Source: a virus. Taken from it: DNA of 35,998 nt. Location of the stretch: the IMG/VR virus record IMGVR_UViG_3300032085_000175, positions 1 through 35,998 of that record; one strand, given 5' to 3'. A program made the translations under genes and the position numbers. Shown here one piece after another: positions 1 through 35,998 of the stretch (within the stretch, counting starts at the first letter, position 1; the number at the start of each line of letters is the position of its first letter). Below the pieces are notes generated by a model. That model did no database searches and was not told where the DNA came from. It was given only the letters and a program-made list of their open reading frames with translations.

Positions 1-110
1 TTCCTTTCTTGGGGATCTTCTACTCTACAGTTTAACCAGTAATTACCATCTTCATCTTCATAGGGGCCATCAAGAACACGATGGACTTTAATCAGGATTG
101 TGTTAGCCAC
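1..110 (-). CDS. Partial small hypothetical protein, cut by the left edge
   Basis: An open frame enters from a GTG at 110 and runs off the window edge without a stop (36 codons visible). The visible part is acidic, with the stretch DGPYEDEDGNYW. The GTG overlaps the 3' end of the endonuclease I gene, matching the overlapping style of this operon, and there is no usable in-frame ATG. If the window were a closed circle the frame would continue into the right edge and stop after about nine more codons. No family is recognised. The start codon is uncertain because no strong ribosome binding site is visible. Confidence 0.45.
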   Translation of the reverse strand, partial: MANTILIKVHRVLDGPYEDEDGNYWLNCRVEDPQER

Positions 111-493
111 TCTTCGGGTATCCTTTTATCTGCGTACAAGAACCCATGCTTATTGCACCAATCCCCATATGTACTCTTTGCACCTTTGTACAACTTAGCC
201 TTAGAATTAGAAAAGACAAACCTTATGTCGAGAAAGGGATGTTGATCTTGTATGATTAAATGCTTCTTACGATCAGCTTGGACAAACCTACCTTTAGATT
301 CTATGATGATACCGTTAGGCAGTTTAAAGTCAGGAGTGTAAGTCTTATTCTCAAGAAGTTGCCATTGTACCTTTAGCTTCTCATATTCAAACTCTACACC
401 TCTGTCCTTAAGATCTTTAGCTATGTCATCTTCTAAACCAGATCTGTAGCCATTCTTTATTGCGTGTCTTCTACGTTCACTGGTGGTTGCCAT
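92..493 (-). CDS. T7 gp3-like endonuclease I (Holliday junction resolvase)
   Basis: 133 aa, close to the 149 aa of T7 endonuclease I. In T7 this enzyme cuts branched DNA, resolves junctions before packaging and helps degrade host DNA. The family signature is visible: a conserved acidic residue in YRSGLEDDIA (about residue 20), then YTPDFKLPNGIIIESKG (about 52-68), which carries the catalytic D, E and K of the PD-(D/E)XK fold, and a C-terminal aromatic/basic patch TYGDWCNKHGF. It is the last complete gene of the minus-strand replication operon and overlaps the exonuclease gene by 37 nt. Function is inferred from motifs and from its T7-like neighbours. Confidence 0.9.
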   Translation of the reverse strand: MATTSERRRHAIKNGYRSGLEDDIAKDLKDRGVEFEYEKLKVQWQLLENKTYTPDFKLPNGIIIESKGRFVQADRKKHLIIQDQHPFLDIRFVFSNSKAKLYKGAKSTYGDWCNKHGFLYADKRIPEEWLTQS

Positions 494-1170
494 ATCTCGC
501 CCTCTTTACGTCTAAGCCATAGTAGCCTAGCATTCTCTATTACCCTATCTACATCACCATCATAGGCTTTAACACAGGCTTCCCACAAGTCCTTTTCAGT
601 CTTAGCCTCACTTAACATCTTTGTAGCTTTAACTGGGCCTACACGATATAAACCAACTATGTTGTCTGCCCTATCGCCCGTTAAAATCTGGTTGTAGAAG
701 AATTGTAGTCCTGACCAGTCATCTACTGTTTTCCACTCGTTCTTACCAAAGTTAAAGTGGTGACAAGGTATCTGCAACATATCTTTGTCTATTGAGGCAA
801 CGACAGTATCAGGTCCAAGTCTTGTTGCTTCTATTGCTATAAGGTCATCAGCTTCTTCTCCTTCGCTAGTTATAGCATTGTATTTAGTAGTTAGATGATC
901 ACGAATATGGTAAAGATGTACTGGCTTTTCTACTGATTTACGGTTGCCTTTGTACTCATGTGACTTAGCTATTTCGTGTCGGAAGTTCCCCTTACCAGTT
1001 AGGTAGACTATATAGTCATCTGGCTCAGGGAACAACACAGTTTGCTCAAGTATAAAGTCAACAAGCTCATCAGCTTTAGCTTCAGCATCCTTTGGAAACA
1101 AGTCCTGAGTAGCAAAGGCTGACCGATAAGCTACAATGTCACCATCAATTAGCACTTTGCCATAGTTCAT
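457..1170 (-). CDS. T7 gp6-like 5'-3' exonuclease (FEN family)
   Basis: 237 aa. A flap-endonuclease-type 5' nuclease expected to remove RNA primers and degrade DNA 5' to 3' during replication. Visible motifs in order: IDGDIVAYRSA near the N terminus (first metal-binding aspartate), YKGNRK (arch/helical region), EGEEADDLIA (acidic cluster), ASIDKDMLQIP (second metal site) and LTGDRADNIVGLYRVGP (helix-hairpin-helix DNA-binding region with a further aspartate pair). It lies between the ssDNA-binding protein cluster and endonuclease I, an order typical of T7-like replication modules. Its ATG shares a base with the stop of the upstream 66-aa gene (TAATG), implying translational coupling. Confidence 0.92.
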   Translation of the reverse strand: MNYGKVLIDGDIVAYRSAFATQDLFPKDAEAKADELVDFILEQTVLFPEPDDYIVYLTGKGNFRHEIAKSHEYKGNRKSVEKPVHLYHIRDHLTTKYNAITSEGEEADDLIAIEATRLGPDTVVASIDKDMLQIPCHHFNFGKNEWKTVDDWSGLQFFYNQILTGDRADNIVGLYRVGPVKATKMLSEAKTEKDLWEACVKAYDGDVDRVIENARLLWLRRKEGEIWQPPVNVEDTQ

Positions 1171-1370
1171 TACAAGTCTCCAAACACCATCTTACCATCA
1201 TCCTTCTCAAATGCTACAGCTTCAACATATGTAAACCCTGCTGACCTAGTAGCTTCAGCGAAGACGTATGCTAATGAATATAAGTCCTCTACCCCATAAC
1301 GCTCAACACTTGTCTTACCATCAAACCCATCTTCTTCACTATCATTCTCAAAGGTGATTGTAACTTTCAT
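1170..1370 (-). CDS. Small hypothetical protein, 66 aa
   Basis: I chose the ATG at 1370 rather than one 19 codons upstream. The internal start begins MKVTITFENDSEED, sits 4 nt after the stop of the SSB gene and has a GGTGGG-type ribosome binding site, while the longer form would overlap the SSB gene. The protein is acidic and ends AVAFEKDDGKMVFGDL. No family is recognised. Its place between the SSB and exonuclease genes suggests a minor role in DNA metabolism, but that is only context. Confidence 0.7.
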   Translation of the reverse strand: MKVTITFENDSEEDGFDGKTSVERYGVEDLYSLAYVFAEATRSAGFTYVEAVAFEKDDGKMVFGDL

Positions 1371-1374
1371 TGTA

Positions 1375-1929
1375 TCATCCCACCATAAACAGTTCGTCAT
1401 CTTCTGATGGGGCTGAGTTAGTCTCATAAGCTACATGCTCAGTAATTCCCACATTCATTAGACGAACCCCTGCTCCACTAGCATAAGTCTCGAACTGCAC
1501 TTTAGCTTTAGTGCCGTTCCCGATAGCGCCATCTTCTGAAAAGCTCCACAGACGCTTGTTCTCTTTCCCTTGGGTGAGGTCTACTACTGTAGGTGCGCCA
1601 CCATAGTCTACGTCTACAGGCTCTCCTGTCTTCTTATCGGAGAAGGTCTTAACGTCAGATACCATACGCTTAACCTTCATGTATTTACCGATACCAAATT
1701 CAGCATTCCCCTGTAGGACACGCTGTGAGTTCATAGGCGTCAGGTCTAACCCATCAGCTACTAGCTTTTCAATTTGGTCTTCGTCAGTAAAGTAAGCATT
1801 AACGATATACTGCCCACCTTTTTGATGGATTGCTTGTGCTGCTCGTGATCCATCTGGTGATCCCATGTCTGCGTTTTCGGGGAAGATCTTAGCATACTCT
1901 AAAACCATATCCATTGTGTATTTAGCCAT
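1375..1929 (-). CDS. T7 gp2.5-like single-stranded DNA-binding protein
   Basis: 184 aa. Expected to coat ssDNA and contact the polymerase and primase-helicase. The OB-fold part is recognised from the run GNGTKAKVQFETY near residues 138-150 and the later HVAYE. The C-terminal tail is acidic and ends with an aromatic residue near the terminus (SEDDELFMVG), as in T7 gp2.5, where the tail binds partner proteins. It is the first gene after the promoter at 1962-1991, so the SSB cluster can be transcribed independently of the polymerase gene upstream. A good ribosome binding site (GAAAGGAAC) precedes the ATG. Confidence 0.88.
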   Translation of the reverse strand: MAKYTMDMVLEYAKIFPENADMGSPDGSRAAQAIHQKGGQYIVNAYFTDEDQIEKLVADGLDLTPMNSQRVLQGNAEFGIGKYMKVKRMVSDVKTFSDKKTGEPVDVDYGGAPTVVDLTQGKENKRLWSFSEDGAIGNGTKAKVQFETYASGAGVRLMNVGITEHVAYETNSAPSEDDELFMVG

Positions 1930-1961
1930 TGTCGAGTTCCTTTCGTAAGGGCTGGTAATTA

Positions 1962-1991
1962 TTAATAGGGATACAAATCACAAAAAGTCAA
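1962..1991 (-). promoter_or_regulatory. Promoter for the SSB/exonuclease cluster
   Basis: On the minus strand: -35 TTGACT (1991-1986), an 18-bp spacer ending TTTGTATCCC, then -10 TATTAA (1967-1962). The spacer end and -10 are nearly identical to the promoters at 5880-5909 and 13371-13400. It lies in the 85-bp gap between the DNA polymerase and SSB genes. Confidence 0.75.
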
Positions 1992-2014
1992 CCTAGAAAA
2001 TGTAATTTATTTTA

Positions 2015-3847
2015 CTAATGTATATCGGCATATGTACTTCCAAATTGAGCGTCGATCCCTAAGTCTATGTTTAGATTCAGTTGTTTGTTTAAATCTTGTA
2101 TAGAGTACTCCATATTTATTTTTGTCTCCATTTCATCACCCTCTTTAACTAACGCTATAATCTCGTCGTGGAACTGACCAACAGTCTTGATACCCTTCTC
2201 ACGACATCCCTTAACCCAGTTATCAAAGCAATAGACACCCGTACTCTGGTTCAAGGTACTGAAGCGGTCTTTCTCACTTCGTAGGCTATACCAGAACTTA
2301 GACACTGGATTCTGTACCCACATGCTGCCAAATAACTCTCTAGTTCGTAGGCTATCAGCTACCTTGGTTACTGACCAGTTACGTGACCAGAATGCTTCCA
2401 GAAGGGTCTTAGCCTCTTTGACACTCATACCTGTCTCACGGGCCAGCTTAGGCGCTCCTACGCCATATGTAGCACTGTAGTTCACTACTTTGTAATTCTT
2501 GCGTAGTGACTTCAAGCTACGTTCCCCTGAGTTATGCTTATCAATGTCATCTTGTGTGATAACACCAGCATGTTTAGCTAGGTCTAAGTGTGGATCAAAG
2601 CCCTCTTTACTCATCTCAGCTACATAATCAGGATCTAGTGGTTTCATGTAGTGACGCTTGGTTGTGTCCTCTAAGCTAGTCATGTCAGCCCCACATAAGC
2701 TATAACCATCAGGTGCAGTCAAACACCCACGTATCTCAGCACCATAGGGCTTTTCCACTGAGGGTAGATTGACTAAAGGTTTTGCATGACGGAAACGCAT
2801 TGTGTTGGTAAATCCTGCGATTGTTGCTTGCACGTATCCATCACGCTCTGCATCAACCATGCCTTTAAGAACAGAAATACGATGGCTGAGAACAGAAAGC
2901 CCATCAAGGATGACCACAGCAGGGTCGACAGAGGCCAATCTTCTGACTGACGGGCATAGTTCTCCATCCTTTCGTACTTGTGGTATTTGCTTCTCTTCGC
3001 CATCACTACCCCTTTCAAACTTGAAGGTACTTGGGTTCCACCCAATAGAATATAACCAATCCTTTACTTGAGGTGGTGAGTTAGGATTAGCCCGTTCTTC
3101 ACCTATCTTAACGACAAAGGATTGTACACCCTCTGGCTGCTTGTATTCCTTGCGTAGCTCCTCAAACCTTTCGCCATGTGACGATAGCTCACCGTCCTTC
3201 TTGTACATTACCTTTGGCCTATGTTGCACCTTAGTCAGGATACGCTTAGGCATAGCATCAGCTAACTGCTCGATCTTCTCAGCCTTCATAGCTTCCCATT
3301 CCGCTAGATGACCCTTAGCTTTGGTTACATCTAATTTCCACTGTAGGGCCTCTTGTTCTGCTGCACACTGTAGCTTGAATGTAAGGTAGTCAATGAAACG
3401 CCACTTCTCATCTTCATCAGGGTATAGCTTCTTAAGTTTGATGTCCAAGTCACGCCATAGTCTAGCATTGATCTTAACGTCCTCATTACACCTGTGAGCA
3501 TACTCTTCTGGTGTTAGGCTAGACCAATCAGCAATTTTAGGCTTAGGCACTCCATAGTCCTCTCCGTAGCCCTCAAGACCATGTTTGACACGGCTATGGT
3601 TTAGATACCAAGACAGAGCTAACGTATCCACTAGCTTTGCTGTAATCTTAACCCTTAGAACCTTTTCCACTGCGGGGATGTCGAACCTTACAATGTTGTG
3701 TCCTATCAGGATTGGTGCTTCCTCAAGGAAGATACGCATAGCTACATAGTCATGTGTATGTTGCACATTCCCTTGGTCATCCATCCAAGATATTACATGG
3801 ATCTTAGTGCTATCTAAGCCGTCTGTTTCTATATCAAATACTGGCAT
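2015..3847 (-). CDS. Family A DNA polymerase (T7 gp5-like)
   Basis: 610 aa, shorter than T7 gp5 (704). An N-terminal 3'-5' proofreading domain is present: FDIETDGL (D5, E7), GHNIVRFDIPAVEK (D56) and CNEDV (D123), although the tyrosine usual in the third exonuclease motif is not obvious. The palm has motif A with D388 and E393 in GADMTSLEDTT, motif B with R449, K453 and Y457 in the LRKNYKVVNYSATYG helix, and motif C HDE at about 560-562. It is the replicative polymerase of this phage, working with the gp4-like helicase upstream and the gp2.5-like SSB downstream. Its start overlaps the stop of the HNH gene. Three copies of the TTTCCACTG repeat lie inside it. Confidence 0.95.
   Translation of the reverse strand: MPVFDIETDGLDSTKIHVISWMDDQGNVQHTHDYVAMRIFLEEAPILIGHNIVRFDIPAVEKVLRVKITAKLVDTLALSWYLNHSRVKHGLEGYGEDYGVPKPKIADWSSLTPEEYAHRCNEDVKINARLWRDLDIKLKKLYPDEDEKWRFIDYLTFKLQCAAEQEALQWKLDVTKAKGHLAEWEAMKAEKIEQLADAMPKRILTKVQHRPKVMYKKDGELSSHGERFEELRKEYKQPEGVQSFVVKIGEERANPNSPPQVKDWLYSIGWNPSTFKFERGSDGEEKQIPQVRKDGELCPSVRRLASVDPAVVILDGLSVLSHRISVLKGMVDAERDGYVQATIAGFTNTMRFRHAKPLVNLPSVEKPYGAEIRGCLTAPDGYSLCGADMTSLEDTTKRHYMKPLDPDYVAEMSKEGFDPHLDLAKHAGVITQDDIDKHNSGERSLKSLRKNYKVVNYSATYGVGAPKLARETGMSVKEAKTLLEAFWSRNWSVTKVADSLRTRELFGSMWVQNPVSKFWYSLRSEKDRFSTLNQSTGVYCFDNWVKGCREKGIKTVGQFHDEIIALVKEGDEMETKINMEYSIQDLNKQLNLNIDLGIDAQFGSTYADIH
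2752..2760 (+). repeat. TTTCCACTG repeat copy inside the DNA polymerase gene
   Basis: Nine-base copy followed by AGGG. On the coding (minus) strand it encodes part of PSVEK. It belongs to the dispersed repeat described at 10214-10322. Confidence 0.6.
3335..3343 (+). repeat. TTTCCACTG repeat copy inside the DNA polymerase gene
   Basis: Nine-base copy followed by TAGGG. On the coding strand it reads through QWK, a different frame from the neighbouring copies. Confidence 0.6.
3664..3672 (+). repeat. TTTCCACTG repeat copy inside the DNA polymerase gene
   Basis: Nine-base copy followed by CGGGG. It encodes AVEK within exonuclease motif II on the coding strand. Confidence 0.6.
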
Positions 3848-4272
3848 TACTTATATTTACCTCTTTTTGTACTTACGTTTTCTCCCATTCGAAAAGAAGC
3901 CAACCTTAAATAGTCACTATAAATATCTGAAAGTTCTGCATCTTTTACAGAGTCGTAGTTATCACCATTAGCACCCAAAGTCTTATTGCAAGATCTGCAA
4001 ATAAACCCCCTAAACATGTTTGTTTTATGACAGTGATCTAAATCGACCCTAATATCTGACTGTCCACAACACTCACAATAATTAGGCTTTAAAGAATCGA
4101 ACCCCGCTTTTAGTCTATTCTTTAAGTTCTGTCTTTCTGAGTAACAAGGCTTACAAACATTACAGCGTCCATCTGAATTATAGGAGTGTTTATAATAGCT
4201 ATTTAATGTTTTATCCTCTGAACATATTTTACAAGCTTTAGTATTAGTGAATAACTCCAGTTGTTCTGACAT
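3847..4272 (-). CDS. HNH endonuclease VII-like protein
   Basis: 141 aa. Two treble-clef-like cysteine pairs near the N terminus (CKIC at about 15-18, CNVCKPC at about 37-43) precede a Recombination endonuclease VII core: CECCG, then VDLDHCHKT with the conserved DHxH, and CRSCNKTLG. T4 endonuclease VII resolves branched DNA; relatives in phages are often free-standing homing-type HNH enzymes. It sits between the primase-helicase and polymerase genes, coupled on both sides (TAATG with the primase stop). That could mean a resolvase role or a mobile HNH gene inserted into the replication operon. I cannot tell these apart from sequence alone. Confidence 0.85.
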   Translation of the reverse strand: MSEQLELFTNTKACKICSEDKTLNSYYKHSYNSDGRCNVCKPCYSERQNLKNRLKAGFDSLKPNYCECCGQSDIRVDLDHCHKTNMFRGFICRSCNKTLGANGDNYDSVKDAELSDIYSDYLRLASFRMGENVSTKRGKYK

Positions 4273-5804
4273 TATATTACCTCTCGTAGTGTAAATGTTT
4301 CTGAGTTAAACCGCATCATACCAGCCCTACCTTCTTCTGAGCATGGACGGTTCTTCTGTACTGTTATGTGCGTTGTGTTGCGTTCCTGTAAGTCCTCTGC
4401 CTCTTTGTCACGGGAGAGGTCTAAGATAACTGATGCTCGTTGTCCAATCATCTTACAGTACTTAGGATCGCCATTGTCGTTAGTATGGGCAATAGTTACG
4501 ATACCTACGTTTAGCTCCGCTGATAATTTAGACAACCTGACCGATAAGTCAGCTAACATCTGCTCCTTACTCTCTTCTGACTGACCAGATACTACATCTT
4601 GGATAGGCTCAAAGAATACAAACTTACAGCCACATGCTTGACTAAAGTATCTAATCTGATCACATAGTTCATCAGAACCTTGACCATCACTCAGGTAGAA
4701 CTGGTAAAATAACTCATCCTTAGTTAGCTGTTGAATAGCCTCTATCACAAGATCATCAGCGTCCTTCTCTTCGATAAGATCCCTACGTGTCAGATTATCG
4801 TTTAGCTCATACGATACAAGGCCAAGTAAAGATCTTAGCTTAGTCTCTTCCAAATGCCATGCAGCAAAAGGTATGTTATGTTGTAACATGTTATACTCTA
4901 AGTAACGCATGATCTCAGTCTTACCGATACCTGTGGGAGCTTTGATAACTGTGAAGTGACCCTGCATCAGACCTAAGATCTTATCGTCTAGTGCTTGGAT
5001 TCCAGTGGGTACATACTGATGCTCAGGCGTATCTTTGTACAAGCTAATGAAGTCATCAGTACTGTTAAGAACATTCTCAGGCGTGTACTTCCTAGCATTC
5101 CACCATGCACTCTTAAATTCCCCTGCTGCCCCATTGGTAAGGAACTCATTAGCGTCCTTGAACTTGTCGTGAGGTACACGGTAAACCTTGTTAGGAAACA
5201 GTTTAGCCATACGATCAGCTACAGCATTCCCCGCTTCATCGTTATCTACAGATAGAATAATCTTCTCAAAGCTATTGAGCCACTCTGTACACTTCTCCCA
5301 GAGCTTCTTAGAAGGCGTAGCAGAGGGTAAAGATACTACAGGGTTGGTGTATTGGCTCTTAAGCATTTGGGCTACTGACAGAGCGTCTAATTCACCCTCA
5401 GTAACTGTTACCATCTTAGAGCTACCAGCGGTAAACAGGTTCATACCGAATAGTTCATCACCCTTAAAGCCATCCTTAGTGTAGAATATCTTATCATCTA
5501 GTTTGCGTACTTTAATTCCCCCGCTGGGGTATACATATTCCTGACGGTCAGAGTAAGTCTGTACGCCAAAGTCTTCCATAGTCTTAGCTGTAATGCCTCG
5601 CATAGCTACATAATTTCCACTGGCGGGGTCTTCTATGCGTTTAGGCGTATAATCAACTACAGTACTCATGTTATCGTAATCCTTTCTAAGTCTACCCTTA
5701 GCTCCACAGGAGAAACATTGGTAAACATTCTTATCTTCGTTGTAGCTATAGCAACCCTTGTGGTTACAATGTGGACAAGTTTGGTGCGCTACTTCAGTCA
5801 TCAC
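4272..5804 (-). CDS. T7 gp4-like primase-helicase
   Basis: 510 aa. The N-terminal primase zinc ribbon is visible (C10, C13, C30, C33 in TCPHC and CFSC). A TOPRIM domain follows with VTEGELDALSV (about 134-144) and SVDNDEAG (about 185-192). The C-terminal RecA-like helicase has Walker A APTGIGKT (about 289-296), an acidic strand KFVFFEPIQD and a motif-3 region with IAHTNDNGD. It unwinds DNA ahead of the family A polymerase and lays primers. It is the first gene after the promoter at 5880-5909 and starts ATGATGACTG after a GAGGT-type ribosome binding site. One repeat copy (5614-5630) lies within it. Confidence 0.95.
   Translation of the reverse strand: MMTEVAHQTCPHCNHKGCYSYNEDKNVYQCFSCGAKGRLRKDYDNMSTVVDYTPKRIEDPASGNYVAMRGITAKTMEDFGVQTYSDRQEYVYPSGGIKVRKLDDKIFYTKDGFKGDELFGMNLFTAGSSKMVTVTEGELDALSVAQMLKSQYTNPVVSLPSATPSKKLWEKCTEWLNSFEKIILSVDNDEAGNAVADRMAKLFPNKVYRVPHDKFKDANEFLTNGAAGEFKSAWWNARKYTPENVLNSTDDFISLYKDTPEHQYVPTGIQALDDKILGLMQGHFTVIKAPTGIGKTEIMRYLEYNMLQHNIPFAAWHLEETKLRSLLGLVSYELNDNLTRRDLIEEKDADDLVIEAIQQLTKDELFYQFYLSDGQGSDELCDQIRYFSQACGCKFVFFEPIQDVVSGQSEESKEQMLADLSVRLSKLSAELNVGIVTIAHTNDNGDPKYCKMIGQRASVILDLSRDKEAEDLQERNTTHITVQKNRPCSEEGRAGMMRFNSETFTLREVI
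5614..5630 (+). repeat. 17-bp repeat copy inside the primase-helicase gene
   Basis: TTTCCACTGGCGGGGTC differs at one base from the copies clustered at 10214-10302, yet sits inside coding sequence, where it encodes DPASGN on the minus strand. Confidence 0.7.
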
Positions 5805-5849
5805 TTACCTCTTACTTAAGTTTTATTACTAACTAATAATAATAAACTA

Positions 5850-5861
5850 AAGTTTATACTT
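5850..5861 (-). promoter_or_regulatory. AAGTATAAACTT element downstream of the primase promoter
   Basis: On the minus strand this near-palindrome begins 18 nt after the -10 box at 5880-5885. A nearly identical element (AAGTATATACTT) begins 18 nt after the -10 of the 13371-13400 promoter. It could be an operator or a transcript-start structure. Confidence 0.45.
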
Positions 5862-5879
5862 ACGTTAAAGGGACACTTA

Positions 5880-5909
5880 CTAATAGGGATACAAATCAAA
5901 AAAAGTCAA
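5880..5909 (-). promoter_or_regulatory. Promoter for the primase-helicase/polymerase cluster
   Basis: Minus strand: TTGACT (5909-5904), 18-bp spacer ending GATTTGTATCCC, then -10 TATTAG (5885-5880). It lies just after the stop of the sigma-like gene, in a 107-bp gap, and matches the promoter at 1962-1991 at nearly every position from the spacer end through the -10. Confidence 0.78.
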
Positions 5910-5911
5910 CT

Positions 5912-6481
5912 TCACAAATTGTTACAGACCTTTTCAAAGGCTTTAGAAATCCTCTTATCTATAGCTTGTTTAGTTACTCCAAGTTTGTAAGCTACTTCAT
6001 CTAGTGTCATCTCATCCCAGTATCGGAGCTTAATTATTTCTAACTCCTCTTTATTTAACTGTTCTTCAACTACATAAATTACATAATTCTCGTAATCTGC
6101 CTTCTCGTATTCTTCTGCGTGGTCAGGTATAGATGATGAAAACTCTTCGTAGGATACAGCCTCAGACGACAGAATATTCCTTAGCCAATTAGCACCACCT
6201 TCTGACATATTACCTATATCTTCGTCGTTAATATCATGTGACAAACGCCTAGCTACGTTATGTTTAGGTATACTAACAGGTTGTAGGCTTAAGTTAATGT
6301 AGTCATGCATGGCTCTATTAGCCTCACGATACAGTTTCGCTGGGTGTACCTCTGGATCTTCAGCCCTTAACTCTAGGCAGACTATAGCTCCCTCAGATAC
6401 TATGTCATCAAAGTCATTAGGCCTGTTATATTTGTGTGCTAACTTACGACACATATTTATAAGATCTTCATTACTTATCAT
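5912..6481 (-). CDS. Sigma-70-family RNA polymerase sigma factor (phage-encoded)
   Basis: 189 aa. The N-terminal half resembles sigma region 2: YNRPNDFDDIVSEGAIVCLE corresponds to the core-binding part, followed by YREANRAMHDYI and a PVSIPKH segment. The C-terminal segment from about 140 is region 4: LNKEELEIIKLRYWDEMTLD, then the helix-turn-helix VAYKLGVTKQAIDKRISKAF. Such factors redirect host RNA polymerase to phage promoters. No phage RNA polymerase gene is present, so this is the best candidate for middle/late control. It overlaps the upstream 69-aa gene by ATGA, and a promoter of the shared type lies right behind its stop. Confidence 0.85.
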   Translation of the reverse strand: MISNEDLINMCRKLAHKYNRPNDFDDIVSEGAIVCLELRAEDPEVHPAKLYREANRAMHDYINLSLQPVSIPKHNVARRLSHDINDEDIGNMSEGGANWLRNILSSEAVSYEEFSSSIPDHAEEYEKADYENYVIYVVEEQLNKEELEIIKLRYWDEMTLDEVAYKLGVTKQAIDKRISKAFEKVCNNL

Positions 6482-6687
6482 AAGGGTTTCCTCTTAGGTT
6501 TGATAGAGGCTGATATAACCTCAGTCTTTAGGCATTGACCTATGGCATTCCTATCAATGGCATACACAGGCTCGTAATAGGCTGGTAGAGCGTTTCCACA
6601 AGCCCTAGCACTAGGGAAGATGATATTAGATTGTAGGTAGTCACCATTAAGCGTATAGCTCAACACAAGGACAGTATAGAACAACAT
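6478..6687 (-). CDS. Small protein with hydrophobic N terminus, 69 aa
   Basis: Starts MLFYTVLVLSYTLNGDYLQS, a short hydrophobic stretch that could be a signal peptide or anchor. Two cysteines follow (ARACGNAL and GQCLKTE), then a basic tail KPKRKPL. A periplasmic or membrane location is possible but unproven. Stop and next start share ATGA with the sigma gene; its own ATG overlaps the stop of the 55-aa gene upstream. Family not recognised. Confidence 0.72.
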   Translation of the reverse strand: MLFYTVLVLSYTLNGDYLQSNIIFPSARACGNALPAYYEPVYAIDRNAIGQCLKTEVISASIKPKRKPL

Positions 6688-6854
6688 TATAGATACTCCA
6701 CTACTCTACCAGTATCCCACTTCTTAGCCTCTTTCTGGGCTTCCTCACGGCTGTTAAAGACCCAGACCTCAGTGTCATACGTCCAAGGGTCTTCCTTCCT
6801 TACGAAAGTGTATTCCCCCTTCTCAACCTCTATTTCCACTACATACCTACCCAT
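6687..6854 (-). CDS. Small hypothetical protein, 55 aa
   Basis: Begins MGRYVVEIEVEKGEY and ends KWDTGRVVEYL. It has alternating beta-like hydrophobics followed by a charged helix SREEAQKEAKKW. The stop TAA overlaps the next ATG (TAATG) and the start overlaps the upstream gene by 8 nt, so it is embedded in a coupled chain, which is the main evidence that it is real. Function unknown. Confidence 0.75.
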   Translation of the reverse strand: MGRYVVEIEVEKGEYTFVRKEDPWTYDTEVWVFNSREEAQKEAKKWDTGRVVEYL

Positions 6855-7008
6855 CACTTTTCTCCTTCTCTAAGCCAGCCTTTACTAATGTTACAAAGCC
6901 TACGTCAAAGATAGCCATAAATGTCTCAGGGTCACACTCTACTTGTAGTGTAGCACTACCATCTTCATGCTCTTCTATATCTGTTATTTTTATCATGTCA
7001 CTCTTCAT
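6847..7008 (-). CDS. Small acidic hypothetical protein, 53 aa
   Basis: Starts MKSDMIKITDIEEHEDG and continues with an amphipathic segment PETFMAIFDVGFVTLVKAGL, ending EKEKSDG. Resembles small acidic phage accessory proteins. It overlaps both neighbours (8 nt downstream, 11 nt upstream). No function can be assigned. Confidence 0.72.
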   Translation of the reverse strand: MKSDMIKITDIEEHEDGSATLQVECDPETFMAIFDVGFVTLVKAGLEKEKSDG

Positions 7009-7156
7009 GGTTTATCCTTCTGCTATACTTACGGAATCTTTTATTGTAAGCACGTTTGATCTTCCTTACCTGTCCTGATTTCCATCGTAGGAACTTACGT
7101 GATTTACTTAGGGCATCATATTCATCACCACCCTTCATAGGTATACGCTTATTCAT
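6998..7156 (-). CDS. Very basic small protein, 52 aa
   Basis: Lysine/arginine-rich throughout: MNKRIPMKGGDEYDALSKSR followed by KFLRWKSGQVRKIKRAYNKR. The charge suggests nucleic-acid binding, but there is no recognised domain. It overlaps the 3' end of thyX by 8 nt and the next gene by 11 nt. Similar tiny basic proteins are common next to replication genes in marine phages. Confidence 0.75.
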   Translation of the reverse strand: MNKRIPMKGGDEYDALSKSRKFLRWKSGQVRKIKRAYNKRFRKYSRRINHEE

Positions 7157-7799
7157 CTCTTAATGCTTTCCACGACACGGGGAACAGGTCAATCATAATG
7201 CGGTCAATTTCCCACGCTACCTCTGCTGTCTCAGCTTGTGTGTCAGGCTTACAGCGCAGCGCACACATATCAGCAAAGGCATCCAAGCTACCTGACCAGT
7301 ACCACTCAGTCATCATACTCTGTGGCAGTACCATACGTGCTTGCTCAGGGCATACGCCTAAATCTAGTAGATACTCATACTCAGTCATTGCAATTTCATT
7401 AAAGCCGTTGTCAGATACAGTTACTTTACCTGCACTACCTTGCTTTTTATTAAGGCTACGTCCACGATATGTAGCAGGTACATAGAACTCAGGCTCACTG
7501 TCCACATACCTACGGCTAATCTCATTCCAACGTAGGAACTTATGCTTGACTAATTGTCTAGCTACAAAGACTGGAGCCTTGATATGGAAACTAGCAAAGC
7601 AATGTCCGAATGGTGATATATGTTTATGCTTGGCTAAGTACTTGATAAGTCTCTTATCTTTAAGTTTCATATGTTGCTTGAAGCTATAGGCATCTGACTC
7701 CTCATATTCCCACTCACTCTCTTTACCAAAGCTAACACGGGCTGCATTAACTACAGTCAGGTCATTACCCATGCTGCCTTTATATGTTACTTGAATCAT
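7149..7799 (-). CDS. thyX: Flavin-dependent thymidylate synthase ThyX
   Basis: 216 aa. Converts dUMP to dTMP using FAD, NADPH and methylene-tetrahydrofolate, raising thymidine supply for phage replication. The fold is recognisable from HISPFGHCFASFHIKAPVFV (about 60-79) and the following signature region KHKFLRWNEISRRY (about 85-98). The usual ThyX motif is RHR-x7-S. Here both arginines are lysine (KHK) while the x7 spacing, the serine and the RRY end are kept. The gene overlaps the 61-aa gene upstream (ATGA) and the basic 52-aa gene downstream. Identification is firm; whether the lysines change activity is unknown. Confidence 0.92.
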   Translation of the reverse strand: MIQVTYKGSMGNDLTVVNAARVSFGKESEWEYEESDAYSFKQHMKLKDKRLIKYLAKHKHISPFGHCFASFHIKAPVFVARQLVKHKFLRWNEISRRYVDSEPEFYVPATYRGRSLNKKQGSAGKVTVSDNGFNEIAMTEYEYLLDLGVCPEQARMVLPQSMMTEWYWSGSLDAFADMCALRCKPDTQAETAEVAWEIDRIMIDLFPVSWKALRDE

Positions 7800-7981
7800 A
7801 CTACATCACCCTGTTTAATTTCATCCATTATTTCCATCAGGCGGTCTACACTCTCTTTAGGCACTTGCATACTAAAACCCTTAAAGTGGTTAATAAGTAA
7901 TGTCCCATCACCAAAGTAATAAGCATTCCATCCTTGACTAAGATCTGCACTCTTTATGATTTTATTTGTTTTATCAGTCAT
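7796..7981 (-). CDS. Small hypothetical protein, 61 aa
   Basis: Starts MTDKTNKIIKSADLSQGWNA and ends in a helix DRLMEIMDEIKQGDVV. The ribosome binding site CAGGAGAATC precedes the ATG, an SD that overlaps a GAATC site. It is coupled to thyX by ATGA. Family not recognised. Confidence 0.75.
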   Translation of the reverse strand: MTDKTNKIIKSADLSQGWNAYYFGDGTLLINHFKGFSMQVPKESVDRLMEIMDEIKQGDVV

Positions 7982-7996
7982 AGTGATTCTCCTGTT

Positions 7997-8134
7997 TCAC
8001 TGCGTAGCTGTGCTACTTTTCTTATGTTTACGCTTCCTGTTTAATATAGGCTTTTTCTTGTCAGGTACAACCCTCTGTCTATACTTGGGTTGCCTCAAGT
8101 CTTTAGCCATAGGGTTGGGCCTTCTTTTCTTCAT
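7997..8134 (-). CDS. Tiny basic proline/lysine-rich protein, 45 aa
   Basis: MKKRRPNPMAKDLRQPKYRQ followed by RVVPDKKKPILNRKRKHKKS. Strongly basic with the RQPKYRQRVV core seen in small conserved proteins of several T7-like marine phages (recalled, not searched). Probably a nucleic-acid or ribosome binder; function unknown. Start overlaps the stop of the 50-aa gene upstream (TAATG). Confidence 0.75.
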   Translation of the reverse strand: MKKRRPNPMAKDLRQPKYRQRVVPDKKKPILNRKRKHKKSSTATQ

Positions 8135-8286
8135 TAGAATGTTACCTCTCCATTTTCATCACGAGGGTCATTATACCAACCCTTAGATAAGTGTAAAGTC
8201 CTTAAGTCTTCCTCTACATCTACTTCATCCTCAGTAGGTATCATAATACCTAACATGCGTAATTCCCTCTCTAGGTCTTGGTTCAT
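8134..8286 (-). CDS. Small acidic hypothetical protein, 50 aa
   Basis: MNQDLERELRMLGIMIPTED, then an acidic helix and SKGWYNDPRDENGEVTF. Coupled on both sides (TAATG downstream, ATGA upstream). No family recognised. Confidence 0.7.
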   Translation of the reverse strand: MNQDLERELRMLGIMIPTEDEVDVEEDLRTLHLSKGWYNDPRDENGEVTF

Positions 8287-8573
8287 AGCTCTGCTCCCAT
8301 GCAAAATATGTGTCTACCGCCTACCTTCATAGCTAATACCTTGTCAAGGTTAAAGCACTTGTAACCTTCGCTAGTCTTAAGGGTCACATACCCATTACTA
8401 CGCAGGGCTTCCGCAGCTATACGGCCACGCTCATTTCCCTTGAGGCCCTTCTGTACATTCATACGTCCATTGTATACACGCTCCTCGTCAGTCTTAGTCA
8501 GGAACTTGACTGTGATGAAGTTATTAAGGTTATCAGCAATTACGTTACTTACCATTGTCTTATCTAGTGGCAT
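8283..8573 (-). CDS. Possible SH3-like beta-barrel protein, 96 aa
   Basis: The segment ITVKFLTKTDEERVYNGRMN and the later GYVTLKTSEGYKCFNLDKVL look like the strands of the small SH3-fold phage proteins (DUF2693-like). An intervening basic turn LKGNERGRIA fits the same pattern. The role of the family is unclear. It is coupled to both neighbours by overlapping stop and start codons. Confidence 0.7.
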   Translation of the reverse strand: MPLDKTMVSNVIADNLNNFITVKFLTKTDEERVYNGRMNVQKGLKGNERGRIAAEALRSNGYVTLKTSEGYKCFNLDKVLAMKVGGRHIFCMGAEL

Positions 8574-8740
8574 TATCTTTTTCCTTTTTCATTACGTTTG
8601 ATTCGTTGGTTTACACCTAAGTTATACACTAGCTCGTCCTTAAATGAAAGCACCATTTCATAACTTAATTCTATACTCTCAGCTTTTGTTATATCCTCTA
8701 GTCGATCTACAATATAGTGCATACATATTCTATCATCCAT
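8573..8740 (-). CDS. Small hypothetical protein, 55 aa
   Basis: MDDRICMHYIVDRLEDITKA, then a helical segment, and a basic tail QRIKRNEKGKR. TAATG overlap with the next gene and an 8-nt overlap with the previous one. A CTCTCC-type complement upstream gives a GGAGAG ribosome binding site. Function unknown. Confidence 0.72.
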   Translation of the reverse strand: MDDRICMHYIVDRLEDITKAESIELSYEMVLSFKDELVYNLGVNQRIKRNEKGKR

Positions 8741-8912
8741 TGTGTCTCTCCTCTAAGGATAGTGGGATACTATCGTATTCCTTCCTGTACTCTACCTTAT
8801 AGCCTTTTCTACCGTAGGGGTTACGACACTTATAGATAAAGTCGGTAGCATCTGATTTCATAAGAAACATAGCTATGACATCGTTTAATTCAGTATTGAT
8901 TACGCAGTACAT
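8733..8912 (-). CDS. Small hypothetical protein, 59 aa
   Basis: MYCVINTELNDVIAMFLMKS, then a basic aromatic segment YKCRNPYGRKGYKVEYRKEY. The start is 1 nt from the stop of the gene upstream. The 3' end supplies the GAGGAGAG ribosome binding site for the next gene. No known family. Confidence 0.7.
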   Translation of the reverse strand: MYCVINTELNDVIAMFLMKSDATDFIYKCRNPYGRKGYKVEYRKEYDSIPLSLEERHNG

Positions 8913-8913
8913 A

Positions 8914-9096
8914 TTACTTAGCTCCTATTCTAATATAACAATCTTTAATCTCTTCTACATCAAGAGCGCCAGTAAAGCCATTGGCCTCATAGGTTACCAT
9001 AATTACATCACCATCCCAATGTACCTTGTAGCCATTATTAGACCACCGTACATCTAATCCTTTAGCTAGTGCTTTAGTTAATTCTCTAAGTTGCAT
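8914..9096 (-). CDS. Small hypothetical protein, 60 aa
   Basis: An N-terminal amphipathic helix MQLRELTKALAKGLDVRWS is followed by beta-like VHWDGDVIMVTYEANGF. The stop and the next start are separated by one base. No recognised domain. Confidence 0.72.
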   Translation of the reverse strand: MQLRELTKALAKGLDVRWSNNGYKVHWDGDVIMVTYEANGFTGALDVEEIKDCYIRIGAK

Positions 9097-9097
9097 C

Positions 9098-9343
9098 TTA
9101 ATATCCCCTTATCCCTTCTCTCCACTTGTCTACATAAAGCGGTATTTCAAATCCTGTATTCTGGAAGTTATCATCTGCAAATTCTTTTACCTTGTCAACA
9201 TCTTTAAATGGGCCAAAGGTCTTTGCTGCTAACGGGCTATCATCACCAAATGTACCATCTGGAAGTTCTGTGGTTGGTACGATATTGAGCCAGAATTTAT
9301 TCTCTGAGCATTCAAATATCATTGCATGTCTTGGGTCACTCAT
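9098..9343 (-). CDS. Hypothetical protein, 81 aa
   Basis: MSDPRHAMIFECSENKFWLN begins a mixed alpha/beta small protein with TFGPFKDVDKVKEFADDNF in the middle. Its ATG overlaps the stop of the Cys-rich gene upstream (TGATG). Family not recognised. Confidence 0.75.
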   Translation of the reverse strand: MSDPRHAMIFECSENKFWLNIVPTTELPDGTFGDDSPLAAKTFGPFKDVDKVKEFADDNFQNTGFEIPLYVDKWREGIRGY

Positions 9344-9501
9344 CAGTCATCATCCTCTTCATTACTATTGAGATATTCCCACTCTTCCTGACCCTCTTGG
9401 CATACAGCACAGATAGTATCATTGTCCCCATGCATTTCCTCTAAGGTCTTGTAGAACTCACAACACTCACAAAAGTATTCTCTGTCCATCTTAAATAACA
9501 T
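9343..9501 (-). CDS. Small putative zinc-ribbon protein, 52 aa
   Basis: CECCEFYKTLEEMHGDND followed by CAVCQEG gives two cysteine pairs about 20 residues apart, a plausible single zinc-binding site, then an acidic tail. It could mediate protein or nucleic-acid contacts. An alternative start lies four codons in (9489). It is coupled at both ends. Confidence 0.72.
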   Translation of the reverse strand: MLFKMDREYFCECCEFYKTLEEMHGDNDTICAVCQEGQEEWEYLNSNEEDDD

Positions 9502-9674
9502 TATGACCACCCTTCTGATTTGTGTACAATCTTTTCGTTTTCGTCATAGACCCAACTGTAGTCTGTCTCTTCGTACATGCACTCTTCTTTTGCCGCACTA
9601 ATTGCCTCACGTAAGTTATTGAAAGTCTCAGTAACTAGGTCATGGTCTTTATATGTTGTTCTTACTTTATACAT
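9501..9674 (-). CDS. Small hypothetical protein, 57 aa
   Basis: MYKVRTTYKDHDLVTETFNN with a beta-strand-rich start, a helix REAISAAKEECMYEE, and a DYSWVYDENEKIV strand. The pattern is similar to the 55-aa gene at 6687-6854 (strand, short helix, aromatic strand), but any kinship is not clear by eye. TAATG overlap downstream. The ribosome binding site is GTAGGAGAATC, which contains a GANTC site. Confidence 0.72.
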   Translation of the reverse strand: MYKVRTTYKDHDLVTETFNNLREAISAAKEECMYEETDYSWVYDENEKIVHKSEGWS

Positions 9675-9973
9675 TACGATTCTCCTACAGCTTTCTGTCT
9701 AACTGATTCATACTCTACATCATCCAGCAAGTTAGTCAAATGATTTTTAGCTTCTTTGATGTCATCCTTCAAACGATCAATATCATTCTTAGCATCTTCC
9801 AGATACTCAAAGAGGCTGTTGATTTTATCCTGTTTAGTCCACGACATATCACCTTCACAGGTATGGTTCACGTTAATCCCACGTTCCACATCATTGCGGT
9901 ATCCTTCCGCACGATTAATTACAGTGTGTAAATCGCTTTCGATCTCTCTGATCTGCTTAATAATATTTTCCAT
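9674..9973 (-). CDS. Coiled-coil hypothetical protein, 99 aa
   Basis: Mostly heptad-patterned helix: KQIREIESDLHTVINRAEGY at the start and EYLEDAKNDIDRLKDDIKEA in the second half, so probably an oligomeric coiled coil. It ends KAVGES, the same last residues as the gene upstream, because both 3' ends carry the next gene's ribosome binding site (GTAGGAGAATCRTAATG). Function unknown. Confidence 0.75.
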   Translation of the reverse strand: MENIIKQIREIESDLHTVINRAEGYRNDVERGINVNHTCEGDMSWTKQDKINSLFEYLEDAKNDIDRLKDDIKEAKNHLTNLLDDVEYESVRQKAVGES

Positions 9974-10173
9974 TATGATTCTCCTACAGCTCTCTGTTTT
10001 AGATCTTCTGCTTCACGCATTGCATCCCATGCCAGACTGTATGCCATGATAGCATATGCACTATTGTCCAATTCCTCTTCTGTGAAATGCTTCTTGAATA
10101 CTGCGGCAATCTCTCTGTCAGCATCCTTTAGTATCTCAGAAATAATACCTAGTACGTTTACTTCTTTTTCCAT
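9973..10173 (-). CDS. Small helical hypothetical protein, 66 aa
   Basis: First gene of the minus-strand arm. MEKEVNVLGIISEILKDADR opens a helical protein ending QRAVGES. A strong ribosome binding site AAAGGAGAC lies 7 nt before the ATG. The transcript that includes it must start in the control region to the right (10174-11023), but I could not find a convincing minus-strand -10/-35 pair there. No family recognised. Confidence 0.78.
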   Translation of the reverse strand: MEKEVNVLGIISEILKDADREIAAVFKKHFTEEELDNSAYAIMAYSLAWDAMREAEDLKQRAVGES

Positions 10174-10213
10174 CGGTAGTCTCCTTTGTTACAATTTAGA
10201 ATCACCTTACATA

Positions 10214-10322
10214 TTTCCACTGGTGGGGTCAAGCTCTATATTTCCTAGATGCGTTCCGCATTTCCACTGGTGGGGTCACGGTCATTTTCCACTGGTGGGG
10301 TCTTAATTTCCACTGGAGGGAG
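10214..10322 (+). repeat. Four-copy 17-bp direct repeat array (TTTCCACTGGTGGGGTC)
   Basis: Copies at 10214-10230, 10261-10277 and 10286-10302 are identical; 10307-10322 is degenerate (TTTCCACTGGAGGGAG). Start-to-start spacing is 47, 25 and 21 bp. Further copies of the TTTCCACTG core, in the same orientation, lie at 2752, 3335, 3664, 5614 and 35988. The array lies just upstream of the minus-strand arm, like iterons or an operator/leader array. Confidence 0.8.
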
Positions 10323-10955
10323 TGTTCCCGATTCGTTCCAGTGTTCCTGATTCGTTCTCGATTCATGATTCGTTTCTGATTCGTTCCAAACTACCGATTC
10401 GGATAGATCCAAAATTGCTGTCAATGGCACAAAAGGATAGTTAACAAGATATTTCGGATAGTGTGATTTATTTACAACGATTCGCAACAAAGATTCACTT
10501 GACACAAGATTCTGCTTTACGAATCGGACTCTACTCGATAACGCAACAAGCGAATCACTTAAACCTGAGTCTTTTGATATGGTATTTTTAAACGTCATGA
10601 TTCGTTTTTGGCATATCGTGCAATCTATCCGTCAATTGTTATTTTTGCATACCAGCCATGCGTTTTATGCATAACGGGTTATAGAATAATTCTAACTATC
10701 GGTAAAAGTGTATAGTTTAATGATTAAACAATAGCTTGACTCAAGGTTTTGAATGTGACTCACAAGATTCAACCTTAAAGTGTAAAATCTACAAAATAGG
10801 GTGATTCTTACAACCAGAATACGTGTCAACCCCAGGGAACAAAAGTGAACACTCGATATTAGCGCCCCTGAGTGTACCGAATCGAATTTTATGAGTCAGA
10901 CTATGCAAAACCTTTGCCCCTACTCATTGAGCGTTTTTGAGCCTCTGAGGCCCTG

Positions 10956-10983
10956 TTGCGCTGCTTGTCCTGTCTGCTATACT
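10956..10983 (+). promoter_or_regulatory. Candidate promoter for the 11-kb small-gene cluster
   Basis: TTGCGC (10956-10961), 16-bp spacer, TATACT (10978-10983), about 40 nt before the first ATG of the cluster. The -35 is weak. A short palindrome lies just upstream. Confidence 0.4.
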
Positions 10984-11023
10984 GATTCCAGTCTTTAACC
11001 TTTACCGATTCGGGAGTCTTAAA

Positions 11024-11188
11024 ATGGATTATCAAACCTTAGATCTTAAACTATCACTACATGAGGCGCAATTTTTAGAGGGCTTGCTTTCTAAAACTGG
11101 AGTCCCCGAATGTAAGAAAGACTTGCTTTGGCAAATTGAAAGCATAGCCTACGAATTAAAATTAGTTAAATCTCATATGGAGTCTTAA
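11024..11188 (+). CDS. Small helical hypothetical protein, 54 aa
   Basis: MDYQTLDLKLSLHEAQFLEG, then KKDLLWQIESIAYELKLV, ending SHMES: two amphipathic helices. The ATG follows GGGAGTCTTAAA, a ribosome binding site with a GAGTC site inside it. The same cassette, including the MDYQ codons, recurs at 11501-11523. The stop is one base from the next ATG. Function unknown. Confidence 0.7.
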   Translation: MDYQTLDLKLSLHEAQFLEGLLSKTGVPECKKDLLWQIESIAYELKLVKSHMES

Positions 11189-11189
11189 A

Positions 11190-11510
11190 ATGTTACATGA
11201 GAAACAAGCAAAATCAGTGATTAGAAAAATGATACGCAAGGCCAAGCAAGATTGGACAACGGCAATATATATCATAGACCCATATGAAGAAGAAAACCTT
11301 GTGGAAGACTCTAGCCAATTAGAGCGTGATTTATTAAATGCGGTTTTTGGAGTAGACGAGTCGCATATCAGATTCATTAATATGACAACGGGTCAATACT
11401 TAGGCGGCGCTCACATTGTTTTAGAATATGATCGTTTACCAGATGAAATAATATCAGACTATACAGACAACCAATATATGAATCGTCTAGTCAAACATGC
11501 GGAGTCTTAA
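11190..11510 (+). CDS. Hypothetical protein, 106 aa
   Basis: MLHEKQAKSVIRKMIRKAKQ is a basic amphipathic helix. The rest is acidic with mixed alpha/beta character (IYIIDPYEEENLVEDSSQLE, GAHIVLEYDRLPDEII). It begins one base after the previous stop with the GGAGTCTTAAAATG cassette and ends in the next copy of that cassette. No family recognised; the basic N terminus could contact nucleic acid. Confidence 0.72.
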   Translation: MLHEKQAKSVIRKMIRKAKQDWTTAIYIIDPYEEENLVEDSSQLERDLLNAVFGVDESHIRFINMTTGQYLGGAHIVLEYDRLPDEIISDYTDNQYMNRLVKHAES

Positions 11511-11511
11511 T

Positions 11512-11694
11512 ATGGATTATCAATTGCGCATAAGAGACGTTTTAGGCTGGTTTTTGGCTATGATGCTATTACTTGCGGCAATGTATTGCTTGCCTTATCT
11601 AACACTCTTAGAGCCGTTCCATGACGAATGCGGAGTCGGTATCATGACTCAAAATAGTGGCGGCTTTTATATCAATCTTGTTTGTAAGGGATAA
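11512..11694 (+). CDS. Small single-pass membrane protein, 60 aa
   Basis: I chose the ATG at 11512 over one five codons upstream because the GGAG ribosome binding site at 11501 fits it and it repeats the MDYQ start of the gene at 11024. One transmembrane helix VLGWFLAMMLLLAAMYCLPY (about 8-27) is followed by a short outer part with two cysteines. It could be a small inner-membrane effector; no function can be assigned. Confidence 0.68.
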   Translation: MDYQLRIRDVLGWFLAMMLLLAAMYCLPYLTLLEPFHDECGVGIMTQNSGGFYINLVCKG

Positions 11695-11700
11695 ACACAA

Positions 11701-12597
11701 ATGAAACGCACAAACACAATAAACCTATTAAACGACATAAAGCCTAGACTCTATAATGGTTTTAAATCTAAAGCCGAATGCTTGCGAGTAATCCGCAAGG
11801 CTGGTTTTAATTTTACTTCTGCTCTAGGTGCTGTCGAGTCTAATCCTAAGATTGCAAAAAATAGTAAACTTGGAGTCCTGAGTCGTGGTCATAACTTTGC
11901 ACCAGCAAAAACAGCTGGCTATTACTTCAAGCAATCTAGCAAAGGTTTACGCAAGGTTTTAATTAATACTTGCTCAGAAGCTAGTCTAGGCTGTGCTGAG
12001 GCTTGTTTACATACCGCTGGAAACCCTATCTATCTACCCAATAAGGTAAAGGCTCGCATTGCTAGGACTCAAGCCTTTTACAATGTAAGGAAAGCCTATC
12101 TAGCTTTAGTATGTTTTGAGATTGAGTCCCATTTACGCAAGGCTATTAGCCTTAATATGATATGCGGAATCCGACTTAATACGACTTCTGACACACCTTT
12201 TGAATCCGTATATCTTGACGATGGAAAGACTATCTTTGAAACATTCCCGCAAGTCGACTTTATGGACTACACAAAGCGCTTCAAGGCTATGCTTAGGTTT
12301 TGTGCTGGTAACATGCCTAGCAATTATCACTTGACGTTTAGCAAGTCGGAATCCAACTGGGATCAATGCTTGGAAGTCTTAAAGGCTGGCGGCAATGTTG
12401 CGGCGGTGTTTGATAAGCTCCCAGAGTCCTATGCTGGTTACACTGTTATTAATGGCGATGAATCCGACTGGCGCCCTATGGATCAAAAAAATGTTATAGT
12501 AGGACTCAAGGCTAAAGGCTTGGCACGTAACGACAACTCGGGATTTACAATCCGCACAACAACAACAACAACAACACAAGAAAAGGAAACAATCTAA
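11701..12597 (+). CDS. Gp88-like phage protein, 298 aa
   Basis: Recognised from LGVLSRGHNFAP (about 57-68) followed by the cysteine cluster CSEASLGCAEACLHTAGN (C91, C98, C102), the hallmark of the mycobacteriophage Gp88 family. The molecular role of that family is not known to me. The middle (LTFSKSESNWDQC and NVAAVFDK) is also conserved in type. The C terminus is a threonine run from an ACA microsatellite (about 12555-12576), which may slip. The stop overlaps the ATG of the next gene. Twelve or so GANTC sites lie inside, in several frames, more than the neighbouring arms would predict. Confidence 0.72.
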   Translation: MKRTNTINLLNDIKPRLYNGFKSKAECLRVIRKAGFNFTSALGAVESNPKIAKNSKLGVLSRGHNFAPAKTAGYYFKQSSKGLRKVLINTCSEASLGCAEACLHTAGNPIYLPNKVKARIARTQAFYNVRKAYLALVCFEIESHLRKAISLNMICGIRLNTTSDTPFESVYLDDGKTIFETFPQVDFMDYTKRFKAMLRFCAGNMPSNYHLTFSKSESNWDQCLEVLKAGGNVAAVFDKLPESYAGYTVINGDESDWRPMDQKNVIVGLKAKGLARNDNSGFTIRTTTTTTTQEKETI

Positions 12598-12806
12598 TGA
12601 CATTGATTGCAAACTATCCATCCAAGAAAGCATGTAAGGAAAGCATAGGCGAGCCGCTCAAGTATATTGAGACAAGCATATTCGGCGCTGAGTATACGCC
12701 TAACGGGACTCTTACGGTAGCCAATAGACCCCATATAACCAACAACGGGCGTGAATGGTTTGGGCAAGTGACAATGAGAAACGGTTTGATTGAGAAAGTA
12801 ACATAG
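12597..12806 (+). CDS. Small hypothetical protein, 69 aa, partner of the Gp88-like gene
   Basis: MTLIANYPSKKACKESIGEP, then NGTLTVANRPHITNNGREWF and GQVTMRNGLIEKVT. Proteins of this form are often next to Gp88-like genes in phages (recalled, not searched). It overlaps the previous stop (TAATGA), so the two are coupled. Last gene before the terminator at 12845. Function unknown. Confidence 0.75.
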   Translation: MTLIANYPSKKACKESIGEPLKYIETSIFGAEYTPNGTLTVANRPHITNNGREWFGQVTMRNGLIEKVT

Positions 12807-12844
12807 CAACCGCTTAATATAAAGCCCATAGAATAACCTTAGAG

Positions 12845-12880
12845 TCCTGTTAGGCTAATACCCTAGCAGGATTCTTTTTT
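12845..12880 (+). terminator. Rho-independent terminator after the Gp88-like cluster
   Basis: Ten-bp stem TCCTGTTAGG / CCTAGCAGGA (12845-12854 with 12862-12871, one G-U pair), 7-nt loop, then TTCTTTTTT. It separates the small-gene cluster from the packaging operon. Its arms are flanked by GAGTC and GATTC. Confidence 0.85.
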
Positions 12881-12959
12881 GCGTTGTGTATAGCGCTTAT
12901 ATTGGCTCTCGTGGCTTGTGTTATAATATAACAGAGTCAATTGTTTACTTGCCTATTAC

Positions 12960-13083
12960 TTGCGAATGATTCTCATTATCAATAACGAGTCTTGTTGCGA
13001 ATGATTATCAATAGTGCAGCCGATTCGCTCGCCAAGCGCAAGAATTTATTTTTTGTCAAGTGATTCGTTTGTTGTTATCAATA
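12960..13083 (+). repeat. TTATCAATA iteron-like repeats, possible origin
   Basis: TTATCAATA occurs at 12976-12984, 13005-13013 and 13075-13083. The first two sit in a longer shared unit (TTGCGAATGATT then TTATCAATA; the first carries an extra CTCA). Each matches 7 of 9 bases of the DnaA box TTATCCACA. An AT-rich run lies between copies two and three. It could be an origin or a repressor-binding site. Confidence 0.45.
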
Positions 13084-13094
13084 GTTTAGCAAGA

Positions 13095-13163
13095 GTCAAC
13101 CCCAGATCACAAATTGTTTCAGTCTTGTAACATTCAATCACATTTTTACACTGGGGGGTTGAC
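13095..13163. repeat. Interrupted inverted repeat overlapping a -35 box
   Basis: GTCAACCCCAG (13095-13105) and CTGGGGGGTTGAC (13151-13163) pair over 11 bp apart from two extra G. The right arm includes the TTGAC of the promoter at 13159. Another GTCAACCCCAG is at 10825-10835. Confidence 0.5.
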
Positions 13164-13187
13164 ATTCGTTGGGACCCTCTGTATTAT
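13159..13187 (+). promoter_or_regulatory. Strong sigma-70-type promoter toward the packaging operon
   Basis: TTGACA (13159-13164), 17-bp spacer, TATTAT (13182-13187). A GATTC site lies near the expected start point. It lacks the TGTATCCC element of the other phage promoters, so it may be the early, host-sigma-read one. Confidence 0.7.
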
Positions 13188-13370
13188 ACGCAGGTGATTC
13201 GGTTGGGGGCTGTTTCCACCCACATCTATAACATAAGAATTTTACTTCGACCCTGTATCTACTGTGGTATTTATGCAACAGTATACGACATGCGCTACCC
13301 ACTTAAGTCAACTACAAGAAAAAAGAATCATTGGTAATCAACGACTTATAAAATAATTAAAATAGTTAGG

Positions 13371-13400
13371 TTGACAAACTCATAAATGTATCCCTATAGT
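13371..13400 (+). promoter_or_regulatory. Phage-type promoter for the packaging/structural operon
   Basis: TTGACA (13371-13376), 18-bp spacer ending AATGTATCCC, -10 TATAGT (13395-13400). It shares TGTATCCCTAT with the two minus-strand promoters at 1962-1991 and 5880-5909. Confidence 0.78.
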
Positions 13401-13415
13401 ATAGTAGGAGCTATA

Positions 13416-13500
13416 CTTAAGTATATACTTAAGATCTCAACTTATCATATTATAATACTAGATAGATTAAGAAACTTAAGTTTATACTTAAGTATAGGTA
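13416..13500. promoter_or_regulatory. AT-rich palindromes downstream of the late promoter
   Basis: A perfect 18-bp palindrome CTTAAGTATATACTTAAG at 13416-13433 and a near-perfect one CTTAAGTTTATACTTAAG at 13475-13492. The first contains AAGTATATACTT, starting 18 nt after the -10, exactly as in the primase promoter. They are operator candidates or transcript hairpins. Confidence 0.55.
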
Positions 13501-13538
13501 GTACCAATAGTAGCACTAGCTACGCAAGGTGAAACATT

Positions 13539-13940
13539 ATGAGCGTCCACGATAAGATCCCCTATAGTGAAGTGATAGCCAAGAAGGTTAGAGAAGGTAT
13601 TCGTAGTGGAGTATCTGTTAAAGATATTCTTAGTAGTATTCAGAAGTATCAGAATGCCCCTTCAAGTACAGCTACCTTCTATAAACTATATGGTGAGGAC
13701 ATAGCTGAAGAGAAGGCTTCTATTGTAGGTGCTGTAGGTTCTGTAGTTGTACAGCAAGCATTAGAAGGTGACTTCAAGTCTCAGGAACTATTTCTTCGTA
13801 GTAAGGGTGGTTGGTCACCTACATCTACAGTAAATGAGGTGGATCAAGTTGAAGACCCCGATGTAGATGAGTCAGCTATAGACTCCTTGATGACCTTATT
13901 AGGTAAGACCCGTATAGATGATAACAGCGCAAGTACTTAG
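13539..13940 (+). CDS. Terminase small subunit
   Basis: 133 aa, directly before and overlapping the large subunit. The N-terminal half has a helix-turn-helix-like segment (VREGIRSGVSVKDILSSIQK), then TATFYKLYGEDI and a helical core GAVGSVVVQQALEGDFKSQE that ends FLRSKGGW, a pattern usual in phage TerS proteins. The C terminus is acidic. It is expected to bind the packaging start site and load the large subunit. The assignment rests on position, size and pattern rather than on a strong motif. Confidence 0.72.
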   Translation: MSVHDKIPYSEVIAKKVREGIRSGVSVKDILSSIQKYQNAPSSTATFYKLYGEDIAEEKASIVGAVGSVVVQQALEGDFKSQELFLRSKGGWSPTSTVNEVDQVEDPDVDESAIDSLMTLLGKTRIDDNSAST

Positions 13941-15261
13941 AGATTTACCAGACTCTGATGTAGCTGCACTATTACAAGAACTAGGCCCTAAGAAGACTGA
14001 AGAGTTACAACACAACTGGGAATTTTGGGCTAGACCTGAACAGTTAGAACCAGAAGGTATATGGAATGTTTGGGTTGCACTTGCTGGTCGTGGCTGGGGT
14101 AAGACCCGTGCAGGTTCAGAGTGGGTCAGACACAGAATTAAGAAGGGCGATAAGATCGTCCACTGTGTTGCACCTACTAAAGGTGATGTTCGCAGGGTTA
14201 TGGTTGAGGGTGACTCAGGTCTACTCAATGTCTGTTGGAAGGGTGATAAGACATATAGGGGAAAGCATATCGGATTTCCTACTTGGTCACCTACCAACAA
14301 TACTCTGACATGGGAGAATGGCTCTAAGGCTGTATTCTTCTCCGCTGAAGACCCAGAGAGATTACGTGGGCCACAAGCCTACTCAGCATGGACAGACGAA
14401 CTCTGTGCATGGAGAAATGCCCAAGAAACTTGGGATATGCTACAGTTTGGTTTACGTTTAGGTAAGCGTCCTCAAGTGTTTGTAACGACGACACCTAAGA
14501 CAACCAAACTGATACGCACAATACTAGACGATGATAAGACTACCATTAGCAAAGGGAGTACCTATGATAATGCAGCCAATCTAGCAGATACCTTCTTAGA
14601 TGCAGTAAAGAAGACTTATGAGGGAACAAGGTTAGGTAGACAAGAACTATATGCAGAAATACTTGATGAAGCATCTGGCGCATTATGGAATAGACAACAA
14701 CTTGCTAAGTGTGAGATAGACAAGGATGACGTACCATCTCTTAATAGGGTGGTTGTTTCTATCGATCCAGCTATTACGTCAAATGCAGAAAGTGACATGA
14801 CTGGTATTGTAGTTGCTGGTGTAGATGTCAATGGTATAGCTTACGTCTTAGAAGACCACACAGGTAGATATACTCCTCAACAGTGGGCATCCAAAGCTGT
14901 AGAACTCTATAGAGAACATATGGCTGATAGGATTGTAGCTGAACGAAACCAAGGTGGCGACATGGTTCGTCACACATTACACACAGAAGATGAAACAGTC
15001 CCAGTAAAGCTCGTACATGCATCCAGAGGGAAGATGGCACGGGCTGAACCTGTCTCTGCACTATATGAACAGGATAAGGTTAAACACGTAAGAGGACTTA
15101 ATGATTTAGAAGATCAGATGGTACAGTGGGAACCTCTAGGGTCCATAGGCTCACCAGACCGTCTTGATGCTTTAGTTTGGGCTATAACGGACCTCTCATT
15201 GAATGGCTACGCAAAACCTACGCTTAAATTAGCGTATAGTAGCGCCAAAGGATTAAGGTAA
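13918..15261 (+). CDS. terL: Terminase large subunit
   Basis: 447 aa. The N-terminal ATPase has Walker A ALAGRGWGKTRAG (GRGWGKT at 57-63), Walker B ending WTDE (158-161) and coupling motif VTTTPKTTK (about 189-197). The C-terminal RNase H-like nuclease shows VVVSIDPAI with D283, IVAERNQGGDM and a last acidic motif in DRLDALVWAI. This is the Terminase_6 type shared with gene transfer agents and HK97-like phages. It drives DNA into the procapsid through the portal. It overlaps the small subunit by 23 nt and its stop meets the portal ATG (TAATG). Confidence 0.95.
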   Translation: MITAQVLRDLPDSDVAALLQELGPKKTEELQHNWEFWARPEQLEPEGIWNVWVALAGRGWGKTRAGSEWVRHRIKKGDKIVHCVAPTKGDVRRVMVEGDSGLLNVCWKGDKTYRGKHIGFPTWSPTNNTLTWENGSKAVFFSAEDPERLRGPQAYSAWTDELCAWRNAQETWDMLQFGLRLGKRPQVFVTTTPKTTKLIRTILDDDKTTISKGSTYDNAANLADTFLDAVKKTYEGTRLGRQELYAEILDEASGALWNRQQLAKCEIDKDDVPSLNRVVVSIDPAITSNAESDMTGIVVAGVDVNGIAYVLEDHTGRYTPQQWASKAVELYREHMADRIVAERNQGGDMVRHTLHTEDETVPVKLVHASRGKMARAEPVSALYEQDKVKHVRGLNDLEDQMVQWEPLGSIGSPDRLDALVWAITDLSLNGYAKPTLKLAYSSAKGLR

Positions 15262-16610
15262 TGGTTAAGAAGCTCTCAGAAACAGAGGCCAAGAAGGTAT
15301 TAGGTGTAGCTGGTGATAACACCTACAATGGTCAGATACGGGCTGATGAGTTTCTACCTGAGTTGCGTGGCAAGAAAGCCATACGCAAGTACCGTGAGAT
15401 GAGAGATAACGACAGTACTATTGGTGCTGTCATGTATGCTACAGAACAAGTCCTTCGTGACGTAGATTTAAAGGTGATGCCAGCCAATGATAGTACAGAA
15501 GCTAAAGAAGAAGCTGAGTTCGTTAAGTCTGTACTTGATGATATGGACCATACCCTTGATGACCATATTGCTGAGTCCTTATCGAATTTGTCGTATGGCT
15601 TTGCTTGGTTTGAGGTCATCTATAAAAGACGTAATGGCCCTACTGAAAGAAGTGATAAGAAGCGTTCTAAGTACTCTGATGGCCGTATGGGTGTACGCAA
15701 GATTGCTATTCGTGCGCCTTGGACAATCTCTAGGTTTGATGTAGATCAACAGACTGGTGATGTCAAAGGTATTTATCAGGACGGGTCGAGCTATAACAAC
15801 TCTAATTATATACCTACTCGCAAAAGTCTGTACTACCGCACGACAACGATTAATGGTGATCCTGCTGGTAGGTCTATTCTTCGTAATGCTTATACTTCTT
15901 ATGAGTATGTCAACAACCTACAGTCTATTGAGGCTATAGCAGTTGAGAGGGAACTTGCTGGTATCCCTGTTGCTCGTATTCCTGCTGAGTACTTGTCAGG
16001 GGATGCAACAGCCGCACAATCTGGATTTGTCAATAACCTGCAATCTATTCTCAGGGATGTCAAGTTCAATGAGCAGGGATACATTATTCTGCCTTCCGAC
16101 ACCTATCCCGATAAAGACGGAGCGCCTACCAACCAGAAACTGGTAGATGTTGAGCTTATGTCTTCTAGTGGTAGTCGTAATATAGAGATAGATACTATCG
16201 TAAGGCGTTACCAGCATGATATTGCTCGTAGTGTTCTTTCTGAGTTTCTTATGCTTGGTGGTGGCTCTACTGGCTCTTATGCCCTCTCCAAGAGTAAGAC
16301 AGACCTGTTCCTTCGTGCATTAGAGAGTTATATCCAAGCTATTGTTGATGTCCTTAACAAACAGCTTGTCGAGCGCCTCTGGGAGTTGAACGGTCTGAAC
16401 TATGACCTGATGCCAACTATTGTAGCTGGTGATGTAGCTCCACATGATCTACGTGAGATTGCAGCATTCCTACGGAACCTGAATGGCGCAGACATCAACG
16501 TAAGTGATCATCCAGAGGTTATACAGGATCTGATGGATATAGCTGAACTAAGATATGATGCAGATGCCAAGCCTGTAACACAAGAGGAGCCAGAAGATGC
16601 CCAGTCTTAA
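15261..16610 (+). CDS. Portal protein
   Basis: 449 aa, immediately after the terminase. Features of the DUF935-like/gp29-like portal group are seen: YGFAWFEVIYKRR (about 112-124), the IRAPWTISRFDVD segment, GRSILRNAYTSYEYVNNLQS with VERELAGIPVARIPAEYL, and the C-terminal clip-like region rich in charged helices. It forms the dodecameric ring at the capsid vertex. The start overlaps the terminase stop by one base, and the end overlaps the next gene by 14 nt. Confidence 0.88.
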   Translation: MVKKLSETEAKKVLGVAGDNTYNGQIRADEFLPELRGKKAIRKYREMRDNDSTIGAVMYATEQVLRDVDLKVMPANDSTEAKEEAEFVKSVLDDMDHTLDDHIAESLSNLSYGFAWFEVIYKRRNGPTERSDKKRSKYSDGRMGVRKIAIRAPWTISRFDVDQQTGDVKGIYQDGSSYNNSNYIPTRKSLYYRTTTINGDPAGRSILRNAYTSYEYVNNLQSIEAIAVERELAGIPVARIPAEYLSGDATAAQSGFVNNLQSILRDVKFNEQGYIILPSDTYPDKDGAPTNQKLVDVELMSSSGSRNIEIDTIVRRYQHDIARSVLSEFLMLGGGSTGSYALSKSKTDLFLRALESYIQAIVDVLNKQLVERLWELNGLNYDLMPTIVAGDVAPHDLREIAAFLRNLNGADINVSDHPEVIQDLMDIAELRYDADAKPVTQEEPEDAQS

Positions 16611-16968
16611 TAACAGAGTTTTTGACAATGGGCTATCTGTACTTGACACTGAAGCCTCTCGTATAGACCTAACCTCTCAGGAAGCTACATCATACACTGA
16701 GGCTACTTCTACTTATACATTAGGTAACTCCACATCACTTTCCATTGCTGCCCCTTCTGACAGATCAGGTGGTGGTCGTGAAGTTATAGTTGCAGCTATC
16801 TCAGATGGCTCAGTGACAGGTAACGGTACAGCTACTCACTACGCTATCGTAGACGTATCTAACACTAGACTATTAGCCACAGGGTCTTTGACAGCTAGTC
16901 AGGTTGTCGCATCAGGTAACACATTCTCTTTAGGGTCATTTACTATCGGTATCCCTGATCCTGCATAA
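16597..16968 (+). CDS. Hypothetical structural-module protein, 123 aa
   Basis: Thr/Ser-rich and beta-like throughout: TYTLGNSTSLSIAAPSDRSG, then SDGSVTGNGTATHYAIVDVS and GNTFSLGSFTIGIPDPA. It starts inside the portal 3' end. The composition fits a small virion or decoration protein, but no family is recognised. Its proximity to the repeat-bearing protein downstream suggests they may act together on the capsid. Confidence 0.75.
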   Translation: MPSLNNRVFDNGLSVLDTEASRIDLTSQEATSYTEATSTYTLGNSTSLSIAAPSDRSGGGREVIVAAISDGSVTGNGTATHYAIVDVSNTRLLATGSLTASQVVASGNTFSLGSFTIGIPDPA

Positions 16969-16983
16969 TAGAGGTCATGCAAA

Positions 16984-18321
16984 ATGACAAGCAGGGTACT
17001 ACAGGAAAACACTGACTTAATACTCACCCAGTCAAGTGAACCGTTAATTAATGACAACTTTATTGGTGCTGATGGATTTAGCACTGGTAACCCCCAACTA
17101 GCCACAACAACCTTAGCTCAGACACACACTCTAACATCTGTAGCTATAGTTACCCAAGACCCTGTAGTTTCATCTACAGCCATAGCTCAAGAACATAGCT
17201 TAACGGCACTAGGGTTTAACACAGGCACCCCTGTAGCCAACCAGACTACTCTAGCACAGGAACATAGCCTTACCGCATCAGCTATACTTACAGGTTTCCC
17301 TGCTGTAGCTGATGCAACGATGGTAGAGGGGGAGAACTTTGCTCCACCTTCTTTCATCACTGGCACACCCTCTGTAGGTTCTCCCACACTTACTCAAGAC
17401 TACACATTAACCTCCAGCAATATTCTCACTGGAATGCCAGAAGTAGAAGATGCTGTAGATCCAACAGAAGCAATACTTGCACAAGAGATACAGGAACTAG
17501 AAAATATGTTTGGTGGGTGGCAGAGAAGAACTTACGAAGTGCCTGATGGACGATTAGTCCAAGGTGAACGTGAGATCCAAGCTACCTACGGTGATTATGT
17601 TTCTATTGATAAGAAAGCCAAGTCCCTAATTAAGTTTGGTAAGTCTGCTTCACTATCTGTAAACTCTTTTGAGACTATCTGGACTGTCGGTGGACATGAA
17701 GTATATGTGTCAGATAACACCATAGCATATGTATCATCCTCTAATGCCCTAGATGTTCAAGAGGTAACTATTGAGGGTCATACGGTAACTGGTACAGGCT
17801 TTGATCAAGAGTTTACCTTTGTAACTCAGAATGTAACTCTAAATGGTCAAACTCCTGTAGCATTAGACACACCACTAGCTCGTACATCCCGCATGTATAA
17901 TAACAACGGGCAAGAGTTAGTAGGTAGGATTGTAGTTTATGAGAATACTACTGTTGTTGGGGGAGTACCTTCAGATGCAACTAAAATACATTTAGATATT
18001 CCTGCTGGTTTCCAGTCATCATTTAAGGCAGCTACGACTTTCAGTAAAGAAGACTACTACTTAATTACAGGTGCCTATGGTGCTGTGAGTTTAAAGCAGT
18101 CTGCCGCTGTAGACTTCTATATAGAAATAAGAGATGCTGGTAAGACCTTTAGACAGTCAGCTTTATTTACAGCATCTTCCGCTGGTGGTGCTTTTAATAT
18201 CGAACTTGATCCTTGCATAATAGTTCCTAAGAACGCTGATGTAAGAATAACATGTGAAACATCCTCAAATAACGCTGTAGCATTCGGTGTATTTAGAGGT
18301 TACTTAGCTAAGGTAGTATAA
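16984..18321 (+). CDS. Repeat-bearing virion protein, possible head fibre
   Basis: 445 aa. Residues about 20-155 contain five imperfect repeats of about 22-24 residues, typified by LAQEHSLTASAILTGFPAV (others: IAQEHSLTALGFNTGTPV, LTQDYTLTSSNILTGMPEV). A short charged helix (ILAQEIQELENMFGGW) links to a beta-rich C-terminal domain with TIEGHTVTGTGFD and NADVRITCETSSNNAVAFGV, resembling virion structural proteins of marine phages. Between portal and protease, such a gene commonly encodes a capsid-associated or decoration protein. A head fibre is an inference from the stalk-plus-head layout. Confidence 0.7.
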   Translation: MTSRVLQENTDLILTQSSEPLINDNFIGADGFSTGNPQLATTTLAQTHTLTSVAIVTQDPVVSSTAIAQEHSLTALGFNTGTPVANQTTLAQEHSLTASAILTGFPAVADATMVEGENFAPPSFITGTPSVGSPTLTQDYTLTSSNILTGMPEVEDAVDPTEAILAQEIQELENMFGGWQRRTYEVPDGRLVQGEREIQATYGDYVSIDKKAKSLIKFGKSASLSVNSFETIWTVGGHEVYVSDNTIAYVSSSNALDVQEVTIEGHTVTGTGFDQEFTFVTQNVTLNGQTPVALDTPLARTSRMYNNNGQELVGRIVVYENTTVVGGVPSDATKIHLDIPAGFQSSFKAATTFSKEDYYLITGAYGAVSLKQSAAVDFYIEIRDAGKTFRQSALFTASSAGGAFNIELDPCIIVPKNADVRITCETSSNNAVAFGVFRGYLAKVV

Positions 18322-19517
18322 TGCCCAAAGTTGCACTACAAAATAAAATGAAAGAGCATAACAAGAAGTCTAAGTATAAAGTGACTATGCGTATGCTTGA
18401 GCAGGTATATGATAGAGGTGTAGGTGCCTACCGTACAAACCCTCAGTCAGTACGTCCTAATGTGACTGGTCCTGAGCAATGGGCTATGGCTAGGGTTAAT
18501 AGTTTTCTTAAGATTGTCACTGGCTCTAAGAAAGCTACACACGACAAAGATCTACTGCCAGCTTCTCATCCATCTAGCAGCAAGAAGTCAATATCTAAAG
18601 CTAAACTAGCTAATGATGTATTCTCTACTGAGATGGAAGCTAGAGCTAGAAGCATGGACATGGGTTGTGAAGGTAAGATCCACGTACATGAAGATGGCAT
18701 AGGACAGGCGGTGTACATGCCCTGTGGTAGCCATGAGGAGTACCTAGCTTATTACTCCCGTGATGAGGTAGCTGAAGAACCCCAAGAAGAGCCATCAGTG
18801 AACCGCTTAGACGCTCTCAGAGCTATCGTACAGGAAGTGATGAAGGAAGAGTTCACTAAGGCTGAGTACCAAGGTGAGAAAGTAACTTTAAACAAGCCTC
18901 GCCGTATTCAAGGTGGCAATAAGAAGTTTGAAGTATTCGTGCAAGATGGTGATAAAGTAAAGAGAGTTGCCTTTGGAGATCCTAACATGGAGATCCGTCG
19001 AGATGACCCTAAAGCCAGAGCTAATTTCCGCTCCCGCCATTCTTGCGATACCAAGAAAGATAAGACTACAGCAGGTTACTGGTCTTGTCGTATGTGGGAA
19101 GGTGGAACATCAGTGTCCGAACTTACTAAAAGTGTTGAAGGTCAAATCCTCAAGGCAGATGACGAACAGCGTCTAGTCTATGGGTGGGCCTCAGTCGTTA
19201 CTGAGAAAGGTGAGCCAGTGGTTGACCGTCAAGGTGACGTAATAGAACCTGACACACTCGTTAAGGCTGTTAATGGCTTTATGGAGCATATTCGTGTCGG
19301 TAAACAGATGCACATGGGGGATCAGATTGGAGCAGTTATCCACTCTATGCCTATCACTAAAGAGATAGGTGAATCCCTTGGCATTCAGAGTGACCGTGAA
19401 GGCTGGATTGTAGCTTTCAAAGTCTATGACGATAATGTCTGGGCGAAGGTTAAGTCTGGTGAACTTGCGGCCTTCTCTATTGGGGGTCGTGCAATCAAGG
19501 AGGACTATAGTGCCTAA
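18321..19517 (+). CDS. Multi-domain prohead protease (XkdF-like C-terminal domain)
   Basis: 398 aa in three parts. About 20-65: VRPNVTGPEQWAMARVNSFL, a DUF5824-like segment. About 184-259: EKVTLNKPRRIQGGNKKFEV to GYWSCRMW, a small cysteine-bearing domain common in marine phages, function unknown. About 275-395: a protease domain of XkdF/S78-type (LVYGWASVV, DRQGDVI, HMGDQIGAVIHSM with candidate catalytic His, and ELAAFSIGGRA with candidate Ser). It would cleave the scaffold and mature the head. The VSLVDRPAN-type ending usual for this family is missing here and found in the next frame. Confidence 0.8.
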   Translation: MPKVALQNKMKEHNKKSKYKVTMRMLEQVYDRGVGAYRTNPQSVRPNVTGPEQWAMARVNSFLKIVTGSKKATHDKDLLPASHPSSSKKSISKAKLANDVFSTEMEARARSMDMGCEGKIHVHEDGIGQAVYMPCGSHEEYLAYYSRDEVAEEPQEEPSVNRLDALRAIVQEVMKEEFTKAEYQGEKVTLNKPRRIQGGNKKFEVFVQDGDKVKRVAFGDPNMEIRRDDPKARANFRSRHSCDTKKDKTTAGYWSCRMWEGGTSVSELTKSVEGQILKADDEQRLVYGWASVVTEKGEPVVDRQGDVIEPDTLVKAVNGFMEHIRVGKQMHMGDQIGAVIHSMPITKEIGESLGIQSDREGWIVAFKVYDDNVWAKVKSGELAAFSIGGRAIKEDYSA

Positions 19518-20316
19518 CCTTTTAAAACAGCTTGAACTGGAAGAGTTGTCTTTGGTGGATCGTCCAGCAAATGCACAGGCAATAGTCTCCTTGTACAAGC
19601 GTGATAACTCCAATGGAGAACCTATGGAACATGAAGTAACAGAAAAAATGTCTGACGATCTGAAGGCCAAACTGAAGCCATACATGGATAAAGGTATGTC
19701 TGAAGAAGAAGCCATGAAGATGTACAACATGGACATGAAGAAAGCTGATGATGCAACCGCTGAAGAGCTTGAGATCGAAACACTTAAGGCTTCTGAAGTT
19801 GCTCTTAAGGAAGAGAACGAGCGTCTTCGTAAGTCTCTCATCGAAAACGGTTATGTCATTAAAGCTGATGTAATTGAGAAGAAAGCTGAACCTGAGTATG
19901 TAGAGTATGATGGTGAGCAAATCAACAAAGCTGACATCCCTGCGCCAATCCTTAAGGCTCTGGAAGAAGCTGAAGTTGCTAAGGCAGATGCTGAACTGAC
20001 TAAACGTGCAGAAGAAGCTCTACCTAACTTCAACATCGACGTAGCTAAAACGCTTATTGCTAAGTTCGATACAGATGAAGCAGTTATGGAAGCTCTGAAG
20101 GGTGCTGATGCAGTATTCGGAGAGTCTATGGAAGAATTTGGTAAGTCTGATGCTGATGGCAACTTCGCTACAGCACAGGACAAGCTGGATGCCCTCGTTA
20201 AGTCTTATATGGACGAAAACAAAATCAAGAAGAGCCAATATGCTGTAGCTTATGCCGCAGTTGCTAAGACCGATGAAGGTAAAGCTCTTATCAACAAATC
20301 CTATAAAGGAGAATAA
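19510..20316 (+). CDS. Capsid scaffold-like protein, GTG start
   Basis: 268 aa. I chose GTG 19510 because a strong AAGGAGG lies 7 nt upstream and the start sits inside the last codons of the protease gene. An earlier in-frame ATG (19426) would bury 28 codons in the protease. The first residues LEELSLVDRPANAQAIVSLY are the usual tail of an XkdF-like protease. The rest is acidic and helical with coiled-coil segments (EELEIETLKASEVALKEENE), ending with GKALINKSYKGE. It is likely the assembly scaffold, removed by the protease. Confidence 0.75.
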   Translation: MPNLLKQLELEELSLVDRPANAQAIVSLYKRDNSNGEPMEHEVTEKMSDDLKAKLKPYMDKGMSEEEAMKMYNMDMKKADDATAEELEIETLKASEVALKEENERLRKSLIENGYVIKADVIEKKAEPEYVEYDGEQINKADIPAPILKALEEAEVAKADAELTKRAEEALPNFNIDVAKTLIAKFDTDEAVMEALKGADAVFGESMEEFGKSDADGNFATAQDKLDALVKSYMDENKIKKSQYAVAYAAVAKTDEGKALINKSYKGE

Positions 20317-20318
20317 AT

Positions 20319-20690
20319 ATGGCTGTAATGCAGTCCCGTGATACACGGTCTTTTGTTGCTGGTGAAAGCCTCACCGCAGCACAATTTAAATTCGTTACTC
20401 TAGAGAGTGACGGTCAAGTAGATCTAGCAGATTCTGCTGGTGAAAATTGCATTGGTGTTCTGTTGAATAACCCTGCCGCTGCCGCCGCTGCAACTGTAGC
20501 AGTCTCAGGTAAGGTTATGGTAACTTCTGGTGGTACTATTGCCGCTGGTGCAGCCGTTGCAACTGATGCTTCTGGTGACGCAGTTACCGCAGCTTCAACA
20601 AATATCATCATGGGTTACGCTTTGGAAGCAGCAGTTGACGGTCAAGTTATGGCTATCGAGTTGATCCAAGGTGGCAACGCTGCTGCTTAA
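20319..20690 (+). CDS. Head decoration/cement protein (DUF2190-like)
   Basis: 123 aa, directly before the major capsid protein. Beta-rich and small-residue-rich: FVAGESLTAAQFKFVTLESD, then GVLLNNPAAAAAATVAVSGK and GGTIAAGAAVATDASGDAV. The DUF2190 capsid cement proteins have this layout (GxxxxGxPV-like turns and an alanine-rich middle). It would bind the outer capsid and stabilise it against internal pressure. It begins 3 nt after the scaffold stop, using GGAGAATAAAT. Confidence 0.8.
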   Translation: MAVMQSRDTRSFVAGESLTAAQFKFVTLESDGQVDLADSAGENCIGVLLNNPAAAAAATVAVSGKVMVTSGGTIAAGAAVATDASGDAVTAASTNIIMGYALEAAVDGQVMAIELIQGGNAAA

Positions 20691-20711
20691 TTGCAAGAAA
20701 GGAATAATTAA

Positions 20712-21698
20712 ATGCCCTTGCTAACTCCATCCTCAGTGCATATTGACCAGCCGCTGACTAACCTCACGCTGGCTTATGCACAATCACAAGAGAACTTTGT
20801 CGCTGATAAGGTTTTCCCAACTGTCGGCGTTTCAAAACAATCTGACAAATACTACATCTATGACCGTGCGAATATGAACCGTACTGGTGATGTAGCTAAA
20901 TTGGCCCCACGTACAGAAGTAAACCGTATCGGTATGACTATCTCAAACAGCAGCTACTTCGCTGACGTTTATGGTCTTGGTATGGACTTCGATGAGCAAA
21001 CTTTGGCTAACGAAGATGCTATGTTGGACATCCGTTCTGCTGGTGCTGAAACCTTGGCGATGCGTCTGATGATCCATCGTGAAGAGCAGTTTGCAACCAA
21101 CTTCTTCTCAACAGGAGTTTGGGGAACAGACAACACATTGTCAGGCACTTCACAGTGGTCAGACTACACAAACTCAACACCAATCCAAGATGTAACTGCT
21201 GCTCGTCGTGTAGTACAGTTGGCTTCTGGTGGCTTCAAGCCAAACACAATGGTTGTTGGTAAAGAAGTACGTGACAAGCTGATCAACCACCCAGACATTC
21301 TGGCACGTTTGAACGGTGGCGCAACTGTAACTAACACAGCTTTAATCACAGATGCTAAGTTGGCTGAAATCTTTGAGGTAGAGAACTTCTACGTCATGGA
21401 AGCTGTCAAGAACTCATCAGTAGAAGGTGTTGCAGAAAGCAATGCGTTTATCGGTGGTAAAAATGCTCTGTTGGCTCACACACCAAATAATGCTGGTCTT
21501 ATGTCACCAGCGGCTGGTTTGACCTTCGCTTGGAATAACCTAGAAGGTGTGAACAATTTGGGTATCACTGTTGAGTCATTCTCAGATGATGCTCTGAAGC
21601 GTCAGCAAATCGCTGAGATGATCCAAGTTAAAATGTCTTACGATATGAAAGTCGTAGGCGCTGACTTGGGTTACCTCTTCGCTGCTGCTGTAGCTTAA
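20712..21698 (+). CDS. Major capsid protein (HK97 fold)
   Basis: 328 aa. Typical of gpE/GTA-like capsid proteins: SQENFVADKVFPTVGVSKQS near the N terminus, GLGMDFDEQTLANEDAMLDI in the spine helix region, LMIHREEQFATNFFSTGVWG, GGFKPNTMVVGKEVRDKLIN (A-domain) and a C-terminal IAEMIQVKMSYDMKVVGADL. There is no long N-terminal delta domain, consistent with a separate scaffold. The ribosome binding site is AAAGGAATAA. A stem-loop follows the gene. Confidence 0.93.
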   Translation: MPLLTPSSVHIDQPLTNLTLAYAQSQENFVADKVFPTVGVSKQSDKYYIYDRANMNRTGDVAKLAPRTEVNRIGMTISNSSYFADVYGLGMDFDEQTLANEDAMLDIRSAGAETLAMRLMIHREEQFATNFFSTGVWGTDNTLSGTSQWSDYTNSTPIQDVTAARRVVQLASGGFKPNTMVVGKEVRDKLINHPDILARLNGGATVTNTALITDAKLAEIFEVENFYVMEAVKNSSVEGVAESNAFIGGKNALLAHTPNNAGLMSPAAGLTFAWNNLEGVNNLGITVESFSDDALKRQQIAEMIQVKMSYDMKVVGADLGYLFAAAVA

Positions 21699-21706
21699 TT
21701 TACATT

Positions 21707-21734
21707 GGTGGGGGCTGTAGTAATGGCCCCTGCC
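21707..21734 (+). terminator. Stem-loop after the major capsid gene
   Basis: GGTGGGGGC (21707-21715) pairs with GGCCCCTGCC (21726-21734) over nine positions with two G-U pairs and a 10-nt loop. There is no T run, so it is more likely a partial terminator or an mRNA-stabilising hairpin than a full stop. Confidence 0.5.
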
Positions 21735-21760
21735 ATCATTCCCCGACAAAAGGTAGTACA

Positions 21761-22153
21761 ATGATTCGACAAGAGAATATGCCATTTCAAATAGACCGCC
21801 CAGTCTTTGTTAAGCACCCATTTCAATCTTGGGGTAGACAGCTAAAGAAGGGTGAGGAGTTTAAATGGAAAGAGATTGGTGTAAGTGAAGATAAGGCGTT
21901 AATCTTATACACACAAGGTTTCATTCATCATAACTCAGAGTTTGAAGTAGAACTTAAAGTTGGTGATGGACTAGAGCAACTAGACATAGATGGTTTGCAT
22001 GGTCTTGTGGACAGTATCAACGATAAAGTAAACTCTAAGACTAAATCTGAAGCTGAGTTCCAAAAGAAGAAGTGTAAGAAGTCTAAGATAGTTGATAAAC
22101 AGCGTGGGCTTATTCGTAGCTGGCGTAGAAATTATGGTCACATGGAGACTTAA
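21761..22153 (+). CDS. Hypothetical head-module protein, 130 aa
   Basis: Begins MIRQENMPFQIDRPVFVKHP; the central part is acidic, and the C terminus is very basic (KKKCKKSKIVDKQRG, SWRRNYGHMET). An alternative start lies at the second Met (21779), but the ribosome binding site AAAGGTAG fits 21761 better. It sits between the capsid and connector genes, where head-completion proteins are usual. No firm family. Confidence 0.72.
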   Translation: MIRQENMPFQIDRPVFVKHPFQSWGRQLKKGEEFKWKEIGVSEDKALILYTQGFIHHNSEFEVELKVGDGLEQLDIDGLHGLVDSINDKVNSKTKSEAEFQKKKCKKSKIVDKQRGLIRSWRRNYGHMET

Positions 22154-22156
22154 AGA

Positions 22157-22618
22157 ATGGCTTGGTCGTATGATGCAACTGATTTGGGTACAAGTACAGC
22201 CTCTGGGCGTTTGAACTCTGTACGGCTCCTTGTGGGAGACACTGACACCACCGACCAACAAGTTCAGAATGAAGAAATTACTTTTGCTTTAGCTCAGACA
22301 AGTGACAACATCTATCAAGCTGGTGCTTGGACCGCTAGAACAATCGCTGCACAATACTCTCGTAGGGTCACACAGAACCTCTCAGGCGCTCTCAGTGCTA
22401 ATTACAGTGACCTAGCTAATCAGTACACTCAACTAGCTTTAGACCTTGAGCTTAATGGTAAGAAGGCTGGAGCTAGTGTGGGTGTAGTTGCTGGTGGTAT
22501 TAGCATAGCTAGGGTAGATGCTGTAAGGCAGAATACAGATCGTGTTCCACCATCCTTCCGTAGGGATAGATTTAAAAACCCACCAAGTTATAGTGGTGAT
22601 GATTACGACTATAGTTAA
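22157..22618 (+). CDS. Head-tail connector/adaptor protein
   Basis: 153 aa. N-terminal SGRLNSVRLLVGDTDTTDQQ and the helical WTARTIAAQYSRRVTQNLSG match the small alpha-helical adaptor proteins that bind below the portal. The C terminus is a charged tail RVPPSFRRDRFKNPPS, likely disordered until assembly. The position after the capsid gene and before the stopper-like gene supports this. Confidence 0.75.
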   Translation: MAWSYDATDLGTSTASGRLNSVRLLVGDTDTTDQQVQNEEITFALAQTSDNIYQAGAWTARTIAAQYSRRVTQNLSGALSANYSDLANQYTQLALDLELNGKKAGASVGVVAGGISIARVDAVRQNTDRVPPSFRRDRFKNPPSYSGDDYDYS

Positions 22619-22628
22619 GGGATAGGTC

Positions 22629-22991
22629 ATGGCATTCTCAAGAGGTTATAACCTACTCAAGATGGTAGAGGAGTTTGGTGAACCACTTACTCTACGCAAG
22701 AAGACTACAGCAGGAACCTACGATCCTACTACTGGGTCAGTAACAGGTTCAGCTACAACCGACTACAACTTTGAGGGTTACTTCTACAACTACGATCAAG
22801 GTATCATAGCTAACGTAGATGAGATCCGCAGAGGCACCCGTAAATGCGTAGTCCCAGCTTTAGGATTGGCAGTAGAACCCGATGACGAAGATCAGATTAT
22901 TGGTAACGGTGACACAGTTAATGTTATTTCTGTTGTTACTATATTTTCTAATGGGGTCAAGATTTGTTTCTTGTGTGATGTGAGAGAGTAA
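22629..22991 (+). CDS. Head closure (stopper-like) protein
   Basis: 120 aa, beta-rich: MVEEFGEPLTLRKKTTAGTY opens it, as in SPP1 gp16/HK97-type stopper proteins, then DYNFEGYFYNYDQGIIANVD and a final strand pair NVISVVTIFSNGVKICFLCD. It is expected to plug the connector and bind the tail. Its stop overlaps the next ATG (TAATG). Confidence 0.72.
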   Translation: MAFSRGYNLLKMVEEFGEPLTLRKKTTAGTYDPTTGSVTGSATTDYNFEGYFYNYDQGIIANVDEIRRGTRKCVVPALGLAVEPDDEDQIIGNGDTVNVISVVTIFSNGVKICFLCDVRE

Positions 22992-23419
22992 TGAGAACTG
23001 AGTTAAAGGTCATGCCCTCTCTACAGAGGAAGATAGGTGGTCTTAAGGCTTTAGCTGAACAACAAGTAGAACGTAAACTAATAGACATGGCAGTTGATGC
23101 AGTCGGTTTAGGTACAATTAGAGTTCCTGTAGATACTGGTGCATATGTAACATCTTTCTCTTTTAATGTAGGTGCTGGTAGACCTAGAGGTAAAAGCTCT
23201 AAGAATAAACCTAAAGCCAATGAACAAGCTGCGAGAAATGAAGGCTTAAGTAATCTTACTCAAGATTTAGAAAGAATACCTTCCTTGTTAGATACTACCC
23301 GAATAGAGCTTCGTAACAATAGTCCTCACGCCAATGATGTTGAACGTGGAGAGGGTTGGCCCAAAACTAATGGCTACTTTGTGTTTACCCAACTAAAGAG
23401 AAAGTATAAACGTGGCTAG
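22991..23419 (+). CDS. Tail completion/neck protein (HK97 gp10-like)
   Basis: 142 aa. The signature of the gp10 family is TIRVPVDTGAYVTSFSFNVG (about 58-77), following a helical N terminus. The C terminus has EGWPKTNGYFVFTQLKRKYK. This group attaches the head completion ring to the tail. It overlaps the next gene by 8 nt. Confidence 0.78.
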   Translation: MRTELKVMPSLQRKIGGLKALAEQQVERKLIDMAVDAVGLGTIRVPVDTGAYVTSFSFNVGAGRPRGKSSKNKPKANEQAARNEGLSNLTQDLERIPSLLDTTRIELRNNSPHANDVERGEGWPKTNGYFVFTQLKRKYKRG

Positions 23420-23834
23420 TATCTATAATGACATACGGGCGGCACTTGAGAACAAGTTAGCTAATACTGCTAATTTACCTAGTGGTATAGCTTATGAGAA
23501 TGTCTCATTTAGCCCAACGACAGGTACAAGCTACCTACAGACTAATTTTCTCCCGACACTCCGCAGACCCGCTGTAAGAGGTTTAAACCCACAACAGAGA
23601 TACGATGGTGTGTTTGTTGTAACTGCCTACACCCCAGAAGGTAATGGCCCCGCCGCTGCTGATGCCCTAGCCAATACTGTCTTAGAGGCTTTTGAAGCAA
23701 CCACTAAGATCTCCTATACTGGGGATGAAACAATAACTGTATCTATAGATTACGCTGAGAGACAGCAAGGTTTCTTAGATGCGCCTTGGTACTACGTTCC
23801 GATTAATATCGGATGGTACGTTTATAACAATTAG
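23412..23834 (+). CDS. Tail terminator protein
   Basis: 140 aa. NDIRAALENKLANTANLPSG, then TYLQTNF-like FLPTLRRPAVRG and a central strand RYDGVFVVTAYTPEGNG, ending GWYVYNN. This is the usual shape of gpU/DUF4128-like tail terminators, which cap the tail tube. It lies directly before the tail tube gene. Confidence 0.75.
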   Translation: MASIYNDIRAALENKLANTANLPSGIAYENVSFSPTTGTSYLQTNFLPTLRRPAVRGLNPQQRYDGVFVVTAYTPEGNGPAAADALANTVLEAFEATTKISYTGDETITVSIDYAERQQGFLDAPWYYVPINIGWYVYNN

Positions 23835-23845
23835 GAGAATACATT

Positions 23846-24754
23846 ATGGCCTTCGCACAAGGTTCTCGTTCCAGCCTATCGTACATTGTGGAAAGCACAT
23901 TTGGCACGACTCCTGCTGGTAACTTCACAAACTTACCCTTCAGCACACATTCTTTGAACTTAACTAAAGATCGTGTAGCTGGTACTGATATTCAATCTGA
24001 CCGTATGCCCCGTGTTGATCGTCATGGCAACCGTCAAGTCTCTGGTGACATTGTAGCTGACTTACGTGATGCTGACTACGATGTATTCCTTGAGTCAGCC
24101 ATGTTGAATACCTTTTCAACTAACGTCCTTAAAGTTGGTACTACACCTAAGTTCTTCTCTATCGAAGACTATGCTGCTGACATCGACCAAGCTCGTTTGT
24201 TCACAGGTATGACAGTTTCTACTATGGGTATCTCTCTTGCCCCTAACCAGATGGTAACAGCTACCTACGGTATGGTTGGTAAGGACATGACTATTAGCGC
24301 CACTGAGAAGACACAGGACGCTGCATCAGGTGCTGCTCCATTCGATGCTTACTCAGGTACACTAGAGATTGGTAATACTAATGGTAGCCCCTCTACAGCA
24401 GCTATCGTAACTGGTATGGACTTCACTCTGACTAACTCCTTCGCACCTACCTTCGTAATTGGTAGTGATAGTGCGCCACAGTTGGAAGTTGGTCGTGCAG
24501 AGATCGAAGGCACTATCTCAGCTTACTTTGAGGATGCAGCTTTAATCAATCGCTTCCTGAATGAGACTGAAACTGAGCTTGAGGTAACTGTGGGTGATGG
24601 TAGTAACACTATCAAGTTCGCATTCCCACGGGCTAAGATCAATAGTGCAGACGTAGGTGTAGATGGCCCAACTAGCCGTATCATTTCTATGTCATTCGTT
24701 GCACTCTACAACACAGCAGATGCAAGTAACTTAGTTATTACTCGCTCTGCATAA
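23846..24754 (+). CDS. Major tail tube protein
   Basis: 302 aa. Recognised as a tail tube protein of the Phage_tube_2 kind: SLSYIVESTFGTTPAGNFTN, then VSGDIVADLRDADYDVFLES and the repeated beta segments around TGMDFTLTNSFAPTFVIGSD. The C-terminal half has FPRAKINSADVGVDGPTSRI. It forms the ring stack around the tape measure. A hairpin follows the gene, likely controlling expression level. Confidence 0.88.
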   Translation: MAFAQGSRSSLSYIVESTFGTTPAGNFTNLPFSTHSLNLTKDRVAGTDIQSDRMPRVDRHGNRQVSGDIVADLRDADYDVFLESAMLNTFSTNVLKVGTTPKFFSIEDYAADIDQARLFTGMTVSTMGISLAPNQMVTATYGMVGKDMTISATEKTQDAASGAAPFDAYSGTLEIGNTNGSPSTAAIVTGMDFTLTNSFAPTFVIGSDSAPQLEVGRAEIEGTISAYFEDAALINRFLNETETELEVTVGDGSNTIKFAFPRAKINSADVGVDGPTSRIISMSFVALYNTADASNLVITRSA

Positions 24755-24771
24755 AGTACCCTAGCTAGGGC

Positions 24772-24810
24772 GGGGAGGCATTGGTGTCGGGTCTGATGCT
24801 TCCCCTTTAA
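24772..24810 (+). terminator. Hairpin after the tail tube gene
   Basis: GGGGAGGCAT (24772-24781) pairs with ATGCTTCCCC (24796-24805), ten positions with one G-U, followed by TTTAATT. A second short palindrome CCCTAGCTAGGG precedes it (24759-24770). Probably a partial terminator limiting read-through to the chaperone and tape measure genes. Confidence 0.6.
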
Positions 24811-24855
24811 TTACTAACCCGACAACTTTTCACCCCGACAATAAGGAAACTCGAC

Positions 24856-25248
24856 ATGGACTTACTAGATTTAACTCCGACTAATGACACTGTTGACATC
24901 ATCTTAAAACATCCTAATACAGATGAAGATTTAAAGAATGATGATAAAACACCTATGATTATTACCATGTATGCCCCACACTCTAAGCAGTATAAGGCAG
25001 CTATGCATGAGCAAACTAATAAACAACTCAAGAAATCTAAGGGCGGTAAGAAGATTGATGTCACCGCTGAAGAATTAGAAGACTCTTCTTTAGATGTTTT
25101 AGTTAAGGCTACAAAAGAGTGGAATATTACTTACAAAGGTAAAGTACCCCCCTTAACTAAAGCTAAGGAAGTCTACCAAGAAGTGTTTTGGATCAAGAAT
25201 CAAATTGAGGAGGCACTCTCTGATTTTTTGGACTTTACGAAGAAATAG
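24856..25248 (+). CDS. Tail assembly chaperone, gpG-like
   Basis: 130 aa unshifted product. MDLLDLTPTNDTVDIILKHP and the helical C-terminal half (WIKNQIEEALSDFLDFTKK) fit gpG-type tail chaperones, which hold the tape measure protein before tube assembly. The last codons contain the slippery T TTT TTG site at 25224-25230, through which about a fraction of ribosomes would shift to make the longer gpG-T product. The ribosome binding site AAGGAAACT lies upstream. Confidence 0.82.
   Translation: MDLLDLTPTNDTVDIILKHPNTDEDLKNDDKTPMIITMYAPHSKQYKAAMHEQTNKQLKKSKGGKKIDVTAEELEDSSLDVLVKATKEWNITYKGKVPPLTKAKEVYQEVFWIKNQIEEALSDFLDFTKK
25207..25230 (+). promoter_or_regulatory. Programmed -1 ribosomal frameshift site with upstream SD-like enhancer
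   Basis: Slippery heptamer T TTT TTG at 25224-25230 in the gpG frame. The SD-like GAGGAGG at 25207-25213 ends 10 nt before it, the spacing seen in dnaX-type -1 frameshifting. The shifted frame stays open for 120 codons. Confidence 0.85.
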
Positions 25249-25592
25249 TATCAGATCTTTGTGAGTGGGCAGAGTTTAACTTTAAGCTTAGTCTACCAGA
25301 TGAAAATGGTACTACACAACGTGAACACTTAGAACAAGTAGAAAGGCAGATTGGACATAAGCCGAAAGAACTGGAACCCCCGACAGAATTTCCTACTCTT
25401 CTTTCTCATGTCTGGTCTGCCTTTATTGATTTAAACAATAGCAGAACTATGGGCTTCTCAGGTCCTAACCCGATTACTTATAGCGAGATAAAAGCTTGGA
25501 AAGAACTCACACATACTCCATTATATCCTTGGGAAATCGAGGCTGTAAAGTTAGTAGATGTGCAATATGTAAGGGTTATGAATAGTGGCTGA
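25230..25592 (+). CDS. gpT extension of the tail assembly chaperone (made by -1 frameshift)
   Basis: No start codon of its own is needed: the frame is entered at 25230 by the -1 shift, giving a fusion of about 245 aa with residues 1-125 of the gpG-like protein. It is open to the stop at 25590-25592, which overlaps the GTG of the tape measure gene. The extension shows LCEWAEFNFKLSLPDENGTT, then FPTLLSHVWSAFIDLNNSR and PITYSEIKAWKELTHTPLYP, typical of gpT-type C-terminal domains that bind the tail tube subunit. Confidence 0.8.
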   Translation, partial: GLYEEIVSDLCEWAEFNFKLSLPDENGTTQREHLEQVERQIGHKPKELEPPTEFPTLLSHVWSAFIDLNNSRTMGFSGPNPITYSEIKAWKELTHTPLYPWEIEAVKLVDVQYVRVMNSG

Positions 25593-27507
25593 CGTATCAA
25601 TAATCATAGCAACTAATGCGGATCAGGTAAAACAAGAGTTTACTGGTCTTACTGGTTCTGTAGTTGGAGCGGCAGCACAAGCTAAAGTTTTAACTCAAAC
25701 TATGCAGTTCTTAGATGCAGCTTTTAATAAAAACAGGATTGATGCTCAACAGTATAGCGCCGCCATAAAACAACTGGATGCCGCTGAAGATAGATTATAT
25801 GCTGCTATAGGTCAAACAACTGCCGCATCTAATCAACAAAGTGCCTCATTTGATAGGGCAACAGCAGCCACAACAAGAATTACTGGCGCTAAATCAAATG
25901 CCGCTATAGCCGCTAAAAGACTAGCGGATGCTCAAAGGCTTGCTGGATCAACTACTAATAAGTTTGGTATGTACACTCAACAGGTTGGTTACCAAGTCGG
26001 TGACTTCTTTGTACAGGTTCAGTCTGGTACTGACGCCTTAGTTGCATTTGGTCAGCAGGGTACACAGCTTGCAGGGTTACTCCCAGGATTGGCTGGAGCT
26101 ATCTTAGGTATCGGACTTGCTATATCCACTGCTCTTGGTCGTGCATACTTAGAGTCAAAGAACCTAACTATAAACTTCAAAGAGATTAAGAAGGATATGG
26201 GTGAGGCACTTGAGCCTATAAAGCCTCTTATAGATGCTATAACCTCTGCCTTCTCCTCTCTAGGTGATGTAGCAAGGAACGTAGGCACCTTTATAGCTGA
26301 TAACTTTGCCAGACTTATTTCTTATGCTATAGCCTTTGGCGCTGTAATGGTTACAAAGGTAGTTGCAGGATTTATTTTATCTGGTAGGGCAGCTAGGAGC
26401 TTCTTTGCTCTAGTTAGGACAGGATTAATTGCTTCTGGTATAGGTATACTGGTAGTGGGTTTAGGAGAGGTTTTGTACAGGTTCAATGCCTTGATTACTG
26501 CAACAGGTAGTTTTGGGGCCGCTATGCAGAAAGTGGGAGATCTTTTTGATGGCCTATGGGATTTTGCCATAGCTAAGATAGATGTTTATCTTGCTCAACT
26601 ACAAACTATCGGGCCAGCCTTCAAAGCCTTTATGCTTGGTATTTTAAATAGTGTCCTTACAAGTATTCAAGAGGGATTAAATAATGCCATAAGTGCCATC
26701 AATAAAACTTTTAACACAAGTTTTGAGCCTATAAGAATAGGTGGTTTTGTAGAAGACGCAATGATTCAGGCTCAAAAGGATTTACGTGTAGTTGAAAGGG
26801 CAGTAGAAGACCTTAAATCTACCGCTGACGGATCGTGGGAATCTTTAAAGGGCATGGTAAACGATCTTCTAGGTCTTACCAATACAACGACAACAGCTTT
26901 AGATACAACTGACTGGTTTATGACTAAACTAGATGAAGATACTAAGAAAGCTAATGATTCCCTCAGTAAACAAAATGATGCCTTTAAGAAGCTAGAGGAT
27001 CAAGCAAACAGATTAGCTGCACCCTTCGATGACTTCTTTATGGCTTTAGTTGACGGTACCACATCAGCTAAAGATGCCTTCAGAGCTATGGCTAGGGATA
27101 TTATACAACAGCTATATAGAATACTTGTTGTTGAGCAATTAGTACAGTCTATCTCAGGTGCTATACAAGGTGCTATGGCTGGGCCAGTACAAGGACCAAA
27201 CTTACCTAGTGCAGATGGTGGTGGATACACAGGCTCAGGACCAAGATCAGGTGGATTAGATGGTAAGGGTGGCTTTATGGCTATGCTACACCCTAGAGAG
27301 ACTGTCGTAGACCACACTAAGGGTCAGGGTGCTGGCGGTACAGTAGTAAACCAAGTATTCAATATCTCAGCTAATACCTCAGACGATACTAAGAGACTTA
27401 TTACTCAGACAATAGCACAAGCCTCACCAGCTATCATCAATCAGTCAGTAGGTGCAGTTATGAACCAAAGACGTAGAGGTGGTGCAATGAAATCAGCATT
27501 TGGATAA
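25585..27507 (+). CDS. Tape measure protein, GTG start
   Basis: 640 aa, the longest helical protein of the tail module. It starts with GTG 25585 inside the stop of the shifted chaperone frame. Coiled N terminus, then hydrophobic segments (GLLPGLAGAILGIGLAISTA near 170; AIAFGAVMVTKVVAGFI near 247) that can insert in the membrane at DNA entry, and a C-terminal region with GGGYTGSGPRSGGLDGKGGF followed by FMAMLHPRETVVDH. Using the family rule of about 1.5 angstrom per residue, the tail would be near 95 nm. Confidence 0.9.
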   Translation: MADVSIIIATNADQVKQEFTGLTGSVVGAAAQAKVLTQTMQFLDAAFNKNRIDAQQYSAAIKQLDAAEDRLYAAIGQTTAASNQQSASFDRATAATTRITGAKSNAAIAAKRLADAQRLAGSTTNKFGMYTQQVGYQVGDFFVQVQSGTDALVAFGQQGTQLAGLLPGLAGAILGIGLAISTALGRAYLESKNLTINFKEIKKDMGEALEPIKPLIDAITSAFSSLGDVARNVGTFIADNFARLISYAIAFGAVMVTKVVAGFILSGRAARSFFALVRTGLIASGIGILVVGLGEVLYRFNALITATGSFGAAMQKVGDLFDGLWDFAIAKIDVYLAQLQTIGPAFKAFMLGILNSVLTSIQEGLNNAISAINKTFNTSFEPIRIGGFVEDAMIQAQKDLRVVERAVEDLKSTADGSWESLKGMVNDLLGLTNTTTTALDTTDWFMTKLDEDTKKANDSLSKQNDAFKKLEDQANRLAAPFDDFFMALVDGTTSAKDAFRAMARDIIQQLYRILVVEQLVQSISGAIQGAMAGPVQGPNLPSADGGGYTGSGPRSGGLDGKGGFMAMLHPRETVVDHTKGQGAGGTVVNQVFNISANTSDDTKRLITQTIAQASPAIINQSVGAVMNQRRRGGAMKSAFG

Positions 27508-27510
27508 ATC

Positions 27511-28107
27511 ATGGCTATAAGTTACCCTCTTAATACACCTACAACTATTGGCATAGAGAGTATTGAACTACGTGCTGTAAATGCTGTAGCTGTCTCTCAG
27601 TCTCCCTTTACTTATAAGCAACAGGTTATTTCCCATCAGGGGCAAATCTGGAGTGCCTCAGTTAGTATTCCCTCAGTGCGTAGGGATCTAGCTGCTGAAT
27701 GGAAAGCTATGCTGGTAGCTCTTAAGGGGCCTGTAGGGACATTTCTACTGGGAGATCCTGACTATGTTACACCTAGAGGTACAATAAACGGATCAGCTAC
27801 CCTGTCAGGTAATGCAGGAGATGCTACTCCAACTATAACTTTGACAGGGACACTTCTAGCTGGTGATTACATTCAGTTAGGTACAGGCTCCGCTGCTAGA
27901 TTACATCAGGTCTTGGTTGATAGGGCGGCTGGTACTGATGTTGAATTAGAGGTCTGGCCCTCTTTAAGAAGCACATACTCAGGAGAAACCGTTATTTACA
28001 ATAGTCCTAAAGGTGTCTTTAGACTTGGACAGAGTACTACTTCTTGGTCTATAGATAACGCCAGTTTCTACGGCATATCCTTTGACGCTATAGAGGCCCT
28101 ACAGTAA
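27511..28107 (+). CDS. Distal tail/minor tail protein
   Basis: 198 aa. IGIESIELRAVNAVAVSQSP and SPFTYKQQVISHQGQIWSAS are typical of minor tail proteins right after the tape measure in GTA-like and lambda-like modules. The middle has GTFLLGDPDYVTPRGTINGS. It is expected to join the tube to the tip. It starts 4 nt after the tape measure stop. Confidence 0.72.
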   Translation: MAISYPLNTPTTIGIESIELRAVNAVAVSQSPFTYKQQVISHQGQIWSASVSIPSVRRDLAAEWKAMLVALKGPVGTFLLGDPDYVTPRGTINGSATLSGNAGDATPTITLTGTLLAGDYIQLGTGSAARLHQVLVDRAAGTDVELEVWPSLRSTYSGETVIYNSPKGVFRLGQSTTSWSIDNASFYGISFDAIEALQ

Positions 28108-28752
28108 ATGTCCAGAGTATTACCAACATCAGTAGTTGATGCCTTAGATGATGATGTAATCTATCCCTTCTTTGCTGTTGAAATGAATTTTGATGGTAGT
28201 GATGTATTACGTCTATGGACAGGTGTAGGTACTCTTAACGTACAAGGTGTTGATTGGACAGGCGCTGGTACTCTCTTGGGTATATCTGCTGTAGAAGAGA
28301 CTACAGAGACTGCTGCAAGGGGTGCAGACATTACTATTACAGGGTTACCTTCTGAAGTGTTGTCTTTAGCTCTTAGTACCCCATATCAAGGTAGAACTTG
28401 TAAAATATACTTTGGTCTATTTAAAGCTGCAAAGATAATAAAAGAAGACTCCTCTTTCTTACTACTAGAAGATGGATCAAAGATCTATTTAGAAGATCTC
28501 AACTCTGGTTTCACTGAAATATTTACTGGTTACATGGATCAGATGAATATTGCTGAAGGTGCTGACACAGGTACTATCCAAGTTAAGGTTGAGAACAAGT
28601 TGATTGATTTGGAAAGAGCTAGAGTAGCTAGATATACTGCTGAGTACCAAAGGTCTAGGAATATAGCTGGTGCAAGTACAGATGCTGGGTTTGATTTTGT
28701 AGCTAGTATGCAAGATCAGAAACTAGCTTGGGGTAGGAGTTCTGAAAGCTAA
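28108..28752 (+). CDS. Tail hub protein (DUF2163-like, GTA gp13 type)
   Basis: 214 aa. Opening MSRVLPTSVVDALDDDVIYP and PFFAVEMNFDGSDVLRLWTG, then GVDWTGAGTLLGISAVEETT and EIFTGYMDQMNIAEGADTGT, an arrangement seen in DUF2163-like baseplate hub proteins. The C-terminal part SMQDQKLAWGRSS is a usual end. The start is immediately next to the previous stop, and its own stop overlaps the next ATG (TAATG). Confidence 0.78.
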   Translation: MSRVLPTSVVDALDDDVIYPFFAVEMNFDGSDVLRLWTGVGTLNVQGVDWTGAGTLLGISAVEETTETAARGADITITGLPSEVLSLALSTPYQGRTCKIYFGLFKAAKIIKEDSSFLLLEDGSKIYLEDLNSGFTEIFTGYMDQMNIAEGADTGTIQVKVENKLIDLERARVARYTAEYQRSRNIAGASTDAGFDFVASMQDQKLAWGRSSES

Positions 28753-31442
28753 TGGCTTTATTTGGAATAGACATTGATTTATTAGATGAGGACTCTAATC
28801 TATCTGCTGCTATTACTGGCGCTGTAACATTTGCCGTTGCTGCCACCATAGGTTTTCCTGCGCTTGGTGTTGCTGCAATGGGTTTTGGTAAAGCAGCGTT
28901 ACTGGCAGGTGCTTCAGCATATGCTTTAACCTTGGGAACAGCAGCATTAACCAAAGCATTAAGCCCAACTCCAGAATTAAGAGGTGGTGATCAGGGTTAT
29001 ACAATAACGCAAAGAGGCTCAACTATGCCTCATCAGGTTATCTACGGTAAGACTAGAATAGCCAGCGGTGTGGTATTTCAAGGTGTTACAGACAACAATA
29101 AATACTTACATAGCGTATTAGCTTTTGCTGGACATGAAGTAGAAGAGTTTGAAACTATCTCTTTTAATGACGAAGTTCTTACTCTGAGTGGTAATGATGT
29201 TACAGCACCAGCTAAGTATGTTGGTAAAGTTAAGATAGTTAAGAAACTAGGTACAACTACACAGACTGCTGTTACCTCTTCCGATTTAGGCGGCGTTTCT
29301 CCCCCTTCACAATGGACAACAGACTGTAAACTACTAGCTACAGCTTATCTTTATGTTATGTTGGAGTATGACGCTGATGCATTCCCTAATAACGTACCTG
29401 AAATTACAGCAGTAGTTAAGGGTAAGAAAGTATACGACCCTCGTACAAGCACTACAGCTTGGTCTGACAATCCAGCCTTATGCTTAAGAGATTACCTTAC
29501 GTCAGGTAAAGAGGGTACTAATACAACCATCTACAACTATGGTATCAGTGAGGATATTGAAAGTGTAGATGACTCTCTTGTTACTATAGCTGCTAATATC
29601 TGTGATCAAATTGTAACTCTTCCAGACTCTACAACCCAGAACAGATTTACTCTTAATGGGGCGTTTACCACTAACACTACACCTTACGATGCTATACAGA
29701 ACTTATCTACAGCTATGGGTGGACTATTGTGGTATGCTCAGGGTAAGTGGAGAATGAAGCCAGCTTACTACACAGATCCAGTCTTAGACCTTAATGAGGA
29801 TGACCTAAGATCAGGTATCTCAGTAAATACAAGACACTCACGTAGAGATAATTTTAATGTGGTCAAAGGTACATTCAGAGGCCCAAAGAGTGAGTACCAA
29901 CCGTCTGACTTCCCTCAAGTACCTATTCTTAACTCAGCTGCTTATACAGCCTTCCTAGCTGCTGATGGTGGTCAAGAGAGTGTAATTGATTTACAGTTAC
30001 CTTTTACAGATGACCCTGATGCAGCTAGACGTTTAGCTCTTATAACCTTAGAGCGAAATAGGCAACAACTCAGTGTACAGGCTACCTTTGGTCTTAGGGC
30101 TTTCCAAGTTCAAGTGGGAGATATTATACGCCTAAGTAATACTAGATTTGGCTGGGCTAATAAAGAGTTTGAAGTTGTCTCTTGGGATTTTGGTCTTCAA
30201 GAAGACTATGACATTCTAGTTAATATGTCTCTCAGAGAGATTAGTGAATCTGTCTTTGATGAGGTTTCTGATGGTGCAACATACGAGAGCGATAATACTA
30301 CACTACCATCCCCATTTGATGTACCACCTGTAGCTGTAGCCCTCACTCAAGAATATAGAATTATCAATGAGCATGTAACTAACGTCCTTGTAGTTAATGT
30401 ATCAGCTACAGCTTTTGAACGTGTAGATTACGTCGAGGTAGAGTTTAAGAAGTCTACAGACTCAACTTACAGTGTCTTAGGCACAGGTGACTTAGGTAGA
30501 TTTGAAATCTTAGACATTGAGACACCTCTAGCTGGTGCAGCAGGTACTATAGTCTATGATGTCAGAGCTAGAGCTATCAATGCCTTTGGTATTAAGGGTA
30601 CATTCACTGATGCACAGAAGACTGTAGAAGCTGATACTACTGGCCCATCTGCCCCGTCTACCTTTGAAAAGCAGTTATCTGGTGGTACTCTATTCTTTGC
30701 TTGGACTGCTTCAACTGACTTTGACTTGTCGTATTATAAACTGTGGCATAGCTCATCAACTACAGCGACATTCACAGATGGTTCGCCCCAAGTCATAATT
30801 AATAAAGTAGCTAGACCAGCGACATCAGTAGCCTACCCAGCTATCTCAGGAACATTCTTTATTGAACCCTATGATAAGTCAGGTAACGAAGGTACTGTAG
30901 CTTCTCTTGTTGTTCTACCATCTGAGTTACCTGAGTTAGGTACATCACAGACTGACACTGAGAACCCAAGTTTCGCTGGAGCTAAGACTAACGTAGCTGT
31001 GGCTACAGGCCCAGATCCTGATGAGTTAAGACTATCTAGCTTTGCTGCTGCACCCTCTACAGGTACATATGAGTTCACAGGATACTTAGACACAGGCTCA
31101 ACTAGAACTGTAAGGGTATCAACTAACTTATCATCTACTAGGCATCATGCTAATGCTTCTGGGGGATTAGTAAACTGGGATGACATTCCTAACAACTGGG
31201 ATACTTGGCCTAATAATTGGGACGATTGGTCAGATGAGGATCAACCCTATGGTGACTTCAGTACAACTATTTATGTAGCTGCAACGAGCGATGACCCTGC
31301 TGGCTCTCCTACATGGGGATCTTGGGTTGTAGCAGCGGGTGAACTCACAGGCAGAGCATTTAAATTCAAAGCTGAACTCGACAGTACCAACAATAACGTA
31401 TCACCAAGCGTAAGCGTCTTGGAAGGGATAGTGGAATACTAA
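28752..31442 (+). CDS. Tail tip / central fibre protein, gpJ-like
   Basis: 896 aa. The N-terminal region has a hydrophobic stretch (GAVTFAVAATIGFPALGVAA, about 23-42) and then RGSTMPHQVIYGKTRIASG, the usual entry to a gpJ/GTA gp15-like tip protein. The core domain includes SVDDSLVTIAANICDQIV and QVGDIIRLSNTRFGWANKEF. The C-terminal half has fibronectin-III-like segments (PSAPSTFEKQL, FFIEPYDKSGNEG). A repeat of NWD/NNWDxW units lies near the end. It likely contacts the host and opens the tip. Confidence 0.85.
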   Translation: MALFGIDIDLLDEDSNLSAAITGAVTFAVAATIGFPALGVAAMGFGKAALLAGASAYALTLGTAALTKALSPTPELRGGDQGYTITQRGSTMPHQVIYGKTRIASGVVFQGVTDNNKYLHSVLAFAGHEVEEFETISFNDEVLTLSGNDVTAPAKYVGKVKIVKKLGTTTQTAVTSSDLGGVSPPSQWTTDCKLLATAYLYVMLEYDADAFPNNVPEITAVVKGKKVYDPRTSTTAWSDNPALCLRDYLTSGKEGTNTTIYNYGISEDIESVDDSLVTIAANICDQIVTLPDSTTQNRFTLNGAFTTNTTPYDAIQNLSTAMGGLLWYAQGKWRMKPAYYTDPVLDLNEDDLRSGISVNTRHSRRDNFNVVKGTFRGPKSEYQPSDFPQVPILNSAAYTAFLAADGGQESVIDLQLPFTDDPDAARRLALITLERNRQQLSVQATFGLRAFQVQVGDIIRLSNTRFGWANKEFEVVSWDFGLQEDYDILVNMSLREISESVFDEVSDGATYESDNTTLPSPFDVPPVAVALTQEYRIINEHVTNVLVVNVSATAFERVDYVEVEFKKSTDSTYSVLGTGDLGRFEILDIETPLAGAAGTIVYDVRARAINAFGIKGTFTDAQKTVEADTTGPSAPSTFEKQLSGGTLFFAWTASTDFDLSYYKLWHSSSTTATFTDGSPQVIINKVARPATSVAYPAISGTFFIEPYDKSGNEGTVASLVVLPSELPELGTSQTDTENPSFAGAKTNVAVATGPDPDELRLSSFAAAPSTGTYEFTGYLDTGSTRTVRVSTNLSSTRHHANASGGLVNWDDIPNNWDTWPNNWDDWSDEDQPYGDFSTTIYVAATSDDPAGSPTWGSWVVAAGELTGRAFKFKAELDSTNNNVSPSVSVLEGIVEY

Positions 31443-31443
31443 T

Positions 31444-32130
31444 ATGGCACAACACGACTACAACATAGCTAACCAAACAGCAGCTAATGCTAGAACCGAC
31501 ATTAACAACGTCCTATCAGCTATAGCTACAAACAACTCAGGGACTGCTGCACCTAGCACTACCTTTGCTAATCAATGGTGGTATGATACCGATGCCTTTA
31601 TCTTGTATATAAGAGCAAATGGTAATGATGCTTGGATACCTGTAGCTTACCTAGATCAAACAAATGATAAGTTTCGTATCCTAGATGATACACAGGTAGT
31701 GAACACCTCTGGCACTCAAACTGGTCTACTAGGGGATCAAGCTACAGCTACATGGGAAACTGGAACAGGTACAATTGAAAGCCTTGTGTCACCAGCTAAG
31801 GTAGCTGCATCAGCAACTGAGGTTGTAGGTGACTATGCTTTGGGTGTCGGTCAAACGTGGCAAGACATGACAAGCAGTAGGGCTTTTAATACAACATACC
31901 AAAACACTACAGGTAGGCCGATATTTATTGGAGTAAGCGCAACTGTTGCTGGTGGCAGTACTATGAGTCTTCTAGTATCTCCAAATTCAAATATGTCATC
32001 TTCTGTAACCGCAGATAGAACTTCTGATATAAATGACCCTACTGGCGTTAGTGCAATTATACCAAATAACATTTACTATAAAGCAAGTGTAGCCAGTGCA
32101 AGTGGTCTTATTTGGGCAGAGTTAAGATAA
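31444..32130 (+). CDS. Short tail fibre-like protein, 228 aa
   Basis: Starts MAQHDYNIANQTAANARTDI and FANQWWYDTDAFILYIRANG, a module common at the N terminus of marine-phage tail fibres. The C-terminal half is beta-rich (FIGVSATVAGGSTMSLLVSP). It follows the tip gene and precedes the long fibre, so it may be a fibre subunit or adaptor. The host receptor is unknown. Confidence 0.75.
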   Translation: MAQHDYNIANQTAANARTDINNVLSAIATNNSGTAAPSTTFANQWWYDTDAFILYIRANGNDAWIPVAYLDQTNDKFRILDDTQVVNTSGTQTGLLGDQATATWETGTGTIESLVSPAKVAASATEVVGDYALGVGQTWQDMTSSRAFNTTYQNTTGRPIFIGVSATVAGGSTMSLLVSPNSNMSSSVTADRTSDINDPTGVSAIIPNNIYYKASVASASGLIWAELR

Positions 32131-32166
32131 CAAGTCTTCTTAAGTAAGGGAAAAGGAATAATAAAA

Positions 32167-34449
32167 ATGGCAGATCAAAAGATCTCAGAATTAACAGCCC
32201 TTACTGGGGCTAACGTAGCTGACGATGATGCTATAGCTATTGTAGATACCTCAGCTACAGAAACTAAGAAGATAGTCTTTAGTGAACTTAAGAATGCCCT
32301 AGATACAGCTACTGGCTTTGTCAGGATCACTGGCGATACCATGACTGGTGATCTTGCATTGTCTGGCGCTGACGCTACATTTGGCGACAACGACAAAGCC
32401 ATCTTCGGCGCTGGGTCTGACCTACAGATTTACCATGATGGGTCTAATAGCTATATTGATGATGCTGGCGCTGGGATTTTATACGTTAGGTCAAATGGGG
32501 CTGGGATTACTCTTAGGACTTCTACCAATGAGCAAATGGTTACTGCCCTTAACGATGGCGCAGTTAATCTTTTTTATGACAATAGTCAAAAACTCGCCAC
32601 CACCGCCACAGGTATTGACGTAACTGGCACTGTCACGGCTGATGGGCTGACTGTGGATGGGGATGCTACTATTCAAAACACGGGTAATAGCTACAGAACC
32701 TTTACGATTGGCGCAAATAGGTCAGCTTCTGTAAACACTCTTGGTCGCTTAGATTATGACTGGGATGGAACGCCTGTTGCCCGTATTCACGCAATATCAG
32801 GAACAGATGCAACCAATAAGGATAATGGCGATCTTGTGCTTTCTACATCAGCAGATGGGACGTTAAAGCAGCGGATATTTATTGACCAAGGCGGCGACAT
32901 CTCCTTCTACGAGGATACTGGAACGACTGCCAAGTTCTTCTGGGATGCTGATGCGGAATTACTGAAGATTGGTGGCCTTGAGACAACAGGTACATTCCCG
33001 CTAATGGTGAAGTCTAACGCAAGTAACCACGGTATCCATATTGAAGAAGCGAGTGGAAATGAAGGCTACACTTTAGGTGTTGATGCTGATGGTGATTTAG
33101 GTTTCTACAATAGTGGCTCTGCAACTGCATCTGTTACATTTGATGACAGCGGTAATGTCGGGATTGGCACGAGTTCGCCTAACCAACCATTAACCGTGGT
33201 CACAAATAGCTCTGCTCAAGGCATTAACATTACAGGTCGTTCTTCTGATGACCGTGCTTATATGTTCTTTTCAGACAATAATGGCACGACTTATCGTGGG
33301 TCAATTCACACAATCCCTGTGGATAACCGTTTTAACATTAACGCATATTCTGGCGAAAACATTACATTCAGCAATAACGGCGCAGAAAAGGTTCGCATCG
33401 ACAGCAGCGGTAATCTGCTGGTGGGGGTTACTTCTACAACGCTTTCAGGAGGGTCTATAACTTTACCTAATAACGGAATTATTGCTTTTCATGATGCTGG
33501 TGGTTCAGCAAGAAATACCTTGCAATTTGCAAGCGGTGAGTTGAAGCATGGTGCGGCTGGCGCAGGTCTTACTGCTCAAACTTTTTACACTAACGGCTCA
33601 GAACACATGCGCATCGACAGCAGCGGTAATCTGTTGGTGGGAACTACTAGCACTATTTTAGACTCTGAAGAAAACGAAGAACAAGGCGTAGATATACGTC
33701 CTGAGGGCTTTGTAAAAATTAGTCGCAGCGGTAATCACCCATTACAATTAGCACGTACAGATGCTGGTGAGCTTATTAAGTTTCGCTCTAATGAAGTTAC
33801 GGTGGGGAGTATTGGGAGCTATGCTGGCTCTTATCTTCAGATTGGGTCAAACAACGATGGTATTGCTTTTGGCATAGCAAACAGTATTCGACCTGTTGAT
33901 ATGGCTGGAGCACAGCGTGACGCAGCTATTGATTTAGGAGATGACACAGCACGCTTCAAAGACCTCTACCTCTCTGGCGGTGTAGTCTTTGGCGATGCTG
34001 GTGGCTCTGGCACGTCCACAAGCAACACGCTGGATTCGTATGAAGAGGGGACTTGGATTGTAAATATGTATGATGCACTATCAGGTGGCAACGCATCATC
34101 AACACAAGTTACTGGTCGTTACACTAAAATTGGTCAGCAGGTTATTGCATCCTTTGATGCTTTTAATAATGTTAGTACATCAGGGCTAACGGCAGGTAAC
34201 AGTGTTTACTTTACGTTGCCTTTTGCAGCATCTAGTACGGGTCGATCAATCGGCTCTGTTCAACTAGACACCGTAACTTTCCCAAGCAGCGGAACAATGG
34301 TGACCACAGCCGTAGTTGATTCACAAAGCCGAGCAACACTAAATACTTCAGGTAGCGGTGTAAGCGATTCTACGGTAAAAGTGCAAGACTTTAACGGAAC
34401 AAGCTCAGACGTTGTAACTTGGACGTTATCTTACAGAACAAGCTCATAA
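32167..34449 (+). CDS. Long tail fibre, 760 aa
   Basis: Begins MADQKISELTALTGANVADD and the next NALDTATGFVRITGDTMTGD, the common attachment part of marine-phage fibres. The shaft repeats DSSGNLLVG (two copies) and SGNVGIGTSSPNQP units, and the C-terminal region SYEEGTWIVNMYDALSGGN resembles a fibre head domain. It is expected to bind the host surface. The 5' leader AGGGAAAAGGAATAATAAA holds a good ribosome binding site. Base composition is more GC-rich than the rest of the arm, suggesting recent exchange. Confidence 0.82.
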   Translation: MADQKISELTALTGANVADDDAIAIVDTSATETKKIVFSELKNALDTATGFVRITGDTMTGDLALSGADATFGDNDKAIFGAGSDLQIYHDGSNSYIDDAGAGILYVRSNGAGITLRTSTNEQMVTALNDGAVNLFYDNSQKLATTATGIDVTGTVTADGLTVDGDATIQNTGNSYRTFTIGANRSASVNTLGRLDYDWDGTPVARIHAISGTDATNKDNGDLVLSTSADGTLKQRIFIDQGGDISFYEDTGTTAKFFWDADAELLKIGGLETTGTFPLMVKSNASNHGIHIEEASGNEGYTLGVDADGDLGFYNSGSATASVTFDDSGNVGIGTSSPNQPLTVVTNSSAQGINITGRSSDDRAYMFFSDNNGTTYRGSIHTIPVDNRFNINAYSGENITFSNNGAEKVRIDSSGNLLVGVTSTTLSGGSITLPNNGIIAFHDAGGSARNTLQFASGELKHGAAGAGLTAQTFYTNGSEHMRIDSSGNLLVGTTSTILDSEENEEQGVDIRPEGFVKISRSGNHPLQLARTDAGELIKFRSNEVTVGSIGSYAGSYLQIGSNNDGIAFGIANSIRPVDMAGAQRDAAIDLGDDTARFKDLYLSGGVVFGDAGGSGTSTSNTLDSYEEGTWIVNMYDALSGGNASSTQVTGRYTKIGQQVIASFDAFNNVSTSGLTAGNSVYFTLPFAASSTGRSIGSVQLDTVTFPSSGTMVTTAVVDSQSRATLNTSGSGVSDSTVKVQDFNGTSSDVVTWTLSYRTSS
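33394..33633 (+). repeat. 24-bp direct repeats in the fibre shaft
   Basis: An identical 24-bp sequence (beginning CGCATCGACAGCAGCGGTAA) is at 33394-33417 and 33610-33633, each encoding RIDSSGNL. A likely site of shaft shortening or lengthening by recombination. Confidence 0.75.
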
Positions 34450-34502
34450 CCACCCTTGTTGGATCACAGGGTAGTCAGTCCAACCATCAAAGGAGATAAA
34501 CG

Positions 34503-34757
34503 ATGGCACTAACAGAACGCACAGAGCAGGATAAGATTGAGATCGTTTCGGCTCATAAATTTATCCAAGTACGCACAGCAACCGTGATTGAACGTGATGG
34601 CACAGAGATCAGCCGATCTTTCTCACGCCATGTCGTTGCACCAGACGCCGACATCACAGGTGAAAGCGCAGAGGTTCAAGCCATCTGTAATGCAGTTCAC
34701 ACAGACGAAGTTAAAGCAGCCTATGCTGCACATCTAGCCGCACAGGAGACACCATAA
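34503..34757 (+). CDS. Small hypothetical protein after the fibre, 84 aa
   Basis: MALTERTEQDKIEIVSAHKF, then IQVRTATVIERDGTEISRSF and an alanine-rich C-terminal helix. Proteins of this type often follow tail fibres in marine phages and may be accessory fibre proteins. The strong ribosome binding site AAAGGAGATAAACG lies before the ATG. Confidence 0.78.
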   Translation: MALTERTEQDKIEIVSAHKFIQVRTATVIERDGTEISRSFSRHVVAPDADITGESAEVQAICNAVHTDEVKAAYAAHLAAQETP

Positions 34758-34759
34758 TC

Positions 34760-35065
34760 ATGGCTATTACTTACACTTGGACTATTCCAACATTGGAACA
34801 CGAAATCGCTGACGGTGGCGTATACATTGCACATTGGAGATGCACAGGCGTTGATGACGATGGCAACTCAGCATCTAGCTATGGCACATGTGGCCTAACC
34901 TACGATGCTTCTGCTGCTGACTTCACACCTTATGCCGATATTACTGAGGCTCAAGCTCAAGGCTGGGTCTGGGGTCATGTATCACAAGCTGATACTGAAG
35001 CTGCTATTGCTACTAAGATTAATGCAATAGCTAATCCAACGTCTGCAAGCGGGGTTCCGTGGTAG
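34760..35065 (+). CDS. Conserved marine-phage protein, 101 aa
   Basis: MAITYTWTIPTLEHEIADGG, then HWRCTGVDDDGNSASSYGTC and EAQAQGWVWGHVSQADTEAA. I recall a small orphan family with this shape in cyanophages and roseophages; its function is not known. It lies in the fibre accessory group. Confidence 0.78.
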   Translation: MAITYTWTIPTLEHEIADGGVYIAHWRCTGVDDDGNSASSYGTCGLTYDASAADFTPYADITEAQAQGWVWGHVSQADTEAAIATKINAIANPTSASGVPW

Positions 35066-35089
35066 ACATAACCTAGAAGGAGAAACGTA

Positions 35090-35323
35090 ATGGGCGAGAA
35101 ACAAACACAAACCATTATGATTGATGAAGTAGAATACAACGTGGAAGACTTTACAGATGAACAGAAGGTTCTAATCAACCACGTTATGGATTTAGATCGT
35201 AAGATCGGTAGCACTAAGTTCAACTTAGATCAGCTTAATGTAGGTCGTGGGGCATTTATGAATGCTCTTAAAGATACACTTACACCTGATCCAGAGCCAC
35301 AGCAACAACAAGAAGCAGCTTAA
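35090..35323 (+). CDS. Small helical protein, DUF6447-like
   Basis: 77 aa: QTIMIDEVEYNVEDFTDEQK, then a helical pair LINHVMDLDRKIGSTKFNLD and a Gln/Ala-rich tail. This matches the layout of small DUF6447-type marine-phage proteins found after fibre genes. Role unknown. The ribosome binding site is GAAGGAGAAACG. Confidence 0.75.
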   Translation: MGEKQTQTIMIDEVEYNVEDFTDEQKVLINHVMDLDRKIGSTKFNLDQLNVGRGAFMNALKDTLTPDPEPQQQQEAA

Positions 35324-35340
35324 TTAAAGGGAAGCCTGAC

Positions 35341-35721
35341 ATGGGATATAAACTAGGAACACGTAGCTTACAGAACTTGTCAGGCGTTCACCCTGATATG
35401 CAAGCTGTAGTTAAGAAGGCAATAGAGATCACTGATGTAGACTTCACAGTTATCGAAGGCATACGTCACATTGATAGACAGAAGCAATTACTGAAAGAGG
35501 GTAAGTCAACTACACTTAACTCAAGACACATCACAGGCCATGCTGTAGACATGGTTCCTTGGCCTGTAGACTGGGAAGACTTAGATAGGTTTGAAACTAT
35601 GGCTGAAGCCATGAAGGATGCAGCAGAAGAGCTTGACATTTCCATCGTATGGGGTGGTGACTGGAAAAGCTTCTATGATGCACCTCACTTTGAACTTGAT
35701 CGTAAAGCCTACCCAGCATGA
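35341..35721 (+). CDS. Endolysin, M15-family peptidase
   Basis: 126 aa. The zinc-peptidase signature SRHITGHAVDM at 61-71 (H63 and D70) with the second ligand in DAPHFELD (H116) places it in the M15C group (D-Ala-D-Ala carboxypeptidase / L-Ala-D-Glu endopeptidase). A single catalytic domain, with no cell-wall-binding domain, is usual for phages of Gram-negative hosts. It has no clear signal peptide, so it should need a holin. Its end overlaps the next gene (ATGA). Confidence 0.9.
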   Translation: MGYKLGTRSLQNLSGVHPDMQAVVKKAIEITDVDFTVIEGIRHIDRQKQLLKEGKSTTLNSRHITGHAVDMVPWPVDWEDLDRFETMAEAMKDAAEELDISIVWGGDWKSFYDAPHFELDRKAYPA

Positions 35722-35987
35722 GTAGAGAAGAAGATAATTGGCACCTCTCTAGGAGTGTACCTATAACCCTTATCTTTGGTCTTATAGCTCAAGCAGCAGC
35801 TATAGTTTGGACTGTATCCATGATGATGTCAGACATTGAACGTAATGCTGAAGAGATCATGCGTATGCAATCCAGACTATCTATTGTAGAAGATGCTACC
35901 CAAAGACAAGCAGTATCTATGGCCCGTATAGATGAAAACATTAAAGCACTCCGACAGTCAGTAGAAAAAATGGCTAATGAAGACTAA
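35718..35987 (+). CDS. Single-TM coiled-coil protein, holin or spanin candidate
   Basis: 89 aa. SVPITLIFGLIAQAAAIVWT (about 13-32) is a transmembrane helix, followed by a charged coiled-coil DIERNAEEIMRMQSRLSIVE and RIDENIKALRQSVEKM. N-in/C-out with a coiled-coil outer part fits an i-spanin. A holin is also possible as no other hydrophobic candidate lies next to the endolysin. The start overlaps the endolysin stop, so they are translated together. Confidence 0.72.
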   Translation: MSREEDNWHLSRSVPITLIFGLIAQAAAIVWTVSMMMSDIERNAEEIMRMQSRLSIVEDATQRQAVSMARIDENIKALRQSVEKMANED

Positions 35988-35996
35988 TTTCCACTG
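35988..35996 (+). repeat. TTTCCACTG repeat copy at the right edge
   Basis: This copy lies two bases from the window end, followed by TA, as in the copy at 3335-3343 (which continues TAGGG). It is in the same orientation as all other copies. Confidence 0.6.
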
Positions 35997-35998
35997 TA

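Follow-up and report, generated by a model that had tools for sequence, protein, structure and literature searches.

The window, i.e. the whole stretch of DNA analysed here (a record of 35,998 bases from a marine bacterial virus), carries a sigma factor gene, a set of three promoters of shared sequence and host-type promoters, located as follows.

5912-6481, minus strand: gene of the phage sigma factor (189 aa), with a region 2-like N-terminus, a region 3.0 segment and a region 4 helix-turn-helix
6152-6268, minus strand: region 3.0 cassette (about aa 72-110), which relatives exchange as one block, with the HNVARR motif at 6245-6262
5912-6079, minus strand: region 4 cassette (about aa 135-189), ending beside the -35 of P_SIG
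5951-5974, minus strand: N-terminus of the recognition helix, TKQAIDKR (aa 170-177)
5880-5909, minus strand: promoter P_SIG (pattern match), with TTGACT at 5909-5904, TGTATCCC at 5893-5886 and TATTAG at 5885-5880
1962-1991, minus strand: promoter P_SSB (pattern match), with TTGACT at 1991-1986, TGTATCCC at 1975-1968 and TATTAA at 1967-1962
13371-13400, plus strand: promoter P_PKG (pattern match), with TTGACA, TGTATCCC at 13387-13394 and TATAGT at 13395-13400
8170-8197, minus strand: promoter E1, host sigma-70-like, TTTACA-16-TATAAT with TG, upstream of the thyX/sigma gene run
13159-13187, plus strand: promoter E2, host sigma-70-like, TTGACA-17-TATTAT

The first-pass annotation had named a sigma-70-like gene at 5912-6481, and Pfam, PHROG, hhalign and fold matches agree on this identification. 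The product matched sigma PHROGs and scored 40.4 bits against Sigma70_r4 (PF04545, cutoff 24.1), in line with a region 4 helix-turn-helix. No Pfam match to region 2 was obtained, and the assignment of region 2 and of the region 3-like segment, both in line with SigA as in the sigma-70 family, therefore rests on profile and fold. With hhalign, residues 13-185 of the 189-aa protein matched a SigA chain at 97.3%, and the leading PDB fold matches of the modelled structure were sigma factors (sigma-28, sigma-32, SigA), the model being of modest overall confidence (pLDDT 76, pTM 0.37). The recognition helix aligned without gaps to VTRERIRQIEAKALRKL of SigA, and [KR]Q[AS] of the TTG-reading sigma types stands at the position of RER in primary sigma. 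The invariant proline in region 3.0 suggests that HNVARR starts at the primary-sigma histidine position, when hhalign puts the motif about three residues further on; because the two placements disagree, the register of region 3.0 is uncertain by about three residues. Classification as an ECF sigma factor was rejected, with PF07638 at 15.4 bits (cutoff 21.1) and an extra segment between regions 2 and 4, the only regions of ECF factors.

Pattern search with TTGAC-N11-TGTATCCCTAT found the window to contain three exact matches, and allowing three mismatches added none, the mean of shuffled controls at up to three mismatches being 0.41. These matches reproduce, with exact coordinates and strands, the promoters of the form TTGACW-18 bp-TAT, with TGTATCCC directly before the -10, annotated earlier at 1962-1991 (-), 5880-5909 (-) and 13371-13400 (+). 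A fourth TGTATCCC at 16076-16083 is inside a coding region and without a -35. Spread of the pattern beyond the phage group was rejected: the other exact matches in IMG/VR look like chance, since they lie mostly in long ORFs of other contigs and without conserved downstream context.

P_SIG precedes the primase/helicase, endonuclease VII and DNA polymerase genes; P_PKG a gene for 133 aa, followed by the terminase large subunit, portal, protease, capsid and tail genes; and P_SSB a gene for 184 aa (1375-1929, minus strand), followed by an exonuclease and endonuclease I. Of the clusters earlier assigned to these promoters, primase and packaging were thus borne out, but the name "SSB" remains unverified, the 184-aa product having no Pfam, PHROG or PDB match. 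A promoter set shared by middle and late gene clusters is a mark of a phage late-sigma regulon of the phiEco32/7-11 type, although "middle/late" is here inferred from gene content only. As had been claimed, a phage RNA polymerase was not seen among the 30 ORFs scanned, the completeness of the record being unknown; in the complete CRP-6 genome (44.9 kb) none is annotated.

The window was compared with the isolate CRP-6 and about 55 relatives from IMG/VR, where two queries, one with a protein and one with an alignment, had yielded 59 loci carrying the sigma gene. Roseobacter phage CRP-6 is the nearest named relative of the window (72.9% DNA identity over ca. 3 kb of terminase/portal). Its gp14 (MK613348, 3586-4101), annotated as hypothetical, is a 31%-identical homologue of the window sigma, and the text of the CRP-6 paper makes no mention of a sigma factor or promoters (PMC6918029). 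Gene order is common to both phages, with the three promoters at the same places, which in CRP-6 are 4094 (+), 8033 (+) and 42210 (-), but the promoter code differs, all three in CRP-6 being TTGACT-N14-ACGTCATA. CRP-6 was the only wider relative found in phage records, and no prophage or host copies of the sigma were found among the 84,980 genomes searched. In one contig (L129), 531-1097 and the sequence downstream had a 55% primase match and a very long branch; this contig is perhaps frameshifted or chimeric.

The position of the sigma-adjacent promoter is kept across 55 contigs, but its sequence is not. Within clade 1, the first 70 residues of the sigma are nearly unchanged and two later segments change in blocks; the gene is a mosaic with two swappable cassettes. 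Nucleotide identity in the region 3.0 cassette was 40-57% between types and 89-100% within a type, with a well conserved upstream flank, and identity in the region 4 cassette was likewise low between -35 classes and high within a class. The region 4 recognition helix fell into nine classes, nearly all with a -35 hexamer of their own, and the region 3.0 segment into six classes paired with the bases before the -10.

Helix TKQAI: -35 TTGACT
Helix TRQA: -35 TTGCRT
Helix SRQS: -35 TTGCRA
Helix NKMWV: -35 GTTACA
Helix NQSTV: -35 GCATAA
Helix TQRQV: -35 GTCTAR
Helix AKSSV: -35 TGGACA (one contig)
Helix TPME: -35 GTTAAT or GTTATA
Region 3.0 HNVARR: TATCCC before the -10
Region 3.0 SWTARD: AGTCCC before the -10
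Region 3.0 SEPARS and HETSRS: TGTTGC before the -10
Region 3.0 SDLSRS: AGTTGC before the -10
Region 3.0 TTATRS: TGGTGC before the -10

At the sigma-adjacent promoter of the 55 contigs, each helix class had one -35 type (for TRQA with A or G at one position), and a single 6-mer before the -10 went with each region 3.0 class. The helix pattern [KR]Q[AS] was paired with TTG-type -35s in several backgrounds, an instance of a readable code from amino acid to -35. TTGACW with TGTATCCC is accordingly one of several interchangeable promoter types in the phage group, which the first-pass annotation missed. All eight combinations of two region 3.0 types with the four main region 4 types occur in clade 1.

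The window by itself would also allow the three promoters to be ordinary host sigma-70 promoters with a -35, the phage sigma acting elsewhere, as the hexamers are near consensus and TTGACA/TATAGT scores 11/12. At the same places, however, relatives have GTTACA, GCATAA and GTCTAA, and the variable elements track the DNA-contacting segments of the sigma itself. The conserved, consensus-like E1 and E2, candidate early host sigma-70 promoters of unknown activity, do not change with sigma class, their hexamer variation being restricted to the E2 -10 (TATTAT versus TAAAAT) and one degenerate E1 copy (L024). We regard ordinary host promoters as highly improbable.

The region 4 cassette ends two to three bases from the -35 of P_SIG, so that this promoter can travel with the cassette, and the match could in principle be produced by hitchhiking, shared ancestry or, the contigs being metagenomic, assembly artefact. 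For this reason covariation was tested only at the two distal promoters, which are kilobases from the sigma gene. These were located by DNA patterns with anchors on the downstream side of the -10, three in number plus a fourth for clade 2, any -35 being accepted. The relatives are mostly short contigs from metagenomes and offer few distal promoters for each class; after identical cases had been collapsed, 24 non-redundant units remained. The information shared was 2.77 bits between helix class and distal -35 and 1.96 bits between region 3.0 class and distal 6-mer (each 1/20,000 in permutations within clade and position), and each pairing also held inside each clade. Region 3.0 and the 6-mer agreed in all of 34 distal promoters. 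Both the motif classes and the windows for the -35 and the 6-mer were set after the data had been seen, and the permutation figures are therefore not those of a blind test.

Helix class was scrambled on the gene trees, with 13 changes on the primase tree of 25 rows, where shuffled labels gave a mean of 13.9, and 9 changes on the 17-row tree of the polymerase, where they gave 9.8; shared ancestry therefore does not explain the match. Chimeric assemblies would weaken the match rather than create it, and the complete isolate CRP-6 fits. Hitchhiking, ancestry and artefact thus seem hardly credible as its source.

Sigma-70 factors contact the -35 through region 4.2 and the bases upstream of the -10 through region 3.0. 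In the distal test the crossed pairings were not significant (2,897/20,000 and 3,100/20,000 permutations). This bears on a further possibility, that the variable elements are read by a different DNA-binding protein, of phage or host, to which the sigma is merely linked, for covariation by itself is no proof of contact. Each sigma segment nevertheless tracks the part contacted in known sigmas and not the other part, and primase and polymerase, taken as samples of the remaining genome, show no such tracking; a different reader is very unlikely. Taken with matching sequence in the relatives, there is strong evidence that the phage sigma would be the reader of the distant promoters.

Some cases depart from the pairing. 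Two clade-1 contigs have SSB promoters of another class, i.e. GTCTAA despite an NQSTV helix (22929_3214) and GTTACA despite a TQRQV helix (47359_228). Misassembly, a real intermediate and cross-recognition are all possible; for 47359_228 misassembly is plausible, because a second contig of the same sample (L087, 3300047359) has a GTCTAA promoter that would fit its sigma. Local best-match comparison could not settle whether the mismatched contigs are chimeras, relatives there being about 95-99% alike. In the TNDT class the sigma-adjacent promoter is GGCGGT and the SSB promoters are GTTTTT, and P_SIG of this class does not fit. Some packaging promoters in sigma-less contigs have GTTTTA, similar to the GTTTTT of the TNDT class.

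Fragments from the same sample, compared by eye from tables, offer supporting evidence only. In several samples the contigs with distal promoters alone match the type of the sigma contig: 3300040985 has a SWTARD/TKQAI sigma and a packaging promoter TTGACT-AAAGTCCC, 3300046466 an NKMWV sigma and GTTACA, and 3300025674 a TQRQV sigma and GTCTAA. Distal-only contigs of a type differing from that of the sigma contig were seen in 3300002930 and 3300025652.

The regulon proposed earlier, three promoters served by host polymerase with the phage sigma, is supported: across relatives the three promoters change along with those segments of the sigma that touch DNA, and neither the crossed controls nor the host-type promoters show such a match. 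In the absence of wet-lab data, and with core binding and contacts inferred, we consider it very probable that the sigma with host core drives the three promoters and that its cassettes are exchanged with compensating promoter change. Host sigma-70 would start the programme at E1, perhaps also at E2, the former serving the gene run with the sigma (timing inferred). The phage sigma would then join the host core RNA polymerase and direct it to P_SIG and P_SSB, for the replication genes, and to P_PKG, for the packaging/structural operon. Direct contacts are again inferred: the region 4 helix would read the -35 hexamer, and the region 3.0 segment the bases just upstream of the -10. In the CRP-6-like group, the two DNA-reading cassettes would recombine separately, tied neither to one another nor to the remaining genome; with the distant promoters carrying the matching elements, each phage would thereby have its own promoter code.

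The sigmas phiEco32 gp36 and Salmonella phage 7-11 gp47 read a middle/late promoter set with host core, promoter positions being kept between the two phages but not sequences; the proteins share ca. 15% identity and were, in the authors' view, acquired independently (PMC8948821). The window group is alike in that promoters of related phages stay in place but differ in sequence. It differs in that nearly identical sigmas swap only their DNA-reading cassettes and the two elements change independently. Rhodius et al. (2013) found that a chimeric ECF sigma with recombined -10- and -35-reading domains reads the recombined promoter and not those of its parents (PMC3817407). Those chimeras were made in the laboratory from sigmas without region 3, whereas the exchange in the phage group is apparently natural and concerns regions 3.0 and 4. 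Phage sigma regulons are thus known already, and so is the engineered exchange of sigma domains together with the promoter elements that they read. In HsdS of type I restriction systems, two DNA-reading cassettes swap independently by recombination and yield new specificities; there the sites need not change, but in the phage group several promoters must change with the protein. The open-access literature searched gave no example of natural, repeated exchange of two sigma/promoter elements inside a single phage group, which does not exclude that one exists.

A sigma that changes its specificity needs a matching change in all of its promoters, so that the step should be close to lethal, yet this phage population appears to have taken it repeatedly, and separately for each of two promoter elements; how promoter specificity evolves thereby becomes directly testable. 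One conjecture, possible but rather doubtful at present, is that the promoter code is a balanced polymorphism: recombination would keep making new sigma/promoter types, and a rare type would escape reading of its middle and late genes, or exploitation of its sigma, by co-infecting relatives, satellites or host anti-sigma factors. If so, promoter types would act like transcriptional incompatibility groups. The compact natural sigma-promoter pairs may also serve synthetic biology.

Some minor observations concern the surroundings of the promoters. The 184-aa gene is another swapped locus: clade-1 relatives (L017, L024) have one of two alleles, of 98% or 38% identity. The first gene under P_SIG is also exchanged, since many relatives (L004-L011, L013-L021 and others) carry a different gene start directly after this promoter, where the window has the primase. 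E2 and the bases following it, ACGCAGGTGATTCGGT (13151-13205, plus strand), hardly vary within clade 1 and can still be recognised in CRP-6. This element may be an early promoter, a leader or a packaging/origin element; it had no Rfam match, and no RNA family was found in the packaging leader. The window has five copies of the palindrome ACTTAAGT (5814-5821, 13301-13308, 13415-13422, 13474-13481 and 13486-13493), against a shuffled mean of 1.16, and no shuffle reached five. All copies lie around P_SIG and P_PKG, mostly in the leaders of both, and both copies in CRP-6 are just downstream of the counterparts of these two promoters.

Follow-up and report, generated by a model that had tools for sequence, protein, structure and literature searches.

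A GANTC-dense island between the divergent operons of a CRP-6-type roseophage and its possible reading through host DNA methylation

The stretch of DNA analysed here, referred to as the window, is 35,998 nucleotides long (IMG/VR record IMGVR_UViG_3300032085_000175, positions 1-35,998, an incomplete record) and derives from a CRP-6-type roseophage. A region of about 3 kb separating its divergent operons is densely populated by GANTC, the target of the host cell-cycle methyltransferase CcrM. The features of this region are listed below, with sigma-70 start sites predicted from the consensus.

10199..13330, no strand assigned: GANTC island with 56 GANTC (17.8/kb), bordered on the left by the leftward replication operon and on the right by the rightward packaging operon
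10214..10320, no strand assigned: direct repeats of about TTTCCACTGGTGGGG, from sequence, blast and alignment, which may be iterons or an operator for the leftward operon
10330..10603, no strand assigned: leader array, about 270 bp with 14 GANTC, often in the form YGATTCG (extended motif of GcrA type)
10390..10490, no strand assigned: conserved block of about 100 bp inside the leader array, matched by 30 loci, three of which are cuts of the window itself
11024..11188, + strand: small gene, 54 aa, whose putative ribosome site GGGAGTC contains GANTC (11014)
11190..11510, + strand: gene, 106 aa, weak match to phrog_5680, putative ribosome site GGAGTC (GANTC at 11180)
11497..11694, + strand: small gene, 65 aa as listed, with an in-frame ATG at 11512 after a putative ribosome site GGAGTC (GANTC at 11502)
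11701..12597, + strand: GP88-family gene (PF17338), 298 aa, 12 GANTC
12597..12806, + strand: small gene, 69 aa, homologues in L010, L028 and L030
12841..12880, + strand: terminator-like hairpin with a 14-bp stem in which GAGTC faces GATTC (G-T wobble), both arms being GANTC
13159..13201, + strand: sigma-70-like promoter TTGACA-17-TATTAT (11/12), followed 7 bases on by TGATTCG at 13195-13201
13371..13400, + strand: second sigma-70-like promoter (11/12), at the island's right edge and upstream of the packaging operon

For the gene listed at 11497..11694, the true start may be the ATG at 11512. Base composition predicts about 3.1-3.8 GANTC/kb everywhere in the window, which holds 99 sites in total: 56 in the island, 14 before it and 29 after it. 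The hand count of the first-pass annotation, about 56 sites in about 3.1 kb, proves exact, and the island far exceeds 1000 dinucleotide-preserving shuffles (9.9 ± 2.9, maximum 22). The depletion claimed for the two arms is likewise real in both, with slightly different counts: 14 rather than 13 on the left (200 shuffles, 30.6 ± 5.1, minimum 18) and 29 rather than about 30 on the right (200 shuffles, 73.8 ± 8.0, minimum 54). Within the island, 24 sites lie in the leader (10199-11023, 29/kb), 22 in the genes (12.3/kb) and 10 in 12807-13334 (18.9/kb), coding DNA making up more than half of its length. The view that the signal acts at the DNA level is upheld by sites running across leader, ribosome sites, terminator and coding DNA, and the proposed link to the CcrM motif by the finding that GANTC itself is the enriched word; GA.TC is the top over-represented gapped word of the island relative to the window outside it (56 vs 4.1 expected). 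Local composition, which the annotation had named as a possible refutation, does not reproduce the density in either dinucleotide or synonymous-codon shuffles, ruling out chance.

The island is under selection for GANTC itself, because centre bases differ between sites, one-mismatch words are not clearly enriched and sites span all types of DNA. Across 11 related islands, 527 sites fall into 423 distinct 17-base contexts, the unique contexts being T-centred in 212 cases and G-centred in 211. None of the 12 one-mismatch words (six complementary pairs) is clearly enriched in the island of the window or of phage CRP-6, the largest counts being 28 vs 22.0 and 21 vs 19.0. Sites are conserved in 325/364 comparisons vs 479/663 for control gapped palindromes, in rows that are not independent of one another. 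The middle base is variable at 6/56 sites vs 25% of island columns, which exceeds the conservation expected if methylation alone mattered and counts against a pure methylation reading. No helical phasing of the sites was found, and thus no sign of a regular protein lattice. A tandem or iteron array with a unit larger than the 5-bp word was also considered and rejected, as only short repeats were found, in the leader. Rfam at its gathering threshold gives no match in 9900-13700.

Codon-preserving shuffles, a further check proposed at the outset, give a divided answer for the coding DNA. The 298-aa gene at 11701-12597 has a clear excess (12 sites vs 4.9 ± 1.35, reached by 0/2000 shuffles); the four small genes, taken singly, have non-significant excesses (2 vs 1.8, 5 vs 3.4, 3 vs 1.4 and 1 vs 0.4). 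The homologous GP88 genes of the window, CRP-6, L028, L030, L071 and L010 contain 12, 15, 12, 27, 21 and 12 sites, respectively, and each lies above the counts that synonymous shuffling of it yields (means 4.9-9.9, P ≤ 0.001). Only four sites are common to the genes of the window and L030, of 12 and 27; homologous genes thus retain GANTC density while the sites move. GP88 itself is rejected as the cause of the island, since L034, L082 and L083 are island-positive with no GP88 homologue in the clustering, and six other GP88 phages, whose GP88 genes contain 0-1 GANTC, have no island in the stretches examined. A structure prediction for GP88 (mean pLDDT 36.7) was set aside.

The cultured Roseobacter phage CRP-6 (MK613348; PMC6918029, excerpt) carries an island in the same place, with 38 GANTC in 2.75 kb, and only 31 in the remaining 42.2 kb vs a shuffle mean of 161. 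It shares with the window phage the genome plan and the island as well as a terminase and a GP88 that are 85% and 53% identical, respectively; the word GANTC is absent from the main text of the CRP-6 paper. Islands in the same place also occur in many other relatives. Island densities are 11-23/kb, and islands exceed their own shuffles roughly 4-7-fold. The cassettes are exchanged between phages and differ in their genes, some being GANTC-rich and others GANTC-poor, and the excess is kept across different gene sets. A position in a control region separating divergent operons is upheld, as is its retention in related phages with other genes. The same genes in relatives lacking the island would have spoken against the annotation; the island-free relatives compared differ in cassette and replication-module lineage as well, so that this case was not encountered.

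The island state follows the primase and not the terminase, and is co-inherited with the primase gene. Among 38 classed sequences, 17 have the island, two the array only and 19 neither, although a TerS match is missing from the locus in 8 of these 19. For 18 phages, nine with and nine without the island, the primase tree requires one change of state (0/500 shuffles as low) and the terminase tree five (98-114 of 500 shuffles as low); support for the primase split is only 50. With five changes, the terminase tree does not support the island having been gained just once. In a primase tree of 25 rows, all extending 6.5 kb or more past the primase, three changes are required (0/500 shuffles as low); for L331, L360 and L385, the island-free rows added there, the locus lacks a TerS match, which makes their island-free state provisional.

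The methylated form of GANTC is read in the host by the factor GcrA. A published GcrA motif is TGATTCG/YGAKTCK, which comes from Caulobacter and has no counterpart seen in Brevundimonas (PMC7987155, excerpt); this consensus may not be that of the window phage's host. As judged by this consensus, the leader sites and the right-hand promoter carry a GcrA-type motif, YGATTCG, and do so in noncoding DNA only. YGAKTCG accounts for 14/33 noncoding island sites in the window (one edge site uncounted) and 10/14 in CRP-6, vs 2/22 and 0/24 in island coding DNA and 2/43 and 3/31 outside the island. The looser YGAKTCK separates less well (noncoding island 19/33 and 10/14 vs outside 10/43 and 10/31 for window and CRP-6). 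T-centred noncoding sites bear a 3′ G in 25/34 cases; G-centred noncoding sites do not fit the motif (5′ Y in 5/13, 3′ G in 0/13).

GANTC also lies within about 40 bp of predicted sigma-70 starts, both in the leader array and as TGATTCG 7 bases past the -10 hexamer of the promoter at 13159-13187. TTGACA together with GATTCG is found at this right-hand promoter in 16/49 of the sequences listed, all 16 being island carriers, and the island-free L021, L024, L029, L035 and L068 have TTTCG and no TTGACA in the same place. Exceptions are L083, an island carrier with TTTCG, L047, L051, L052 and L057, with GATTCG and no TTGACA, and L065 and L066, with neither; L082, L072 and L085 have no match to this promoter.

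Searches for a methyltransferase of the PF01555 family or for GcrA were negative in 10/10 CRP-6-type records, mostly fragments. A CcrM-type RAMA domain is present in 57/61 Rhodobacteraceae genomes and GcrA in 5/5, both being family-level samples rather than the identified host of the window phage. The leader resembles CcrM/GcrA-dependent transcription in Alphaproteobacteria, with which it shares the target GANTC and a fit to the reported GcrA motif. It differs from such promoters, with one to four sites each in the excerpted literature, in that the island comprises 56 sites over 3.1 kb with genes included, and belongs to a phage.

A second island occurs in another phage clade. L192 is GANTC-dense, non-repetitive and not of CRP-6 type, and its terminase has a weak local match to that of the window (29% over 124 aa, E 5e-5), by which the L192 clade would be a distant relative of the window phage. 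Compared with nine CRP-6-type cassettes, the L192 island shows no homology: the best blastn hit has E 0.06, and none of its ORFs finds a match at E 0.01. The pattern scans of viral contigs provide a sample of dense loci rather than a census. Of nine dense loci inspected, L106, L130, L159, L172, L175, L182 and L206 consist at least partly of repeated units or fixed gaps, L377 is of CRP-6 type and the ninth is L192; L164 is a 15-bp tandem array. A tandem-context filter over 329 loci among the matches listed, which skipped loci under 4.5 kb, leaves nine. Seven of these are of CRP-6 type (L492, L494, L503, L554, L563, L154 and L517, the last by the contig name of L006), one is L192 and one, L109, matches none of the references used. 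Tandem repeats were rejected as a general cause.

The interpretation to which we assign an even chance is that the island is a cis-acting hub coupling early phage transcription to replication, marked by host CcrM and read by host GcrA with sigma-70 RNA polymerase. We infer both the methylation of the island and its use by GcrA. As the phage apparently lacks a CcrM-class methyltransferase of its own, the host enzyme would mark the sites. Phage replication would outrun CcrM and leave daughter copies hemi- or unmethylated across the entire hub at once, so that early transcription would switch state along with replication, with either state as 'on', and with sites this dense over 3 kb the change would be concerted. 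On a ctrA promoter in vitro, the stretch covered by GcrA measures about 40 nt under full methylation and about 12 nt under hemimethylation (PMC3667746, excerpt), a difference that could allow tightly packed neighbouring sites to be wrapped jointly in one state and freed in the other. It counts against the hub that the 22 sites inside genes, mostly not of GcrA type, are unneeded for promoter control alone, and that relatives whose packaging genes are almost identical manage with no island. A bolder and more doubtful version is that the 3 kb, genes included, form a methylation domain, its sequence shaped to bear host marks densely enough to flip as a whole between the fully methylated and the replicated hemimethylated state. 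It would serve as a replication counter or a bistable early/late switch with host enzymes only, and would have arisen separately in two or more lineages of phages.

Clusters of GATC gate initiation and re-initiation at E. coli oriC and at the P1 origin, and an unlikely but serious alternative is that the island is the phage origin, its sites gating initiation or re-initiation instead of or besides transcription. Like the island, these origins and P1 pac are control regions linked to replication and densely set with palindromes for adenine methylation; they differ in that GATC clusters span about 0.1-0.3 kb and the island runs for 3 kb through coding DNA with GANTC, for which we know of no SeqA. 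An origin would agree with an island state that tracks the primase tree, with the direct repeats flanking the 14-site array and with a second repeat, GTGACATTTTTGCAAC, between GANTC sites in CRP-6, and in alphaproteobacterial chromosomes GANTC increases near ori (PMC9836097, excerpt). The direct repeats, however, occur in island-carrying and island-free relatives alike (blast to L021, L024, L029, L035 and L037), the TTTCCACTGG repeats being present without GANTC in the latter, and over half of the island is coding. The GC skew switches sign between 10 and 12 kb but is confounded by gene direction.

Still less probable is an operator array, bound at GANTC or GATTCG by a phage or host protein other than GcrA, with methylation incidental. 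The conserved middle base and the 3′ G of T-centred noncoding sites would suit such a protein; the little flank information over all sites, the centre varying between sites, the one-mismatch words without clear enrichment and the missing phasing would not. We consider it quite improbable that the island is a sink of the decoy type known from datA, in which numerous copies would soak up CcrM or GcrA and so disrupt the cell cycle of the host. Although 56 sites per copy, multiplied over a large copy number, could match the 3900 given for the Brevundimonas chromosome (PMC7987155, excerpt), a sink would profit from sites anywhere, including the depleted arms, and needs neither early-promoter placement nor the YGATTCG bias of the leader. 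An anti-silencing function, with dense methylation keeping MucR-type silencers off the early region, seems equally improbable: in Caulobacter and Sinorhizobium, GANTC is indeed contested by MucR and CcrM (PMC5172544, excerpt), but MucR reportedly protects GANTC against methylation, the reverse of what is needed unless methylation prevails. Restriction avoidance outside combined with recently acquired foreign DNA inside is barely credible, in spite of the exchange of cassettes and of GANTC lying below composition in 10/10 other phages examined (0.08-0.62 of expectation, several being partial stretches), because a cutting enzyme would punish 56 clustered sites, genome-wide avoidance is at odds with an island 5.7-fold above shuffle between depleted arms, and the DNA of other origin suggested by the annotation should have about 3-4 GANTC/kb, well below the excess that the islands maintain with different gene sets while GP88 homologues elsewhere are nearly devoid of sites. 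The roughly 4-7-fold excess that islands show over their own shuffles already contradicts this combination. Chance, foreign DNA and restriction avoidance fail to explain the island.

Depletion of GANTC is already on record for phages of Alphaproteobacteria, namely pelagiphages, which share with the window phage a low frequency over most of the genome and differ in that no enriched island is mentioned (PMC9516812, excerpt); four pelagiphage stretches examined here have none, and no published description of such an island was found in searches of the open-licence literature. Here, some phages concentrate GANTC in one exchanged control cassette, which argues that restriction alone is insufficient to account for the depletion. 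The data suggest that these phages use host DNA marks to time their own genes, and if methylation drives the island, they would be reading a host cell-cycle mark, with a testable route from replication to early expression in abundant marine Roseobacter. A triple GATTCG is present in 21/61 Rhodobacteraceae genomes and the reversed pattern in 0/61, and 6 of 12 GATTCG arrays inspected sit just upstream of the start of RpoD (sigma-70).

The window contains 99 GANTC sites, of which 56 lie in the island (10199-13330), 14 in the left arm and 29 in the right arm. The island count is above every one of 1000 dinucleotide shuffles (9.9 ± 2.9, maximum 22), both arms fall far under their own shuffles (14 vs 30.6 on the left, 29 vs 73.8 on the right), and, relative to the remainder of the window, no gapped word stands out in the island more than GA.TC. 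The first-pass annotation, which had described a GANTC island in an otherwise GANTC-poor genome and proposed a shuffle check on composition, was thus correct. The island is positioned between divergent operons:

up to ~10.17 kb, leftward: replication genes (nucleases, DNA polymerase A, primase-helicase, sigma-factor-like protein, thymidylate synthase)
10199-13330: island, filling the space between the two gene sets, with a leader of ~0.8 kb, a terminator-like hairpin, promoter-like sites and five small genes read rightward, one of them of the GP88 family (PF17338)
from 13539, rightward: packaging and virion genes

The terminase of CRP-6, a cultured Roseobacter phage isolated on RCA strain FZCC0042, is an 85% identical relative of the window terminase, and because the CRP-6 genome is 44.9 kb the window record (36.0 kb) is probably incomplete. 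The window terminase (13918-15261) also shares 43-50% identity with terminase-like proteins of many alphaproteobacterial chromosomes, perhaps from gene transfer agents or prophages. The sequence GAATGATTCTCATTATC at 12964-12980 is similar to a Fur-type palindrome.

Comparison with related phages, also proposed earlier, places the island in CRP-6, where in the window's orientation the first 2.75 kb hold 38 GANTC and the other 42.2 kb hold 31 vs 161 in shuffles, and in many metagenomic relatives. Five relatives (L021, L024, L029, L035 and L037) lack the island and are GANTC-poor in the profiled stretch, despite terminases 97-99% identical. The variable DNA between the two operons, the cassette, takes several forms:

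GP88 cassette: window, CRP-6, L010, L028, L030, L071
244-263-aa gene cassette: L082, L083 (the L083 gene partly matches DUF7227); L034 has a related piece
leader array, then other genes: L047, L052, L065
~496-aa gene cassette: L021, L024, L029, L035, L068, all island-free

As the cassettes differ in gene content, the enrichment is a property of cassette DNA and not of any one gene. The earlier claim of a DNA-level signal is upheld by this and by the placement of sites in coding DNA, in putative ribosome sites (GGAGTC) that include the GANTC word, and in a terminator stem that has it in both arms. The GP88 gene of L030 (3894-4871) is a mosaic with both ends resembling the window copy and the middle resembling L071, a sign of recombination inside the cassette; the L010 copy contains an internal stop. 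With and without the GANTC island (window 10199-13330; L021, L024, L029, L035, L037 and L068), AAAA/TTTT occurs far more often in the cassette than elsewhere in the sequence; in island-free L043, L046, L055 and L060, CCAGG or CTAGGC leads instead. Upstream of the cassette, island-free L024, L029 and L068 encode a 311-319-aa protein (e.g., L024 3988-4947, minus strand), which by eye resembles a DNA cytosine-5 methyltransferase.

The islands are under selection for GANTC density. Across 11 islands with 527 sites, density is 10.7-23 per kb, unique site contexts are T-centred in 212 cases and G-centred in 211, and the flanks of GANTC carry little information. None of 12 one-mismatch words (six complementary pairs) is clearly enriched in the window or CRP-6 (largest 28 vs 22.0). 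GP88 genes in islands contain 12-27 GANTC vs 5-10 in synonymous shuffles, and those of six other phages contain 0-1; the window and L030 copies (12 and 27 sites) have only four sites in common, so that density is retained while sites move. Close relatives retain 325 of 364 GANTC sites vs 479 of 663 control gapped palindromes, in rows that are not independent. Only 6 of 56 sites vary in their centre base, vs 25% of all island columns, which counts against the simplest reading. CAATTG is also enriched, with 19 in nine pooled islands vs 1 in their flanks.

The host factor GcrA is reported to bind GANTC when it is methylated, with TGATTCG or YGAKTCK as the motif preferred for activation in Caulobacter (PMC7987155). 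A GcrA-type motif is present among the noncoding island sites: YGAKTCG is found at 14/33 in the window (one edge site uncounted) and 10/14 in CRP-6, vs 2/22 and 0/24 in coding island DNA and 2/43 and 3/31 outside the island. The looser YGAKTCK is found at 19/33 and 10/14 noncoding island sites and at 10/43 and 10/31 outside. T-centred noncoding sites of both phages have Y before in 29/34 and G after in 25/34 (outside, 24/45 and 8/45), and the 13 G-centred noncoding sites do not fit the motif (5/13 and 0/13). At the right edge of the island, TTGACA, GGGACC and GATTCG occur in that order in 16 of the 49 sequences listed, and the homologous stretch in five island-free relatives has TTTCG without TTGACA. 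L083 has TTTCG despite its island, and the edge differs again in several array-only or divergent cassettes.

In the mechanism suggested by these features, host CcrM would mark the island, GcrA and sigma-70 polymerase would read the marks, and phage replication would dilute them. In PMC3667746, in vitro GcrA coverage of the ctrA promoter is ~40 nt when fully methylated and ~12 nt when hemimethylated, and cooperative binding is raised by the authors; sites every 20-60 bp would permit a wrapped state, dissolved by replication. CcrM is distributive according to PMC3667746 and processive according to a reference title in PMC6787082, and as sources differ the mechanism does not rest on processivity. 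GANTC depletion in phages (PMC9516812) and a GANTC rise near chromosomal origins (PMC9836097) are already known. No GANTC island in a phage was found described in the literature searched, mostly at listing level; the island would be a variant of methylation-dependent control.

The island trait travels with the replication module, being co-inherited with primase. For 18 phages having both primase and terminase genes (nine with and nine without the island), a set that includes near-copies (window, L015) and L065, scored as island although dense in the leader only, island state takes one change on the primase tree (0/500 shuffles as low; split support 50). The terminase tree needs five changes, a number that 98 to 114 of 500 shuffles do not exceed. 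Many branches are weakly supported. L377 has both island and primase with a terminase just 69% identical to the window's.

Among 329 loci examined, a sample and not a census, L192 (terminase family phrog_38) is the one clear island case outside the CRP-6 group, with 19 GANTC vs 4.4 ± 2.0 in shuffles in the 1.75 kb upstream of its terminase genes and 16 vs 39.7 in the remaining 12.3 kb. Compared with nine CRP-6-type cassettes, the L192 island gives no blastn match better than E 0.06 and none at E 0.01 to their ORFs; similarity between the terminases is weak (29% over 124 aa), and YGAKTCG occurs at 5/19 sites. In this clade island and depletion occur together: among 26 of 80 relatives profiled, L395 (identical to the L192 sequence), L396 and L411 have both (0.67-0.95/kb downstream), and the other 23 (terminase 50-84% identical; 1.5-4.3/kb) have neither, leaving L192/L395, L396 and L411 as a distantly related clade with its own island. 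In the CRP-6 group depletion is present also without the island.

On the host side, the CcrM-type RAMA domain is found in 57/61 Rhodobacteraceae genomes and GcrA in 5/5; neither the PF01555 methyltransferase nor GcrA was found in the ten CRP-6-type records searched. A triple GATTCG at short spacing occurs 32 times, some overlapping, in 21/61 genomes, and the reversed pattern in 0/61. Six of 12 triple loci inspected lie just upstream of the start of a gene encoding an RpoD-like protein, two of these confirmed as sigma-70 with Pfam. Clustered GATTCG thus recurs upstream of rpoD in this family. In L303, L305, L309, L310, L311 and L314, GANTC clusters, mostly YGATTCG, lie within ~90 bp upstream of this gene, and they are candidate sites through which CcrM/GcrA would control the housekeeping sigma factor in a conserved manner. 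By eye, L306 and L313 are similar. GANTC may also lie inside plasmid iterons: around 1501 in L304, a plasmid-type replicon (RPA initiator, PF10134), each direct repeat contains GAATC, as does a different repeat in a second genome (G071 contig C4, 20245-20294).
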